Shown in pieces: positions 1 through 64,000 of a stretch of DNA of 64,000 bases. The notes under the pieces were generated by a model. The model did no database searches, had not been told where the DNA came from, and worked only from the letters and a program-made list of their open reading frames with translations. Every line of letters begins with the position of its first letter. Positions within the stretch are counted from its first letter, which is position 1. The DNA comes from Sorghum bicolor (lineage: Eukaryota; Streptophyta; Magnoliopsida; Poales; Poaceae). Location: the NCBI RefSeq assembly GCF_000003195.3, contig NC_012873.2:10377894-10441893 (forward strand). The letters are read 5' to 3'. The position numbers and the translations under genes were made by a program.

Positions 1-45
1 CCGGCGGCGGCGCACTCGATCCGCATCAATGCCGATGGAAACCAT
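1..45 (-). CDS. Possible start of a divergent gene (partial, off the left edge)
   Basis: On the minus strand an ATG at 45-43 with purine at -3 and G at +4 opens a frame that stays open to the window edge (15 codons, beginning MVSIGIDADR). The GC-rich sequence resembles the 5' end of a grass coding exon, and it would diverge from the NCL gene at 450. Fifteen codons are too few to recognise a family, so this may be chance. Confidence 0.2.
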   Translation of the reverse strand, partial: MVSIGIDADRVRRRR

Positions 46-449
46 TTCTTTCTCCCCCGTGGCGTCTCCGTCGTTTCTTGAAGCCTCGTTCGAGCGTCGA
101 CGTCGTTTCGTGAGGGAGAAACGATTTTTTCATTTTCCACGTTTTTCTTTATTAATTCTGTTTCTACATCAGCAAAATAATAAACTATCAAAGTAATTAA
201 TAAAGATAAAAACTATTATTAATATTCTATTAGGACTGCCTAAGCCTTCGTTTTTTCTAAGGTTATGACTGCTGACAATTTTTTTTCCAGCCTGTCTGCC
301 GCGTCTCGGTCTCCTCCCCGGGGCCAGATTTTCCTCCATTCATGGCGTCAGCGCCCATCCCTGCACTAGTATATCCGCTCATATCCCACTGCTAGCTGTT
401 GGCGTCCCGCTCGCTCGCTCTTCCACTCTGCCCGTGGCCGTGCGTGACA
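46..449 (+). promoter_or_regulatory. Upstream region and 5' leader of the NCL gene
   Basis: The 400 bases before the NCL start are AT-rich in the middle (about 120-290) and GC-rich next to the coding exon. I see no clear TATA box; weak AT stretches near 368-374 are the only candidates. If the minus-strand frame ending at 45 is real, this is a shared bidirectional promoter. Confidence 0.3.
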
Positions 450-3400
450 ATGCCCACGCGTCTCCCTCTCCATCTCCTCCTCCTCCTCCTCCTTGCCGGC
501 GCCGCGCATGGCCACCTCGGCATCTCTTCTTCCTCCTCCACCGACGGCGGCGGCGGACTGCTCCTCCTGCTCCCAGCCGACAGCAGCAGTGATGACGATG
601 GTGCCGGCGGCGCCGCGACGAGGAGGACGGTCCTCCGGCTCCCGTCGGCGGCGGCAGGGGAGGAGGAGGAGGAGCCACCGCCGGAAGCATCCGCCTGCGA
701 GATGACGTACGGCTTCCTGCCCTGCACCGACACCGCGCCGGGGAACCTCTTCCTCGTCCTCGCCTACGGCTTCCTCATGTTCAAGGCCGCCACCTACCTC
801 TCCGCCGGCAGCGAGCTGCTGCTCCAGATCCTCGGCCCAGGCATCGTCGGCGGACTCTTCCTCCCCATCCTCGGCGCGCTACCCGACGCAATGCTCATCC
901 TCGGTGCGTATGCCTACTAGTATGTCTCTGCTTTCGTTCTAACCGCCGGCCGGCGCGCCGTGATTCTGATTCCTTGCCGTCCGCACCATGAGAATGAGAT
1001 CCGAGCCGCCCGGCACAGCCGCCGTCAACGCTTCACTAGCTAGTACTCTTCTGCTCATAAACAAAAAGTTCATGTTTGTCGGTTTCGAAAACCCGAAAGG
1101 TCATCAAATAGGGGTTAAGTGAAACCATGGACGTTATTGGATAATATACAGTGTCAGTGAGCACAAGCTCCATTAGCGTCCGACAAATACCTGCTCTGTT
1201 CTTCATGAAAAAAAAAACGTAGTCATATAGCCTTGTTTACTTTCAAAAAAACCCAAAAATTTTTAAGATTCCTCGTCACATCGAATCTTTAGACGTAGAC
1301 GAAAATAAAAACTAATTGCACAGTTTGGTCGGAATTGACGAGACGAATCTTTTGAGCCTAGTTAGTCTATAGTTAGACAATAATTATCACAAACAAACGA
1401 AAGTGCTACCGTGTCGCGAATTTTTTTTCGTTTGGCAAGTAAACAAGGCCATATGATAATAGCAACGAGATGAGCCGAGCATGCAACAGTGTTCACTGTT
1501 TAATACGCTTCTTTGAAAGTTCAGTATGGTCATGGCCTGTTTACTACTACTAGTACACTTCTTTTGAAAGTTCAGTATGGTCAAGGTTTGTGTGTACTTA
1601 TCACTATAGTACGCATCTTTGAGGTGTGTTATAACATGAAAATTCACTCAACTCTAGGAAGCGATCGATCGGTTACCTTTTTTTTTCATCTGATTTTAGT
1701 GCCTACAAACACTGTTCATCTGTTTCTCCACAACAATTGTACATCGACTTGATCTCATTGTACATGCAGATCCTTGACCTGTTGTTTTTATATGTTTCAG
1801 TCTCTGGGCTCTCCGGCACTAAAGAGGTTGCGCAAAGCCAGGTTTTGATTGGGATGGGCCTGCTTGCAGGTTCAACAGTCATGCTTTTGACCCTTCTCTG
1901 GGGATCTTGTGTTGTTGTTGGCAAATGTGATTTGTCGGAGAATTCAACTGCAATTGATTCTCGAGATACAAAAGGCTTCAGTCTTTTTGGTATGCTGGAT
2001 ATTCGCTGTGTTCTTCCTCATTTCCATTCTATTCAATTCGGACTAGATCTATATTTAAGGAACATCGTCATTTTAGTTCTTTTTTTAGAATTATCGCCGT
2101 TTTAGTTCAAGACAGAAACCATATATTAATCAAGTCTAACCAGGAAACAATAAATTTAGTTCAGTTTCTGCAACTATACTACAACTGCCTGTCTGTCAAC
2201 ATTTAAGAATTCTTTTGCATTATGTCCTTATAACATTTGCTAAATAATACCTTATGAATTTTTGCAGGCTCTGGTGTTTCTACTGATGTGCAGACCAGCT
2301 ATGCTGCAAGAATCATGGCGATATCTGTCCTTCCCTTTATTATTGTTCAGATACCCCAAATTTTTAAGCTCCACTCCGGTCATCGTTTGGCAGTCCTTCT
2401 TGGACTTATTGTTGCAGCTGTACTTGTGCTCGCCTATTGCCTATATCAGGTATTGTGCTTATCTCAGGAAAATTTGAACTCTACATCTTGGCAACTTCTT
2501 TAATTCAACATTTCCGTGTACAATTAGGGTTGTTAGAAATCGAATCACTGGATTGCTCACAATCATACTCACAACACGGGAATAAACACACAGGTAGAGA
2601 TGGGGGAAGAGAGAGCTATGTATTCACTTTCTTTCACTTCATCTTGTTCCTGGTTGTTCATGTTACAATGGTGAAAGGAGCCTCCTATTTATAGGAGAGG
2701 AGCCTGTACTTTGCTAGTGTGAAAGCTAAGACTTTTTCCTCCTCTTCATTTAATTGGCCACCACTCAAAGTCCCTTGTACACATTGCTTTTGGACTTTGA
2801 TTCACAACACTCCCCCTTGGCCAATTACATGTCATGTGTATGTCTCGTTAAAAAGTCCCCCTAAAAACCCAGTGGGAAAAAAGGGTAGGAGAAAAGAGTA
2901 CATCACATGCATTGCTTATGTTGCACCTGTCGCCTCGTTAAAAACCTTGCATGAGAAAACCCGGTGGGAAAAACTCATCAAAGAAAAAAGAGTACGACAG
3001 TTGATGTTCGAGTCGGTCTTCAGGACCGACTTGTGATCTTCAGGACCACGGTCATGGGTTATAATCTTTGGGGTTGGTCTCCCCCTAAACCCTACAACTC
3101 TCTAAGCCGCCTCACACTTGTTCCATGGACACACTTATAGAAGCTAGAGGTGGGTAGAGATTTTGTTAAAAGATCTGCGAGGTTATCGCACGACCTTGCT
3201 TGCAGGATATTTATCTCCCCGCTCTTCTGGAGCTCATGCGGATAAAATAGTTTTGGAGCAATATGCTTCGTGATATTGCTCTTGACATAACCCAGGCACA
3301 TCTGTGCAACACAAGCCACATTATCTTCATAGATAATGGTGGTGATGTCGGCGACGTTCAAACCACATGACTTCTGGATGTGATTGATCATTCGTCGCAA

Positions 3401-6400
3401 CCAAACACATTCTCGTGCAGCCTCATACAGAGCAATTCTCTCTGAGTGGTTGGTCGATGTGGCAACCAGGGTCTATTTCATAGACTGCCAGGAAATGGCT
3501 GCTCCACCACAGAGAAAGACAATACCAGTCTGTGATCTAGCTTTATGCGGGTCGGACATATAGCCAGCATCCACATATCCCACCATGGTTGGAGCTTGGT
3601 TCTTCGGGAACCATAGACCAAGATCTTGTGTACCTTGTGGGTACCTCAAGATGGTTTTGATGCCAGCCCAATGCCTCCTGGTTGGGGCAGTACTGTACCT
3701 TGCCAATAGCTTTACTGCAAACGCAATGTAAGGTCTAGTGCAGTTTGCAAGGTACATTAGTACTCTAATGGCGCTTAAGTATGGAATTTCGGGTCCCAAT
3801 ACTTCCTCATCATCGCCCTTTGGTCTAAATGGGTCCTTATCCGCTTCCAGGGATCGGACCACCATGGGGGTCTTAAGAGGGTGGCACTTACTCATATTGA
3901 ATTTTTTAAGTACCCTCTTAGTATAAGTGGACTGGTGTACAAACACTCCTTCAGGGAGGTGTTCGAGCTGCAGGCCCAAACTGAAAGGTCCTAATATGGC
4001 TAGAGGGGGGTGAATAGCCTATTTAAAAATTCTACAAACTCACTAGAGCAAGAGATTAGTAGATAACAAAGCGAAGCTTTTTGCTCTAGCTCTAATGGGG
4101 TGTTTGCAAGCCACCTATCCAACAATTCTAGTTGATATGAACACTGGGCACACAAGAGCTATGACACTACAAGCTACACTAGAGAACTATGCTACACAAG
4201 ACAAAGTAAGCAACTAAACTAATTACACTACTTTGCAGTAAGTAAATGAAGAGGATGAGATATTTATACCGCCGTGTGGGGGATGAACCAATCACCAATA
4301 TATGAACAATCAATCACCGGGAGAATGTCAACCAAACACAATTGAGACACCGATTTTTCTCCCGAGGTTCACGTGCTTGCCGGCACGCTACGTCCCCGTT
4401 GTGTCGACCAACACTTGGTGGTTCGGCGGCTAAGAGGTGTAGCACGAACCTCGTCCTCACTAGGACACCGCAAGAACCGACCCACAAGTGAGGTAACTCA
4501 ATGACACGAGCAATCCACTAGAGTGGCTTTTGGCACTCCGCCGGGGAATAAGCCCAAGAACCCCTCACAAATATCACCTTGATTGGGGGCGGACACAATC
4601 ACCAAATCCCCTCACCAATCAATAAATCCACAACCGTCTAGGTGACGGCAATCACCAAGAGTAATAAGAAATCCACAATTGCAAACACCACCTAGTGCCA
4701 CAAGAATGAAATCACAAAAGCACAACACTAGGGTTTCCTCAAATCCTCTCACCAATCAGCACCAAGCTATGGAGAAGGAGAGGAGAGGAAGGAGATGCAC
4801 TTGAAGCTCTCAGATCTGTCACTTGAGCTCAATCTCTCACTTGAATGGAGCACAAAGCTTAGGGAGTGAGAGAGGAGGAAGGGAGAGCTTTCTCTACTCT
4901 TTAGAAGAGCCACCGGAAGTCAGAAAATGTGTTCTATTCGAGTTGCCCCGTCAAAAACGAAGGGAACGAGTACTTATAGTGTGGCACCGGAAGTTCCGGT
5001 GCCTGGGACCGGAACTTCCGGTCTGACCAGATCTGATCGTTGGAGCCTCGGTCCAAGCAGATCTGACCGTTGTGAGAGACTCGGACCCATCGGAAGTTCC
5101 ACCGGAACTTCCGGTCAGACACCGGAAGTGAATCCTCACGCGCGCGGGCATGCGCAAAGGCTCCTATGCGGACTCCCGTTCATGGACCGGAACTTCCGGT
5201 TATGGACCGGAACTTCTGGTCATGGACCGGAACTTCCGGTCAGACACCGGAAGTGTTTTCTCAAACGCGAGCGCACCTGTCACAGCCCAACCGGAACTTC
5301 CTGTCAGGCTGACCGGAACTTCCGGTCAGGCACCGGAAGTACCACCGGAAGTTCCACCGGAACTTCCGGTCCTGCATTCTCAGCACCACCTCAAAACTTG
5401 TTTGGATGCTAACTTCTAGCTCCGAACTCCGAATTCGATGACTTGGACATTTCTGAAAGCTTACTCTGAGGGCTAAACAATCTATATGGATACTCAATCC
5501 AAATCATAATGGATCAAAGCAGTATTTCAATCTAAAAGTCATCCTAATGTCCGAAGAACACCGAAAAGCCTCTCTCTCTTCTCCAAGTTGATCAAAATCA
5601 ACTCCAACACCTTATCCTTTGCAAAAGTGCCAACACCACCAAGTGTACACCACCATGTGTATGTGTGTTAGCATTTCACAATCATTTTTATAGGCTTTCT
5701 CACGTCACTAAGCGCTAGGTATATGCAAATGAGACTCACACTTAGTGGCACTAGATAACCATTGCAATTAAAGATTTCCCCTCTTTATAGTACGGTTATC
5801 TATCCTAAATCCACTCACACCCACTAGGTGTCTTGAGTGGTAAAACAAAATGGCCCTAATAAAAATACCTTTGCCTTGAGCCAATTTTGTTTTTCTCTTT
5901 CTTCTTTTCCAAGTTGGAGCACTTGAATATCATCTTTTGGTCACCTCCATCACATGACCATCATCTAGCTCCATCACTTGGTGTGTACCAACCTATCCTT
6001 ATATTTCACTCATGACAAAGGTTAGTACACATAGGTTTCATCAATTATCCAAAACCAAACTAGGACTTTCAATCTCCCCCTTTTTGGTAATTGATGACAA
6101 CCTTTTCACAAAGATATTCAATAAAATTTTCTTGGATTCATGTTGCTTGCCCAAGCATTTTTACCATGTGCAAAGGTTATGGACAAGTTTCATAAACCCA
6201 GTTGCTCCCCATACATATGTGCTAAGAGTTTGAATTTGAAAGCTTGCACATATGCTTGAACAGGAAATATAGGAGTCAATTTCTACCAAATGATGCTAAG
6301 GTGTAAAGAATGGACCTTTGAAGCGTGATACCAATCGGAGTTGCCAATGTATACCATCCTTAGCACCATTAGTAACTAGACATTCACAAAGACTAGAACA

Positions 6401-9400
6401 CCTCGTGAGATCAACATTATAAACAAGGTTCTAGTACCACTTGTGAAAAAACTAAAAGTCTAGTTACACTACCTATGCATGCTAGTTTTTCATTTCAACA
6501 ATCAAACCTACAACTAGCATACCCCACACAAGCAAGGCATCAGAGAGAAAACTTCTAAAGATAAAGCAAATGCAAGCAAACATATGTGATGCACATTCAA
6601 ATGCAACATACAAGTTTATGAGCTTGCTCCCTCTACTTGTGTGATTCAAAATTTTAATTGATCCCCTTCTTTTATCATGTTACTCCCCTATCTATGTACT
6701 TCTCCCCTTTTAGCAAATCTTTGGGAAATTCTCTCCCCCTTTGTCATCAATGACCACAAAAGGTGAGCTCAAATTTTAGATAGGTTAGTGTGAGACCATG
6801 TGAAGTGAGATCATTTTCCCAAATTGGTCCAATCTAGACTACTTGCCTAAGATATTTAACTCGGTTTGATCCAAGGACAAGCTTCTTCACACCTCTAAAT
6901 AAGGGTTATCTTGTACCATGTTGAGTTAAACACTTATAGCTCATATTCTAGATCAAACACTAGGATTGCAAGCCCACAAACATGTCATATGCTACCACTA
7001 GATCAAGTCAAGCATAGAAGCAATAGTGGTACCATATAAGCATCAAATTCAATTGATTTTCATGAATGAGCCTAAGACATGTAAGGAATGACTAGATGCA
7101 CTAAGCAAGTCCTTAGCATAGGATGAATGACATGTCAAACAATTTTACCTTGCTTTGCTCAAAGGAGAGGCATGTCATATAATGGGGGTGCATCAACACA
7201 TATGAGAAGTCAAGTATGTTCAACTCATTCCTTAGCTTGCAAAACCTTTTCTCATCAAGTGGCTTGGTGAATATATCGGCAAGTTGATCATCGGTGCCTA
7301 TACTCTCAATGCAAATGTCTCCTTTTTGTTGATGATCTCTTATGAAATGATGGCAGACGTCTATGTGCTTTGTTCTTGAGTGTTGAACCGGATTGTTGGT
7401 GAGCTTCACTGCACTTTCATTGTCACATAGCAAGGGCACTTGATTGAAATTGATTCCAAAGTCCTTCAATGTTGCCTTCATCCATAGGATTTGTGCACAA
7501 CAACTACCAGAGGATCAGGGGCGGAGCCAGGATTTGAACATAGGGGGGGCCGTGCAAATCAAAAACAATCATGTGTGTCAAAATATTACATGACAAAGGT
7601 GTACATAGCACCAAAATAAATATTTGCGACAAAAAAGCAGAAAAAATAAAGAGAAATTAATTATTCTCAAGCCCCTAACCTTTACCTGATCAATCTATTT
7701 CTTTGGCCAGGAAAAGAATCACAGTAAAACAAGTAGTTAAACGGGGGCAAAATTAATTAGTACTAGATCCTAACATCAAATGACAAACAATCAGTTACAT
7801 ATCTTTTAGCCTCAGACAAGGCGATCACTTAAACGGGTAAAATGGTCATTTAAATAGAAGGTTAAACCAAAACACCATACCACTGTTAGTGTTTAAAAGT
7901 TGAGTACACGTACTTAATGACCATTTAGAATTTAGACGAATAATGATAGAAACATAGGAGATAAGAAAGATAATAGGAAGACTAATGCTAAATAATATAG
8001 ATCCCATTGTTGGAGATCAATTCAAAAGGATTCAACAAAAAAAACGCTGATTTTCAATTAACTAGCTAATTAGAGTGTGTGGTAGGAGACAAACTAATGT
8101 TTGATAGGCAATAATAAAAATAAAAAATATGAAGAAAATATTAGAAAGATCTAGATTTTATTTATATAAGAAACTATTAGAGATCAATATGAAATAAGAA
8201 TAAAAATCTTAGTACAGATAATATCATTATAACTAGTTAATTAGACAATTAAGCACCTAATTTAGAGTATGTATTAAGGGAGTTATGAGAAAGTTGGGGG
8301 GTGCCAGGCCCCCCTCAGCCCCCCCTTCCCTCCGCCACTGCAGAGGATGTAACTTTTCACAAAGATATTATAGATGTAACTTCTCTGCAGGAGGAAGTTA
8401 CTCAATCGGTTGAACCACATCCTTCCAAACTGTTTCAACCCATACAACGACCGCTGCAGGCGGACGCTAAACATGTTGCAATTTTGATTTGGTCTAGGGA
8501 TCTTGAGTCCTTCAGGCACTCATGTGGATTTCCGAATCAAGTGACCCATACCAGTATGCGGTCACAATATCCATCAACTGCATTTTAAGTTTATGTTAGC
8601 TGCCATAAGTATCAAATATCAGAATGTTTATGCCACTCATGGGAGAGTAAGTTTCATCATAATCGATGTCGGGTCTCTGCGTGAACCCTCATGCCACTAG
8701 CCTCGCTTTGTGCCATGTTTATTTCTCTTCAAGAGGCAGACCCATTTGCATCCTTCAGGGATGACTTTAGAGGTGTTGGGACTGCAGGCCCAAGAAGCCT
8801 CTCTTTCATAAAGCGAGCACAACTCTGCCTCAATTGCGGCTTTCCATTTGTCCCAATCTGAGTGCTTCTGGCACTCTGCCGTGGACTTTGGTTTGGATCC
8901 GGATCTATTGAGCCAACAATTTTTGAGGCAAAATATGTGTCGACAACGGTGGTCTTTCAATAATATGACTCTCCTGATTTCTCATAATTAGTGGCGATCT
9001 CCTCATGATCGTCCTCCCACTCATCGTGATTTCCCATAACGATTGAGTTGGGGCGTTCCGATCTTCCAATGCGATGGTGCACGCTTGACGCATTGTGATT
9101 TCCATCTTCAGGATGGTGTCCTTCAGGGACCTCCTCAACTTCAGGTTGAGTTGCCACTTTAGGGGCATTCTCGACTTCAGGTCGAGCTTCTTCAAACTGA
9201 TTCTTTAAATGATATAGGTGGCTCAAGACCTTGTCTACATGGACGTCTCCACGGAACCTTGTCTGAGCACCCAGAGGTCCCCCCCTCAACCTAGGATCAC
9301 GATGGAGACAATAGAGTTGGTAACCTTCAGGGATACCCGAACTCTCTCTGGCACATTTACTATAGGTAAATGTGACCTTGTCATTTTTCTAATCAGTGAA

Positions 9401-12400
9401 GGCATTTGGCAGCTCATTTGCACTAATTTGCAAATGTATAATTCTTTGAACTTCTGGTCCAGATTGACTAGTGTGTGGGTAGAAGGAATGCCTTTATTCC
9501 TTTTCATGCAATTTCCCGGCATTCTCCTAGATGCCTATCTCCCCCTAATGCTGAGAAATGCAATCAGCGTACCGAGCCTCATGAAGATCCCTAGTCATAG
9601 GCTCATACATCCCAACTTCTGGTGGGGTTTCTTTGGTGTACGCTGATATGGCGATACTGGCACTATATCGCATAACTTATACGCAGATGGGAAATACTTT
9701 CTTTCTCACACACTAGCCATATGGGGGATGTGCAGTTGACCTGAGTTGGATAAATTTTGCAGTATGCAATGCTGCATGGCCCCAACTGTTGGTTGGCAGC
9801 CTTTGATTTTGCAGCAATGGCCATACATTATCCACTTGATCCTTTTGATCAAGGACTCAACTAGGCCTCTTTGTGACTCATCCCTAATCTTCAGGAGGAT
9901 TGCCTAGTGATCAACCTTCCCTTTGCACGTGCGATGCAAATAAAATCTTTAGGGAAGTTTTTATGGCCAACAGAATTGATGATTTTCTCATCATATCCAA
10001 CCCAAGATGACCCAATTGGTCATGCCATATTTTTATTCCTCTAAAATAATATGGCTTTCATCGCAACATATCTCTTAGTGGGATTATGTAGTACGAGCCC
10101 GATGAAGGGAATACATCCACCACATACTTTGAATACTTATGGGAGAACTAGTGCGGCACTTCCGATGCCCATGATATGAGCATTGCTTCTGGCAATGGTC
10201 ATAATATTTCCATTTTCCTAGTCAATGTTTGGAAATATCTAGTTTCCCTTAATATTGGTGGTGTCACTGTCTGCAGGACAGTTTTCTACTTCAATCATAT
10301 GGGCTCCCACTGGTATGAGAATTTGGGGATTTAGCATGTGTTCAAAAGCCGAAAACCAACATTCATAACTTATTAAAAATGCTCTACAGGAACATGCATG
10401 GCCATCACTCAACATGCTATAAATGCTCTTCAGGAGCATGAATGGCCAAACTCAATTGGTGTATGTGGACATTGCATTGTGACTAACATGATATCTCAGG
10501 GATTAGCAGGTCCCTAGATATATTAAAGAAATTAGGAGAAGGTTATCCCCACTCACATCCACTTGGATGCTTTCACCATCTCCTTTCACGGTGACAAATG
10601 TGTCTTCCGCACTTCTGAGCTTCATGCTCAGTGGTGAGGTGGGATTTATGTTGACTCTCCTTGTTCTTGCTTCTAGAAGAACTTTGGCAGAGATCAACTA
10701 GGTGTTTTAGGGGCACGACAATTGTGGAACCCATGTTCCATGCCTCCACATCTAGAACAGCGATCCCGCTGCTAAGATGTTTTACCTGTGACCTTCTCAA
10801 ATCCGCTTTTACCCTTTTGGGATGACACCTCTTTTCCCTTCCATTTTTCCTTTTCACAGCCCTCTTTGTGGTTGCTAGAATTTCCAGCAACGCTAACATG
10901 TGCTTCGGGCACAGTTGCCGTGCAGAATGATCGTTCTCGAGAACCTCATTCTATTGCTTTTTGCAATCAATGGTACCGTTATCAGCCCATAGTACTTCAG
11001 GTACTAATATATTGCTGATATAGTACTATGTTGTCGGGATGGAAGGCATAAAAGAGTTTCCACGACCATATTTGTGTTAGTGAACTTCTGGCCACATAGA
11101 CGCGGTCTAGACACAATCTTGTATAAAGCAGAGTCGTACGCTGTTACAGACGTACAGTATTTAAAATGTAAGGCGATCCAATCATATTGACTTATGTTGG
11201 TTTAAAGCGGTCCTTCAGGGACTGCTATGGAACCATTAGATCGTCCTCATTTATATATTCAGACTTCAGGTCTGAGTGTAAATGGTAGTGCAATGCCTCT
11301 GCTTCATCAAGTATTGTGTGCTCATCATTGCCAGCTTCAGCCTGAACAATGGTGTAATCGAGGCACCAGCCGTCGAGTTTTCATCTCAACGTCAATCCCC
11401 AAGTGAGGTAGCTGTTGTCATTCACAGCTAGCTTCGCGAATCTTATTCTCGCAATGTCCGACCAATGACTAGTGAATGTTGGTTATGCGTAATCTTCAGG
11501 ATCACACATTCTTATATAGTCTTCGGGACTGTATTTCCCCAAATATCTCATGCATATAATCTTCAGGATCAAATGCGGTTCTCATAAATACTTGCATAAA
11601 TATGCAAAAATTAAATAATTGCAAGAAAGTAAATTGCAGTAAATAAATATGACTTGCAAACACGTAAAACTTGCATTAAAATAAACAGTCATGCCATGTA
11701 AGGATTTCAGGCCTTAATGATTTACGGGCTTCTGGCCACGTAGCGGTATGACATGGTGAACTGCAGGTTCACTACTTATTGTTTGCGGGCTTCGGATCAT
11801 ATGTGTGTGTGGCTTTTTAGCCTCTGTATATGGACCAAAAGTTCGTGAACACAAGGCTTCACGCCTTTGTCTAGCGGCTTCAGACCGTCTAGATAAGTGG
11901 TCCAGTGCACATAGATCAAAATAAAAATATCTTTGATTGTAATCCTGAAGATTACAATTAGGTGTAATCTTCAGGACTACACTTTTTATTTTCCGCATGT
12001 AATCTTCTGGATTACTTTTAATGCAATAAATAATTGCAGAAAATAAATAATAATGTGTTTTATTATTGTTATTATTATAGTGGGCTTCGGGCCACTATTT
12101 TGCACAAATAATAAAAATACGCGCTGTATCTTAAATGGGCAATTGGGCCAAATTCACCTTTTATGGGCTGGCCATATCGACCCAAATCAATCGTGACCGT
12201 CCATCACGATGGACGGCATAGATTCGTCCAGAGGTCATATAAATAGGGAAGGTAAACCCTAACCCTAACCATTTTCTTTCTCCTTTTCTCTCTCTACCCT
12301 ATCTTCTTCTTCAGAAAACAGGCAGAGGAGGAAGAGGGCACCGACGGCGCGGCCGGCCATGGGCGTCCAGCCCTCCCGGTGGCGGCCCGGTCGGCCAGGG

Positions 12401-15400
12401 GCGCGGGCGGCGCGGCCAGAGCGCGCGGGTGGCTGAAAGGTCCTTGTTTGATTTTGGTAATTGAGTGACAACTTAGGTGGACTAATAGTATTTATGTGAG
12501 ATACACATGAGATTAGTCCACAGGTGATTATGTGATGATGGAGGAGCTCATTGCATATGAGACATGACATGGAGTCATGCGACCAAGGTGGAGAAGATCA
12601 AGATGAGGCTTGGCTCGATGGACTGGTTGCAAGAGTGAAGGGCAAGTTGGAGGCTTTGAAGCGAGGGACCGCGTGTGACGGTGAAGCTTGAGCAAGACTT
12701 GGCGCCGATGGACCGAGGCAACGGTGAAGAGCAAGTGAGGTCAAGATCGATGAACCAATACGGTCACATGATGATATGAAGTGGATCATATCATTTGGTG
12801 ATTGGTTGGTGCATGTGTTGCATCAACATTGGAGGAGATGGAATGGAATGCGCAAGGCAAAGGTATAGCCTAGGACATTTCCATTTCACCGGTCATAGGT
12901 GTATAGAGAAGTTTATGACCGGATTTAGGATAGATGGCCGTACTATCAAGAGGGGCAAACTTGTTTGCATATCGGTCATCTAGTGCCACTTGAGCGATCT
13001 AACTTTACATACGTGTTAGGATCGAGTGGCGTGACAAGTTGAGAGGCTAACTCCTTTGGGAAAATGTTTGTGAAATTGCTAACACACATACACATGGTGG
13101 TATACACTTGGTGGTGTTGGCACATTTACAAAGGAGGTGGAGTTCCTAGGGTTGAGAGGGGTGTGGGTTCCTCTCTCCCTCCCGCCGAGCTTGTGAGGCG
13201 GAATTCGGCGCTTTTGAGAAAATTAAGTGTATATTTTCTATTGCGCCGATGGAAATTTTAGAGAAGTCGCGGGAGTGTTTTCTCACTCAGAAACACTCAC
13301 CGGACGCTGAGTGCGGAGGCACCGGACGCTAGCTTCAGAGTCCGGTGTGCTTGACCCTGCTAGGGTTAAGCACCGGACGCTCTGTGAGTGCGTCCGGTGT
13401 GAGGACGTTTTGTGACCCTCTCTGCGCATGGGTCCGGTGAGCACCGGTAGCGCTTAGCGTCCGGTGACCCTGCAGGTCTGCGGAGCTCTCTACGCACGGG
13501 TCTGGTGTGCACCGGACGCGTCCGGTGTGGACTAGTTGAGCGTCCGGTGGTGCTGTGTCAGGTGCGAGCGCGTGGTAGCCGTTGGCGGCAACGGTCGACT
13601 TCAAACGGCTAGTGACACGTGGCCGACACCTGAGCACCGGACGCTGGGGTTGAGCGTCCGGTGGCTCCCTGTGTGCGTCCGGTGCCCACGTGTTTTGCCC
13701 AGTGAAGGGGCAACGACTAGTTTAGCCCTTGGAGCTATAAATAGAAGTGGTGGCCGGCCTTGGCTGGTGCTGAGCACCCTTGGGACTTAGTGTCCATGCT
13801 TGGGGAGTGCTAGTGAAGTCTCTAACTCACATATGCTTGATAGTGATCATCCGATTGTGTGAGTGAGCAATTCTAGTGCGTTGCATTGAGAGATTGCATC
13901 GAGTGGCACTAGGTGTTCGTGTTGCAAGCAGGTGGGGCTTGTTACTCTTGGAGGTTGCCACCTCCTAGACGGCTTGGTGGCTTGTGACTCCGTCGAAGCA
14001 CGCAAGGAGATTGTGCGGTCTCCGGAGAAGAGATTGTGAGGGGTACGGTGCTCACCCCACGGGGATCGCGAAGAGCAACTCTAGTGGATTGCTTGTGGCT
14101 TGGAGGATCCCCATCTTGAGAGTGGATGTGCGGCACCCGCTGAGGGTTTGGCTTTGGAATGCCAATTAGCTCGTGATCCATCAAGTGGGTGTATCGCCAC
14201 AACGAGGACGTAGCTTGGTGGCAACCAAGTGAACCTCGGTAAAAATCACCGTGTCAACATTGTCTACTCTTCTCGGTGGTTTGCATTCGCTATACATGAG
14301 CTTGTATTTATATTCTTTATTTACTTGTTCTTGTGTAGTTGCTTTTGTAATTAGTTAAGCTTGTGTAGCTTGCTAGTTACCTTCTTGCTTGTGTAGCTAG
14401 AAGTAGTTCCCTTGCGTGGCTAATTCGGTTTGTGTAACCTTGTTAGTCACATTGCTTAGTTTGTGTAGCTAAGTAAGTTGCGCTCTCTAATTTGGCATTA
14501 GTTGCCTTGTTATTGAGCTTGCTAGTGAGCTTAGGCTTTGTGCGCTTTGCCTCACTAGTTTGTGTAGGAGCTCCCCCGGTTTGCAAAGTACTAGTTGCAT
14601 AGGTTTGTGTGACCTTGCTTCTAGAATTGGTTAGGTGAGCTCTTGCTAAGGTAGCACCTTGTTTTCTTGTTTAGGATCTTTTTAAAAGGTGCTAGAGAAC
14701 TTAGATAGAGGGGTGTAGTTTTGGCTAGACCGATAGTTTTAATTCCGCATTTGTTTCGGTTAGCCGGTGCGATAGTTTTTAAAAAGGACTATTCACCCCC
14801 CTCTAGTCCGCCATCTCGATCCTTCAGCGGCGCGGCCAGAGCGCGCGTCCCTGGCGGCTCGCGGCCCAGCGCGTGGCCCCGGTGCGGCCTGGCGGCACAG
14901 CGAGCCTGCCTCCCGCGACCCGGCCTCGGCGGCTCAGCGGTCACGCCCCTGCAGGGGGCGGAGTTTCGCGCGAAGGTGGGGCTGGAGGCGCCCACACGTC
15001 GGCATTCTTTCTCGTACGTCTTCAGGACGTCGGTGGCTCGGTCCGTCCTCACGCTCATCTTCAGGATGGCGGCGAGGTACTAGTGTGTTGTGCTCTGTGT
15101 ATTTGTTTGTGAATAAGATGGTACAAGCAGTGAGCATCAATTGAATCGATTTCCTACCTTCTTACCTTTAGCTCGGTCGAACTCGTGCTGATAACGTGTT
15201 AGAAATCGAATCATTGGATTGCTCACAATCATACTCACAACACAGGAATAAACACACATGGAGAGATGGGAGAAGAGGGAGCTATGTATTCACTTTCTTT
15301 CACTTCATCTTGTTCCTGGTTGTTCATGTTACAATGGTGAAAGGAGCCTCCTATTTATAGGAGAGGAGGCTGTACTTTGCTAGTGTGAAAGCTAAGACTT

Positions 15401-17330
15401 TTTCCTCCTCTTCATTTAATTGGCCACCACTCAAAGTCTCTTGTACACATTGCTTTTGGACTTTGATTCACAACAAGGGTGACTATTTTTCAAGTGGCTG
15501 AAACAAGCTCATTTCACACTATTCTATGCCCTTGGAAGTGCATCGATTGTGGCTGAAACTGCCTCAAACCATATGCAGTTTGGCTTTTGACTGATTGTGG
15601 CTGAAAATTAAGTTGGTTTTAAGCAAAATTGATATAATTGTTGTATGGGGTTTTATTGGGAAAAGATTGAAAAGGTTTATTCAACAAGATACTTGATAAA
15701 TCTAAAAATCGTCAATCTAGGAGAAATGTGGCTCCGCACCATCCAAATCCGACTAGGTTTTGTCTAGACCCTTCCTGCAACTTTTTATCAGGAATCCATT
15801 ACTGCTAAATTTCTGCGCTTCTGCAGTTGTGTCACTGACATTTTTATCAGGAATTCGTTTACTGCTAATTCCTGCGCTATTCTAGACTTCTGTTGCTGTT
15901 ACTACACTTTGGACAAATGTGCTTTCTGTAGTTGAATCTATGGTGTTTTTTTTTCCTTCTCAATAGATATCGATATTCCTTTGTCGAAGTGTCCATTTTT
16001 ATCTGCATTCTGTTTTTCATGACTGTCTGTATCTTTCTCAAACAGATCTTTCAGCCATGGATCCAGAGGAGGAGGTTAGAATATGCAGGACTAAAGCACG
16101 TAATGTCTGGAGTTCTAAGACATGCTCAGATGCACGTTTTTGGTCGTCTTCTTCATGAAGATGGAACACCGAATATACCTGTGATCGAGAAGTATGCCTT
16201 GACACCCACCTCATCTTTTAGCTGCTTTCACAAATGTGAACCTTTCAAAACCGAGATCCAAAAAAATAAATAAAATTGCAGGTTGTTTCATAAGATTGAT
16301 CTGGACAACGATGGAAGACTTGAACGCGGTGAACTGCAAGCTTTCATCATTGGTGTGAAGTTCGAAGATGTTGACTTGGATAGTAACCTAGCTGTAGATC
16401 AAGTCATGGCAGACTTCGATAGATCACATAATTTTGTCATTGAAAAGGGAGAGTTTATCGACGGGATCTTGAGGTGGCTAGAAGAAGCGAAACGCTCGGT
16501 GGTTACCTCCGGTTCCTACTCGAAGAAGTTTCTGCAAGATTTTCACACGGTACATTTTCAGTCCGAATGTTTATCAATGTATTTTGTTCTTCATGGGTAA
16601 TAGTTAAGTTGCATCAATCAACGACCTGTATTTTCTTTTTGCAGAGAACTAGGGATGAACATAATCTTCTGCTTGGAAATGATGATAACGATGTTGAAGC
16701 TATTGAAAATCCAACCTGGACGAGCTTTAAGGCCATTTCACTTTTACTCCTTGGAACTGCAATGGCAGCAGCATTTGCAGACCCACTTGTTGATGCTGTG
16801 CACGGTTTTTCAAACGCTACAAGCATCCCTTCGTTTTTCATCTCGTTCATTGCAATGCCCTTGGCTACCAATTCCAGTGAGGCTGTTTCAGCAATCATAT
16901 TCGCTAGCCGGAAGAAGCAGCGGACTCTGTCACTAACATTCTCTGAGGTATGTCTGTCAGCTGAATAAGTACCCAAAAAAATTGCATCTTTGTGAACACC
17001 TTTTGTTGCATCTCTGTCATAAGTTTCAGATATCCCCATGTGATTGTGTGCGATGCCATCCTTTTAATTAACCGCATGCAGGTCTACGGTGGGGTGACCA
17101 TGAACAACACGCTGTGCCTGGCCGTGTTCTTGGGCCTCGTCTACGTGCGGGGTTTGACGTGGGATTTCTCCTCGGAGGTCCTCATCATCTTCCTTGTCTG
17201 CACCATAATGGGACTCTTCACCAGCTTCCGGACAAACTTCCCACTCTGGACGTGTTTCGTGGCCTATCTGCTGTATCCTCTGTCCCTCGTCATCGTCTAC
17301 GTCCTTGACTACAAGTTCGGCTGGTCATAG
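450..17330 (+). CDS. NCL: EF-hand sodium/calcium exchanger-like protein (NCL), seven exons, 596 aa
   Basis: Exons: 450-903, 1801-1989, 2268-2449, 16046-16191, 16282-16549, 16645-16947, 17082-17330. All introns are GT-AG and the joined frame is open for 596 codons. I chose the ATG at 450, which gives a hydrophobic Leu-rich signal peptide. The first exchanger repeat (residues about 120-200) holds LPDAMLILVSGLSG and GMGLLAGS; the second (about 455-530) holds PLATNSSEA. Between them lie a canonical EF-hand loop at about 330-341 (DLDNDGRLERGE) and a poorer one at about 370-381 with Phe instead of Gly at position 6. This order is that of plant NCL proteins (Arabidopsis AtNCL, rice OsNCL), which exchange cations across vacuolar or plasma membranes and respond to Ca2+. 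Intron 3 is 13,596 bases, almost all of it a nested retrotransposon in antisense. Splice sites are inferred by eye. Confidence 0.92.
1231..1450. mobile_element. PIF/Harbinger-like MITE (CCTTGTTTA family) in NCL intron 1
   Basis: The ends CCTTGTTTAC and GTAAACAAGG are inverted repeats, and the interior has the hallmarks of the family seen about twenty times here (CACATCGAATCTTTAGAC, ACGAGACGAATCTTTT). It lies wholly within NCL intron 1. No clean target duplication survives. Confidence 0.75.
2531..2809 (-). repeat. 3' LTR of the intronic copia element
   Basis: This copy is 279 bp, the same length as the copy at 15197-15475, and differs from it by only a few bases. The near-palindrome CCTATTTATAGG near 2683-2694 supplies a TATAAATA box on the element's sense (minus) strand. 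A purine-rich tract on the minus strand immediately beyond it (2810-2820, CCAAGGGGGAG) fits the polypurine tract. Confidence 0.9.
3092..3979 (-). pseudogene. Copia reverse transcriptase C-terminus and RNase H, broken
   Basis: The minus strand encodes the end of copia RT from about 3979 (MGLQLEHLPEG, then KTPMVVRSLE) and, after a stop near 3472, RNase H with the family signatures EDNVACVAQM and TKHIAPKLFYPHELQ, ending NLADLLTKSLP. The stop falls between SWQSMK and TLVATSTN, where copia proteins normally have Gln, so it looks like a CAG to TAG change. The upstream part of RT was removed at 3982, where another element begins. Confidence 0.85.
3982..6071 (-). repeat. 3' LTR of the truncated Sirevirus-like element
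   Basis: It shares both ends (TGAAAGGTCCTAATATGGC and GGACTTTCA) and much of its length with the solo LTR at 45003-46937, and more distantly with the solo LTR at 12434-14826. The main difference lies in the GC-rich central block, where this copy has ACCGGAAGTTCCGGT-type palindromes. Confidence 0.85.
4985..5375. repeat. Cluster of ACCGGAAGTTCCGGT palindromes in the LTR
   Basis: About a dozen copies of the self-complementary core CCGGAACTTCCGG, or halves of it, lie within 390 bp, spaced irregularly and joined by TCAGACA or TATGGA spacers. Clustered LTR palindromes are known in Sireviruses; this motif could be a regulatory or protein-binding array. Confidence 0.85.
7113..7515 (-). pseudogene. 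RNase H remnant of the Sirevirus-like element
   Basis: The minus strand reads GSCCAQILWMKATLKDFG near 7499-7446, then LLCDNESAVKLTNNPVQHS, HIDVCHHFIRDHQQKG and QLADIFTKPLDEKRF, the usual copia RNase H order. It lacks the rest of pol and ends where the hAT element begins, so it is a non-functional fragment. Confidence 0.85.
7516..8340. mobile_element. Non-autonomous hAT transposon, 825 bp
   Basis: Terminal inverted repeats CAGGGGCGGAG and CTCCGCCACTG are flanked by a perfect 8-bp duplication CAGAGGAT (7508-7515 and 8341-8348), the target size of hAT transposases. It holds no transposase frame. The left flank is Sirevirus-like RNase H and the right flank is the first copia's RT, so it landed on an already rearranged junction. 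Confidence 0.9.
8341..9289 (-). pseudogene. Copia RT and integrase-RT hinge of the first element, broken
   Basis: The minus strand holds the acidic hinge between integrase and RT (about 9289-8957, with PEVENAPKV, QPEVEEVPEG), the RT start (WKAAIEAELCSLYE, VIPEGCKWV, KRNKHG at about 8870-8700) and the later RT motif SLYGLKQFGRMWFNRLSNF near 8460-8400. The pieces are in different frames with stops between them, so no protein can be made. The RT motifs after NRLSNFLLQ are lost at the hAT junction. Confidence 0.8.
10503..10899 (-). pseudogene. Copia gag nucleocapsid remnant with a CCHC zinc knuckle
   Basis: On the minus strand 10759-10718 encodes a perfect CX2CX4HX4C knuckle (CSRCGGMEHGFHNC), the RNA-binding motif of retrotransposon gag. 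It is preceded by a Lys/Arg-rich stretch, and the surrounding frames are interrupted. Its place between the 5' LTR and the hinge/RT fragments fits the order LTR-gag-pol on the minus strand. Confidence 0.75.
12434..14826 (+). mobile_element. Solo LTR of a Sirevirus-like copia, nested in the first copia
   Basis: The 2,393-bp segment starts TGAAAGGTCC and ends GATCCTTCA with no internal retrotransposon sequence. It is flanked by GTGGC (12429-12433) and GCGGC (14827-14831), a 5-bp duplication with one C-to-T difference. Its inner end (CTATTCACCCCCCTCTAG) matches the reverse complement of the LTRs at 3982 and 45003, so it is the same family in the opposite orientation. Solo LTRs arise by recombination between an element's two LTRs. 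Confidence 0.87.
13270..13690. repeat. GCGTCCGGTG / CACCGGACGC array in the solo LTR
   Basis: The decamer GCGTCCGGTG or its complement CACCGGACGC recurs more than ten times in both orientations within 420 bp. The same motif fills the matching part of the solo LTR at 45003-46937 (about 45925-46400). The related LTR at 3982 has a different palindrome there. Confidence 0.85.
15178..15194 (-). other. Primer-binding site region of the intronic copia
   Basis: Directly inside the 5' LTR on the minus strand is TTATCAGCACGAGTTCG. Its position and TATCAG core fit a priming site, but the match to initiator tRNA-Met (TGGTATCAGAGC) is partial. Confidence 0.5.
15197..15475 (-). repeat. 5' LTR of the intronic copia element
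   Basis: This 279-bp copy pairs with 2531-2809 and differs by only a few bases. It carries the sense-strand TATAAATA box near 15350-15361. It is followed by the right copy of the AGGGT duplication and then by unaltered NCL intron. Confidence 0.9.
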
Positions 17331-17445
17331 ACCTGCATGCCCGTCTGCTGCGGCTTAGCTTGTAACACATTACACATATGTTAATATATAACGTACGTAT
17401 ACATTATACGATAGGCAATACTGCAGGTTATGGCTTTGTTACCTA

Positions 17446-17769
17446 TTCCCTCAGTTCCAAATTATAAGGTCATCCTCAATGGGGTTTCATGATATAGTTC
17501 TAACGCATCTATATTTTGGAAACAATACAGAAGAGAGTTTATTCCCATGAAACTATCTCTATTTTTATAAAACTCTTATCACCTCTCTCTTTATTAATAT
17601 AGTGCCACATAATATTTATAAAATTTTGATGAAACACCATTGAGACTGGCCTAAAGTGTTTTCCCCTCATCTATATATACTGCTTTAATAACCATACTAA
17701 AATCTATACTAAAATCTATGAACTATACGCACAAAAACCGAAACATCTTATAATTTAGAACGAATGAAG
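17446..17769. mobile_element. Stowaway-like MITE interrupted by a second small MITE
   Basis: The outer element has ends CCTCAGTTCCAAATTATAAG and CTTATAATTTAGAACGAATG. Inside it, 17468-17651 (GGTCATCCTCAATGG to CCATTGAGACTGGCC) is flanked by TAA on both sides (17465-17467, 17652-17654), a PIF/Harbinger-type target. They lie just downstream of the NCL stop codon. Confidence 0.7.
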
Positions 17770-19690
17770 AAAAAACAAATGGTCTCTTTAATCGCTACTC
17801 TTTAATCCATAGGACTAAAGCCTTGCATACTAGTAGGAAACAACATTAGTCCCTATGATTGTGTTGTCACCACCACCAAAATCACTAATGTTTCTTGCTA
17901 GTTGCCATTATCCTTACACTAGGTTCACGAGAAAGATATTTTACCTTTGCAAGAAAAATGCTCTAGTTGAGGAGAAGAATACTCTAGGCTCAGAATTATA
18001 ACTACCATAATGTAGTTTAGAGTATTAATGTTTCAGTTTCATTGGAATAATATTACGTCTTCATGAGAGTATATTGTAGATTCTGAAGAATAATATTCTA
18101 AGACCAGGGGAATATTAATATTCGAGGTTCAGTACAATAATATTACAGAAGAAAAAGTACTGGTTCAAGGATATATTCTAGATTTAATGAATAATATTTT
18201 AAATTTAGGGTCAAAGAAAGGAAAATAAAATCTAGTTTACGAGAACCCTAGAGGCTTTATAGAGCCTTCTGCCTTCCAAAACTCTAGGTGGCTCGTGGAA
18301 AGTCCCCCCAGTCTGGTCGCATTTTTTCATTCTCACTTTCAGTGAGTCTTGTGCGGTGAAAATAACCATCTGATACCACAAGAAGTTTGGTTGGATTTTT
18401 TTAACTCTCGTGGTCAGATGGCCCCGAATTCAAGTTTAGTAAGTTTCAACCATGATCTAATAAGTAGGTTGTGGGAAGGGAGCTGGTCAGGGATGGAAAT
18501 AGATCAAATTTGCATAGAATCGGATCCAAATATCACCTTTTACTGTATTTTAATTTGAATTCAAATACAAACAAATATATTTTTTTGTACGAATACAAAA
18601 AGGATGTCTTGGATTTAGATTTCTATTCAGACATTTACTTAATTCAACTCAAAGTGCATATTACATGAATGGACTTTTACTACTAAGTTCGTCAATGACT
18701 AAATTAAAGTGAAATAAAATCAAAGTGCAGTTCTAATAATCTCCATTGTCAAAGTGAACTAAATTATAATGAATAATATTTTATAAAATGATATGTCAAG
18801 TGAAGAAATTCAAATACGAATACTAGGTAACAAATAGTCATTTTGCTTTATTATTTAATTAATGTTTCTGCAATCACAAAAATTTATATGGGTCTATAAC
18901 ATAGACAAAGATAGCTCATCAAAAATATTATAATTTTAAAATATTTACTAATAATTAAATATATCAATTAATCAATCAATATTTATATAATATTTATCAA
19001 TAAAATATAAATTATATAAAATAACTTGCATTAGTAAACAAATGAGTATTAAAATAATTTACAACAACAAATATACTATGTTTAAACTAAAGTAGAAGAT
19101 TACTAAAAATTAATTTAATCTTTTTTGTGATTAATAGTATTAAATTAATGTTTAAATGTATTTATAGAATACTATTAAATAGTTTGAAGGCATCATTAGT
19201 AATATAAAATTAAATGATTAGTCACTAACTATAGAAAGAAAACTTCAATTTAAATAGATTCATTATACTTTGTTTTTATATGGATAACTGTTAGATATTC
19301 TATATTTTTATAGAATATAGATCCGAAATCAAATAAAGAAAATACTAAAAATAAACTAGTATAAAGAGATACTCACTTTGTCCGTAAATATTTATCGTTT
19401 GCGCTTTCCAGATTAAATATATATTAAAAATATTAATATTTATGGTATATAATTAGTATCATCGGATAGATCTTTAAATCTAGTTTTTAATAAATTTATT
19501 TAGAGATATAAATATTATATATATTTTTCTAAAAATTGAGTTAAACTTATGGTATGTATATCAATAACGATAATTAATTATCTAGGGACTGAGAAATACG
19601 TCGAAGCTCAGCGCATGTTCTGGATAGTGAAACCCGAGGTCAACGTGTATGGAGACCCCGCGACAAAAAGAAACAGGCACCCATGCATAA
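17770..19690. other. AT-rich intergenic DNA without a recognisable gene
   Basis: The stretch is strongly AT-rich with many short imperfect repeats and no coding frame of note; 18349-18668 has only short frames with poor coding character. I see no gene, RNA gene or clear element. Confidence 0.6.
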
Positions 19691-20016
19691 CCCTGTTTAG
19701 TTAGTCACCTAAAATTTTTCCATTCATCCCATCGAATCTTTAGACACATGTATGGAACATTAAATGTAGATAAAAAAATAAACTAATTACACGGTTGAAA
19801 ATCGCGAGACGAATTTTTTAAGCCTAGTTACTCCATGATTAGCCTTAAGTGCTACAGTAACCCACATGTGTAATGATAGATTAATTATACTTAATAGATT
19901 TGTCTTGCAGTTTCATGACGAGCTATGTAATTTGTTTTTTATTAGTTTCTAAAAACCCTTTCCGACACATCTAATGTGATACCCAAAAAATTTTCATCCT
20001 CAATCTAAACAGGCCC
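19691..20016. mobile_element. PIF/Harbinger-like MITE, GGCCCTGTTTAG family
   Basis: It begins CCCTGTTTAG and ends CTAAACAGGCCC, and is flanked by TAA on both sides (19688-19690, 20017-20019). The interior matches the copies at 22225, 42965, 50938 and 51480. Confidence 0.8.
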
Positions 20017-20639
20017 TAAAGCTTTTGTTCAAGGTTCATGCTCCAGCTTCTCGCAGACTCCATTGGAGATTGGACCACCGACCACATAATGATTAGTAGT
20101 ACCAATCAAACGTGATCTGCATGGAGAAAAAGGATAATCAGAGCACATGCAACGCAAGGATAGTGACCAGTTCGGACTCTCATCCAGCTCCATGCCTAAC
20201 TCGTGACTCAAAGCTTTCTGTCTGTCACAGCCACAGCAGACCAGACCAGCACGACGACAAAGCTCGCTGTTTCTTAAACTACCTTCCTCCTATGCACCGA
20301 ATTCTCCGGCAAGCTGCACAGAATAATTCTCCTTTCCGACTCTCAAATTATAGCCTGTGTGATTACTCTACAAACTCTGTCACAAAGCACATATAGAATA
20401 GACTAGAGTTTTGTTTAGCTGAAAAAACCCTAAAGTGGAGCAGTTCTAGACAGACGCTTAAGCAATGCAGCATATGTACTCTTTCGACCAATCTCTGTTC
20501 ACACGAGCTATATATATATATCATGTTCCATGTATTTGTGTAATCTAATTTCGTTTTAGGTGATCATTTTTTTTATTTATCCCTTCACAAATCTCTGTTA
20601 CACCTGAATCCCATGATTCTATTCTAGGCGCATAGATGT

Positions 20640-21380
20640 TTTGTTTAGAGTGTTCAGCGGAATCTGACTCAGCTCACTATAATCGTGAGCTGACGGCTGT
20701 CGAGATTAGGTTCACTAGAGCCCACAACATACCAAAAGCCATAGGCCTCACTCAATGTAAAAAATTAACTCCTCCACCATTAATTGTCAACGTGAAACTA
20801 AACTTAACAATCTCCCCGCTCATACAAACATACCAAAAGTCATAGACCTAAGTCAACACAAAAGACTAGCTCTCTACCATAAATTATCCATGTGGGACTA
20901 AATTTAAACTTACCAATCACCCGTCACATAACTCTTCACATTATGTTCACATTGGATCCAACTCTTCACATCACATTACACTGTTTTGCGCTCCCCCACC
21001 CCCACCAATAATTAACAATCTCCGTCACATATTGGACCAACTCTTTACATCACACTACACTATGTTCACATTGGATACAACTTTTCACATCACACTACAC
21101 TATGTTGCGCTCCTCCACCATCAACTATCGATGTGGGACTAAAATTAACAACACTACACATGTGATCCGTGAGATTTTCTTAGTTTTTCGACCGACTCGC
21201 ATTGCCACAAGCTAGCGCTCATCAGGCACAGGTCCACCGGAGCCCACAACATAGCTAAGTCTTGGGTCTAACTCAGCCCAAAAGACTGATTTAATAGGTG
21301 AGGATTGTCTCGTCTTATATGTTGTGCTCTTCCATCATCAATTATCGATGTGAGATTAAACTTAACATTGTTTCCCTAAT
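20640..21380. repeat. Degenerate direct repeats, intergenic
   Basis: Short units recur several times: CCACAACATA with CATAGGCCTC/CATAGACCTA, CAACTCTTCACATCACA, and ATGTGGGACTAAA. They do not form an even tandem array and have no coding frame. This may be the decayed remains of an element, but I cannot name it. Confidence 0.55.
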
Positions 21381-21999
21381 AAAGAGTTCTGTTCCATGTG
21401 AACAAACTTTTAATTAAGATATAAACGACGGCGGTCGTGAAGATTACCCATACAAACCATGCGACGTCATGTTTTCAGCTCAATCATTTTTGCATAAGCG
21501 GTTAGTCTTGCTTGCTAAAAGTCAAGGAAGCAGTTTTTTTTTCCTTACATGAATGACGTCACCCATTGGGCGCCTTCGACTGCATGAATAACGTCAGACC
21601 GCCGACCTTCGCTGTTTCAAACATTGCGGTTAAATAATAGGATAGCGGTCGTTAAAGTCTCGGAGTTTTGGTGTGAGAGTGTGACCGTGTGACCTAGTAT
21701 CCCCAGCCGTACCTAGTGACTCTATTTTCTTTATCAAAAGCAGATAATACTTCTTAAAAAAAATAATTCTCAATTATTAACTGTATTAGGTGTACAGAAT
21801 TCATTGCCCAATAAACTTTCACTTGAATTCTATGATTTGTGCATTTTTTTTGTTCCTCCTTGTAAAGTTTTGTTCCACCAAAAGTGCATTTTTTTAGTGA
21901 AGTGTACAAAATTCCATTTTCATGTATATATAATATTTTTCCACCCAAACAAACTTTTATGTTAAGTAGATAACTTAAGATTATGAGAAAAATTTACAG

Positions 22000-22215
22000 A
22001 CGGTCTTTCAACTTGGCTCAAGGTGTCATCTGCCAAGTTTAGAGACCTGGATGACATCTTCTGCCAAGTTTAAGAACCTGCGATAATCACCTTGAAAGTT
22101 TAGAGACTTGGAGGATAATATTTGCCAAGTTTAGAGACTCATATCATAAATATCACTTTAAAAGCTCAAGGACCTAGATAACACTTTGATCCAAGTTGAG
22201 GAACGGCCGATAAAT
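22000..22215. repeat. Short tandem-like repeats around GCCAAGTTTAGAGAC
   Basis: The phrase CCAAGTTTAGAGAC or close variants occurs about five times with ACCTGGATGACA-like spacers. There is no open frame, and the origin is unknown. Confidence 0.55.
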
Positions 22216-22224
22216 TTTCTCTAA

Positions 22225-22569
22225 GGCCCTGTTTAGTTTTCACCCAAAATTTTTTCATCCATCCCATCGAATCTTTGGACACATGTATGGAACATTAAAT
22301 ATAGATAAAAAAATAAACTAATTACACAGTTTAGTTGAGAATCGAGAGACGAATCTTTTAAGCCTAGTTACTCCATGATTAGCCTTAAGTGCTACAGTAA
22401 CCCACCTATGCTAATGACAGATTAATTATGCTTAATAAATTTGTCTTGCAGTTTCCTGACGAGCTATGTAATTTGTTTTTTTATTAGTTTCTAAAAACCT
22501 CTCCCGACATCCTTCCGACACATCTGATGTGACACCTAAAAAATTTTCATCCTCCATCTAAACAGTGCC
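22225..22569. mobile_element. PIF/Harbinger-like MITE, GGCCCTGTTTAG family
   Basis: Ends GGCCCTGTTTAG and CTAAACAGTGCC are flanked by TAA on both sides (22222-22224 and 22570-22572). It lies about 420 bp before the P450 start. Confidence 0.85.
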
Positions 22570-22903
22570 TAAGATTATCATACGGTCTCTTCTAGAAGGT
22601 GGGTCATTGAATTTAGAACTGAAGCCCACTAATTATCATATGGGAGGATAAACAGTCAGAAGGCCATTAAAAAGAGAATAAGCCTCCTTGCCGGAAAAAA
22701 ATGGTAAAGAAAGAAACAGAATAATCTTAAGCCTTGTTTGTTTTAGTTTTTTGCTACTCAAATTTCATAACTCCCATGCATGTAAAACGCATGTTTTTTA
22801 ATCAAATTAAGAAAGGCGTGCGCGTGCCTCTGGTCGAATATATAGATTTTATAATACCTAAAAAAAATAATTTTCTAATCTACAGTAGTTATGAGCTATA
22901 GCT

Positions 22904-22911
22904 TATATAAA
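22904..22911 (+). promoter_or_regulatory. Probable TATA box of the P450 gene
   Basis: TATATAAA lies 79 bp before the predicted ATG, which would put transcription start near 22935 and give a leader of about 55 bases. This rests on position and sequence only. Confidence 0.5.
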
Positions 22912-22989
22912 ACCTGATCGAACGTCAGAGTCGCAATGCGGTAGAGTGTAGTAACTGGATGTGAATGTGATCGAGGTTAGCTAGCAACA

Positions 22990-24753
22990 ATGGCCATGGA
23001 CCAGCCAGCAATGCCCATGCTCATGTCCACCGACTCAGCCGCCGCCGTCATGGTGCTCCTTTCCGTGGCCACGCTTCTTCTTGCCCTCAACCACCACTTG
23101 CTCTCGTCATGGCGGCGACGTTCTTCTCGCCGGCTTCCCCCGAGCCCGCCGCGCCTCCCGGTGATCGGTCACCTCCACCTGCTGCGTCCACCGGTGCACC
23201 GCACCTTCCACGAGCTCGCGACGCGGCTGGGGGCGCCGCTGATGCACATCCGCCTCGGCTCCACGCACTGCGTCGTGGCCGGCACCGCCGACGTCGCCAG
23301 GGAGCTGATCCGCGACCACGACGCCGCCATCTCGGGCCGGCCGGTCTCGGTGCTGTCCCGCCTCTTCTCCTACGGCTCCGCCGGCTTCGCCTTCACGCCC
23401 AACAGCCGCCACTGGCGCTTCCTCCGGCGGCTGTGCGTCTCCGAGGTGCTGGGCACGCGCACCGTCGAGCAGCTGCGGCACGTCCGCCGCGGCAGCCTGG
23501 CGGAGCTGCTCCGCGCCGTGCGGGCGTCGTCGGCGCGGGGCGACGCCGTGGACGTCACCCGGGAGCTCATCCGCTTCTCCAACACCGCCATCATCCGGAT
23601 GGTGGCGAGCGACGCCGCCGTCACCGACGAGGCGCAGGAGCTGGTGAAAGCCGTGACGGAGCTGCTCGGCGCCTTCAACCTCGAGGACTACGTGCCCCTG
23701 TGCCGCGGCTGGGACCTCCAGGGCCTCCGCCGGAAGGCCACCGTTGTCCACCGGCGGTTCGACGCCGTGCTGGAGCAGATGATCCGGCACAAGGAGGCGG
23801 CCAGGGACATGGAGCGTCGCCGCCGCGGCGGCAGCGGCACGCTGGAGGACAAGAGAGTAGAGGGGCCGCCGGCGACGACGTGCAAGCAGCGCAACAAGGA
23901 CCTGCTGGACATCCTGCTGGACAAGGCGGAGGACGAGACGGCGGAGGTGAAGCTCACCAGGGAAAACATGAAAGCCTTCATCATTGTAAGTAAAGCCTGT
24001 AATTAAGCTTGTTATTACAAGGTTAATTAATGGAAGTCCATGCATGCTTCAGTTCATTAATTAACGAATAAAACGGCGCGATCGTCGCAGGACGTGGTGA
24101 CCGCCGGCTCAGACTCGTCGGCGGTGACGGTGGAGTGGATGCTGGCGGAGCTGATGAACCACCCGGAGGCGCTCGGCAAGGTGCGGGACGAGATCGACGC
24201 GGTGGTCGGCGGCGGGGACGGCAGGATCGTGGGCGAGGCGGACCTGGCGAGGCTGCCGTACCTGCAGGCGACGTTCAAGGAGACGCTGCGGCTGCACCCG
24301 GGGGCGCCCATCGCGCACCGGCAGTCGACGACGGAGATGGTGGTGCGCGGGTTCACGGTGCCGCCGGAGACGGCGGTGTACATCAACCTGTGGGCCATCG
24401 GCCGCGACCCGTCCTTCTGGGAGGACCCGCTGGCGTTCAGGCCGGAGCGCTTCATGCCCGGCGGCGCCGCGGAGGGGCTCGAGCCCCGCGGCGGCGGCGG
24501 CGGCGGCCAGCAGTTCCAGTTCATGCCCTTCGGCAGCGGCCGCCGGGGATGCCCCGGCATGGGGCTCGCGCAGCAGTCCGTGCCGGCGGTGCTCGCGGCC
24601 CTCGTGCAGTGCTTCGATTGGGCCGCTGCCGACGACGGCGAGACGGCGGCGATAGGTATGGATGAGTCCGACGTGGGCCTGGTGTGCGCTCGGAAGCACC
24701 CGCTTGTACTCCGCCCCACCGCTCGTCTGAACCCGTTCCCGGCAGTCGTCTGA
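22990..24753 (+). CDS. Cytochrome P450, CYP93-like (clan 71), two exons, 552 aa
   Basis: Exons 22990-23985 and 24091-24753 join in phase 0 through a 105-base GT-AG intron. The product has an N-terminal membrane anchor (about residues 15-38), a Pro-rich hinge (RLPPSPPRLPVIGHLHLL), the I-helix AGSDSSA (about 336-342), the K-helix ETLR, the PERF-type motif FRPERF and the heme loop FGSGRRGCPG with its Cys ligand. All essential P450 motifs are present, and 552 aa is normal to slightly long. The intron just before the I-helix motif (MKAFII|DVVTAG) is typical of CYP93 genes, which in grasses include flavone synthases of the CYP93G group acting at the ER. Substrate cannot be read from sequence. The start is the first ATG, with a good context. 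The very GC-rich exons are normal for grass P450s. Confidence 0.93.
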
Positions 24754-24872
24754 ACCCGTTCCCTGCATGCCGGCCGGCTTGCCGATCGCCATCCTATAGA
24801 TACATGTCCCTTAATTTTGTACTCGTATATACATACCTGTGTCTAAAATAAGTATTGAACATGTTTGGCTGA

Positions 24873-25318
24873 GGGCACTCACAATGCAAACTTTATTATA
24901 GAGTCTAAAATTATTTATTACCTCGAACAATGTGGACTTAGAGTCTTACTCTCTCCGTTCACGAAAGAATCAATTCCTAAGATCCGTGCCAGTCAAACTT
25001 TTTAAAGTTTGACTAACTTTATAGAAAAGAGTAACAACATCTATAATATAAAATGCATATTATATGAAAATATATTCTATGATGAATCTAATCATACTAA
25101 TTTGATACTATAAATCTTAGCATTTTTTTCTAGAAATTTGGTCAAAGTTTAAAAAGTTTGACTTAGGACAACTCTAGAAATTGACTCTTTCGTGGACGGA
25201 GGGAGTATTTTTTTACCTCTTTCTTCAATAAATATGCTGACACATCAGCAAAATACCATAAATAATATGTAATTAATTGTCTTGGACTCTGTGATAGAGT
25301 CTTGCATTGTAAGTGCCC
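24873..25318. mobile_element. MITE with GGGCACTCACAATG ends, containing a Stowaway
   Basis: Outer ends GGGCACTCACAATGC and GCATTGTAAGTGCCC are inverted repeats. A Stowaway/mariner MITE at 24949-25205 (CTCTCTCCGTTCACGAAAG to CTTTCGTGGACGGAGGGAG) is nested in it, flanked by TA. The element at 62517-62893 has related ends. Confidence 0.78.
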
Positions 25319-26166
25319 TCTTAAGTTACACCTGAAAATACTATTCGTAGATTTTTTTTATAAAAGAAAAACATTGTTAAATGATTTAATAGGCTATTCA
25401 ATTCTTAAAATTTGTGTCAATCAAACTTTTTAAAGTTTGATAAACTTTATAAGAAAGAACATTAATATCTATGACATAAAATCTAGCAGTACTAATTTAC
25501 AACGTAGTACAACGGTCCTACTCTCCAATTCTTAGAATCCGTCCGAGTTAAGTTTTTTTTTTAAGTTTAACCAACTTTATAGAAAAAAGCATCAATATCT
25601 ATATCATAAAATGAGTATGAAAATGTATTGTATGATAAATTTATTAGTACTAATTTGATACTATAAATCTTGGTGTTTTTTCTAGAAATTCGATCAAAAT
25701 TTAAAAAGTTTGACTTACAATTTTAGAAATTGAAGTTTTCAGAGACAGAGGAAGTATGTTCAAACTACCAAATATGCTTCAATATGTTGGTATAAAGTTT
25801 CTGATTCTAGTGTGCAACTTTTGAAATTAGCAAGTTTTCAATATGAAAGTACAAAGTTTTAAATATGCTAGTAACAAGTTTTAAAATTATTTTTTTAGTC
25901 AATTGGTCGTGTGGGTAAGTGGGCCTGTAACCTGGCCCATCGAGATTGTTGCTATCCCTCGGGCTGCTAGTTGGGTAAGATACGTGAAAGCCTGATCCAC
26001 TTCTCCCCCTTCCGTTGGTAGTGTGTCCATCACGCTTGATAGCTGTACTCGCGCGTCGTTAGTGGACGGCACGGATTCGCTGATTAGGAAAACTTGCCAC
26101 TACTATAGCTTTTTTTCCCGCAGCCACGACTATCGCCTGACATACTTTTTTACCACCCTGTTGTAC
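25319..26166. other. AT-rich intergenic DNA with Stowaway remnants
   Basis: Fragments at about 25395-25470 and 25525-25755 resemble the interior of the Stowaway at 24949 (TTTAAAGTTTGA, TAACTTTATAG, GAAATTCGATCAAA). No gene is visible. Confidence 0.55.
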
Positions 26167-26944
26167 ATGTCATAGAGAGATTTAGGCCTTGTTTAATTCG
26201 CCCTAAAAATAAAAAAATTTTCAAGATTTCTCGTCACATCGAATCTTGCGGCACATGCATGAATAGTAAAAAACAAAAACTAATTATACAATTTGTCTGT
26301 AAATCGTGAGATGAATCTTTTGAATCTAGTTAGTTCATAATTGAATAATATTTATCACAAACAAACGAAGTGCTACAGTGCTCCGAACTAAAAAAAATTT
26401 TAGAAACTAAACAAGGCCTTGTGTGGCCCTAAAAAAATGCCTCTATCTTGTATGGCTTCTTTTTTTTTAACTTCCTTCTATAACCCTCAAACGAATTTTC
26501 ATTTCTTCTATGGCCTTCCGTCCGGTTTCAATACTTAACGGTGTTAAGTGGAGGATAAAAAGACCATAATACCTCCTGGCATGAATTTTTTTTCACAAAG
26601 TTTGGTTTGTTTCTTGTATAAATGAAATTTTTTAGCACACTGTGATGTTGTCCAAATATTTATTGTGATCCAAATATGTACTGTTATAATATCTAAATTG
26701 TCAATTTATTTGTTTACTATTACTCAAAATATTCAAGAAACAAACCAAACTTTGCAAAAAAATTGCGCTAGAGGCATTATGGTCTTTTTATCCTCCACTT
26801 AATACTGTTAAACAATGGAAACGAACGGAAGGGCATAGAAGGAATGAAAGTTCGTTTGAGGGTCATAAAACGAAGTTTAAAGAAAAAGAGACCATATAAG
26901 AAAGAGATATCTTTTTGAGAGCTAAATCTCTCTATGTCATATAC
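26167..26944. mobile_element. Long-inverted-repeat DNA element with a MITE in one arm
   Basis: The left arm (from about 26167, GTCATAGAGAGATTTA) and right arm (to about 26944, TAAATCTCTCTATGTC) are near-complementary over roughly 350 bases once the MITE at 26185-26418 is removed. Shared blocks include CTCAAACGAA, AAGTGGAGGATAAAAAGACC and AAACTTTG. No target duplication or transposase was found. Confidence 0.65.
26185..26418. mobile_element. PIF/Harbinger-like MITE, GGCCTTGTTTA family
   Basis: Ends GGCCTTGTTTAATTC and ACTAAACAAGGCC surround the usual family interior. The flanks TTA and TTG are an imperfect duplication. It sits in the left arm of the long-inverted-repeat element. Confidence 0.8.
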
Positions 26945-27035
26945 TCATTTCTGGCATAAGTTTAGCTTTGGTTTTTGCTCGCCACACTTTTCTGAGGTAG
27001 CCACAATTTATCAAAGGTTGATGTAGCAAACTACG

Positions 27036-29614
27036 TGTAACATCCCAAAAATTCACATTCAAAAATCACTCGTATTAAAAAATTATTTTCAAAATATATT
27101 TCAAAAACTATAAAATAATTTGAGCTCTATAGTATCTCCATCTAATCCATCCATATTTATTTTTTTCGCGTACAAATAACAGCAAGTACCAACAAGCTTA
27201 CATGTAAGAAAGCATAGCAGTGCACACACGTGACATATCTCATGCATGCATGCATGCAGCAGCAAGTTAGGCACCGTCCACCGTCCATCGGCTGCTCGTA
27301 CCATCGTTTCTGTGCATCAGTCATCTCAGGCACCCAGCACGAGAACCACCATTAATGGCGAAGCAACTAAGCTCACCGAGCAGTGCCCTCCTCTGGCCTA
27401 TAAAAGCCAATGCCGAGCAGCACTACTCCACCGTGCCAACCACGCTGAGCCGTTAGCTCTGCAGCCACTCACTCGCTTATCTCCTTCCTCCTCTGTTCTT
27501 ACACAGAGAGAGAGCTGCACCCCGTGAATCTCCTTCTCTAGGCCACAATCAGCAAGGTAGCTAGCCTCCATCAATTTTCTACCTCTCCTATCCCTCCCTA
27601 TGTTCTTGTATTCGAGGATGGTAGTCTGAACCGTCAGCTAGCCAAGCTTTGATAGCCAGCAATGGCGGATGAGCACGAGTGATGAACGTAGTCACTGCTC
27701 TACCTCTCTGTTCTGTCCCAGTACCTCCTCTCTCTCTTCGTTGTCTCCTTATAGTCTTAATTACCAGATTAGAATGCTGACCAAAGTACACCACGCACAC
27801 AGCTCACGTCAACGCCCTCCTCAAAAGGTCTTGTTTATTTTAGTAGACAATAATCTTGTAAAATTAATATCTCCTTCATCTTAACTCAGATTTCAACGAT
27901 TCTTTTTCCTAAATTCATCTAAAATCATGATCTACCTCTCATATTAATTTCATGATTTTTAGAGCCCATTTGAATTTATATGATTATTTATCTGTGCCTG
28001 TTGTCTGTGTCGTTCGTCGCGTATTTTAGTTGACGGAGTGAACGAGCCAGAAAACGAGAACGTTGGAGACGAGTACCGCGAGTTTGACGCCAAGGACCCG
28101 GACTGTCAGCAGGAGTTTACCGAGGACGCCGACGGAGGCAAGTCCAACTGATCCCCTTTGATGCATATTGATCCTATTTTTAAACACAACCCGTAGAAGC
28201 CGTTTTAAATATTGCATGTACGATATATGTACGAAGTATTTTCGCTGCTTAGTTAAAACCTGTTGAATAGCCATCCTTGAATTGATATTACCCGGTAATT
28301 GTCTTGTTCGAACCTAGGAACAAATAATATGCTATGACAGAAATATTATTATTTAGTATGCTTAGGACTTGTTACTCGTCCCGGATACTCATCGCTATAT
28401 TTTCTCAAATATAATGATTTTAAAAGTAAAAGGTGTGAGTGGTGAAAATAAATTATGGGTATTGTGAAAGGGTTAATGAACAAGTTATAAATGTGATCAC
28501 TAGAGATGGGGCGGATGGGATCCCTGTTGGGGGATGCCTTGGTGTTGTGGCTTATACCTTGCGGGGTTAAGCGTGAAGATATCCGCCTTGTCTCGATTAA
28601 GGACTGAGTTGATGATTCATCTTGCCTAACTCATTTATCGTACAACCACTCGCCTTGCATGGAAAAGGCTTAGTCTAAATCCCTCTAGTTAGTATGGCAA
28701 TCACCTGGAGGCAGGTGTGCAACGGGACACTAAGTGATGTATGTGAAATTGTGAAAATGTATGAAAAGAGCTTTGTGAATTATTGTGGTATCATGAGATG
28801 TGGCCTTAGTGTTCCCGTGGTGAGCGCCATTACTTAGCTATGGAGGGTAATGACTTTGATGGATCTGTGCTTGCATGACGGTGTAAGTTATGGTATCCTA
28901 CTTGTGGAAAAAGTGTACAACCTCTGCAGAGTGTAAATCTATCTGGATAGCCGTGTCCGCGGTCTCGGACGGGTTATGGTTTGGTTTCAACAACTAGATG
29001 GGATGGGATGAGTGAAAACATGAGAGTGAGTGTGATTTTGGAAATAAATGGTTGACTGCCATTGTGTTGTGGGAACAAGGGTTCAACAACACTTAAAATT
29101 GTGATTAAACCCCCATTTTTAGAAATACTATCATATGTGGAAAAGGAGCTCTTTTACAACAGTATTTGTGAAATGAAACCTTGCATGTGTAAAAAGATAG
29201 CTTTATGCAAATAAAACTAAGCCTCATCCTTGATTTAACCATATGCATATATACTGTTATCCCCTTCCGTAGGGTAAAGTTGGATTTGCTGAGTACTTTG
29301 TACTCACCCTTGCTTTATTAAACAGAGGAAGATCCGGACTTCGATCCCGAAGTGGCGTTCGAGTAAGGTCGTGTCTGCACCCAACTAAGCCTGTGGCATT
29401 GGGACTTGTCAGATGTTCGGTTGTGATATCGTTTGTTTCTGGGTCCTTTGGACCTATGTTGTATTTTGGTGTCTTATTATTATAGCGTGCCTTCCTTGTC
29501 CACGCTTTCCAAGACTACTGCGCTGAAACTTATCTGATGTAATAAATGTGTTACTAGCCTCCTGGGACTAGTATTGTATCACATTTGAGTTCCTGGTTTA
29601 CCAGGGGCGCTTCA
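27036..29614 (+). repeat. 5' LTR of the gypsy element
   Basis: It contains a TATA box (TATAAAA, 27399-27405), so transcription should start about 30 bases later, near 27435. Small ORFs inside the LTR are duplicated exactly in the other LTR and have no recognisable product. Confidence 0.93.
27399..27405 (+). promoter_or_regulatory. TATA box of the gypsy 5' LTR
   Basis: TATAAAA follows a CT-rich stretch and is repeated at 36031-36037 in the 3' LTR. The position about 360 bp into the LTR fits a U3/R border. Confidence 0.7.
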
Positions 29615-29616
29615 GG

Positions 29617-29628
29617 TGGTATCAGAGC
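29617..29628 (+). other. Primer-binding site (initiator tRNA-Met)
   Basis: TGGTATCAGAGC lies two bases after the 5' LTR. This is the standard complement of the 3' end of initiator tRNA-Met used by plant gypsy elements. Confidence 0.93.
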
Positions 29629-29760
29629 CGTAGTTGGCTGTAGGACGCGACCTTAGGCTTTTCTGGACCAGTATTTTACTAAATAAACATATTTTACAAA
29701 AGTTCTTACCCTCTTCCCTCTATTTGAAAAAAATATTTACTCTCATCTATTTCTCTCAGA

Positions 29761-30674
29761 TGGCAGAAGGTGTTTGGACCAGCAGTTACTGTCTAAGTGT
29801 AGAAGGCTTTCCCAAGCTCTTGTATGCTACCATGCAGAAACTTGGAATCAAGGATCGCCCAGAATATGAAGGCAGAGAATATGAAGAGCATGAGACCGAG
29901 CGGTGTGAAGTTACCGTATATATTGGGAAAAGTGAGGACTTCCCTAATATAACTGAAGCTTGGAGCATGACTGCGACCGGATTTCGGTTTGCAGATACAT
30001 ATCAAGCCGTCGCCCGCAAAGCCTTGAGGTACCTTTGCCAGATCTACGAGAAGCCCATCACCCGTACACCCATGAGGTTCTTTCCACCCGACGAAAAAGA
30101 CCGACCAGTTTGGAGGACCCGCACAGAGCTCTTGCAAGGACGTTACTCACTTGAAGATGACCCAACTGTGGTATTCATGACCACATACCTACTTGCTCTA
30201 GATAAGCAATATGATGAGCAGGCCTCAGAGTTAAGGAAGTGCATCCATCGTGCGGAGGAAGCCGAGATCATAGTTAGAAAGCTCCATGTGCAGCTTGCGG
30301 AAGCTCAGGCCCAAGCAGCTGCAGCCGAGAGTCGTGAAACTGCCATTGCTGAAGTCTTGAAGGCAGCTGAAGACCTCCATGCTCAGGAGTTGAAGGATGC
30401 CTACCTTATCACTAGGATCAAAAGAAGGATGTTAGCAGAGGAAGACCAAGAGCCCATAGTCCTAAAAGGTATCCCAATCATGTCCCTAAAAACCAAAAGC
30501 AAGATGGACATAGAAGGGCCATCAGCTCCCCCACCCACAGAAGCCTCTCATGAAGCTTTAGAGTTGGAGCCCAGTAAGGAAGAAGGATTTCCCCTCCTCA
30601 CCCAGCCACCACCAAAGGAAGACGGTGACCCACCTCTTAGTCCAAAAGAAGAACCACAAATGCCGGAAGCATGA
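29761..30674 (+). CDS. Extra sense ORF between primer site and gag in the gypsy element, 304 aa
   Basis: The ATG at 29761 follows a CT-rich leader (TTTCTCTCAG), and the frame runs uninterrupted for 304 codons. The first 140 residues form a compact, mixed-charge region (starting MAEGVWTSSYCLSVEGFPKL); about 155-230 is Ala/Glu/Gln-rich and predicted by eye to be coiled coil; the tail is rich in Pro, Glu and Ser. No retroviral domain is visible. Rice RIRE3 and RIRE8 elements are reported to carry an ORF of unknown function in the same place, so this is probably the counterpart. The intact frame in an element whose pol is broken fits recent insertion. It could be a capsid accessory or RNA-handling protein; that is speculation. 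Confidence 0.75.
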
Positions 30675-31013
30675 TCCTCCTCAACACCAAGGGAATGAAG
30701 CCGTTCTGTCCGAAGAAGTTGAAGAATAGTAGCACCTAGTTCCTCCTTATGTCTTAGGGAAGTGAAGTTTACTTCACTTTTGTTCAACCCCCAAAGTAGA
30801 TGAACCGTATTGTAGTACGCTTATTTCCTCCATTACTATGTTGTAAACCGCCCTCTTATTCAAAATATATATTTGTGCTTGTTGGTTGTGCTAAATAATT
30901 GAGTGCTCTATGTTGTTCCCCCACGGGATAGCAAGTGTTAAAACTTGCACCTTTTTAAAATATAACGCCGTAACAAAAAAACAACATCACTCTATAGATC
31001 TAACCCTTATCTA

Positions 31014-34000
31014 ATGCTTTCTCATCTTAACCAACAGATGCCTCCCAAACCAGCTACCCGCTCTCAACCAAGTGGTCGTGCAGCTAGTAGGCAAAGCCAA
31101 AATCCAAATGGAAGTCAAGCCAATGCAAATGTTGACGGTATTCATGAAGATGAAGTGAGTCAGACTAGGAACCATAATGAAGGAGATGACTTGCCCCCTC
31201 CTCCAGTAATTGACTTAGTACAAGTCATGGCAACTCAGACTCGCCTTCTGGAGACCTTGGCTCAAGGCATGAACCGCCCTAGGAACAACCGTGGAGCCGG
31301 AGTCCAAGACAAGATGACTGAGTTCATGAGGCTTAAGCCACCCACCTTTACTGGATCTGACAACCCCATGGAAGCAGATGATTGGCTTAAGGTGATTGAA
31401 AGGAAGTTGGACACAATCCACTGCGATGGAAGGGATAGAGTTCTGCTAGCATCTCATCAGCTGACAGGAATTGCCCTTTCTTGGTGGGAAGCCTATAGTG
31501 GAGCTGTGGACAATGCCAACACGATCACATGGGAAGAATTTGTGGATGAATTCCGCCGGTACCACATTCCAGATGGAATCATGAAGCTGAAGGCTGATGA
31601 ATTTCGCAACTTGAAGCAAGGAAATAAAACCCTGAGTGAATACATCTTCCAATTCACTGAGTTGTCTCGCTATGCCCCAGAATTGGTCAACACTGATGCT
31701 AAGAAGCAGACAAAGTGCATAGAAGGATTGACCTATGAGCTTAGAACCCTCATGACCCCACAGATCTATCCAGACTTCAACACTTTGATGAACAGGACCA
31801 TTCTGACTAATGTGGCCAAGACTGAAGAAAAGAAAGAAAACAAGCGCAAGTTTCTGGAGCGCAAGGTTCAAGATGGTGCTAGATCCCAGAGGCTGAAAAC
31901 CTTCGGCCAACCAAGCCAGCGGACTCAAGCCCCAATGCAGTTTCGCTCTCCTGCTAGTGTCTCCAATAACCAAATGCAGTCATCATATCAACCCAAGACA
32001 ACCTATCAGAATCAAACTTATGGCAAGACTCAACAGAACAGCACTGGTCAAGTCACAAACAATGTTAGAACTTGCTTTAATTGCCATGAGACTGGACACT
32101 ACATTGCCAACTGTCCCTACAAGAACAACCCACCAGCAGTATCCACTCAGTCCCACACTGTTAATGGACCAAGACCTGCAGTGTCTGGAGTCAACCGTGG
32201 TTTCCCTCGCAACAATAGCAACACCAACAATAATAGCCAGATGATGAAGCAACCTCAACAATCCTATGGTAGATCCCGTGTCAACCATATTCATGCTCAG
32301 GATGCTCAGACTGCTTCAGGAGTGGTACTTGGTGAGTTCTTAGTCGATTCAGTACTTGCAACAGTATTATTTGATTCTGGAGCATCACATTCATTCATAT
32401 CATTAAGTTTTGTTGAGAAGCATCAAATACCCACAGTACTACTAAAGTTACCCCTAATAACCCGAACACCTGGGTCTGACATCAAATGTCATCTAGGTTG
32501 TTCAAATGTAAGGATCATTCTAAGTGGGGTAGTTTTCTTAGCAGACTTAGTAGTGCTCAAGTCTAAAGGAATAGATGTTATCCTTGGAATGGATTGGTTA
32601 ACCAGACATAATGGAATTATTAGTTGTGCAACCAAGGAAGTATCATTAGTTGACCATGAAGGGATTAAAGTGAAATGCCAAACCCGAGGGTCTAAAGTTA
32701 ATCCAATGGTCTTCAACTTGGATGCAAGGACCATAGAGGAAGTACCAATAGTGCAAGAATACCCTGATGTATTCCCTGAGGAACTATCTGGAATGCCACC
32801 AGACAGGGATATAGAGTTCATCATTGATCTTATCCCCGAGACTGCCCCCATAGCCAAGAGACCTTACAGAATGGCTCCGGCAGAGTTAGCTGAACTGAAA
32901 GAGCAGCTAAGAGACTTGCAGCAGAAAGGTTATATTAGACCTAGTTCTTCACCATGGGGAGCCCCAGTTTTGTTTGTGAAGAAGAAAGATGGAAGTATGA
33001 GGATGTGTGTGGATTATAGGTCCCTAAATGAAGTCACCATCAAGAATAAGTACCCCCTGCCAAGGATAGATGATCTTTTTGATTAGCTTAAAGGAGCCAA
33101 GTATTTCTCTAAGATTGATTTGAGATCAGGTTATCACCAGCTCAAGATCAAGAATAGTGATGTTCCCAAGACAGCCTTTGTAACCAGATATGGACAATAT
33201 GAGTTTACAGTGATGTCCTTTGGATTAACCAATGCCCCTACCTATTTCATGAACCTCATGAATAAGGTATTCATGGAAGAGTTAGATAAGTTTGTTGTAG
33301 TCTTCATTGATGACATACTTATCTACTCTAAGAGTGCTGAAGAACATGGGCAACACTTGAGAGTAGTGTTGGAAAAGCTAAGAAGACACAAGTTGTATGC
33401 TAAATTAAGCAAGTGTGAATTTTGGCTTGAGAAGGTTGCATTTCTAGGCCATATCTTGACAGCTGAAGGAGTTGCAGTTGACCCTGAGAAAGTAGAAGCT
33501 GTCTCCCATTAGCAGCAACCCACCAATGTGAGTGAGGTTAGAAGTTTTCTTGGATTAGCTGGATATTATCGAAGGTTTATAGAAGGATTTTCCAAGATAG
33601 CCAGACCCATGACAGAGCTTCTTAGGAAGGATAAGAAATTCACTTGGACAAAATCATGTGAGAAGAGTTTCCAAGAGTTGAAGAAGAGACTAACAACAGC
33701 ACCAGTGTTAACCTTGCCAGACATTCACCAAGATGTCATCATATACTGTGATGCCTCAAGACAAGGTTTAGGATGTGTTCTCATGCAAGGAGGAAAAGTG
33801 GTTGCTTATGCATCTCGTCAGCTTAGACCTCATGAGCAAAATTACCCTACCCATGATTTGGAGTTAGCAGCTATAGTACATGCTCTCAAGATTTGGAGAC
33901 ACTACCTCATTGGAAACAAGTGTGAAATCTACACTGATCACAAGAGTTTGAAGTACATCTTCACACAGTCAGACTTGAACCTAAGGCAAAGAAGATGGTT

Positions 34001-35711
34001 AGAATTAATCAAGGACTATAACCTTGAGATTCATTACCACCCAGGAAAGGCCAACGTGGTAGCAGACGCCCTAAGCAGAAAGTCATATGGTCAGCAGTTG
34101 GTGCCTAAGAACACTCACCTACAAGAAGAGATAGCACAATTGAACATGCATATAGTACGCCAACCTCAAAATGGCAGTCTAATGGTGCAGCCAACTCTTG
34201 TGGAAGAAATCAAGCAGACACAACATAAGGATAAGGATCTGATGAAGATTCGTGAGCAAACTGGAGAAAATAAAGCTCCATACTTTAGAGTGGATAACAA
34301 AGGAGTATTGTGGTATAAAAACAGAATTTGTGTGCCCAAGGAGAGAAAGTTTCAAGAATTAATCCTTGATGAAGCCCATAACTCAGCTTATTCTATCCAC
34401 CCTGGTGCCACCAAGATGTACATGGACCTAAAAGAAAGATATTGGTGGAATGGCATGAAAGCTGATGTGACACGATTTGTTGCACAATGTGATGTATGCC
34501 AAAGGGTTAAAGCAGAGCATCAGAAACCAGCAGGCTTGCTTCAGCCATTGCCTATTCCTGTTTGGAAATGGGATGAGATAGGCATGGATTTTGTGAATGG
34601 ATTACCCAAAACTCTGAAAGGAAATGATTCAATATGGGTAATAGTGGACCGCCTTACCAAGGTTGCTCACTTCATACCTATACACACCAAATATAGTGGA
34701 GACAAGTTAGCCCAGCTATATGTGGATAACATAGTCAAACTGCATGGTGTGCCAAGTAGGATTGTATCTGACCGAGGTACCCAATTTACCTCTAAGTTCT
34801 GGAAAAGTTTGCATGAAGCTATGGGAACCAAGCTAGATTTTAGCTCAGCTTATCATCCTCAAACAGATGGTCAGACTGAAAGAATAAATCAGATTATGGA
34901 AGATATGCTAAGAGCATGTGTGCTCACGTATGGTAAAGATTGGGAGAAAAGCCTAACTTATGCAGAGTTCTCCTATAATAATAGTTACCAAGCTAGTTTG
35001 GGCATGTCACCTTTTGAGGCCCTATATGGAAGAAAATGTAGAACCCCATTGATGTGGTCAGAAGTTGGAGAACGAACTTTGCTTGGACCAGCCCTTATAA
35101 AAGAAGCAGAAGATCGTGTAGCTGAAATCAGAGAAAAATTGAAAGAGGCACAATCACGTCAAAAGAGCTATTCTGATAAAAGAAGGCGGGAGTTAAGTTT
35201 TGCAGTTGGAGATTTTGTGTATGTCAAAGTCTCTCCTATTCGAGGAACTCGAAGGTTCCAAGTTAGAGGCAAGCTAGCACCACGGTATATTGGACCATAT
35301 CAAGCATTACAGAGGATTGGAGCTGTAGCCTATCGTGTTCAGCTACCTGAAGAAATGTCAGATATACACAATGTGTTTCATGTCTCCCAATTGAAGAAAT
35401 GTCTCAGAGTACGAGAGGAACAAATATCGCCAGATACAGTTGATTTACAAGATGACCTAAGATATCAAGAAGTGCCAATAAAAATCATAGACACAGTCAC
35501 CAAGCAAACTCGAACGACCACAGTCCGAATTTGTCGTGTTCAATGGAGTAGACACACAGAAACAGAAGCAACATGGGAAAGAGAGGATGCCCTGAGAAAA
35601 GAGTTTCCCCATCTATTTAGGACCCAGCCGAATCTCGAGGACGAGATTCCTTTTAAGTGGGGTAGGTTTGTAACATCCCAAAAATTCACATTCAAAAATC
35701 ACTCGCATTAA
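31014..35711 (+). pseudogene. Gypsy gag-pol polyprotein with two internal stops
   Basis: A single frame runs from 31014 (or the ATG at 31038, [10 protein letters not shown]) to 35711 with stops at 33084-33086 and 33510-33512. Domains in order: gag ([19 protein letters not shown]), CCHC knuckle [14 protein letters not shown] (near 32075-32115), protease DSGAS (near 32380), RT ([20 protein letters not shown]; active site [10 protein letters not shown] near 33305), RNase H ([11 protein letters not shown]), integrase with HHCC zinc finger and a DDE core ([27 protein letters not shown]), and a chromodomain near 35470-35620. The first stop replaces Gln in DDLFD-Q-LKGA, the second probably Trp before QQPTNVSEV. 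Both fit C-to-T changes on one strand or the other, as expected of methylated DNA. The last 43 bases of the frame lie inside the 3' LTR. Confidence 0.93.
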
Positions 35712-38246
35712 AAAATTATTTTCAAAATATATTTCAAAAACTATAAAATAATTTGAGCTCTATAGTATCTCCATCTAATCCATCCATATTTATTTTTTCG
35801 CGTACAAATAACAGCAAGTGCCTACAAGCTTACATGCAAGAAAGCATAGCAGTGCACACACGTGACATATCTCATGCATGCATGCATGCAGCAGCAAGTT
35901 AGGCACCGTCCACCGTCCATCGGCTGCTCGTACCATCGTTTCTGTGCATCAGTCATCTCAGGCACCCAGCACGAGAACCACCATTAATGGCGAAGCAACT
36001 AAGCTCACCGAGCAGTGCCCTCCTCTGGCCTATAAAAGCCAATGCCGAGCAGCACTACTCCACCGTGCCAACCACGCTGAGCCGTTAGCTCTGCAGCCAC
36101 TCACTCGCTTATCTCCTTCCTCCTCTGTTCTTACACAGAGAGAGAGCTGCACCCCGTGAATCTCCTTCTCTAGGCCACAATCAGCAAGGTAGCTAGCCTC
36201 CATCAATTTTCTACCTCTCCTATCCCTCCCTATGTTCTTGTATTCGAGGATGGTAGTCTGAACCGTCAGCTAGCCAAGCTTTGATAGCCAGCAATGGCGG
36301 ATGAGCACGAGTGATGAACGTAGTCACTGCTCTACCTCTCTGTTCTGTCCCAGTACCTCCTCTCTCTCTTCGTTGTCTCCTTATAGTCTTAATTACCAGA
36401 TTAGAATGCTGACCAAAGTACACCACGCACACAGCTCACGTCAACGCCCTCCTCAAAAGGTCTTGTTTATTTTAGTAGACAATAATCTTGTAAAATTAAT
36501 ATCTCCTTCATCTTAACTCAGATTTCAACGATTCTTTTTCCTAAATTCATCTAAAATCATGATCTACCTCTCATATTAATTTCATGATTTTTAGAGCCCA
36601 TTTGAATTTATATGATTATTTATCTGTGCCTGTTGTCTGTGTCGTTCGTCGCGTATTTTAGTTGACGGAGTGAACGAGCCAGAAAACGAGAACGTTGGAG
36701 ACGAGTACCGCGAGTTTGACGCCAAGGACCCGGACTGTCAGCAGGAGTTTACCGAGGACGCCGACGGAGGCAAGTCCAACTGATCCCCTTTGATGCATAT
36801 TGATCCTATTTTTAAACACAACCCGTAGAAGCCGTTTTAAATATTGCATGTACGATATATGTACGAAGTATTTTCGCTGCTTAGTTAAAACCTATTGAAT
36901 AGCCATCCTTGAATTGATATTACCCGGTAATTGTCTTGTTCGAACCTAAGAACAAATAATATGCTATGACAGAAATATTATTATTTAGTATGCTTAGGAC
37001 TTGTTACTCGTCCCGGATACTCATCGCTATATTTTCTCAAATATAATGATTTTAAAAGTAAAAGGTGTGAGTGGTGAAAATAAATTGTGAGTATTGTGAA
37101 AGGGTTAATGAACAAGTTATAAATGTGATCACTAGAGATGGGGCGGATGGGATCCCTGTTGGGAGATGCCTTGGTGTTGTGGCTTATACCTTGCGGGGTT
37201 AAGCGTGAAGATATCCGCCTTGTCTCGATTAAAGACTGAGTTGATGATTCATCTTGCCTAACTCATTTATCGTACAACCACTCGCCTTGCATGGGAAAGG
37301 CTTAGTCTAAATCCCTCTAATTAGTATGGCAATCACCTGGAGGCAGGTGTGCAACGGGACACTAAGTGATGTGTGTGAAATTGTGGAAATGTATGAAAAG
37401 AGCTTTGTGAATTATTGTGGTATCATGAGATGTGGCCTTAGTGTTCCCGTGGTGAGCGCCATTACTTAGCTATGGAGGGTAATGACTTTGATGGATCTGT
37501 GCTTGCACGACGGTGTAAGTTATGGTATCCTACTTGTGGGAAAAGTGTACAACCTCTGCAGAGTGTAAATCTATCTGGATAGCCGTGTCCGCGGTCTCGG
37601 ACGGGTTATGGTTTGGTTTCAACAACTAGATGGGATGGGATGAGTGAAAACATGAGAGTGAGTGTGATTTTGGAAATAAATGGTTGACTGTCATTGTGTT
37701 GTGGGAACAAGGGTTCAACAACACTTAAAATTGTGATTAAACCCCCATTTTTAGAAATACTATCATATGTGGAAAAGGAGCTCTTTTACAACAGTATTTG
37801 TGAAATGAAACCTTGCATGTGTAAAAAGATAGCTTTATGCAAATAAAACTAAGCCTCATCCTTGATTTAACCATATGCATATATACTGTTATCCCCTTCC
37901 GTAGGATAAAGTTGGATTTGCTGAGTACTTTGTACTCACCCTTGCTTTATTAAACAGAGGAAGATCCGGACTTCGATCCCGAAGTGGCGTTCGAGTAAGG
38001 TCGTGTCTGCACCCAACTAAGCCTGTGGCATTGGGACTTGTCAGATGTTCGGTTGTGATATCGTTTGTTTCTGGGTCCTTTGGACCTATGTTGTATTTTG
38101 GTGTCTTATTATTATAGCGTGCCTTCCTTGTCCACGCTTTCCAAGACTACTGCGCTGAAACTTATCTGATGTAATAAATGTGTTACTAGCCTTCTGGAAC
38201 TAGTATTGTATCACATTTGAGTTCCTGGTTTACCAGGAGCGCTTCA
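35669..38246 (+). repeat. 3' LTR of the gypsy element
   Basis: It pairs with 27036-29614. It is preceded by a purine-rich tract (AAGTGGGGTAGG, about 35655-35666), the likely polypurine tract, and followed by the CTACG duplication. Its TATA box is at 36031-36037. Confidence 0.93.
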
Positions 38247-38449
38247 CTACGACACCAACTAAAACAGGCCCAACCCTCCCAAGAACTAGACCTGGTCCGT
38301 TTTTCAGAAAAAAAAAACAAAGTTGGACTTATAGGGTGTGTTTGATTTCTTGCTCCTGCCCGGCACAATCGTCTGGCCCGGCTGTGGCCCGCTTAAATCC
38401 GGCTCCCATCATGCAACCTCGCTTGTTTTGATTCTCATGTTCCTATTGA

Positions 38450-39638
38450 GGCCTTATTTAGATGCAGTTTTAATTTTTTTTTAAGAAAAAGTCTACATAA
38501 CCCCCAAACTATCTAAGGTGGAATACTTCACCCTCCAAACTATAAAACCGGATATTTTACCCCCTGAACTTTCAAAACCGGTCAAATAACCCCCTCGAGT
38601 GGTTTTAGAGGGTGGTTTTGTCTTTTTCTTTTTTATTTATTTCCGCTGAATCTTTGAAAAATCATAATAAATCACAGAAAAATCATAAAATAAAAAATTC
38701 AATTTTGTTGGACTCCTGATGAGTAGATCTACATAGTGAATATATAATATGATATACTTTAGTACAAAGTTTTTTCTATAGCTTTAAATCTATGTTTTTC
38801 TGTAATTAATTAGAATAATTCATATATGTAGTTCCTATGGCCCAATTGTGGTATACTTTTTATGGTAGGCTCATTATCGTATGCTTGAACTATGGTAAAA
38901 ATTTCATACTCATTGGGTCACATATAACTAAGTTATAGATAAAGCATAGATTTAACAAGAATAAAGCTAAATAAATCTATAACTAAATTTTACTTGATCC
39001 AATGGATACGAAACTTTTACCATAGTTCAAGCATACAATAATGAGTCCACCATAAAAAATTTACCACAATTGAACCATTGGAACTACATATATGAATTAT
39101 TCTTTTTAATTATAGAAAAACATAGATTTAAATCTACAACCAAAACTTTGTACTAAAGTATACCATATTATATATTTATTGTGTAGATCTACTCATCAGA
39201 AGTCCAACAAAATTGAATTTTTCATTTTGTGATTTTTCTGTGATTTATTATGATTTTTTAAAGATTCAGCGGAAATAAATAAAAAAGAAAAAGACAAAAC
39301 CACCCTCTAAAACCACTTTAGGGGGTTATTTGACCGGTTTTGAAAGTTCAGGGAGTAGAATATCCGGTTTTATACTTTGGGGGATGAAGTATTCCACCTT
39401 AGATAGTTTGGGGGGTTATGTAGACTTTTTTCTTTTTTTATATTGTAGAACTTTCGTTTGTATTTGATAAATATTGTTCAATTATAGACTAACTAGATTT
39501 AAAAGATTTGTCTCGCGATTTATAGGTACAATTAGTTATTTTTTATCTATATTTAATACTCCATACATGTGCCGTAAGATTTGATGTGATAAGGAATTTT
39601 GTAAACTTTTGAAATTTTGGATACATCTAAACAAGTCC
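38450..39638. mobile_element. PIF/Harbinger-like MITE split by a long-hairpin element
   Basis: The outer ends GGCCTTATTTAGATG and CATCTAAACAAGTCC are flanked by TGA on both sides (38447-38449, 39639-39641). The family interior resumes after the insert with AACTTTCGTTTGTATTTG. The insert occupies 38485-39432. Confidence 0.82.
38485..39432. mobile_element. Near-palindromic element with inverted repeats of about 450 bp (Mutator-like?)
   Basis: It begins GAAAAAGTCTACATAACCCC and ends GGGGTTATGTAGACTTTTTTC. The two halves are close to perfect reverse complements over most of 948 bp, leaving almost no unique middle. The flanks TTTTTTTAA and TTTTTTTAT match at 8 of 9 positions, as a Mutator-type 9-bp duplication would, though low complexity weakens this. 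No transposase is present. Confidence 0.72.
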
Positions 39639-39853
39639 TGAGACAAGATGAGTTGGGATTGTGTTTGATAGGATGACAACCTTGCATCTAGAAACACAGT
39701 CGGGTAACAATGGAATGGGTATAAGGATATTTTAAGCTAATTTTTCCTGAGAGAGAAATGTTGCATAGCTGTTCCCTCCTCGTTCGTCTACACCTGATTT
39801 GAGAGCTCAAGATCTGAGGCCTCTAGTCTCGTGCATTTGAAAGCCGTGTTACG

Positions 39854-40739
39854 ATGAGCAAGGAGGATGTCGTCAAGGTGCAGGTGTGTGAGCATTTGCT
39901 TCTTCTCTACTCAACCACCATTCCATTCTTCTTGTTTTGGCTGCCATTTTCCTCCATCAGGTGGAGGCAGCTTTTGCTTGTGTTTGCAGTATGTGTTCCC
40001 TTCCAAGCCTCCTGCCATGTGTTCTTGTTTTGCTGTGTTGGTGACGTTTCCCCCCCTCATTCTCAGACTCTGATGCTGAGAGTGAACATACACTGTGATG
40101 GGTGCGAGAAGAAGGTCAAGAAGACCCTCCACAAGATCGACGGTAAGAGTGGGGAAAAAACTCATCTTTTGTCGATCAGTATTTTCTTTTCTCAACGCTT
40201 GCTCTGCATTTCTGATGGAGTTCTGACGAAATTGACCTGTAGGTGTCAGCAGCATCGACGCGGAAGGCGGAACAGGGGAAGGTGACGGTGTCGGACACCA
40301 TCATCAGGAAGCTCAACAAGGCCGGCGCAGCTGTGCGGCTTCAAGCCTGGCGTGTCCGCCGCAGCTCTTGGGCGGCAATATGCCGGCGTTCACCCCGGCT
40401 GTGCCGTTGAAGGACGCCAAGTCCGTCAAGTTCGCCCTCCCCGAGGATAACTTCGGTGACGACGGCAGCGAATTCGACGACGACTTCGATGACGACGATG
40501 ACTACAACGACGATTTCTATGACGAGCCCAAGATGATGATGAAGCCCATGGCCACCGGCGGGGGCGGCAAGAAGGGCGGCAAGAAGGGTGGCGGCGGGAA
40601 CGAGATCCCGACGCAGAGCAAGGGAAACGGCCAGGGCCACAACGGGGGTGCGAAGGGAGGCTTCCCAGGGAGATTGCGCTCCCCAGGGAGCTTCGTCATG
40701 CTGCCCAAGGTCAGAGGTGATCAACATCGCCATGGTTGA
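39854..40739 (+). pseudogene. Truncated duplicate of the HIPP gene, frame open (200 aa)
   Basis: Three exons (39854-39883, 40067-40142, 40243-40739) match those of the gene at 52633-54427 in position, phase and sequence, and homology continues into both flanks (from about 39750 to 40985). The first half of the metal-binding domain is intact, including MLRVNIHCDGCEKKVKK. Exon 3 then has a 7-base insertion, a 15-base and an 8-base deletion, and a large deletion of the Gly-rich region, so residues about 40-75 are read out of frame. The original frame returns at LLGGNMPAF and ends HRHG. Lost are the second half of the HMA fold, the long Gly/Met-rich tail and the CaaX box. I call it a pseudogene, although no stop interrupts it and a 200-aa protein could be made. 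Confidence 0.8.
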
Positions 40740-41949
40740 AAGTTGAAACACCGTGGCTCAATCATCAGTGTACTTTGAGTGCCAGCTATAATTTATCCTT
40801 TTTCCCCTTTCCTCTTCTCTTTCTCTTTTTGTCCTTTCTTTGGAGAAAGAAACTTCCTTGAATGCGAAGTTTGGTATAGTAATTATGGGATAGCCACAGC
40901 CACCATCCAATAGGGGTGGTGTTTGTGGCTACATAAGGTAGAACAATGTTGACAATCCCAGTAAATCAGTGTGCAAATGTTGTGGTTCACATTCTAACTA
41001 CTATATGATAGTCGTGCATTCAGATCTTTGCAGTTGGATGAAGCATCATGAATAACACATAGATATATCCTCCAGTGGGTATTTGATCTGGTTTTGCACT
41101 AGTATAGATACAGCTGTTCTTTATTTTCAGATTCAGTTCACATGAACCTTTTAAACTTTTGAATTCATGCAATCTGGCATTCTGCTTGTCAAATAGTGTG
41201 TCTTGTTCCATTTACTTACAAACATAAACAACTTGGTGAATTCTGTTGGTGACACACATGACAACTATAAACCGCGCTGCAAATGAGAGCAGAAAATGTC
41301 TCCTCTGGGCGATATGAAGTGTACTCTGTTCACTCTCCCCACTTGTCAGGCACAGCTCACAATATTTGTGGTATTTTAATCAGCCATTCTAATTTTGCAA
41401 AATAGAAAGGAGAAACCAAATTGCAGCAGGTGAGCACCGATGCAAACCTTCAGCTGTGCAAAGAAAAAAATTAATCAGGAGCATCGTTTCTGCCAGCAAC
41501 CTTCCTTCGATCGATCGATGTGAGATTCATTTGTGCAATGTTCGCTGCCTAGGTGTGTAATAACTATTAAATTAGATGAACTGAATTGGTAATAGTGTGA
41601 TTGGTAGGTGTGGCTTTTATAAGGCACGATACCTCATCATACACAAGGACTCTGCATTGCTGATGGTAAAATTTCCTATTTCTGTGAGGAACTCAGTCCA
41701 ATGTAACAAATGGACCAAATCAAGACATGGATATATAGTTTTCCAGAGATATTCTTTCATTACACTTATAATTTGCAGACAGTTTACAATATAGAAATCC
41801 ACTTTTTCAAGTAGTGAGCTCGGTCATGATTCATGTATGCCACATGTTTCTCTCTGATTTCCAGCAGGTAGAGAAATCCATTTTGTTTGGTTCTCATACT
41901 CGAGTGTGCATGCTGTTAACAAATTTTGATGTCAGTCCAGACAAATTTG
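40740..41949. other. Duplicated 3' flank of HIPP, then intergenic DNA
   Basis: 40790-40985 matches the 3' flank of the intact HIPP gene (TTCCTTGAATGCGAAGTT, CCAATAGGGGTGGT, TAGAACAATGTTG; compare 54668-54870). Beyond it the sequence is AT-rich with no convincing gene. Confidence 0.65.
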
Positions 41950-42191
41950 GGCCTTGTTTAGTTCACCCCGAAAATCAAAAAGTTTTCAAGATTCTCTGTC
42001 ACATCGAATTTTTCGGCACATGTATGAAACATTAAATATAAACGAAAATAAAAACTAACTGCACAGTTTACCTGTAAATCGCGAGACGAATCTTTTGATC
42101 CTAGTTATTCTATAATTGGATAATATTTACCACAAACAAATGAAAGTGCTACAGTAGCGAAATCCAAAAAATTTCACATCTAAACAAGGCC
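41950..42191. mobile_element. PIF/Harbinger-like MITE, GGCCTTGTTTAG family
   Basis: Ends GGCCTTGTTTAGTTCA and CATCTAAACAAGGCC enclose the standard interior (CACATCGAATTTTTCGG, GCGAGACGAATCTTTT). The flanks are not a clean duplication. Confidence 0.8.
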
Positions 42192-42392
42192 TAAGTTACA
42201 CATGTATGTACACTGTGTTAGGCTGTCTCCAGTAGGAGATCCATTTAGAAACCTAAAGCAAAATAGGTCTTCAACACAATACCTATAGTCTCGAACGGAG
42301 TACCCATACAGAAGACCTATTTTGGATATTAGGAGAGACATAACCTAAATTTAGATATCCTCTCTCCTCGAGACCCATTTGCAGAGAGTGTT

Positions 42393-42501
42393 GTCTTTTA
42401 GGTCTTGTTTTTTTTTACGGAAGTCAGCAAGGGAAACCCCAGTCTATGTCTTTTAGGTCTTGTTTTTTTTTACGGAAGTCAGCAAGGGAAACCCCAGTCT
42501 A
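42393..42501. repeat. 55-bp tandem duplication
   Basis: 42393-42447 and 42448-42501 are identical apart from the length of a T run (GTCTTTTAGGTCTTG to CCCCAGTCTAT). This is a recent local duplication in non-coding DNA. Confidence 0.85.
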
Positions 42502-42964
42502 TTTTTTCATTTTTTTTATAATGCAGACCTGTTTAAATTCGCTTCCACAGGTTTTTTAGTCTTGTTGTTGGAGAAGACTAAAAATAGGTATGAAATTTTT
42601 TACCTGTAGCGCTACCAAAAGACAAATGAGTCTTGTATTTTGGGTGACAATTGTTAGAGATAGTCTTACACAAAGAGAATTTAAGCCCCATTTGGTTCCA
42701 TTGAATTTTTTAAACTCTCTTCACATCAAATATTTAGACATATATACACCATCAACCAAATACCCTAACCTTGCAGTACTCGATGGAGGTAGCGTCGTAG
42801 CTTAGCTATTGATTGTTCAATGCATAGGTCAGAGAGCAAGGGGTCACCGGAGCTCTCTAGTGGAGAGCACTAGAGACTTGTTTGCCTAGGATTAATTGTG
42901 ATTGAGTCGGTTGGCCTCCTATGTGAGGGCGAGCGAACACATCCGCAAATCTGTTAAATATTTA

Positions 42965-43312
42965 GGCCCTGTTTAGATTGAAAATAAAAAATTTTTAGGT
43001 GTCATATCGGATGTGTCGGAAAGATATCGGAAGGAATTTTTAGAAACTAATCAAAAAACAAATTACATAGCTCATCAGGAAAACTACAAGACAAATCTAT
43101 TAAGCATAATTAATCTATCATTAGCACATGTGAGTTACTGTAGCACTTAAGGCTAATCATGGAGTAACTAGGCTTAAAAGATTCGTCTCACGTTTTTTTA
43201 ATCAAACTGTGTAATTAGTTTATTTTTTTATGTACGTTTAATGTTCCATGCATATGTCTAAAGATTCGATGGGATGAACGAAAAAATTTTAGGTGGGAAA
43301 CTAAACAGGGCC
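42965..43312. mobile_element. PIF/Harbinger-like MITE, GGCCCTGTTTAG family
   Basis: Ends GGCCCTGTTTAG and CTAAACAGGGCC are flanked by TTA on both sides (42962-42964, 43313-43315). Confidence 0.87.
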
Positions 43313-43768
43313 TTAATAGTATTTTATTATAATAAATTAGTAAATAGTATTTTTTGCTATTTAATAGTATTTTTTTCTCTCACAACAAATTAGGTAAATG
43401 AACAGGCTCGTAGCTCCACAGCCCCTGGCTAATTAGGAAAACCACTTAGGAGATTAATCAGTAGTCACGATGCTTAATGATAGGTTAGGCAACCTAGGTT
43501 TTAGATACTCGCCAGTTTTATTTTAAAATCGAGTGTGACAAATACAAGCAAAGTCCAGAATCGCTAGATAAAGACAAAACCGAATAGTAGAACTACAGCT
43601 CAATTTATCTCATATTGTTGCAAGCTTGATGCATGCATGTGTATATTGACTTAAAAAAAGATAGGCCGAACTTGCACAACTCATTGATAACTTTATTACA
43701 GATACCTTAAGGACTTAAAACTTAAAAGTTCGGTTGGCACAACTCTAACTTTAGTTAAGGAAAGAAAA

Positions 43769-43974
43769 AATCTACTTTCGTTTGTTTGTGATAATTATTG
43801 TTCAACTATGGACTAACTAAGTTCAAAAAATTTGTCTCGTAAATTTTGACCAAACTGTGCAATTAGTTTTAATTTTTATCTATATCTAATACTTCATGCA
43901 TGCGTCTAAAGATTTGATGTGACGGAGAATATTAATTTTTTTTGGGTTTTAGGGTGGAAGTAAACAAAACCTAA
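43769..43974. mobile_element. Fragment of a CCTTGTTTA-family MITE
   Basis: The right three-quarters of the element is present (ACTTTCGTTTGTTTGTG to GTAAACAAAACC); the left end is degraded. No target duplication is visible. Confidence 0.55.
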
Positions 43975-44459
43975 GGCTGATTTTTTTATCATCTATCACA
44001 TCGAATATTTCGTTACGGGATACTGATGCTTTACCGAGTATCTATGGCACTCGGCAAAGACCCAGATACATTCGGTAAAGCCTTTGGCGAGTGCCACACT
44101 CAGCAAAAACCACACAGGAAATGGATCTTTGTCGAGTGCTATTTTTCGAACACTCAATAAAAGTTTTGGTGACTATTTGACACTCGGCAAAAATAGAACC
44201 AAAAAAATCTAAACAACTAAAAAAAAGGAAAAAACCGAAAAAGGGAACTTTTTTTCATGAGAGGCCTATTTATCTACTCGCCAAGTTGTGGAATTTTTTT
44301 TAATTCACGGTAGGTGGGATTCAAACATATGACCTCTCTCTTGCGTGTTTTCCTCCTTAATCACTGCATCACACTATCACTTGTGTTTATATACTGTATT
44401 TCAATTTCTCATATATTATACCAAATCATATGTAAATTAATTATTTGAGGTTCTAAAAG

Positions 44460-44960
44460 ATTTCAAATCAAAAAGTTGTCAACTATAAAGTCTCATAACT
44501 TTTTGGGATCTACAATTTTTATTTAGGAAGTTTCTCCATCCAAGGTCGTTTATAAAATTAGAATTTGAAATTTAAGAAATTCAAACGTAGTTTTTGCATG
44601 ATAAGATGATTCCAAAATAAAAAGTTGTCAACTACAAAGTTTCATATCCTTTTGAGTTCTACAAAGTTTATTTAGAGTTTTTTTTTCCATCCGAGATCGT
44701 TTGAAAAAAATCGAATTTCAAATTTGAGAAATTCAAATGTAGTTTTGGATGATAAGATGATTCCAAAACCAAAAGTTATCAACTATAAAGTTTCATAATT
44801 TTTTTAGATCTACACAGTTTTTTAGAGAGTTATTCCATTCGAGGTCGTTTGAAAAATTCAAATTTTAAAATTTTCAATTAAAGACGTAGTTTTGTATGAC
44901 AAGATGAACTCAAATGAAAAAGTTGCCAAATATAAAATTTCATAACTTCTCAAGATCTAC
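44460..44960. repeat. About 149-bp tandem repeats inside the CACTA element
   Basis: Four diverged units start with AAAAGTTGTCAACTATAAAG-like sequence at about 44470, 44619, 44770 and 44917. Each contains a CATCCGAGATCGTTTG-like block. They are part of the CACTA interior. Confidence 0.75.
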
Positions 44961-45002
44961 AGAGTTTATTTTAGTTGTTTTGTCATTTGTTAATCCAACA
45001 TG

Positions 45003-46937
45003 TGAAAGGTCCTAATATGGCTAGAGGGGGGTGAATAGTCTATTTAAAAATTCTACAAACTCACTAGAGCAAGAGGTTAGTAAATAACAAAGCGAAGCTT
45101 TTTGCTCTAGCTCTAAAGGGGTGTTTGCAAGCACCTATCCAACAATTCTAGTTGATATAATCGCTAGGCACACAAGAGCTATGTCACTACTTACACTAGA
45201 GAGCTACCTAAAGTTTTTATACAAGTAAGTAAGCTACTCTAGTTTGCGGGAATGTAAAAAGAGATGGTTTGATCCTTATACCGCCGCGTAGAGAGGATGA
45301 ACCAATCAATAATATGAAGTCCAATCACCGAGAGAAATCCAATGAACAATCACAATGGAGACACAATTTTCTCCCGAGGTTCACGTGCTTGCCGGCACGC
45401 TACGTCCCCATTGTGTCGACCAACACTTGGTGGTTCGGTGGCTAAGAGGTGTAGCACGAACCTCGTCCTCACTAGGACACCACAAGAACCTACCCACAAG
45501 TGAGGTAGCTCAATGACACGAGCAATCCACTAATGTTGTCTTTGGCTCTCCGCCGAGGTAGGCACAAACCCCTCACAATCACCGGGAGATGGCCACGAAC
45601 AATCACCAACTCGTGCCAATCCTCCTCCGCTGCTCCAAGCCGTCTAGGTGGCGGCAACCACCAAGAGTAACAAGAAAACCGCAGCTACAACGATCCCCAA
45701 GTGCCACTAGATGCAATCACTCAAGCAAATGCACTTGGAATCACTCTCAATCTCACAAAGATGTATAATCTATGAAGGAGATGAGTGGGAGATGTTTGCT
45801 TAGGCTCACAAGGATGTTATGTATGCTAGAATGCCAAGAGAGTGAGTCCCAAGCCGGCCAAACACGTATTTATAGCCCCTCAAACAAATAGAGCCGTTGG
45901 CTCTTTCACTGGGCAAAACTCGGGGTCACCGGACGCTCTTAAAGGGGCACCGGACGCTCAACACCTGCGTCCGGTGCTCCAACGTCAGCCACGTGTCGCC
46001 TTTTGAAATGCTCGTGTCAGAGTCTAACGGTCACCTGCAGTGCACCGGACGCTGAGCAAGATAGCACCGGACGCGTCCGGTGCACACCGGACTCATGCGC
46101 AGAGAGTTCCGCAAACCTGCGGGTCACCGGACGCTAAGCACCGGTAGCGTCCGGTGCTCACCGGACCCATGCGCAGAGAGGGTCGCAAAACGCCCGCACA
46201 CCGGACGCTAACCACCGGACGCTCCCTGAGCGTCCGGTGCTTCTAGTCAAACACTCCGACCGAAAGTCAGATAGCACCGGACGCATGAACAGGAGCTCCC
46301 CAGCGTCCGGTGTTCACCGTCCGGTGCTTAACCCTAGTAACACAGCACACCAGACGCTCAGCCACAGCGTCCGGTGCCTCAAAGGCCAGCGTCCGGTGAG
46401 TGTTTCTCTGCGAGGAACACTCCCGCGACTTCTCCAAATTTCTCATCGGCGTAATAGAAAATATGCATTTCATTTTCTCAAAAGCGCAAACACCACAAAG
46501 TGTGTACCAACAAGTGCACGTGTGTTAGCATTTTCACAATCATTTTCTTTGAAGGAGTTAAGTTAGCTCACTAGGTTCTAAATGCATGCACATGAACAAT
46601 GACACCTAGTGGCACTTGATAACCGCTTAGCCAAAGAATTCGCCTCTTTATAGTACGGCTATCTATCCTAAATGTGATCACACCCTCTATGGTGTCTTGA
46701 TCACCAAAACCAAAACTCTAAGCAATACCTTTGCCTTGATCTCCATAGGGTTTTGTTTTTCTCTTTCTTCTTTTCCAAGTTGAGCACTTGATCATTTTGT
46801 GGTCATCACCATCATCACCATGATCATCACTTGATCCATCACTTGGCATGTACCAACCTCATTAAGTCTACACACACTTAGTGAAGAGGTTAGTACTAGG
46901 GTTTCATCAATTATCCAAAACCAAACTAGGGCTTTCA
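45003..46937 (-). mobile_element. Solo LTR of the Sirevirus-like family, inside the CACTA element
   Basis: The 1,935-bp LTR runs TGAAAGGTCC to GGGCTTTCA and is flanked by a perfect ACATG duplication (44998-45002, 46938-46942). It has no internal region. It matches the LTR at 3982 at both ends but carries the GCGTCCGGTG array (about 45925-46400) found in the solo LTR at 12434. The minus orientation follows from comparison with the element at 3982. Confidence 0.9.
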
Positions 46938-47689
46938 ACATGGTGATTCTAATATTTTTCATAAATCTTATATATCTCTCTTGTAGTTTTATAAACTATA
47001 AAAGAGACATAAAATTTGTGAACAAATTTATTTTAACTTTGTCAAATGAAGATATGATCAAAATAAATATTGTATACCTTGAGAAGTTATACAACTTTAT
47101 AATTAAAACATTTTTGATTTGAATTCATTTAGGCTTCAAAATTCGATTTGAAATTTTCTTTGCCGAGTGTTTTTTTGACACTCGGCAAAGAAGCCTTTGT
47201 CGAGTATTTTTTAGCACTTGGCAAAGAGTTTCTTTGTCGAGTGCTCGAAAAAAACACTCGGCAAACCATTTAACACTCGGCAAAAAGACGGATTCCGATA
47301 GTGTTTGGATACATACATAAATATTAAATATAGACTATTTATGAAACTAAAAATATAGTCTCCTACAACTAAAAAGAACAAAAGTAAGACCACCAGATGG
47401 TGCAACTTTTTTTGGGGTCGCTCCCCCCGCTCCCCTACGTGCGAATCCGTCGATCCCGTACCTATAGTAGGAGGTGGAAGGGTATAAATTGAAAAAGAAA
47501 ACAGGAAAGAATTCCTGATGCAAATTTATGAAAGAGAATAATATATAATCAGAGACGTGGAAGGGTGCGAAATGAAATAAGGAAAAATATAGGATTCCTG
47601 ATATGAAATTTCATCACCGTAGCATCTCTTTCCAATCCTACGTAGTCTTCGGTAAGGAAACAAACCACAATCAGCGTCGTCCTGGAGCC

Positions 47690-48250
47690 CCCCGACATCG
47701 ACGCCCTCGCCCGACACACGACGCCTGCCCTCGCCCCCGACGCCCTCGCCGACCTGTGCCTCGCCCTCGCCCTCGCCCGACGCTGTCGCCCGACCTGCGT
47801 TGCAAGGTCGCCGTCGCCCTCGCTCGACGCCTGAGTCCGACCTGCGTTGCCAGGCCACCGACGCCGTCGCCCTCGCCCCCGACGCCAACGCCCTCGCCCG
47901 ACGCCCGTCACCCTCACCCCCGACGCCCTCGCCCGACGCACGACCTGCGTTGCCTGGTCTGGAGAGTTGCCCTCGCCCTCGCCGTCGCCCCCGACGCCGT
48001 CGCCCGACGCCCTTGCCGACCTGCGCCTCGCCCTCACCCGACGCCGTCGCCCGACCTGCGTTGCTAGGTCGCCCTCGCCCGATGCCGTCGCCCGACGCCC
48101 GAGTCCGACCTGCGTTGCCAGGTCCTAGAGTTTTCTTCGCCCTCGCTCGCCTGTCCTTGAAGCCGACGAGGACGTCGCACCTCAGCCCTGCGATCGTCCT
48201 TGAAGCCGTCGATCCTGCGTTTTGCCAGGTCCTGGAGTCGCCCTCGCCCT
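47690..48250 (+). repeat. GC-rich simple repeat (GCCCTCGCCCGACGCC type)
   Basis: A 560-bp block is built from irregular copies of GCCCTCGCC, CCCGACGCC and GACCTGCGTTGCCAGGTC. It is open in several frames at once only because of its composition, giving Arg/Pro-rich peptides on one strand and Arg/Gly/Ala-rich ones on the other. I do not accept any of these as a gene. Confidence 0.75.
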
Positions 48251-48954
48251 TGCGTTTCCTAGACAGTCCACAACCCTAAAACAAGGTGAGTTAGACAACT
48301 GAAATCATGTAATCATGTTGATTGAAGTTACACATTCTTGAAGCACATACAAAACTGTGTATTTTGGACTGACAATTATATCTCATTAATATGTCATTTA
48401 TGTGACGCAAAATATAAGCAATATGCATTTATATTATAATACACATCATTTTGTTTTAAAAGTAACAAATATACCTTGTAAAATTTTAAACTGGGGGTGC
48501 AGCTATTGAAAATAAAAAGTTTTAAACAGCTCTTTATTTGACAGCTTGCAGGCAGAGAAAAATATAATGTAATAATGGTTGGTAGACAAGGGAATAAATT
48601 GTTAGTTACACAAAAACTTCTAAAATAATGTTCAGTACATGTTCTATGTTTTGTTTTTGGATCGGTACATGGTTTTGTTCCCTATAAATTAGCGACCACA
48701 TGCTAATTCCTGTAATTTATGGTTTTTTGTTTGATTCTTCATTTCACATGCTGCCACCTAGCACTCACTATTTTTCTTTGAATGGGCAGGACACATTGTT
48801 TGGATGGACACGCCAATGGTAAACAGTGATCGCGTACCTTTGGAGACCTTACAAATACAACACGTCAACACGTCGAGGTATATAAACTTTCAACTGCGTC
48901 CTTATAGGTTCTAAGTTTTTATGTTGTCAACTAAAAACATGTACCCATTCAGGG

Positions 48955-49158
48955 TTGGTGCCACTAGATGAGGATTATAATGATCAGAAGAGACAGAGAG
49001 AACAATATTCAATGAGTTTTCATGAAAAGGGAGGTGAAAGAAACAAAAAACCATGTCAGTTGGGTAACCATGAGAATGTTGAGCTTGGAAAAACTATGGC
49101 TACAACTGTCGATATTAAACATTATCTTGATCGTATCACGGAAAGGTCTATAAAGTAG
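48955..49158 (+). pseudogene. Hypothetical exon-like fragment after the GC-rich repeat
   Basis: An open frame of about 67 codons (LVPLDEDYNDQKRQ to DRITERSIK) follows a possible splice acceptor near 48952. A second candidate exon lies at about 48791-48879 (HIVWMDTPMVNSDRV), but the two do not join in frame with canonical splice sites. I do not recognise the product. A Helitron-like end follows at about 49303, so it may be a captured gene scrap. Confidence 0.22.
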
Positions 49159-49491
49159 AAATTGTGAGGCTATAATATCGTGCTCTACGTGACTATGTTT
49201 GATTTAAGAAACTTTGTTTCTTTAAGTTAAATGTTATGCGATACATGTATTTTTAATAAAAAATGGTAGATATCCCGTAGCAACGCACGAACACGCTACC
49301 TAGTTAATAATTATACAACGATTTAAACCTAATTAGTTTATTATTAAAAATTAATTGTCAAATAAAATAAAAATACTATAATAACTATTAAATTTTAACA
49401 CCCAGCAAACATCCTCTGACACAATCATTTTCTGGTGAATAGTAAAGTTAGAACTCCGCTTTATGATTCCTTCCAAAACAATGTTTATTTA

Positions 49492-49978
49492 GGCCTTGTT
49501 TAGATATAAAATTATTTTGAATTTTGACACTGTAGCACTTTCGTTTTTATTTGACAAATATTGTCCAATCATAGAGTAACTAGGCTTAAAAAATTCGTCT
49601 CGTGATTACAGACAAACTGTGCAATTAGTTTTTGTTTTCATCTATATTTAGGCCTTGTTTAGTTCCTGAAAAATTTTGCAAAATTTTTCAGATTCCCTGT
49701 CACATCGAATCTTTAGACGCATGCATAGAGTATTAAATATAGATAAAATTAAAAATTAATTGCACAGTTTGGTCCAAATTGACGAGACGAATCTTTTAAG
49801 CCTAGTTAGTCCATGATTGGACAATATTTGTCAAATACAAACGAAAGTGCTACAGTGTCAATTTTCCAAAATTTTTTGGAACTAAACAAGGCCTTAATGC
49901 TCCATGCATATGTCGCAAGATTTGATGTGACGAAAAATCTTGAAAAGTTTTTGATTTTGGGGTGAACTAAACAAAGCC
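49492..49978. mobile_element. GGCCTTGTTTAG MITE with a second copy inserted in it
   Basis: The outer element (GGCCTTGTTTAGATAT to AACTAAACAAAGCC) is flanked by TTA (49489-49491, 49979-49981). The inner copy at 49651-49893 (GGCCTTGTTTAGTTCC to GGAACTAAACAAGGCC) is also flanked by TTA (49648-49650, 49894-49896) and interrupts the family motif ATATTTAATGC. Both duplications are perfect, which fixes the order of insertion. Confidence 0.92.
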
Positions 49979-50297
49979 TTAATATGGCTTTTTTCTCAAA
50001 TGTTACAGCTCAAAGTCAAAAACAAATTTGCATCTACTTTCTTTCTACCGACATAAAATACTCACTGGTCACTGCTGCATGCATGCACTTATTTGCCACA
50101 ATTTGCACTGGTTTCTTATTTTTCGCTCTCGATTGCACCAGAGCTTCAAGTTCCCAACCGATCATCCATGCCGACATCACTAGCCAGCCAGTTATATCTA
50201 GCCATGCACACAAACAGACACATGATGAGCTGCCCAAAACTTTGATAAGCTAACTTCGGTCATGGCCGACCTTAACCGGATGGTGTAGTGGAATGTA

Positions 50298-50555
50298 GTC
50301 CTTCCATTCCAAATTATAAGTCATTATAAAGAATCGTGGAAAGTTAAAACATCTTAAATTTAATCAAATTTATATATAGGATAATAATATTTATAATATC
50401 AACTAAGTATTATTATGTTTGTCAATCATTATATTTTTATAGTATATCTATTTGATGCTACAAAATTTTGTATTTTTTTTATAATTTTGGTTAAACTTAA
50501 GATGCTTTGATTTTACAAGATTATTAAGATAACTTGCAATTTAGGATGGAAGGAG
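50298..50555. mobile_element. Stowaway/mariner MITE
   Basis: Ends GTCCTTCCATTCCAAATTA and TTTAGGATGGAAGGAG are inverted repeats flanked by TA on both sides (50296-50297, 50556-50557). The interior is AT-rich. Confidence 0.82.
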
Positions 50556-50937
50556 TAGTAAAATTCAATTTGCATTTTTATGTCTCAGTACCCAGTACAT
50601 GTAGATTAATAATTCCAACAACGCCCAAGTACAGGCAGGTTATCCTCTTCGATCCCCTGAATAACGACGTATTATTATTTTTGCCCAAGTGGTGATCTGT
50701 CATGACTTCATCTCTGCATGTAATTTTCGTTAAACGGGCAGTTAAGGTTCCAGCTCCTCTGGTTCACTGATCATGAATCCTTAAGTTGCTGTGAATCAAA
50801 CTTTTGGCATGTATTGCAAGACTTAGGCCTTGTTTAGTTTCCAAATTGTTTTTGGTTCGGAGCAGTGTAGCACTTTCGTTTGTTTGTAACACATACTGTT
50901 CAATTATAGATTCACCTTGTTCGTTTAAGTTTAATAA

Positions 50938-51279
50938 GGCCCTGTTTAGTTTTCCACCTAAAAATTTTTATCCATCTCATCGAATCTTTGGACATATGTA
51001 TGGAATATTAAATGTAGATAAAAAATAAACTAATTATACAGTTTGGTTGAAAATCGTGAGACAAATCTTTTAAGCCTAGTTAGTCCATGATTAGCTTTAA
51101 GTGCTACAGTAAACCACATGTGCTAAAGACAGATTAATTATGCTTAATAGATTTGTCTTGCAGTTTTCAGATGAGCTATATAATTTGTTTTTTATTAGTT
51201 TGTAAAACACCTCCCGACATTCTTCCGATATATCCGATATGACACCTAAAATGTTTTTATCTTTAATCTAAATAGGGTC
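50938..51279. mobile_element. PIF/Harbinger-like MITE, GGCCCTGTTTAG family
   Basis: Ends GGCCCTGTTTAG and CTAAATAGGGTC are flanked by TAA (50935-50937, 51280-51282). A truncated GGCCTTGTTTAG-family end at 50826-50934 lies immediately upstream. Confidence 0.83.
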
Positions 51280-51479
51280 TAAATCAGCCAACAGTACTTC
51301 CTGCCATGGCTTAAACGATTTTAGTTTAATCTGATGCACGTAGTGTTACTATCATTTTATCCCATTTTTAATGTGATCTATTATCTAGCCCGATATGCTA
51401 CTAGCTAGTAATGTATTCTTAGCGCAGGACTGCAGGAGCTAATTAGGGAATTGATGGAAGAGGACTTCCGGCCTGTTTA

Positions 51480-52142
51480 GGCCCCGTTTAGTTCCCTATC
51501 CAAAATTTTTTCATCCATCCCATCGAATCTTTGGACACATGCATGGAACATTAAATGTAGATAAAAAAATAAGCTAATTACACAGTTTAGTTAAGAATCG
51601 CGAGACGAATCTTTTAAGCCTAGTTACTCCATAATTAGCCTTAAGTGCTACAGTAACCCACATATGCTAATGACAGATTAATTATGCTTAATAAATTTGT
51701 CTTGCAGTTTCCTGACGAGCTATGTAATTTGTTTTTTTATTAGTTTCTAAAAACCTCTCCCGACATCTTTCCGACACATCCGATGTGACACCCAAAAATT
51801 TTTCGTTTCTTTAGATTGGGAACGAAAATTTTTTGGGTGTCACATCGGATGTGTCGGAAGGATGTCGGGAGGGGTTTTTAGAAACTAATAAAAAAACAAA
51901 TTACATAGCTCGTCAGGAAACTGCAAGACAAATTTATTAAGCATAATTAATCTGTCATTAGCATATGTGGGTTACTGTAGCACTTAAGGCTAATTATGGA
52001 GTAACTAGGCTTAAAAGATTCGTCTCGCGATTCTCAACTAAACTGTGTAATTAGTTTATTTTTTTATCTACATTTAATGTTTCATGCATGTGTTTAAAGA
52101 TTCGATGGGATGGATGAAAAATTTTTAGGTATAAACAGGGCC
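51480..52142. mobile_element. Two GGCCC-family MITE copies joined head to head (663-bp palindrome)
   Basis: The left half (GGCCCCGTTTAGTTCC to CCGATGTGACACCC) and the right half (GGGTGTCACATCGG to ATAAACAGGGCC) are nearly perfect reverse complements about a short centre near 51800-51830. Only one outer TTA (51477-51479) is certain; the other flank is TTC. It ends about 490 bp before the HIPP start codon. Confidence 0.78.
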
Positions 52143-52632
52143 TTCGCTGGAAAATTTTTTATCCCCTTGTGGTGCAGTGTGCTATGTGCAGGCTGTGCTC
52201 GTGGCTTGTGTGAAAGCGAGGAAGAGGAGACAAGGGTCACATGGCGTCTGCCTAGGGTGGCCCCTCACATGCAGTTTTTGGCTGCGAGGCCATGCCATGC
52301 CATGCCGCTGTTCGCTGTACCACCGCCCTTCTTCTCCCTCTCCCTCCTTGAGCAGCACAGCACAGTCGCACAGAGCACTACTGTCACTGCAACTGTGTTA
52401 GTGCCCGGAAGCCAGATATTTGCGCCCTCCAACCCCCCATTAAGCGCCTACACCTTCCCCACTGCTTCCTCCTTCCTGAGAGAGAAATGTTTCATACATC
52501 TGCTCCCTCCTCGTTCCCCTCTGACTGACTGATTTGAGAGCTCGAGCACCAGATCTGAACCCTCTTCTTGTGTTGGTGTTAGCATTCAGCTAGTAGAGCT
52601 TGGTGCTGCTGTTCCAGTTCCATCCTTCCAGG

Positions 52633-54427
52633 ATGAGCAAGGAGGATGTCCTCAAGGTGCAGGTTTGTGAGCTTTGCTGGCCTCTCTCTACTCAACTCCA
52701 CCACCGTTCTTCCTGTCTTGTTTTTTTTTTGCTGCTGCCATTTCTCTCTCGGAGGCAGCTTTGCTTGTGTTTGCAGCATGTGTTCCTTTTCCATGGCATC
52801 TGCAGTCCTGCCATGTTTCTTCTTGTCTCATGGAAATGTTGTTTCTCGTGACGTTTTTCCTTCCTCGTTCCAGACTCTGATGCTGAGAGTCAACATTCAC
52901 TGTGATGGGTGCGAGAAGAAGGTCAAGAAGACTCTCCACAAGATCGACGGTACAAGAAAGAAAAAAACTCATCTTTTGCAACAGCGATTTGCTTGCTTTT
53001 GTCAACGTTTTGCGCTGCATTTTTTTGTTGACGGAAACCTGACGAAATCGATCTGTACTGTAGGTGTCTACCAGAGCAGCATCGACGCGGAACAGGGGAA
53101 GGTGACGGTGTCCGGCTTGCTGGATCCGGACACCATCATCAGGAAACTCAACAAGGCCGGCAAGCCGGCGCAGCTGTGGGGTTCCAAGCCCGGCGTGCCT
53201 CAGAACGCCCACCACGGCGGTGGTGGGGGCAAGGGCCAGCCAAAGGACGGCGGCGGCAAGGGCCATTCCAAGGACGCTGGCGGTGGCAAGGGCCATTCCA
53301 AGGATGCCGGCGGCGGCAAGGCCCAGAAGGGCGGTGCAGGTGGTGGAGGCGGTCAAAAGGGTGCTGGCGGCGGCGGGGGTAAGGATGCCAAGATGGTGAT
53401 GCCGCAGCCGACGCCGCAGCAGCTCCAGCAGCTGCAGCAGCAGTTGCAGATGAAGGGGCTGAAGCTTCCGCCGCACCTCTTGGGCGGCAATATGCCGGCG
53501 TTCCACGCGGCTGCGCCGTTGAAGGACCCCAAGTCCGTCAAGTTCGCCCTCCCCGAGGACAACTTCGACGACGACGGCAGCGAGTTCGACGATGAGTTCG
53601 ACGACGAGTTCGATGACGACGAGGACTACGACGACGACGACGGCTTCGACGACGATCTCTACGACGACCCCAAGATGATGATGAAGCCCATGGCTGTGCC
53701 GCCGCCGCCGGCCGGCGGGGGCGACAAGAAGGGCGGGGCCGGCGGCGGCAAGAAGGGTGGTGGAGGAGGCGGGAACGAGATCCCGGTGCAGATCAAGGGC
53801 AACAACCACGGCGGTGGGCAGCAGCACAATGCGAAGGGAGGCGGCGCTCCGGGCGGCGCGATTCACCTGGGCCAGGGGAAGAAGGGTGGCGGCGGCGCCA
53901 TCGGTGTCGGTGGGCCGATGGGTGGCATGCTGCCTCCGCAGGGCATGATAAGGCCTAACATGCTGGGTGGTGCCGGTGCCGGTGCCGGCTTCCCCGGTAC
54001 GGCCCAGATGGGCGGCGGACCTATGGGCATGCCGATGGGCCACCCGCATATGGGTGGTATCATGCAGCAGGGCGGCGGCGGTGGCGGCGGTGGCATGCCG
54101 GGCCTGGGGTTCTACCAGGGAGGTGCCAACGGCGGCGGCGGTGGCGGTGGCATGCATTCTGGGGCAGAGATGCTTCAGGCCGCCGCGGCAGCCGGGAACC
54201 CCATGGCGCAGCAGCAGTACATGGCCCTGATGCAGCAGCAGCAGCAACAGCAGCAGATGATGATGCAGCACGGGCACGGCGGAGCAGGGTACCCGGCGGC
54301 GATGGGGTACGGCTATGGCCGGCCACCGATGCATTACCCAATGGGGTACCCAATGGCGCCGCACTCGCATGCTGACAATTACAACATCTTCAGCGACGAG
54401 AACCCCAACAGCTGCTCGGTGATGTGA
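52633..54427 (+). CDS. Heavy-metal-associated isoprenylated plant protein (HIPP), 489 aa, three exons
   Basis: Exons 52633-52662, 52874-52949 and 53064-54427 join in frame (GT-AG introns). The first exon encodes only MSKEDVLKVQ, a layout typical of this family. Residues about 11-75 are an HMA domain with the metal-binding pair in HCDGC, and the fold closes with VTVSGLLDP and AGKPAQLWG. Then come Lys/Gly/His-rich repeats (GGGKGHSKDA), a Gln-rich helix, a conserved block LPEDNF followed by an Asp/Glu-rich tract (about 200-245), long Gly/Met/Pro-rich stretches, and a C-terminal CSVM. Cys followed by two small or aliphatic residues and Met is a farnesylation (CaaX) signal, which defines HIPPs. 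Such proteins act at membranes or in the nucleus in metal homeostasis and stress responses; the closest Arabidopsis types are HIPP32-37. A truncated duplicate lies 12.8 kb upstream on the same strand. Confidence 0.94.
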
Positions 54428-55553
54428 TCAGCATGGGATCGATGGTGCCGGCAAGTTGCTCCCTCTTGCTGCTCTGTTCCAAGTGAAACAACCATCTGAA
54501 GGAGCTCAATGGCCACTGCTGATCACTGATGGACATCGCCATGGTTGGAACGCCGTGAAGCAATCAATCGTCAATCAGGATACTTGGGGATGATGAGTCT
54601 TCCTAGCTAGAATCTATCTACTATCTATCTTTTTTTTTTTCTCATTTTCGCCTTTTCTTTCAAAAAAGGAACTTCCTTGAATGCGAAGTTAGGTATAGTA
54701 ATTATGAATAGTTTTCATCATCATAAGAGAAGAGGAGGAAGATGGGGCCTTGATAGCCACCCACCCAATAGGGGTGGTTCGCTTGTGGCTTCGTCCCTTC
54801 TGGCTTCATAAAGGTGGACTGATGGTAGAACAATGTTGTCAATCTCAGTAAATCAGTGTGTGCATAATGTCGAGGTTTCTCTTCTAATCTAACTATATAT
54901 ATAATGGTAAGTTATGTTTATCAGAGTGACAAGGTCAGCTAATTTGTGGAGCACGCACAGTTTTACAGTTGGATACCTACCACATGCAGTGTATTGCTGC
55001 TACTTCATCTGGTTTTTGAGGCTATCACTGAACCCCTAATGATGTATATATGTTTGTGTTCCTTGATCTCATGAAGTCATGAGCTTACTTTTCGCTTTTA
55101 ACTTTGAAATCCACGCGGCTGGTGTCGACAGAAGCAATCTTGTGTAGTTGTGTTATGAACTTTTCATTGAAGTAGTTGATTGTTGGGTTTATTTTTTAGA
55201 TAATGGAAAACTTCTAGCTTCAGAGAGGGCATCAATCCACAACAATTAACTGAAACAAACAAAAACGTGCTGGACATAAAAATCACCCATCGAATACATA
55301 GAATTGTGCTACTTTGTTACTAAAAATCCGCACACCAAATAGTTAGTAATACTTATGGTCTTCAATGTGCTACAGTAGAGGCTAATCAAAGCTAGTGTCC
55401 CGTCTTTGTTTGGCCACTAGACACAGTGAACAGCTCTTGTGATTAACAAAGATCTGGCGTGTGCCAAAAGCAGCAGCAGCAGGTCCAGCCGTCGCCGTCT
55501 CCACTCTCCACCACTGCTCAGCGGCGCGCCGGATCGAGGGAGAGCAGGCGGAG
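54428..55553. other. 3' flank of HIPP and intergenic DNA
   Basis: The first 450 bases are the HIPP 3' region (poly-T tract near 54630, AATTATGAATAG near 54700), shared in part with the duplicate. A GC-rich patch at 55460-55553 (Ser/Arg-rich if translated) precedes a cluster of MITEs and may belong with the frame at 56283. No other gene is seen. Confidence 0.6.
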
Positions 55554-55792
55554 GGGCTTGTTTAGATGAGATTTTTTTATTTTGCTACTGTAGCACTTTC
55601 GTTTGTTCGTGGCAAATATTATCTAATTATAGACTAACTAAGATTAAAAGATTCATCTCGCGATTTACAGATAAACTGTGCAATTAGTTTTTATTTTTGT
55701 CTATATTTAATGCTTCATGCATATATCGTAAGATTCGATGTGACGGAGAATCTTGAAAACTTTTTGGTTTTTGCGGTGAACTAAACGAGACC
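55554..55792. mobile_element. GGCTTGTTTAG-family MITE
   Basis: It runs GGCTTGTTTAGATGAG to AACTAAACGAGACC with the usual interior and lies directly against the next element. No clean duplication is seen. Confidence 0.75.
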
Positions 55793-55794
55793 TA

Positions 55795-56251
55795 GGCCTT
55801 GTTTAGTTCCCAAAAAATTTTGCAAAATTTTTCAGATTCTCCGTCACATCAAATCTTTAGACGCATGCATGAAGTATTAAATATAGACGAAAATAAAAAC
55901 TAATTGCACACAGTCTAGTTAGTACATGATTGAATAATATTTATCAAATACAAACGAAAGTGGTACTATTTCTATTTTGCAAAATTTTTTGAACTAAGGC
56001 CTTGTTTAGTTCCGAAAAGTGAAAAGATTTCGGTACTGTAGCACTTTCGTTTGTTTGTGACAAATATTATCCAATCATGTACTAACTAGAATCAAAAGAT
56101 TCGTTTCGTGATTTACAACTAAACTCTGTAATTAGTATTTGTTTTCGTCTATATTTAATGTTTCATGCATGTGACACAAGATTCGATGTGACGGAGAATC
56201 TTGAAAACTTTTTGGTTTTCAGGGTGAACTAAACAAGGCCTAAACAAGGCC
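55795..56251. mobile_element. MITE with a same-family copy inserted in its right end
   Basis: The outer copy starts at 55795. Its right end, GAAC-TAA-ACAAGGCC, is interrupted by an inner copy at 55998-56240, with TAA on both sides (55995-55997, 56241-56243). The residual end ACAAGGCC follows at 56244-56251. The outer element's own end therefore supplied the TAA target. Confidence 0.87.
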
Positions 56252-56282
56252 CTGGGAAGAGCAGGGAGGAGTCTCTTCGGGC

Positions 56283-56465
56283 TTGGACGGAACCAGAAGA
56301 CATTCCGCCCCAAGAAGAGAGCTCCATCAGGCAGGCAGCAAGGGAGCGCAGATAAAGAAACCCACAGATCCTGTCGAAGTAGTGCGGAAGAATCGGGTGT
56401 ACTGTTTCGAGAAAGAGCTGGCTCCACTCCAGGAGCTCATCGAGTCCATCATCGTTCCATACTGA
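56283..56465 (+). CDS. Unrecognised ORF fragment between MITE clusters
   Basis: An open frame without an ATG runs to a stop at 56463-56465 and encodes about 60 residues ending FEKELAPLQELIESIIVPY, with a basic middle (KGAQIKKPTDP). Composition and codon use look like a grass gene, unlike the AT-rich surroundings. The GC-rich patch at 55460-55553 is on the other side of the inserted MITEs and could be an earlier part of the same exon. I do not recognise the protein. It may be a disrupted gene or the last exon of a small one. Confidence 0.3.
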   Translation: MDGTRRHSAPRRELHQAGSKGAQIKKPTDPVEVVRKNRVYCFEKELAPLQELIESIIVPY

Positions 56466-56646
56466 GAATACGCCGTACTAAACATGGATACAGAGCTCTC
56501 AATGCTCATGGCTGTGAAATTTGTCTTTGTGACAGTACTTCACTGCATCGAGCTTATTGTTCCTGTGTGTTTCTTCCTGATCCTGTGTTGGTCATATAAT
56601 AAGTGTGCCTGTTATCAGCTATAGAACGGAGATGATGATGTACTGA

Positions 56647-57343
56647 GGCCTTGTTTAGATGCGAAAAGATTTTAGATTTCGCTACAGTAGCACTTTCGTT
56701 TGTTTGTGACAAATATTGTCTAATTATAGACTAATTAGGATCAAAAGATTCGTTTTGCGATTTATAGTTAAACTGTACAATTAGTTTTTATTTTCGTCTA
56801 TATTTAATGCTTTATATATGTGTCGAATGATTCAATGTGACAGGGAATCTTAAAAACTTTTTGGTTTTTGGGGTGAACTAAGGCCTTGTTTAGATGTGAA
56901 AAATTTTTGGATTTCGTTACTGTAGCACTTTCGTTTGGTTGTGGTAAATATTGTCCAATCATAGACTAACTAAGGTCAAAAGATTCGTCTCGCGATTTAC
57001 AGTCAAACTGTGTGATTGGTTTTTATTTTTGTCTATATTTAATACTTCATGCATGTGCCGCAAGATTCGATGTGACAGGGAATGTTGAAAACTTTTTGGA
57101 TTTTGAGGTGTTTAGTTCCTCAACGAAATAATTTTGTGATCGTTTGTTTGTGGTAATTATTGTCCAATCGTGGACTACCTAGGATCAAAAGATTCATCTT
57201 GTCAATTTCGACTAAACTGTGTAATTAGTCTTTATTTTCGTCTATATTTAATACTTTATGCATACGTCTAAAGATTTGATGTGACGGGGAACCTTGAAAA
57301 ATTTTGGGTGTTTGGTGGAAGTAAACAAGGCCTAAACAAGGCC
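56647..57343. mobile_element. MITE with a same-family dimer inserted in its right end
   Basis: The outer copy is flanked by TGA (56644-56646, 57344-57346). Its right end GAAC-TAA-ACAAGGCC is split by 56882-57332 with TAA on both sides (56879-56881, 57333-57335). The insert is a fusion of two truncated copies that meet near 57110-57115. This repeats the arrangement at 55795-56251. Confidence 0.85.
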
Positions 57344-57346
57344 TGA

Positions 57347-58155
57347 GATGGAAAAACACAAGAAACACAAAGCTGTGTTGGATTAATATATGCTGTGTTT
57401 GTCAGCTTATTTCAAAAATAAAAGAAAACAAAGATATAAAATTATGACCTCTTACTTGACCAAAAATTAAATAAATAATTTGAGCTATGAAGGTCGAATG
57501 TCTAGTACACATCACGGTAGAAAAGGTTTGGAATAATAACACCAAAAAAGATTTGGTATAATTGTTGAGAAAGTAGACAACTTTCAGATGAAAACTAGAA
57601 CATAAATCATGACAACTTTAGATACGAGTATAAACATAGCTCATATACTAGTCAGATTAAACATCATGAACTTAAATCGTATAGTAGGTCAGATTAAACA
57701 ACATGAACATAAATACGATACTAGTTGATATATTTATATAGAGAGGAAAACTCTCTACCTCCTCATCAATTAGTAATATGATACTAATTGATGTTACATG
57801 TTTCTGCTCTATTCATGGGCTTAAACATTAAAAGCCCATTAGAAAACATAGGTATTGGGCCTTTGAGATTTATTTATAATTTATGCATACAGGTTTAGGG
57901 GACTAGACCATATAAATTTTAACAACAATGACATAAAGTTGGAGAATTTCTGATTTACTACCAAAGCATCATACTTTACTATTATTTTTTTCCAGCTAAA
58001 CTATCTTTATTAAGGATGACCCCTATTTAAAAATACCGAATAAAAAATATTTTAAGAGTTGTTTCATATGCCGAAATTTTTAATATAACCTTAACTCAGT
58101 TATTGACAAGATATTTATACATAGAATTGACTATGAAAGAAGTCAAAATACCATC
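57347..58155. other. AT-rich intergenic DNA
   Basis: No gene and no clear element. A short direct repeat (AGATTAAACAACATGAAC / AGATTAAACATCATGAAC) occurs near 57650-57710. Confidence 0.55.
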
Positions 58156-58163
58156 TTTGTTAA

Positions 58164-58839
58164 TAGGGATGAAAACGGTTCGGATCAGAGCGGATAATGC
58201 CTTTTTTATACCCTAATCCGCTTTTCTTTGTCAGATTTGGATCAGAGCGGATAATACATGGATTCGGATGCAAATACGAATTTTTTTGAATGTCGGAACT
58301 GGTAAGGATATGGAGCGGAATCGGATTGGCTACGGATTTAAATAGTGGAGTAATATGTGCATACTTAGAGAATTATATTATTGTCAAAAATAAATATTTT
58401 TTTAAGAACCAATAACAAGTAATAGACAATATCCTTCATTTCATTATATGTTGTGGCTATAACACCAACACAATTAACATTTAACACTTAACAAATTATC
58501 CTTACTCACAAATAATAAGTTATTAGTCAATATGGAATAATAGTAAGCAAAATTTCAATTCAAAATTGATAACATCAAACAACAACATCACAAAAATAAG
58601 AGTTCTCAAGTAATAAATTATCAGATATCCTATTATAAACATCGAATAATCTGCCTAAAATTTGTCGATAATCCATATCCGGCGGATTTTGTCGATTCCA
58701 TTTCCTACCCCGTATCCACACATAGTCGGATTCGGATTATCCATATCCGTATGGATATTAAAAATTCTTCTGCACATTCTTAGCATTCGGATTTTGATCC
58801 GATCAGAGCGGATGATTATTCACACCACTTTCATCCCTA
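58164..58839. mobile_element. Non-autonomous hAT-like element, 676 bp
   Basis: Ends TAGGGATGAAAACGG and CCACTTTCATCCCTA are inverted repeats. The flanks TTTGTTAA (58156-58163) and TTTGTGAA (58840-58847) match at 7 of 8 positions. Subterminal GATCAGAGCGGATAAT motifs occur at both ends (near 58182, 58241 and, as GATCAGAGCGGATGAT, 58801). No transposase. Confidence 0.82.
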
Positions 58840-58847
58840 TTTGTGAA

Positions 58848-60264
58848 GATTTTACATAAATGGATGTAAACCCTCATTTAGATTAATCAAAACCACAAGG
58901 GCAACAGTATATATTATGCCAATCAGTTAGCAAGATCTCGTGAAGTAGACACTAAGAGGACTTGAACTAAGCACCTTTGATACTGTTGCATGTTTTCCAT
59001 GAATAATATCAAACAACGAAGGGTATCAAAATTTTGAAACCTTGGGTAGTGACCACTTTGTATATTCAATCTCTTGAGTTTTAGAAATTAGTCCTTCACG
59101 CCCATGAGGCTTGACCAATTCCCCCGCTTTCTTACTAAATTGACTTAAAGTAATAGTTCTAAGGTGTTTTCTCGGAACAAATTCAAACTTTTGTCATATT
59201 TACTCTTCATTGAACAACTTAAAGTAATAGTTCTAAGGTGTTCTTTCGGAACAAATTCAAATTTTTGCATACCAAAGTTTTGAATTCTCAGCTCTCCTTG
59301 GATTTTTTTTGGCTTAAACGGAATGTGCCATTTAACTAAACGACACTTCATTATGTGTTGGTTCTTTTTCAAGAAAAACCTCAGTCTATAGTCTACTTTA
59401 TTAAATACACATGGAACCTTAAAGAAAAGAAGCATGAACAAAGGTAAAGTTAACATAATCAAATTAATTAGAACAAGCCCATCCTACTAACAACATTTTT
59501 TCCTTCCTAACCACATAACCTCTTCTCGACTCTATTATCTATGGTCTTCAATCTTCATTGTTAAGTTTCACTCGTATGTTAATTTAGATCTAACAATTGT
59601 TTCACTTAATATAATCTTTTTGGATATTCTTCTGGGAAAATGTGAGTTTATTGGAAATGAGTTAAATCTGAGAAATGAACTGGCTTATATACAGAAAACC
59701 CTTTGTTACTGATTAACTGCAGGATTTGCTCTACGATCTACTACCTCTGTCCCCAAAAGAATGCAATTTTAGTACAGTGTCACGTTTTAGTACCTTAAGT
59801 TTGCCCAATTATAGATAAAAAAGTATCCACGTTTACAATATCAAATAAATATTGTCATATTAGTTACAAAATATATTTAATTTAAAACTATAAATGTGAA
59901 TATTATTGACTAAAAACTTGGTCAAACGTGAATCACTTTTATGGCACACAACCTATAGTTGAATTTGTTTGAGGACCAAGGTTGTACCACATACTATTGG
60001 CTAATGAAAAGGACATGTTTGAAACGGATCAAATCAACACATGAATAAGAGTTTTCATATATCCCTTTATCATGACCTTAAATTCCAGGAGTTTATCCGG
60101 TTGTTGACTGTGTGCCAAATGCGCACATGTTTTTCTTTGTCTATCCAAAACTCCAAATAGTTTACATTTGGTTTTGTAATGGAGCTATGGTGTGGGGGTG
60201 TTTAGATCTAGAGACTAAAGTTTAGTCCCTGTCACATTGGACTCGGATGCTAATTAGGAATTTA
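58848..60264. other. Intergenic DNA with no convincing gene
   Basis: A minus-strand frame at 59145-59462 (105 codons) has no recognisable domain, and its sequence contains a 40-base direct repeat (AGTAATAGTTCTAAGGTGTT near 59150 and 59224). Stowaway-like remnants occur at about 59745-59945. Confidence 0.5.
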
Positions 60265-60503
60265 GGCCTTGTTTAGTTCCAATTTTTTTTGAAAAAACGA
60301 CATTGTAGCATTTTTGTTTTTATTTGACAAACATTGTCTAATCATGGAGTAACTAGGCTTAAAAGTTTCGTCTCGCAATTTACAGATAAAGTGTGTAATT
60401 AGTTTTTATTTTTATCTATATTTAATGCTCTATGTGCCGCAGGATTCGATGTGACGGAAAATTTTGAAAAGTTTTTAGTTTTTTGGGTGATCTAAACAAG
60501 GCC
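60265..60503. mobile_element. PIF/Harbinger-like MITE, GGCCTTGTTTAG family
   Basis: Ends GGCCTTGTTTAGTTCC and ATCTAAACAAGGCC; the flanks TTA and TAG form an imperfect duplication. A decayed copy of the same family lies at about 60950-61170. Confidence 0.8.
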
Positions 60504-62516
60504 TAGTACACAAAAACTTGGGGTAGACATGTAGCACCTGAGTAATAAACTAACGGTAACAGGGTGTCGCTCCTTTTAATGACTGAATGCACGAATGCAT
60601 ATGCTTTTATATTCTTCTAGTCGCATATGGTATTTGTATATTCGGTTATAGCTGTGGCGAATTGCAGATCCAGCTCCTCTCCATTTCATGATGCTTTGCT
60701 CCGTACCAGGGCGCCGAATTATATTTGCTGGGGACCGGCAGGCATGGACTAACAGCAATGATCATCGCTGGACGTGTTAAGATCATTTCCATCATCAAAC
60801 ACGCCTCCAGATGGGATTAAACTAACAGAGCTCGCCATCACGAGGCTTGCCATGCAACGTACGGCAACCAACTCTCTGTTGGCGGTGTGTGTGTGTGGGT
60901 GGCACTTTGTTTATTGAGCGTTTCCACCCCATTTGATACGGTTCCAGAGTGTCCCTAAAATCCGAAAACTTTTTAACTCCATCACATTGAATCTTACGGC
61001 ACATACATAAAGCATTAAATATAGATAAAAAATAATTAATTGCACAATTTGTCTGTAATTTGTGAGAAGAATCATTTAAGCCTAGTTACTCCATGGTTAG
61101 ATAATAATTGTTAAATACAAACGAAAGTGCTACAATGTCAATATCTAAAAGCTTTTTGATCTAAAGCAGGCAGTGGGTTCGGATTCGGAAAGTATAAAAG
61201 CATATAGTGGTTTCAAAATCTAAAAACTTTTTGGATCATAATGTGGGTATGTGAGAAGAGAAGGCAATTCGGAAAAGAAACACCATGTCCCCTGTTTTCT
61301 TGCAAGAATCAAGAATCAAAACAAGCTGTTTGACAGGATTTAACGGTTCCTAGAGGGAAACAGTCCCAATTACATGGAAGAATGTTCAATTAAGATTTTG
61401 CTCTCCTAGTAGAAAAAGTATAAAAGCATACTTCCTCCGTTAAAAAAAATACATTTTCATTTTTCATGAAGTCAACTAATTTAAATTTAATCAAGGTTGT
61501 TTGGCTTGCTAAATTTTGGTTGATTCTATTGCTGATTTGTTGTGCGAGAAAAGTATTGTTCCTTCATTGAAAAGTACCACTGAATAGTGTTGAAAAATAG
61601 GGTGCAAATTTATAAAAAGTTATGTAAATATTTATACCACACTATAAAAACATATTTCATGATTAATTTAACAATATTTATTTGGTATTATAAATGTTAT
61701 TTTTATATAGATTGGATCAAATATGAAATTGGTCAATGAAACAATAAGCACACTTTTTTGACGGGGAAATACGTCAAAAGAATAGCTACCGGCATTAGCT
61801 AGTCGGGCCACATTTCGAGGGTGCACTGAATCATTCCATGACGAAGGATTCATTTCTAATTAAAAAAACAAAGGATTCATTTCTATCATACTTCCTTCTA
61901 CCATTAAGAATGGTATCTCATTTCTCAAAAGGTTAATATTTTTAACTCTATCAAAATATATACAAGAGAATATTAATATTTATGGTGCATAACAAGTATC
62001 ATTACATTAATTGTTGAATATGTTTTTATAAAAATATTGTTAATATTTTTTATGAACTTAGTCAAACTTAAAAAAGTTCAACCAGTACAAAATCCTACAT
62101 AACTCTTTTTTGGGGGGTGTAGTTGTAGTGTGTTAGAGTAGCTACCCATGTTGCTGAATGGTACTCTAGATACATAAATTTTTAACTGTATATAGATATA
62201 ATATATACCTAGGTGCATTGCAAATGCTATTTATCTAGAAAAAATCAGAATGACTTGCAATTTGCTGTGGATGGAGTATTAATTTAGGAAGAAGAAACAA
62301 TAAAACCGAAGTTTGTGTAAGTGAGATATGATTTATGTAAGGCCGATTATTAGTTTAATTCTGGAAAAAGAGAAAGAGGTTTAATTAATGGTCTATTGCA
62401 TTCCAATTCCATTGTATGAGATGGATGAGATGGGCCTAGGTTGACACTAGGCTTAGGTGTAGCACAAGGTGTTGTTGACATTTTCGTCCATAAGGAAATC
62501 CTAGTAATTAGCCTAA
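60504..62516. other. AT-rich intergenic DNA
   Basis: It contains the decayed MITE at about 60950-61170 and Stowaway-like scraps near 61425-61500 and 61890-62090. Short frames here have no recognisable product. Confidence 0.5.
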
Positions 62517-62893
62517 GGGCACTTACAATATGGTAGTTTCTATCGATATTAATTACACTGCTACATAGGCAATTTGCTGATGTGGCAAGAGATTTAACGA
62601 AGAGAGAAAAAAAATTCAAGAAACAAGAATCTGGGTCTTCACAGTTACCAATATCGTAGCCTATTGGGAGAGCGAATATTGTTTCTTCTATCACCACTTA
62701 TGTCGTGTACTGTAGAAAATCTTGCACTAGAAAAGATGATTTCTTGATACGCCCATTGGGAGAGCGAATTCGTTTCATCTATCACCACTTATGTCGTGTA
62801 CTGTAGAAAATCTTGCACTAGAAAAGATGATTTCTTGATACAATGTTCTATGTTATAGAAACTGCTAAATAGTTTCATATATTGGGAGTGCCC
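62517..62893. mobile_element. PIF/Harbinger-like MITE, GGGCACTTACAAT family, with an internal duplication
   Basis: Ends GGGCACTTACAATATGG and CATATATTGGGAGTGCCC are inverted repeats flanked by TAA (62514-62516, 62894-62896). The interior holds an 87-bp tandem duplication (62663-62750 and 62755-62841, starting ATTGGGAGAGCGAAT). Confidence 0.82.
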
Positions 62894-63392
62894 TAAGTGG
62901 TTATGAATGCTGTTCCTTAGTTGCAGCTGCTGCAGACAATAGAAACAACTGCAGCAGTAGCTGCGAGCAAAACCTAAAATGGGGACGATGACAAACAATA
63001 TTGTTTTGACGTGTGGCACAACTATACAAGCTCATTAGCTTTGTTGGTATAAGAAGGGAGAGGCCAAGATGACAAATTGATTATGCTAGGTCCTAAAGTT
63101 AGAGTAACACTGCAGTGTGCGAACCATGGTCATCATAGTGAATTAGAAAACTATTGCTGTGAAAAATATACGCTGACATCTGAAACAAAACCTTTAGAAA
63201 CTGCATGCCAACCACACATTGAGAGACACAGGGAGAAAAAAAAAAGCTTTTTTAGTTGGTGTTATTACCACAAATGGCCATTTTACACACTAAAAATTTT
63301 GCACGGAAAAATCGATTGCACAGTAGATCTATCTAACTATTGTTGTGATTTTGGAGCCGGTGGATCACTAAGGCTTTGATTAGTTGTTTGCT

Positions 63393-63635
63393 GGCCTTGT
63401 TTAGTTCCAAACTTTTTTTACAAAATGGACACTATAACACTTTCGTTTGTATTTGCTAAATATTGTCCAATTATAGATTAACTAGGCTCAAATGATTTGT
63501 CTCGCAAATTACAGGTAAACTATGTAATTAGTTATTTCTTTTATCTATATTTAATGTTCCATGCATGTGCCGTAAGATTCGATGTGACAGAAAATCTGAA
63601 ATTTTTGTAAAATTTTTTAGGAACTAAAATAGGCC
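63393..63635. mobile_element. PIF/Harbinger-like MITE, GGCCTTGTTTAG family
   Basis: Ends GGCCTTGTTTAGTTCC and GGAACTAAAATAGGCC enclose the usual interior. No clean target duplication. Confidence 0.8.
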
Positions 63636-63787
63636 AGGTGGATCTGTATCCCTTATACAACTAAGAAGAACAAAACTAAGACTATTATTTCGTGCGACAT
63701 TTATTTTCGCTTTGTCCGTCCGCCCCTACCCCTCGCGATACCGCGCGTCGCATCCTCTCCTCCACTCCAAAACTTGCAAGATCTAGG

Positions 63788-63954
63788 CAGTAGCGAAGCC
63801 AGAAGCTTTTAAGAGTCCGGACAATTTTCATTAAGTAAAAATATTTAATTATAAAATTACATAATTATATATGAACATAATGAAAATTTTCTTTCAAATT
63901 TGGAAAGAAGCCCGGCCGGCCGCCCGGGGTGGCCGGGCGGTGGCTCCGCCAGTG
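63788..63954. mobile_element. Short non-autonomous hAT element, 167 bp
   Basis: Ends CAGTAGCGAAGCCA and TGGCTCCGCCAGTG are inverted repeats with a perfect 8-bp duplication GATCTAGG (63780-63787, 63955-63962). The ends match those of the larger hAT at 7516-8340, so both belong to one family. Confidence 0.9.
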
Positions 63955-63991
63955 GATCTAGGCACGAATCACGCTCCCTCCCATCGTGAGG

Positions 63992-64000
63992 ATGCCTCTC
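63992..64000 (+). CDS. Possible first codons of a gene running off the right edge
   Basis: After AT-rich DNA the sequence turns GC-rich and pyrimidine-rich from about 63710, like a grass 5' leader, and an ATG appears at 63992. Three codons are not enough to judge. If it is real, the hAT element at 63788-63954 sits in its leader. Confidence 0.15.

What the first reader, a model, noticed from the sequence alone, without database searches (positions are those of the whole stretch)
2810..15196. At least 24 small hairpins with one shared loop and all-different stems in the intronic copia
Seen directly: perfect stems of 4-8 bp close on a five-base loop at 3011, 3221, 3597, 3946, 8749, 8860, 9102, 9118, 9134, 9170, 10181, 10267, 10423, 10899, 10991, 11210, 11259, 11518, 11756, 11853, 11939, 11999, 15016 and 15056 (first base of each). 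Examples are AGTCGGTC-TTCAG-GACCGACT (3011), CTCAAC-TTCAG-GTTGAG (9134), CTCGAC-TTCAG-GTCGAG (9170) and GTAATC-TTCTG-GATTAC (11999). The loop is TTCAG (13), TTCTG (4), TTCGG (3), TGCAG (2), TTCAC (1) or the complement CTGAA (1). Several more have one mismatch (3033, 8505, 9319, 9611, 11962). Stem sequences differ while staying complementary. With about 5.6 kb of searchable copia DNA, roughly 0.02 perfect hairpins of 5 bp with a TTCNG loop are expected by chance; most of the 18 with stems of 5 bp or more are of this kind. They occur in gag, hinge, RT, RNase H and non-coding parts, and I saw none in the nested elements. In element RNA the loop reads C(U/C/A)GAA. They could be RNA structures bound by a protein, a packaging or silencing signal, or the trace of a process that writes small palindromes.
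Basis: partly seen in the sequence, partly recalled or inferred. Interest (0 to 1): 0.88.

Follow-up and report, generated by a model that had tools for sequence, protein, structure and literature searches.

The report
Dispersed hairpin code in copia retrotransposon
A family of plant jumping genes carries dozens of small RNA hairpins that share one loop but have different stems, and the evidence suggests selection keeps them as RNA signals, perhaps marking the element's RNA for packaging.

Summary
In detail: 20 perfect TTCNG hairpins (stem 4 or more) in 5.5 kb of element against a shuffle mean of 0.155; all 20 in the window lie in the element. In element RNA the unit is C-[CNGAA]-G closing a free stem. 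Seven full-length relatives and one autonomous relative in the same genome carry 34-45 sense CCNGAAG cores against 0-1 antisense, with 19-30 perfect hairpins each. In the autonomous relative they run through leader, gag, pol and 3' UTR; its ORFs hold 17 against 1.07 under synonymous permutation. Between it and the coding-dead, still mobile window family, loop C,G,A,A changed at 0 of 84 columns, stems at 5 of 229, the free loop base at 6 of 21, the rest at 335 of 3675, while private mutations are similar everywhere. The sister family has fewer hairpins; two other whole families sampled have none. So these are selected sense-RNA hairpins with one recognition element, not chance and not mainly a palindrome-writing process. 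Best mechanism: dispersed packaging or assembly signals read by Gag, also in trans. RNA-level selection is well supported; the Gag link is inferred. Eight literature searches listed nothing like it.

The parts
2531..2809 (-). LTR (3' LTR; the element reads on the minus strand); target-site duplicate AGGGT at 2526-2530
   Evidence: (97% identical pair), sequence
15197..15475 (-). LTR (5' LTR); target-site duplicate AGGGT at 15476-15480
2810..2818 (-). polypurine tract beside the 3' LTR (AAGGGGGAG in sense)
   Evidence: read; the role is recalled knowledge
3092..4018 (-). RT end plus RNase H in two open pieces
   Evidence: RVT_2 E 0.005, below cut-off, in 3473-4018; no Pfam match in 3092-3472; relative L038 piece RVT_2 5e-30
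8400..12330 (-). central internal region with degenerate gag to RT parts, between two nested insertions (borders approximate)
14820..15196 (-). 5' leader of the element (border approximate)
   Evidence: two hairpin sites aligned with relatives (row Wa)
3011..3031 (-). hairpin, 8-bp stem, + strand loop TTCAG; 3' UTR
3033..3050 (-). imperfect hairpin with core CCTGAAG in sense; 3' UTR
3221..3233 (-). hairpin, 4-bp stem, TTCTG; RNase H
3597..3613 (-). hairpin, 6-bp stem, TTCGG; RT-RNase H
3946..3958 (-). hairpin, 4-bp stem, TTCAG; RT
8749..8763 (-). hairpin, 5-bp stem, TTCAG; RT
8860..8876 (-). hairpin, 6-bp stem, TTCTG; RT
9102..9186 (-). hinge array: hairpins at 9102-9116, 9118-9130, 9134-9150, 9170-9186 plus a degenerate unit between; units 15-18 nt apart; mostly extra sequence against outgroups
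10181..10197 (-). hairpin, 6-bp stem, TTCTG
10267..10283 (-). hairpin, 6-bp stem, variant loop TGCAG
10423..10439 (-). hairpin, 6-bp stem, TTCAG
10899..10913 (-). hairpin, 5-bp stem, TTCGG; former gag
10990..11006 (-). hairpin, 6-bp stem, TTCAG; former gag
11210..11222 (-). hairpin, 4-bp stem, TTCAG; former gag
11259..11275 (-). hairpin, 6-bp stem, TTCAG; former gag
11518..11530 (-). hairpin, 4-bp stem, TTCGG
11756..11772 (-). hairpin, 6-bp stem, variant loop TGCAG
11853..11867 (-). hairpin, 5-bp stem, variant loop TTCAC (sense GTGAA; CTGAA in 11 of 14 relatives aligned)
11936..11958 (-). hairpin, 9-bp stem, core inverted in this copy
11999..12015 (-). hairpin, 6-bp stem, TTCTG
15016..15030 (-). 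leader hairpin, 5-bp stem, TTCAG
15056..15068 (-). leader hairpin, 4-bp stem, TTCAG

Best explanation
The copia family carries a redundant set of about 35-45 small hairpin sites along its sense RNA. The unit is a free stem of usually 4-8 bp ending in a C-G pair and the loop C-N-G-A-A; about half or more of the sites are perfect. SHOWN: they are far beyond chance, sense-only, spread over leader, gag, pol, hinge and 3' UTR, present in an autonomous relative, fewer in its sister family and absent from the other families sampled, and conserved as stem plus loop (second loop base free) in a coding-dead family that kept transposing. INFERRED: one protein reads closing pair and loop. The most likely reader is the element's Gag (basic stretch plus one CCHC zinc knuckle), and the hairpins act together as dispersed packaging/assembly signals that bring the RNA into particles. 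This would also let coding-dead relatives, the window copy's family included, be packaged by Gag of autonomous members.
For: Chance: 20 against 0.155. Family: L035-L041 have 42-45 sense cores against 0-1 antisense and 19-30 hairpins of stem 4 or more. Autonomous L051: 34/0 cores, 21 hairpins (shuffle mean 0.09, maximum 2 of 100 shuffles). L051 ORFs: 17 hairpins against null mean 1.07, maximum 4 in 300 permutations; L052 and L054 0. Codon phases 0/1/2: gag 3/0/3, pol 10/2/8. Column test: fixed differences loop CGAA 0/84, stem 5/229, free loop base 6/21, elsewhere 335/3675; private changes per cell .021/.017/.029/.016 in the same order; gaps 4 of 3901 hairpin cells against 1375 of 42855. Fisher p 1.3e-7 for stem plus loop.0097 for the free base. 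Both-sided stem changes: 8 types keep pairing, 1 breaks it. At sites 1987 and 2014 an Arg codon of two and three of three outgroups is Ser inside the hairpin; pol residues in footprints are .56/.61/.50 identical to L052/L053/L054 against .71/.73/.68 elsewhere. Dead but mobile: 20-28 disabling differences in each of 11 long rows are shared by 5 or more rows, and 9 of 9 LTR pairs read have 5-bp target duplicates. L051 Gag has gag_2 and zf-CCHC. A retroviral Gag that needs a looped-out purine stretch for packaging is known (MMTV, passages of PMC8096270).
Against: No binding, packaging or probing data. One-sided stem changes break pairing more often than not (43 types break, 28 keep it as G-U or the like), though many are private. 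Covariation among close copies alone is sparse. G-U over A-C is clear only beside the loop in the pooled, non-independent set (49 against 2) and weak or absent in single elements (L051 7 and 5, L040 12 and 12, L053 6 and 8). In the leader, stems are not more conserved than the rest (2/23 against 4/179). The L051 Gag shows no special domain beside hairpin-free relatives. MMTV has few, non-redundant sites near the 5' end, not forty. A host RNA-binding protein would fit nearly as well.
Confidence: 0.5

Rival explanations
1. The hairpins are selected RNA elements, but the reader is a host RNA-binding protein or another step (export, translation control, stability, escape from silencing, localisation), not Gag packaging.
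For: The same sequence evidence as the best explanation. The family's Gag looks ordinary; a free loop base beside fixed C, G, A, A fits protein-read loops in general (recalled).
Against: Among the families sampled the hairpins belong to one clade of elements and are kept in coding-dead copies that must use proteins in trans, which points first to the element's own cycle.
Confidence: 0.33
2. A mutational process (template switching during reverse transcription at CCNGAAG) writes small palindromes without function.
For: The window copy has one core flipped between 9-bp arms, so arms can recombine. Some stems share a core and may be duplicates.
Against: A neutral mark would not be conserved before insertion while taking private changes like other DNA. 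The second loop base changes fast while its neighbours are frozen. Arg codons of outgroups are replaced at two sites. Cores are one-stranded.
Confidence: 0.07
3. The motif is a peptide signal (Pro-Glu repeats), the hairpins following from codon use.
For: Ten of 20 pol cores and three of six gag cores of L051 are in the phase that reads Pro-Glu, and the hinge array encodes PE repeats.
Against: Cores occur in other phases and in 8 non-coding places of L051. Synonymous permutation lowers hairpins from 17 to 1.07. Coding-dead copies keep them.
Confidence: 0.03
4. DNA-level function: cruciforms or sites for a DNA-binding protein.
For: Perfect small inverted repeats exist in the DNA.
Against: The core is almost always in sense orientation (42-45 against 0-1 in L035-L041), which a cruciform would not need. 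Arms of 4-6 bp are short for cruciforms (recalled).
Confidence: 0.05

Closest known systems
Dispersed packaging signals of single-stranded RNA viruses and hepatitis B virus pregenomic RNA (passages of PMC6281560; starts of abstracts of PMC8677749, PMC7612645, PMC3593212)
   Same: Many stem-loops along the genome, variable sequences around one short shared recognition motif.
   Different: Here it is a plant LTR retrotransposon, the consensus is strict (closing C-G pair, CNGAA), many copies form perfect stems, and outgroup residues are changed at sites. Binding is not shown.
BARE1/BARE2 barley copia retrotransposons (passages of PMC3735527)
   Same: A family that cannot make its own Gag is packaged in trans; conserved packaging and dimerisation signals are invoked.
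   Different: The passages seen do not speak of tens of loop-sharing hairpins along the RNA.
Ty1 and Ty3 RNA encapsidation (PMC4974528 and PMC8396678, starts of abstracts) and MMTV packaging (passages of PMC8096270)
   Same: Gag selects the element's RNA; [quoted passage not shown]
   Different: MMTV has two non-redundant sites in the 5' region; no many-fold repeated loop motif is mentioned in what I saw. The CCUGAAG string in that paper is part of a laboratory mutant and chance here.
Mobile palindromes such as mitochondrial GC clusters (PMC4478555, start of abstract; details recalled)
   Same: Many small palindromes in one genome.
   Different: Recalled: those share stem sequence as copies of one unit; here loop and closing pair are shared and most stems differ.
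Smaug/Vts1 recognition elements (recalled, no call)
   Same: Hairpin with a short loop beginning C-N-G.
   Different: Recalled loop is CNGG; here the fourth loop base is A.

Membership tests
Ty1/copia LTR retrotransposon | LTR pair with target-site duplication | tested here: met
   (279-nt LTRs, 97%; AGGGT duplicated, my reading)
Ty1/copia LTR retrotransposon | copia-type Gag, pre-integrase and RVT_2 domains | tested here: met
   in L051 gag and first pol quarter (rve below its cut-off) and L038 RT piece; the window copy has only a sub-threshold RVT_2 match
Non-autonomous copia family moved in trans | broken ORFs shared by independent insertions | tested here: met
   shared disabling differences; target duplicates in 9 of 9 pairs, my reading
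Dispersed packaging signals | many stem-loops spread along the RNA | tested here: met
   (mean core spacing 157 nt in L051)
Dispersed packaging signals | shared loop recognition motif, variable stems | tested here: met
   second loop base free
Dispersed packaging signals | specific binding by the capsid protein and effect on assembly | not testable with these tools
   no binding or particle data
Known Rfam RNA family | match at gathering score | tested here: not met
   0 matches in L051, L038, L053 against 4227 families
Smaug recognition element | G at the fourth loop base (recalled) | tested here: not met
   the fourth base is A in the CCNGAAG cores
Mobile palindromic repeat | copies share stem sequence (recalled) | tested here: not met
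   16 different 4-bp stem ends among 21 perfect hairpins of L051 (my count)

The most novel reading that the evidence does not exclude
A retrotransposon has spread a dense, degenerate RNA code over its whole genome: about forty hairpins with one loop, overwriting its own coding sequence where needed. Its Gag reads the hairpins collectively to choose cargo, and coding-dead relatives persist as parasites simply by keeping the code.
Probability: 0.45. Interest if true: 0.9.

Novelty: new variant of a known kind. Interest (0 to 1): 0.82.

Why it matters
Whether RNA genomes are packaged through many dispersed weak signals is debated for viruses. Here evolution seems to have run the test: a clade that acquired some forty hairpins beside related families with none, and a coding-dead branch in which the RNA signal is still conserved. 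It could explain how non-autonomous retrotransposons keep being mobilised, and it gives a simple signature (CCNGAAG hairpins, sense only) to look for in grass genomes and particle RNA.

Tried and rejected
Covariation among the close copies alone was too sparse, so I turned to an autonomous relative and outgroups. The G-U versus A-C test was weak within single elements. Relatives in viral contigs and genome contigs: patterns matched 12 and 30 stretches, none encoding a relative. Rfam: no match. Literature: 8 searches of an open-licence library listed no description of such hairpins; I saw listings and starts of abstracts, and passages of three papers; subscription papers are not covered.

The genome-wide count of two cores 18 nt apart gives no support by itself: 262 matches against 794 for the reversed control pattern. 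Only runs of three in register look like the hinge array; I counted 16 such runs in the listed part (contigs C1-C3).

Limits: one genome; pooled counts repeat related copies; L034, L042, L044, L045 and L047 are partial and enter where they align (one search used L034 and L045 of these; one search dropped L034). Searches use columns with at least 6 copies. The footprint test covers pol only and includes the poorly aligned hinge, which may lower identity. Outputs were cut in the middle; sites in the cut parts entered only through scripts. The tree is rooted at the midpoint; that L053 is sister of the hairpin clade depends on that root. L052-L064 are a sample chosen from 150 scored matches of 2646 candidates, so absence elsewhere is not shown.
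Full report
What is there. The window lies in a 709 Mb genome (G000, contig C4). It is very probably Sorghum bicolor: contigs C7 and C3 have the lengths 65505356 and 74386277, the lengths given for Sorghum bicolor records P0137 and P0200. A copia element on the minus strand occupies 2531-15475 (LTR pair; AGGGT at both ends, read), interrupted by nested insertions, upstream of Na_Ca_ex exons.

Check of the observation. All 24 hairpins exist. A full scan gives 20 perfect TTCNG hairpins with stems of 4 or more, all in the element, against 0.155 in shuffles. On the element's RNA strand the loop is CNGAA and the closing pair is C-G in 75 of 76 cases, so the repeated unit is CCNGAAG with a free stem. 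In the pooled set of 481 cores from 12 related elements, Watson-Crick pairs at distances 2-7 from the loop number 395, 353, 332, 307, 243 and 149 against 121-137 expected; the seventh is near chance, the eighth again above it (210 against 121).

Family-wide. One search found 43 LTR matches; fetched 24 regions. L035-L041 hold 42-45 sense cores against 0-1 antisense and 19-30 hairpins of stem 4 or more; L031 has 47/1 and 26, L043 40/2 and 18. Six of the 20 regions that hold a solo LTR or flank only (L032, L033, L046, L048, L049, L050) have 0-1 such hairpins over both strands; partial elements L042, L044, L045, L047 have 4-15. Aligned site groups show mostly the same sites across relatives. Runs of three cores in 18-nt steps, as in the hinge array, occur 16 times in the listed part, but the two-core pattern itself is rarer than its reversed control (262 against 794).

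Autonomous relative and outgroups. An RNase H query gave 150 scored matches of 2646 candidates. L051 (88% in that piece) has open gag (360 codons) and pol (1210 codons) and 34/0 cores with 21 hairpins; L053 15/0 and 5; L052 3/0 and none; L054 0/1 and none. A tree of 24 RNase H pieces separates L053 plus the hairpin clade from the other families (100/99) and, with midpoint root, makes L053 the sister. In the 3' UTR the two hairpins are extra sequence against hairpin-free families; L053 carries three different hairpins there, one with loop TCGAA. Of ten short 3' pieces, L060 and L063 group with the hairpin clade and carry the 3' UTR pair (in L060 one core reads CCTAAAG); the other eight lack it.

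Coding conflict. In L051 the ORF pieces hold 17 hairpins against 1.07 under permutation of synonymous codons (maximum 4 in 300), with cores in all three codon phases. L053 gives 3 against 0.34; L052 and L054 give 0. Codon alignments: at sites 1987 and 2014 an arginine codon (CGN in two and in three of three outgroups) is a serine codon AGY that completes the core; at 4934 Trp-Phe-Pro-Lys-Asn-Gln stands where outgroups read Tyr-Phe-Pro-Lys-Asn-Asn, Phe-Phe-Thr-Lys-Asn-His or Phe-Tyr-Ser-Arg-Asn-Gln; the hinge has an array of units mostly absent from outgroups, though L053 shares the last one. Identity to outgroups is lower in hairpin footprints (pol only, hinge included).

Selection without coding. 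The window family is coding-dead: against L051, nine long copies (L031, L035-L041, L043) carry 24-35 indels not divisible by three and 5-12 stops, L045 and the window piece Wb 34 and 29 with 7 and 8 stops; in each of these 11 rows 20-28 are shared by at least five rows. The short or partial rows L034, Wc, L060 and L063 have fewer. LTR pairs are 92-99% alike and nine of nine show target duplicates. So it moved in trans after losing its genes. Along 300-nt pieces aligned to L051, columns fixed for another base are 0 of 84 for loop C,G,A,A; 5 of 229 for stems; 6 of 21 for the free loop base; 335 of 3675 elsewhere. Private changes, which mostly follow insertion, are similar (.0214.0172.0285.0162 per cell). 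By region the contrast holds in former gag (stem 1/20 against 111/557), former integrase region (1/32 against 130/1008) and hinge to RNase H (1/118 against 77/1773), but not for stems in the leader (2/23 against 4/179); the 3' UTR has too few changes (0/24 against 2/100). Both-sided stem changes keep pairing in 8 types and break it in 1; one-sided ones keep it in 28 and break it in 43.

Mechanism. Shown: selected sense-RNA hairpins with one recognition element. Inferred: one protein reads closing pair plus loop. Gag is the first candidate because the code belongs to one clade of elements among those sampled, is kept by copies that need only cis signals, and retroviral Gag proteins can read looped-out purines (MMTV passages; that zinc knuckles favour exposed G is recalled). 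The Gag of L051 has gag_2 and one CCHC knuckle and is 39% identical to the Gags of L052 and L054 while pol quarters are 62-81% identical; fast Gag change is usual (recalled), so this is weak support.

Comparison. Closest in kind are dispersed packaging signals (PMC6281560, passages; others seen as starts of abstracts), whose authors say similar mechanisms may occur with Gag-like proteins. BARE2 (passages) is the closest case of packaging in trans. Eight literature searches (listed under tried and rejected) gave no report of this feature.

Noticed in passing
window 11936-11958: The 9-bp-stem hairpin has its 7-nt core inverted (CTTCAGG in sense) in this copy; in the sense scan of the other loci no other CTTCNGG had a stem over 3 bp, and L036 has CCTGAAG there. 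Looks like a flip between the palindromic arms.
   Followed up: yes
window 5606-5676 and 13074-13144: Inverted 71-nt arms, 89% complementary, lie in the two nested insertions, which may be related elements in opposite orientation.
   Followed up: no
window 13280-13720: Many CACCGGACGC / GCGTCCGGTG words in the nested insertion; an open repetitive-looking stretch lies at 4870-5412.
   Followed up: no
window 16444-17330: Na_Ca_ex (sodium/calcium exchanger) matches on the plus strand (the second below its cut-off); the element probably sits in an upstream intron.
   Followed up: partly
L038 against L031, L034, L043, L045 and the window: LTRs are only 70-73% alike while internal pieces from 2200 of L038 onward are mostly 84-97% alike, although the internal coding is dead.
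   Followed up: partly
window 20938-21128: Two 72-nt direct repeats, 85% alike, 119 nt apart.
   Followed up: no
window 7113-7514: Open minus-strand piece that reads like a copia RNase H of another, nested element (recalled resemblance; no Pfam match).
   Followed up: no
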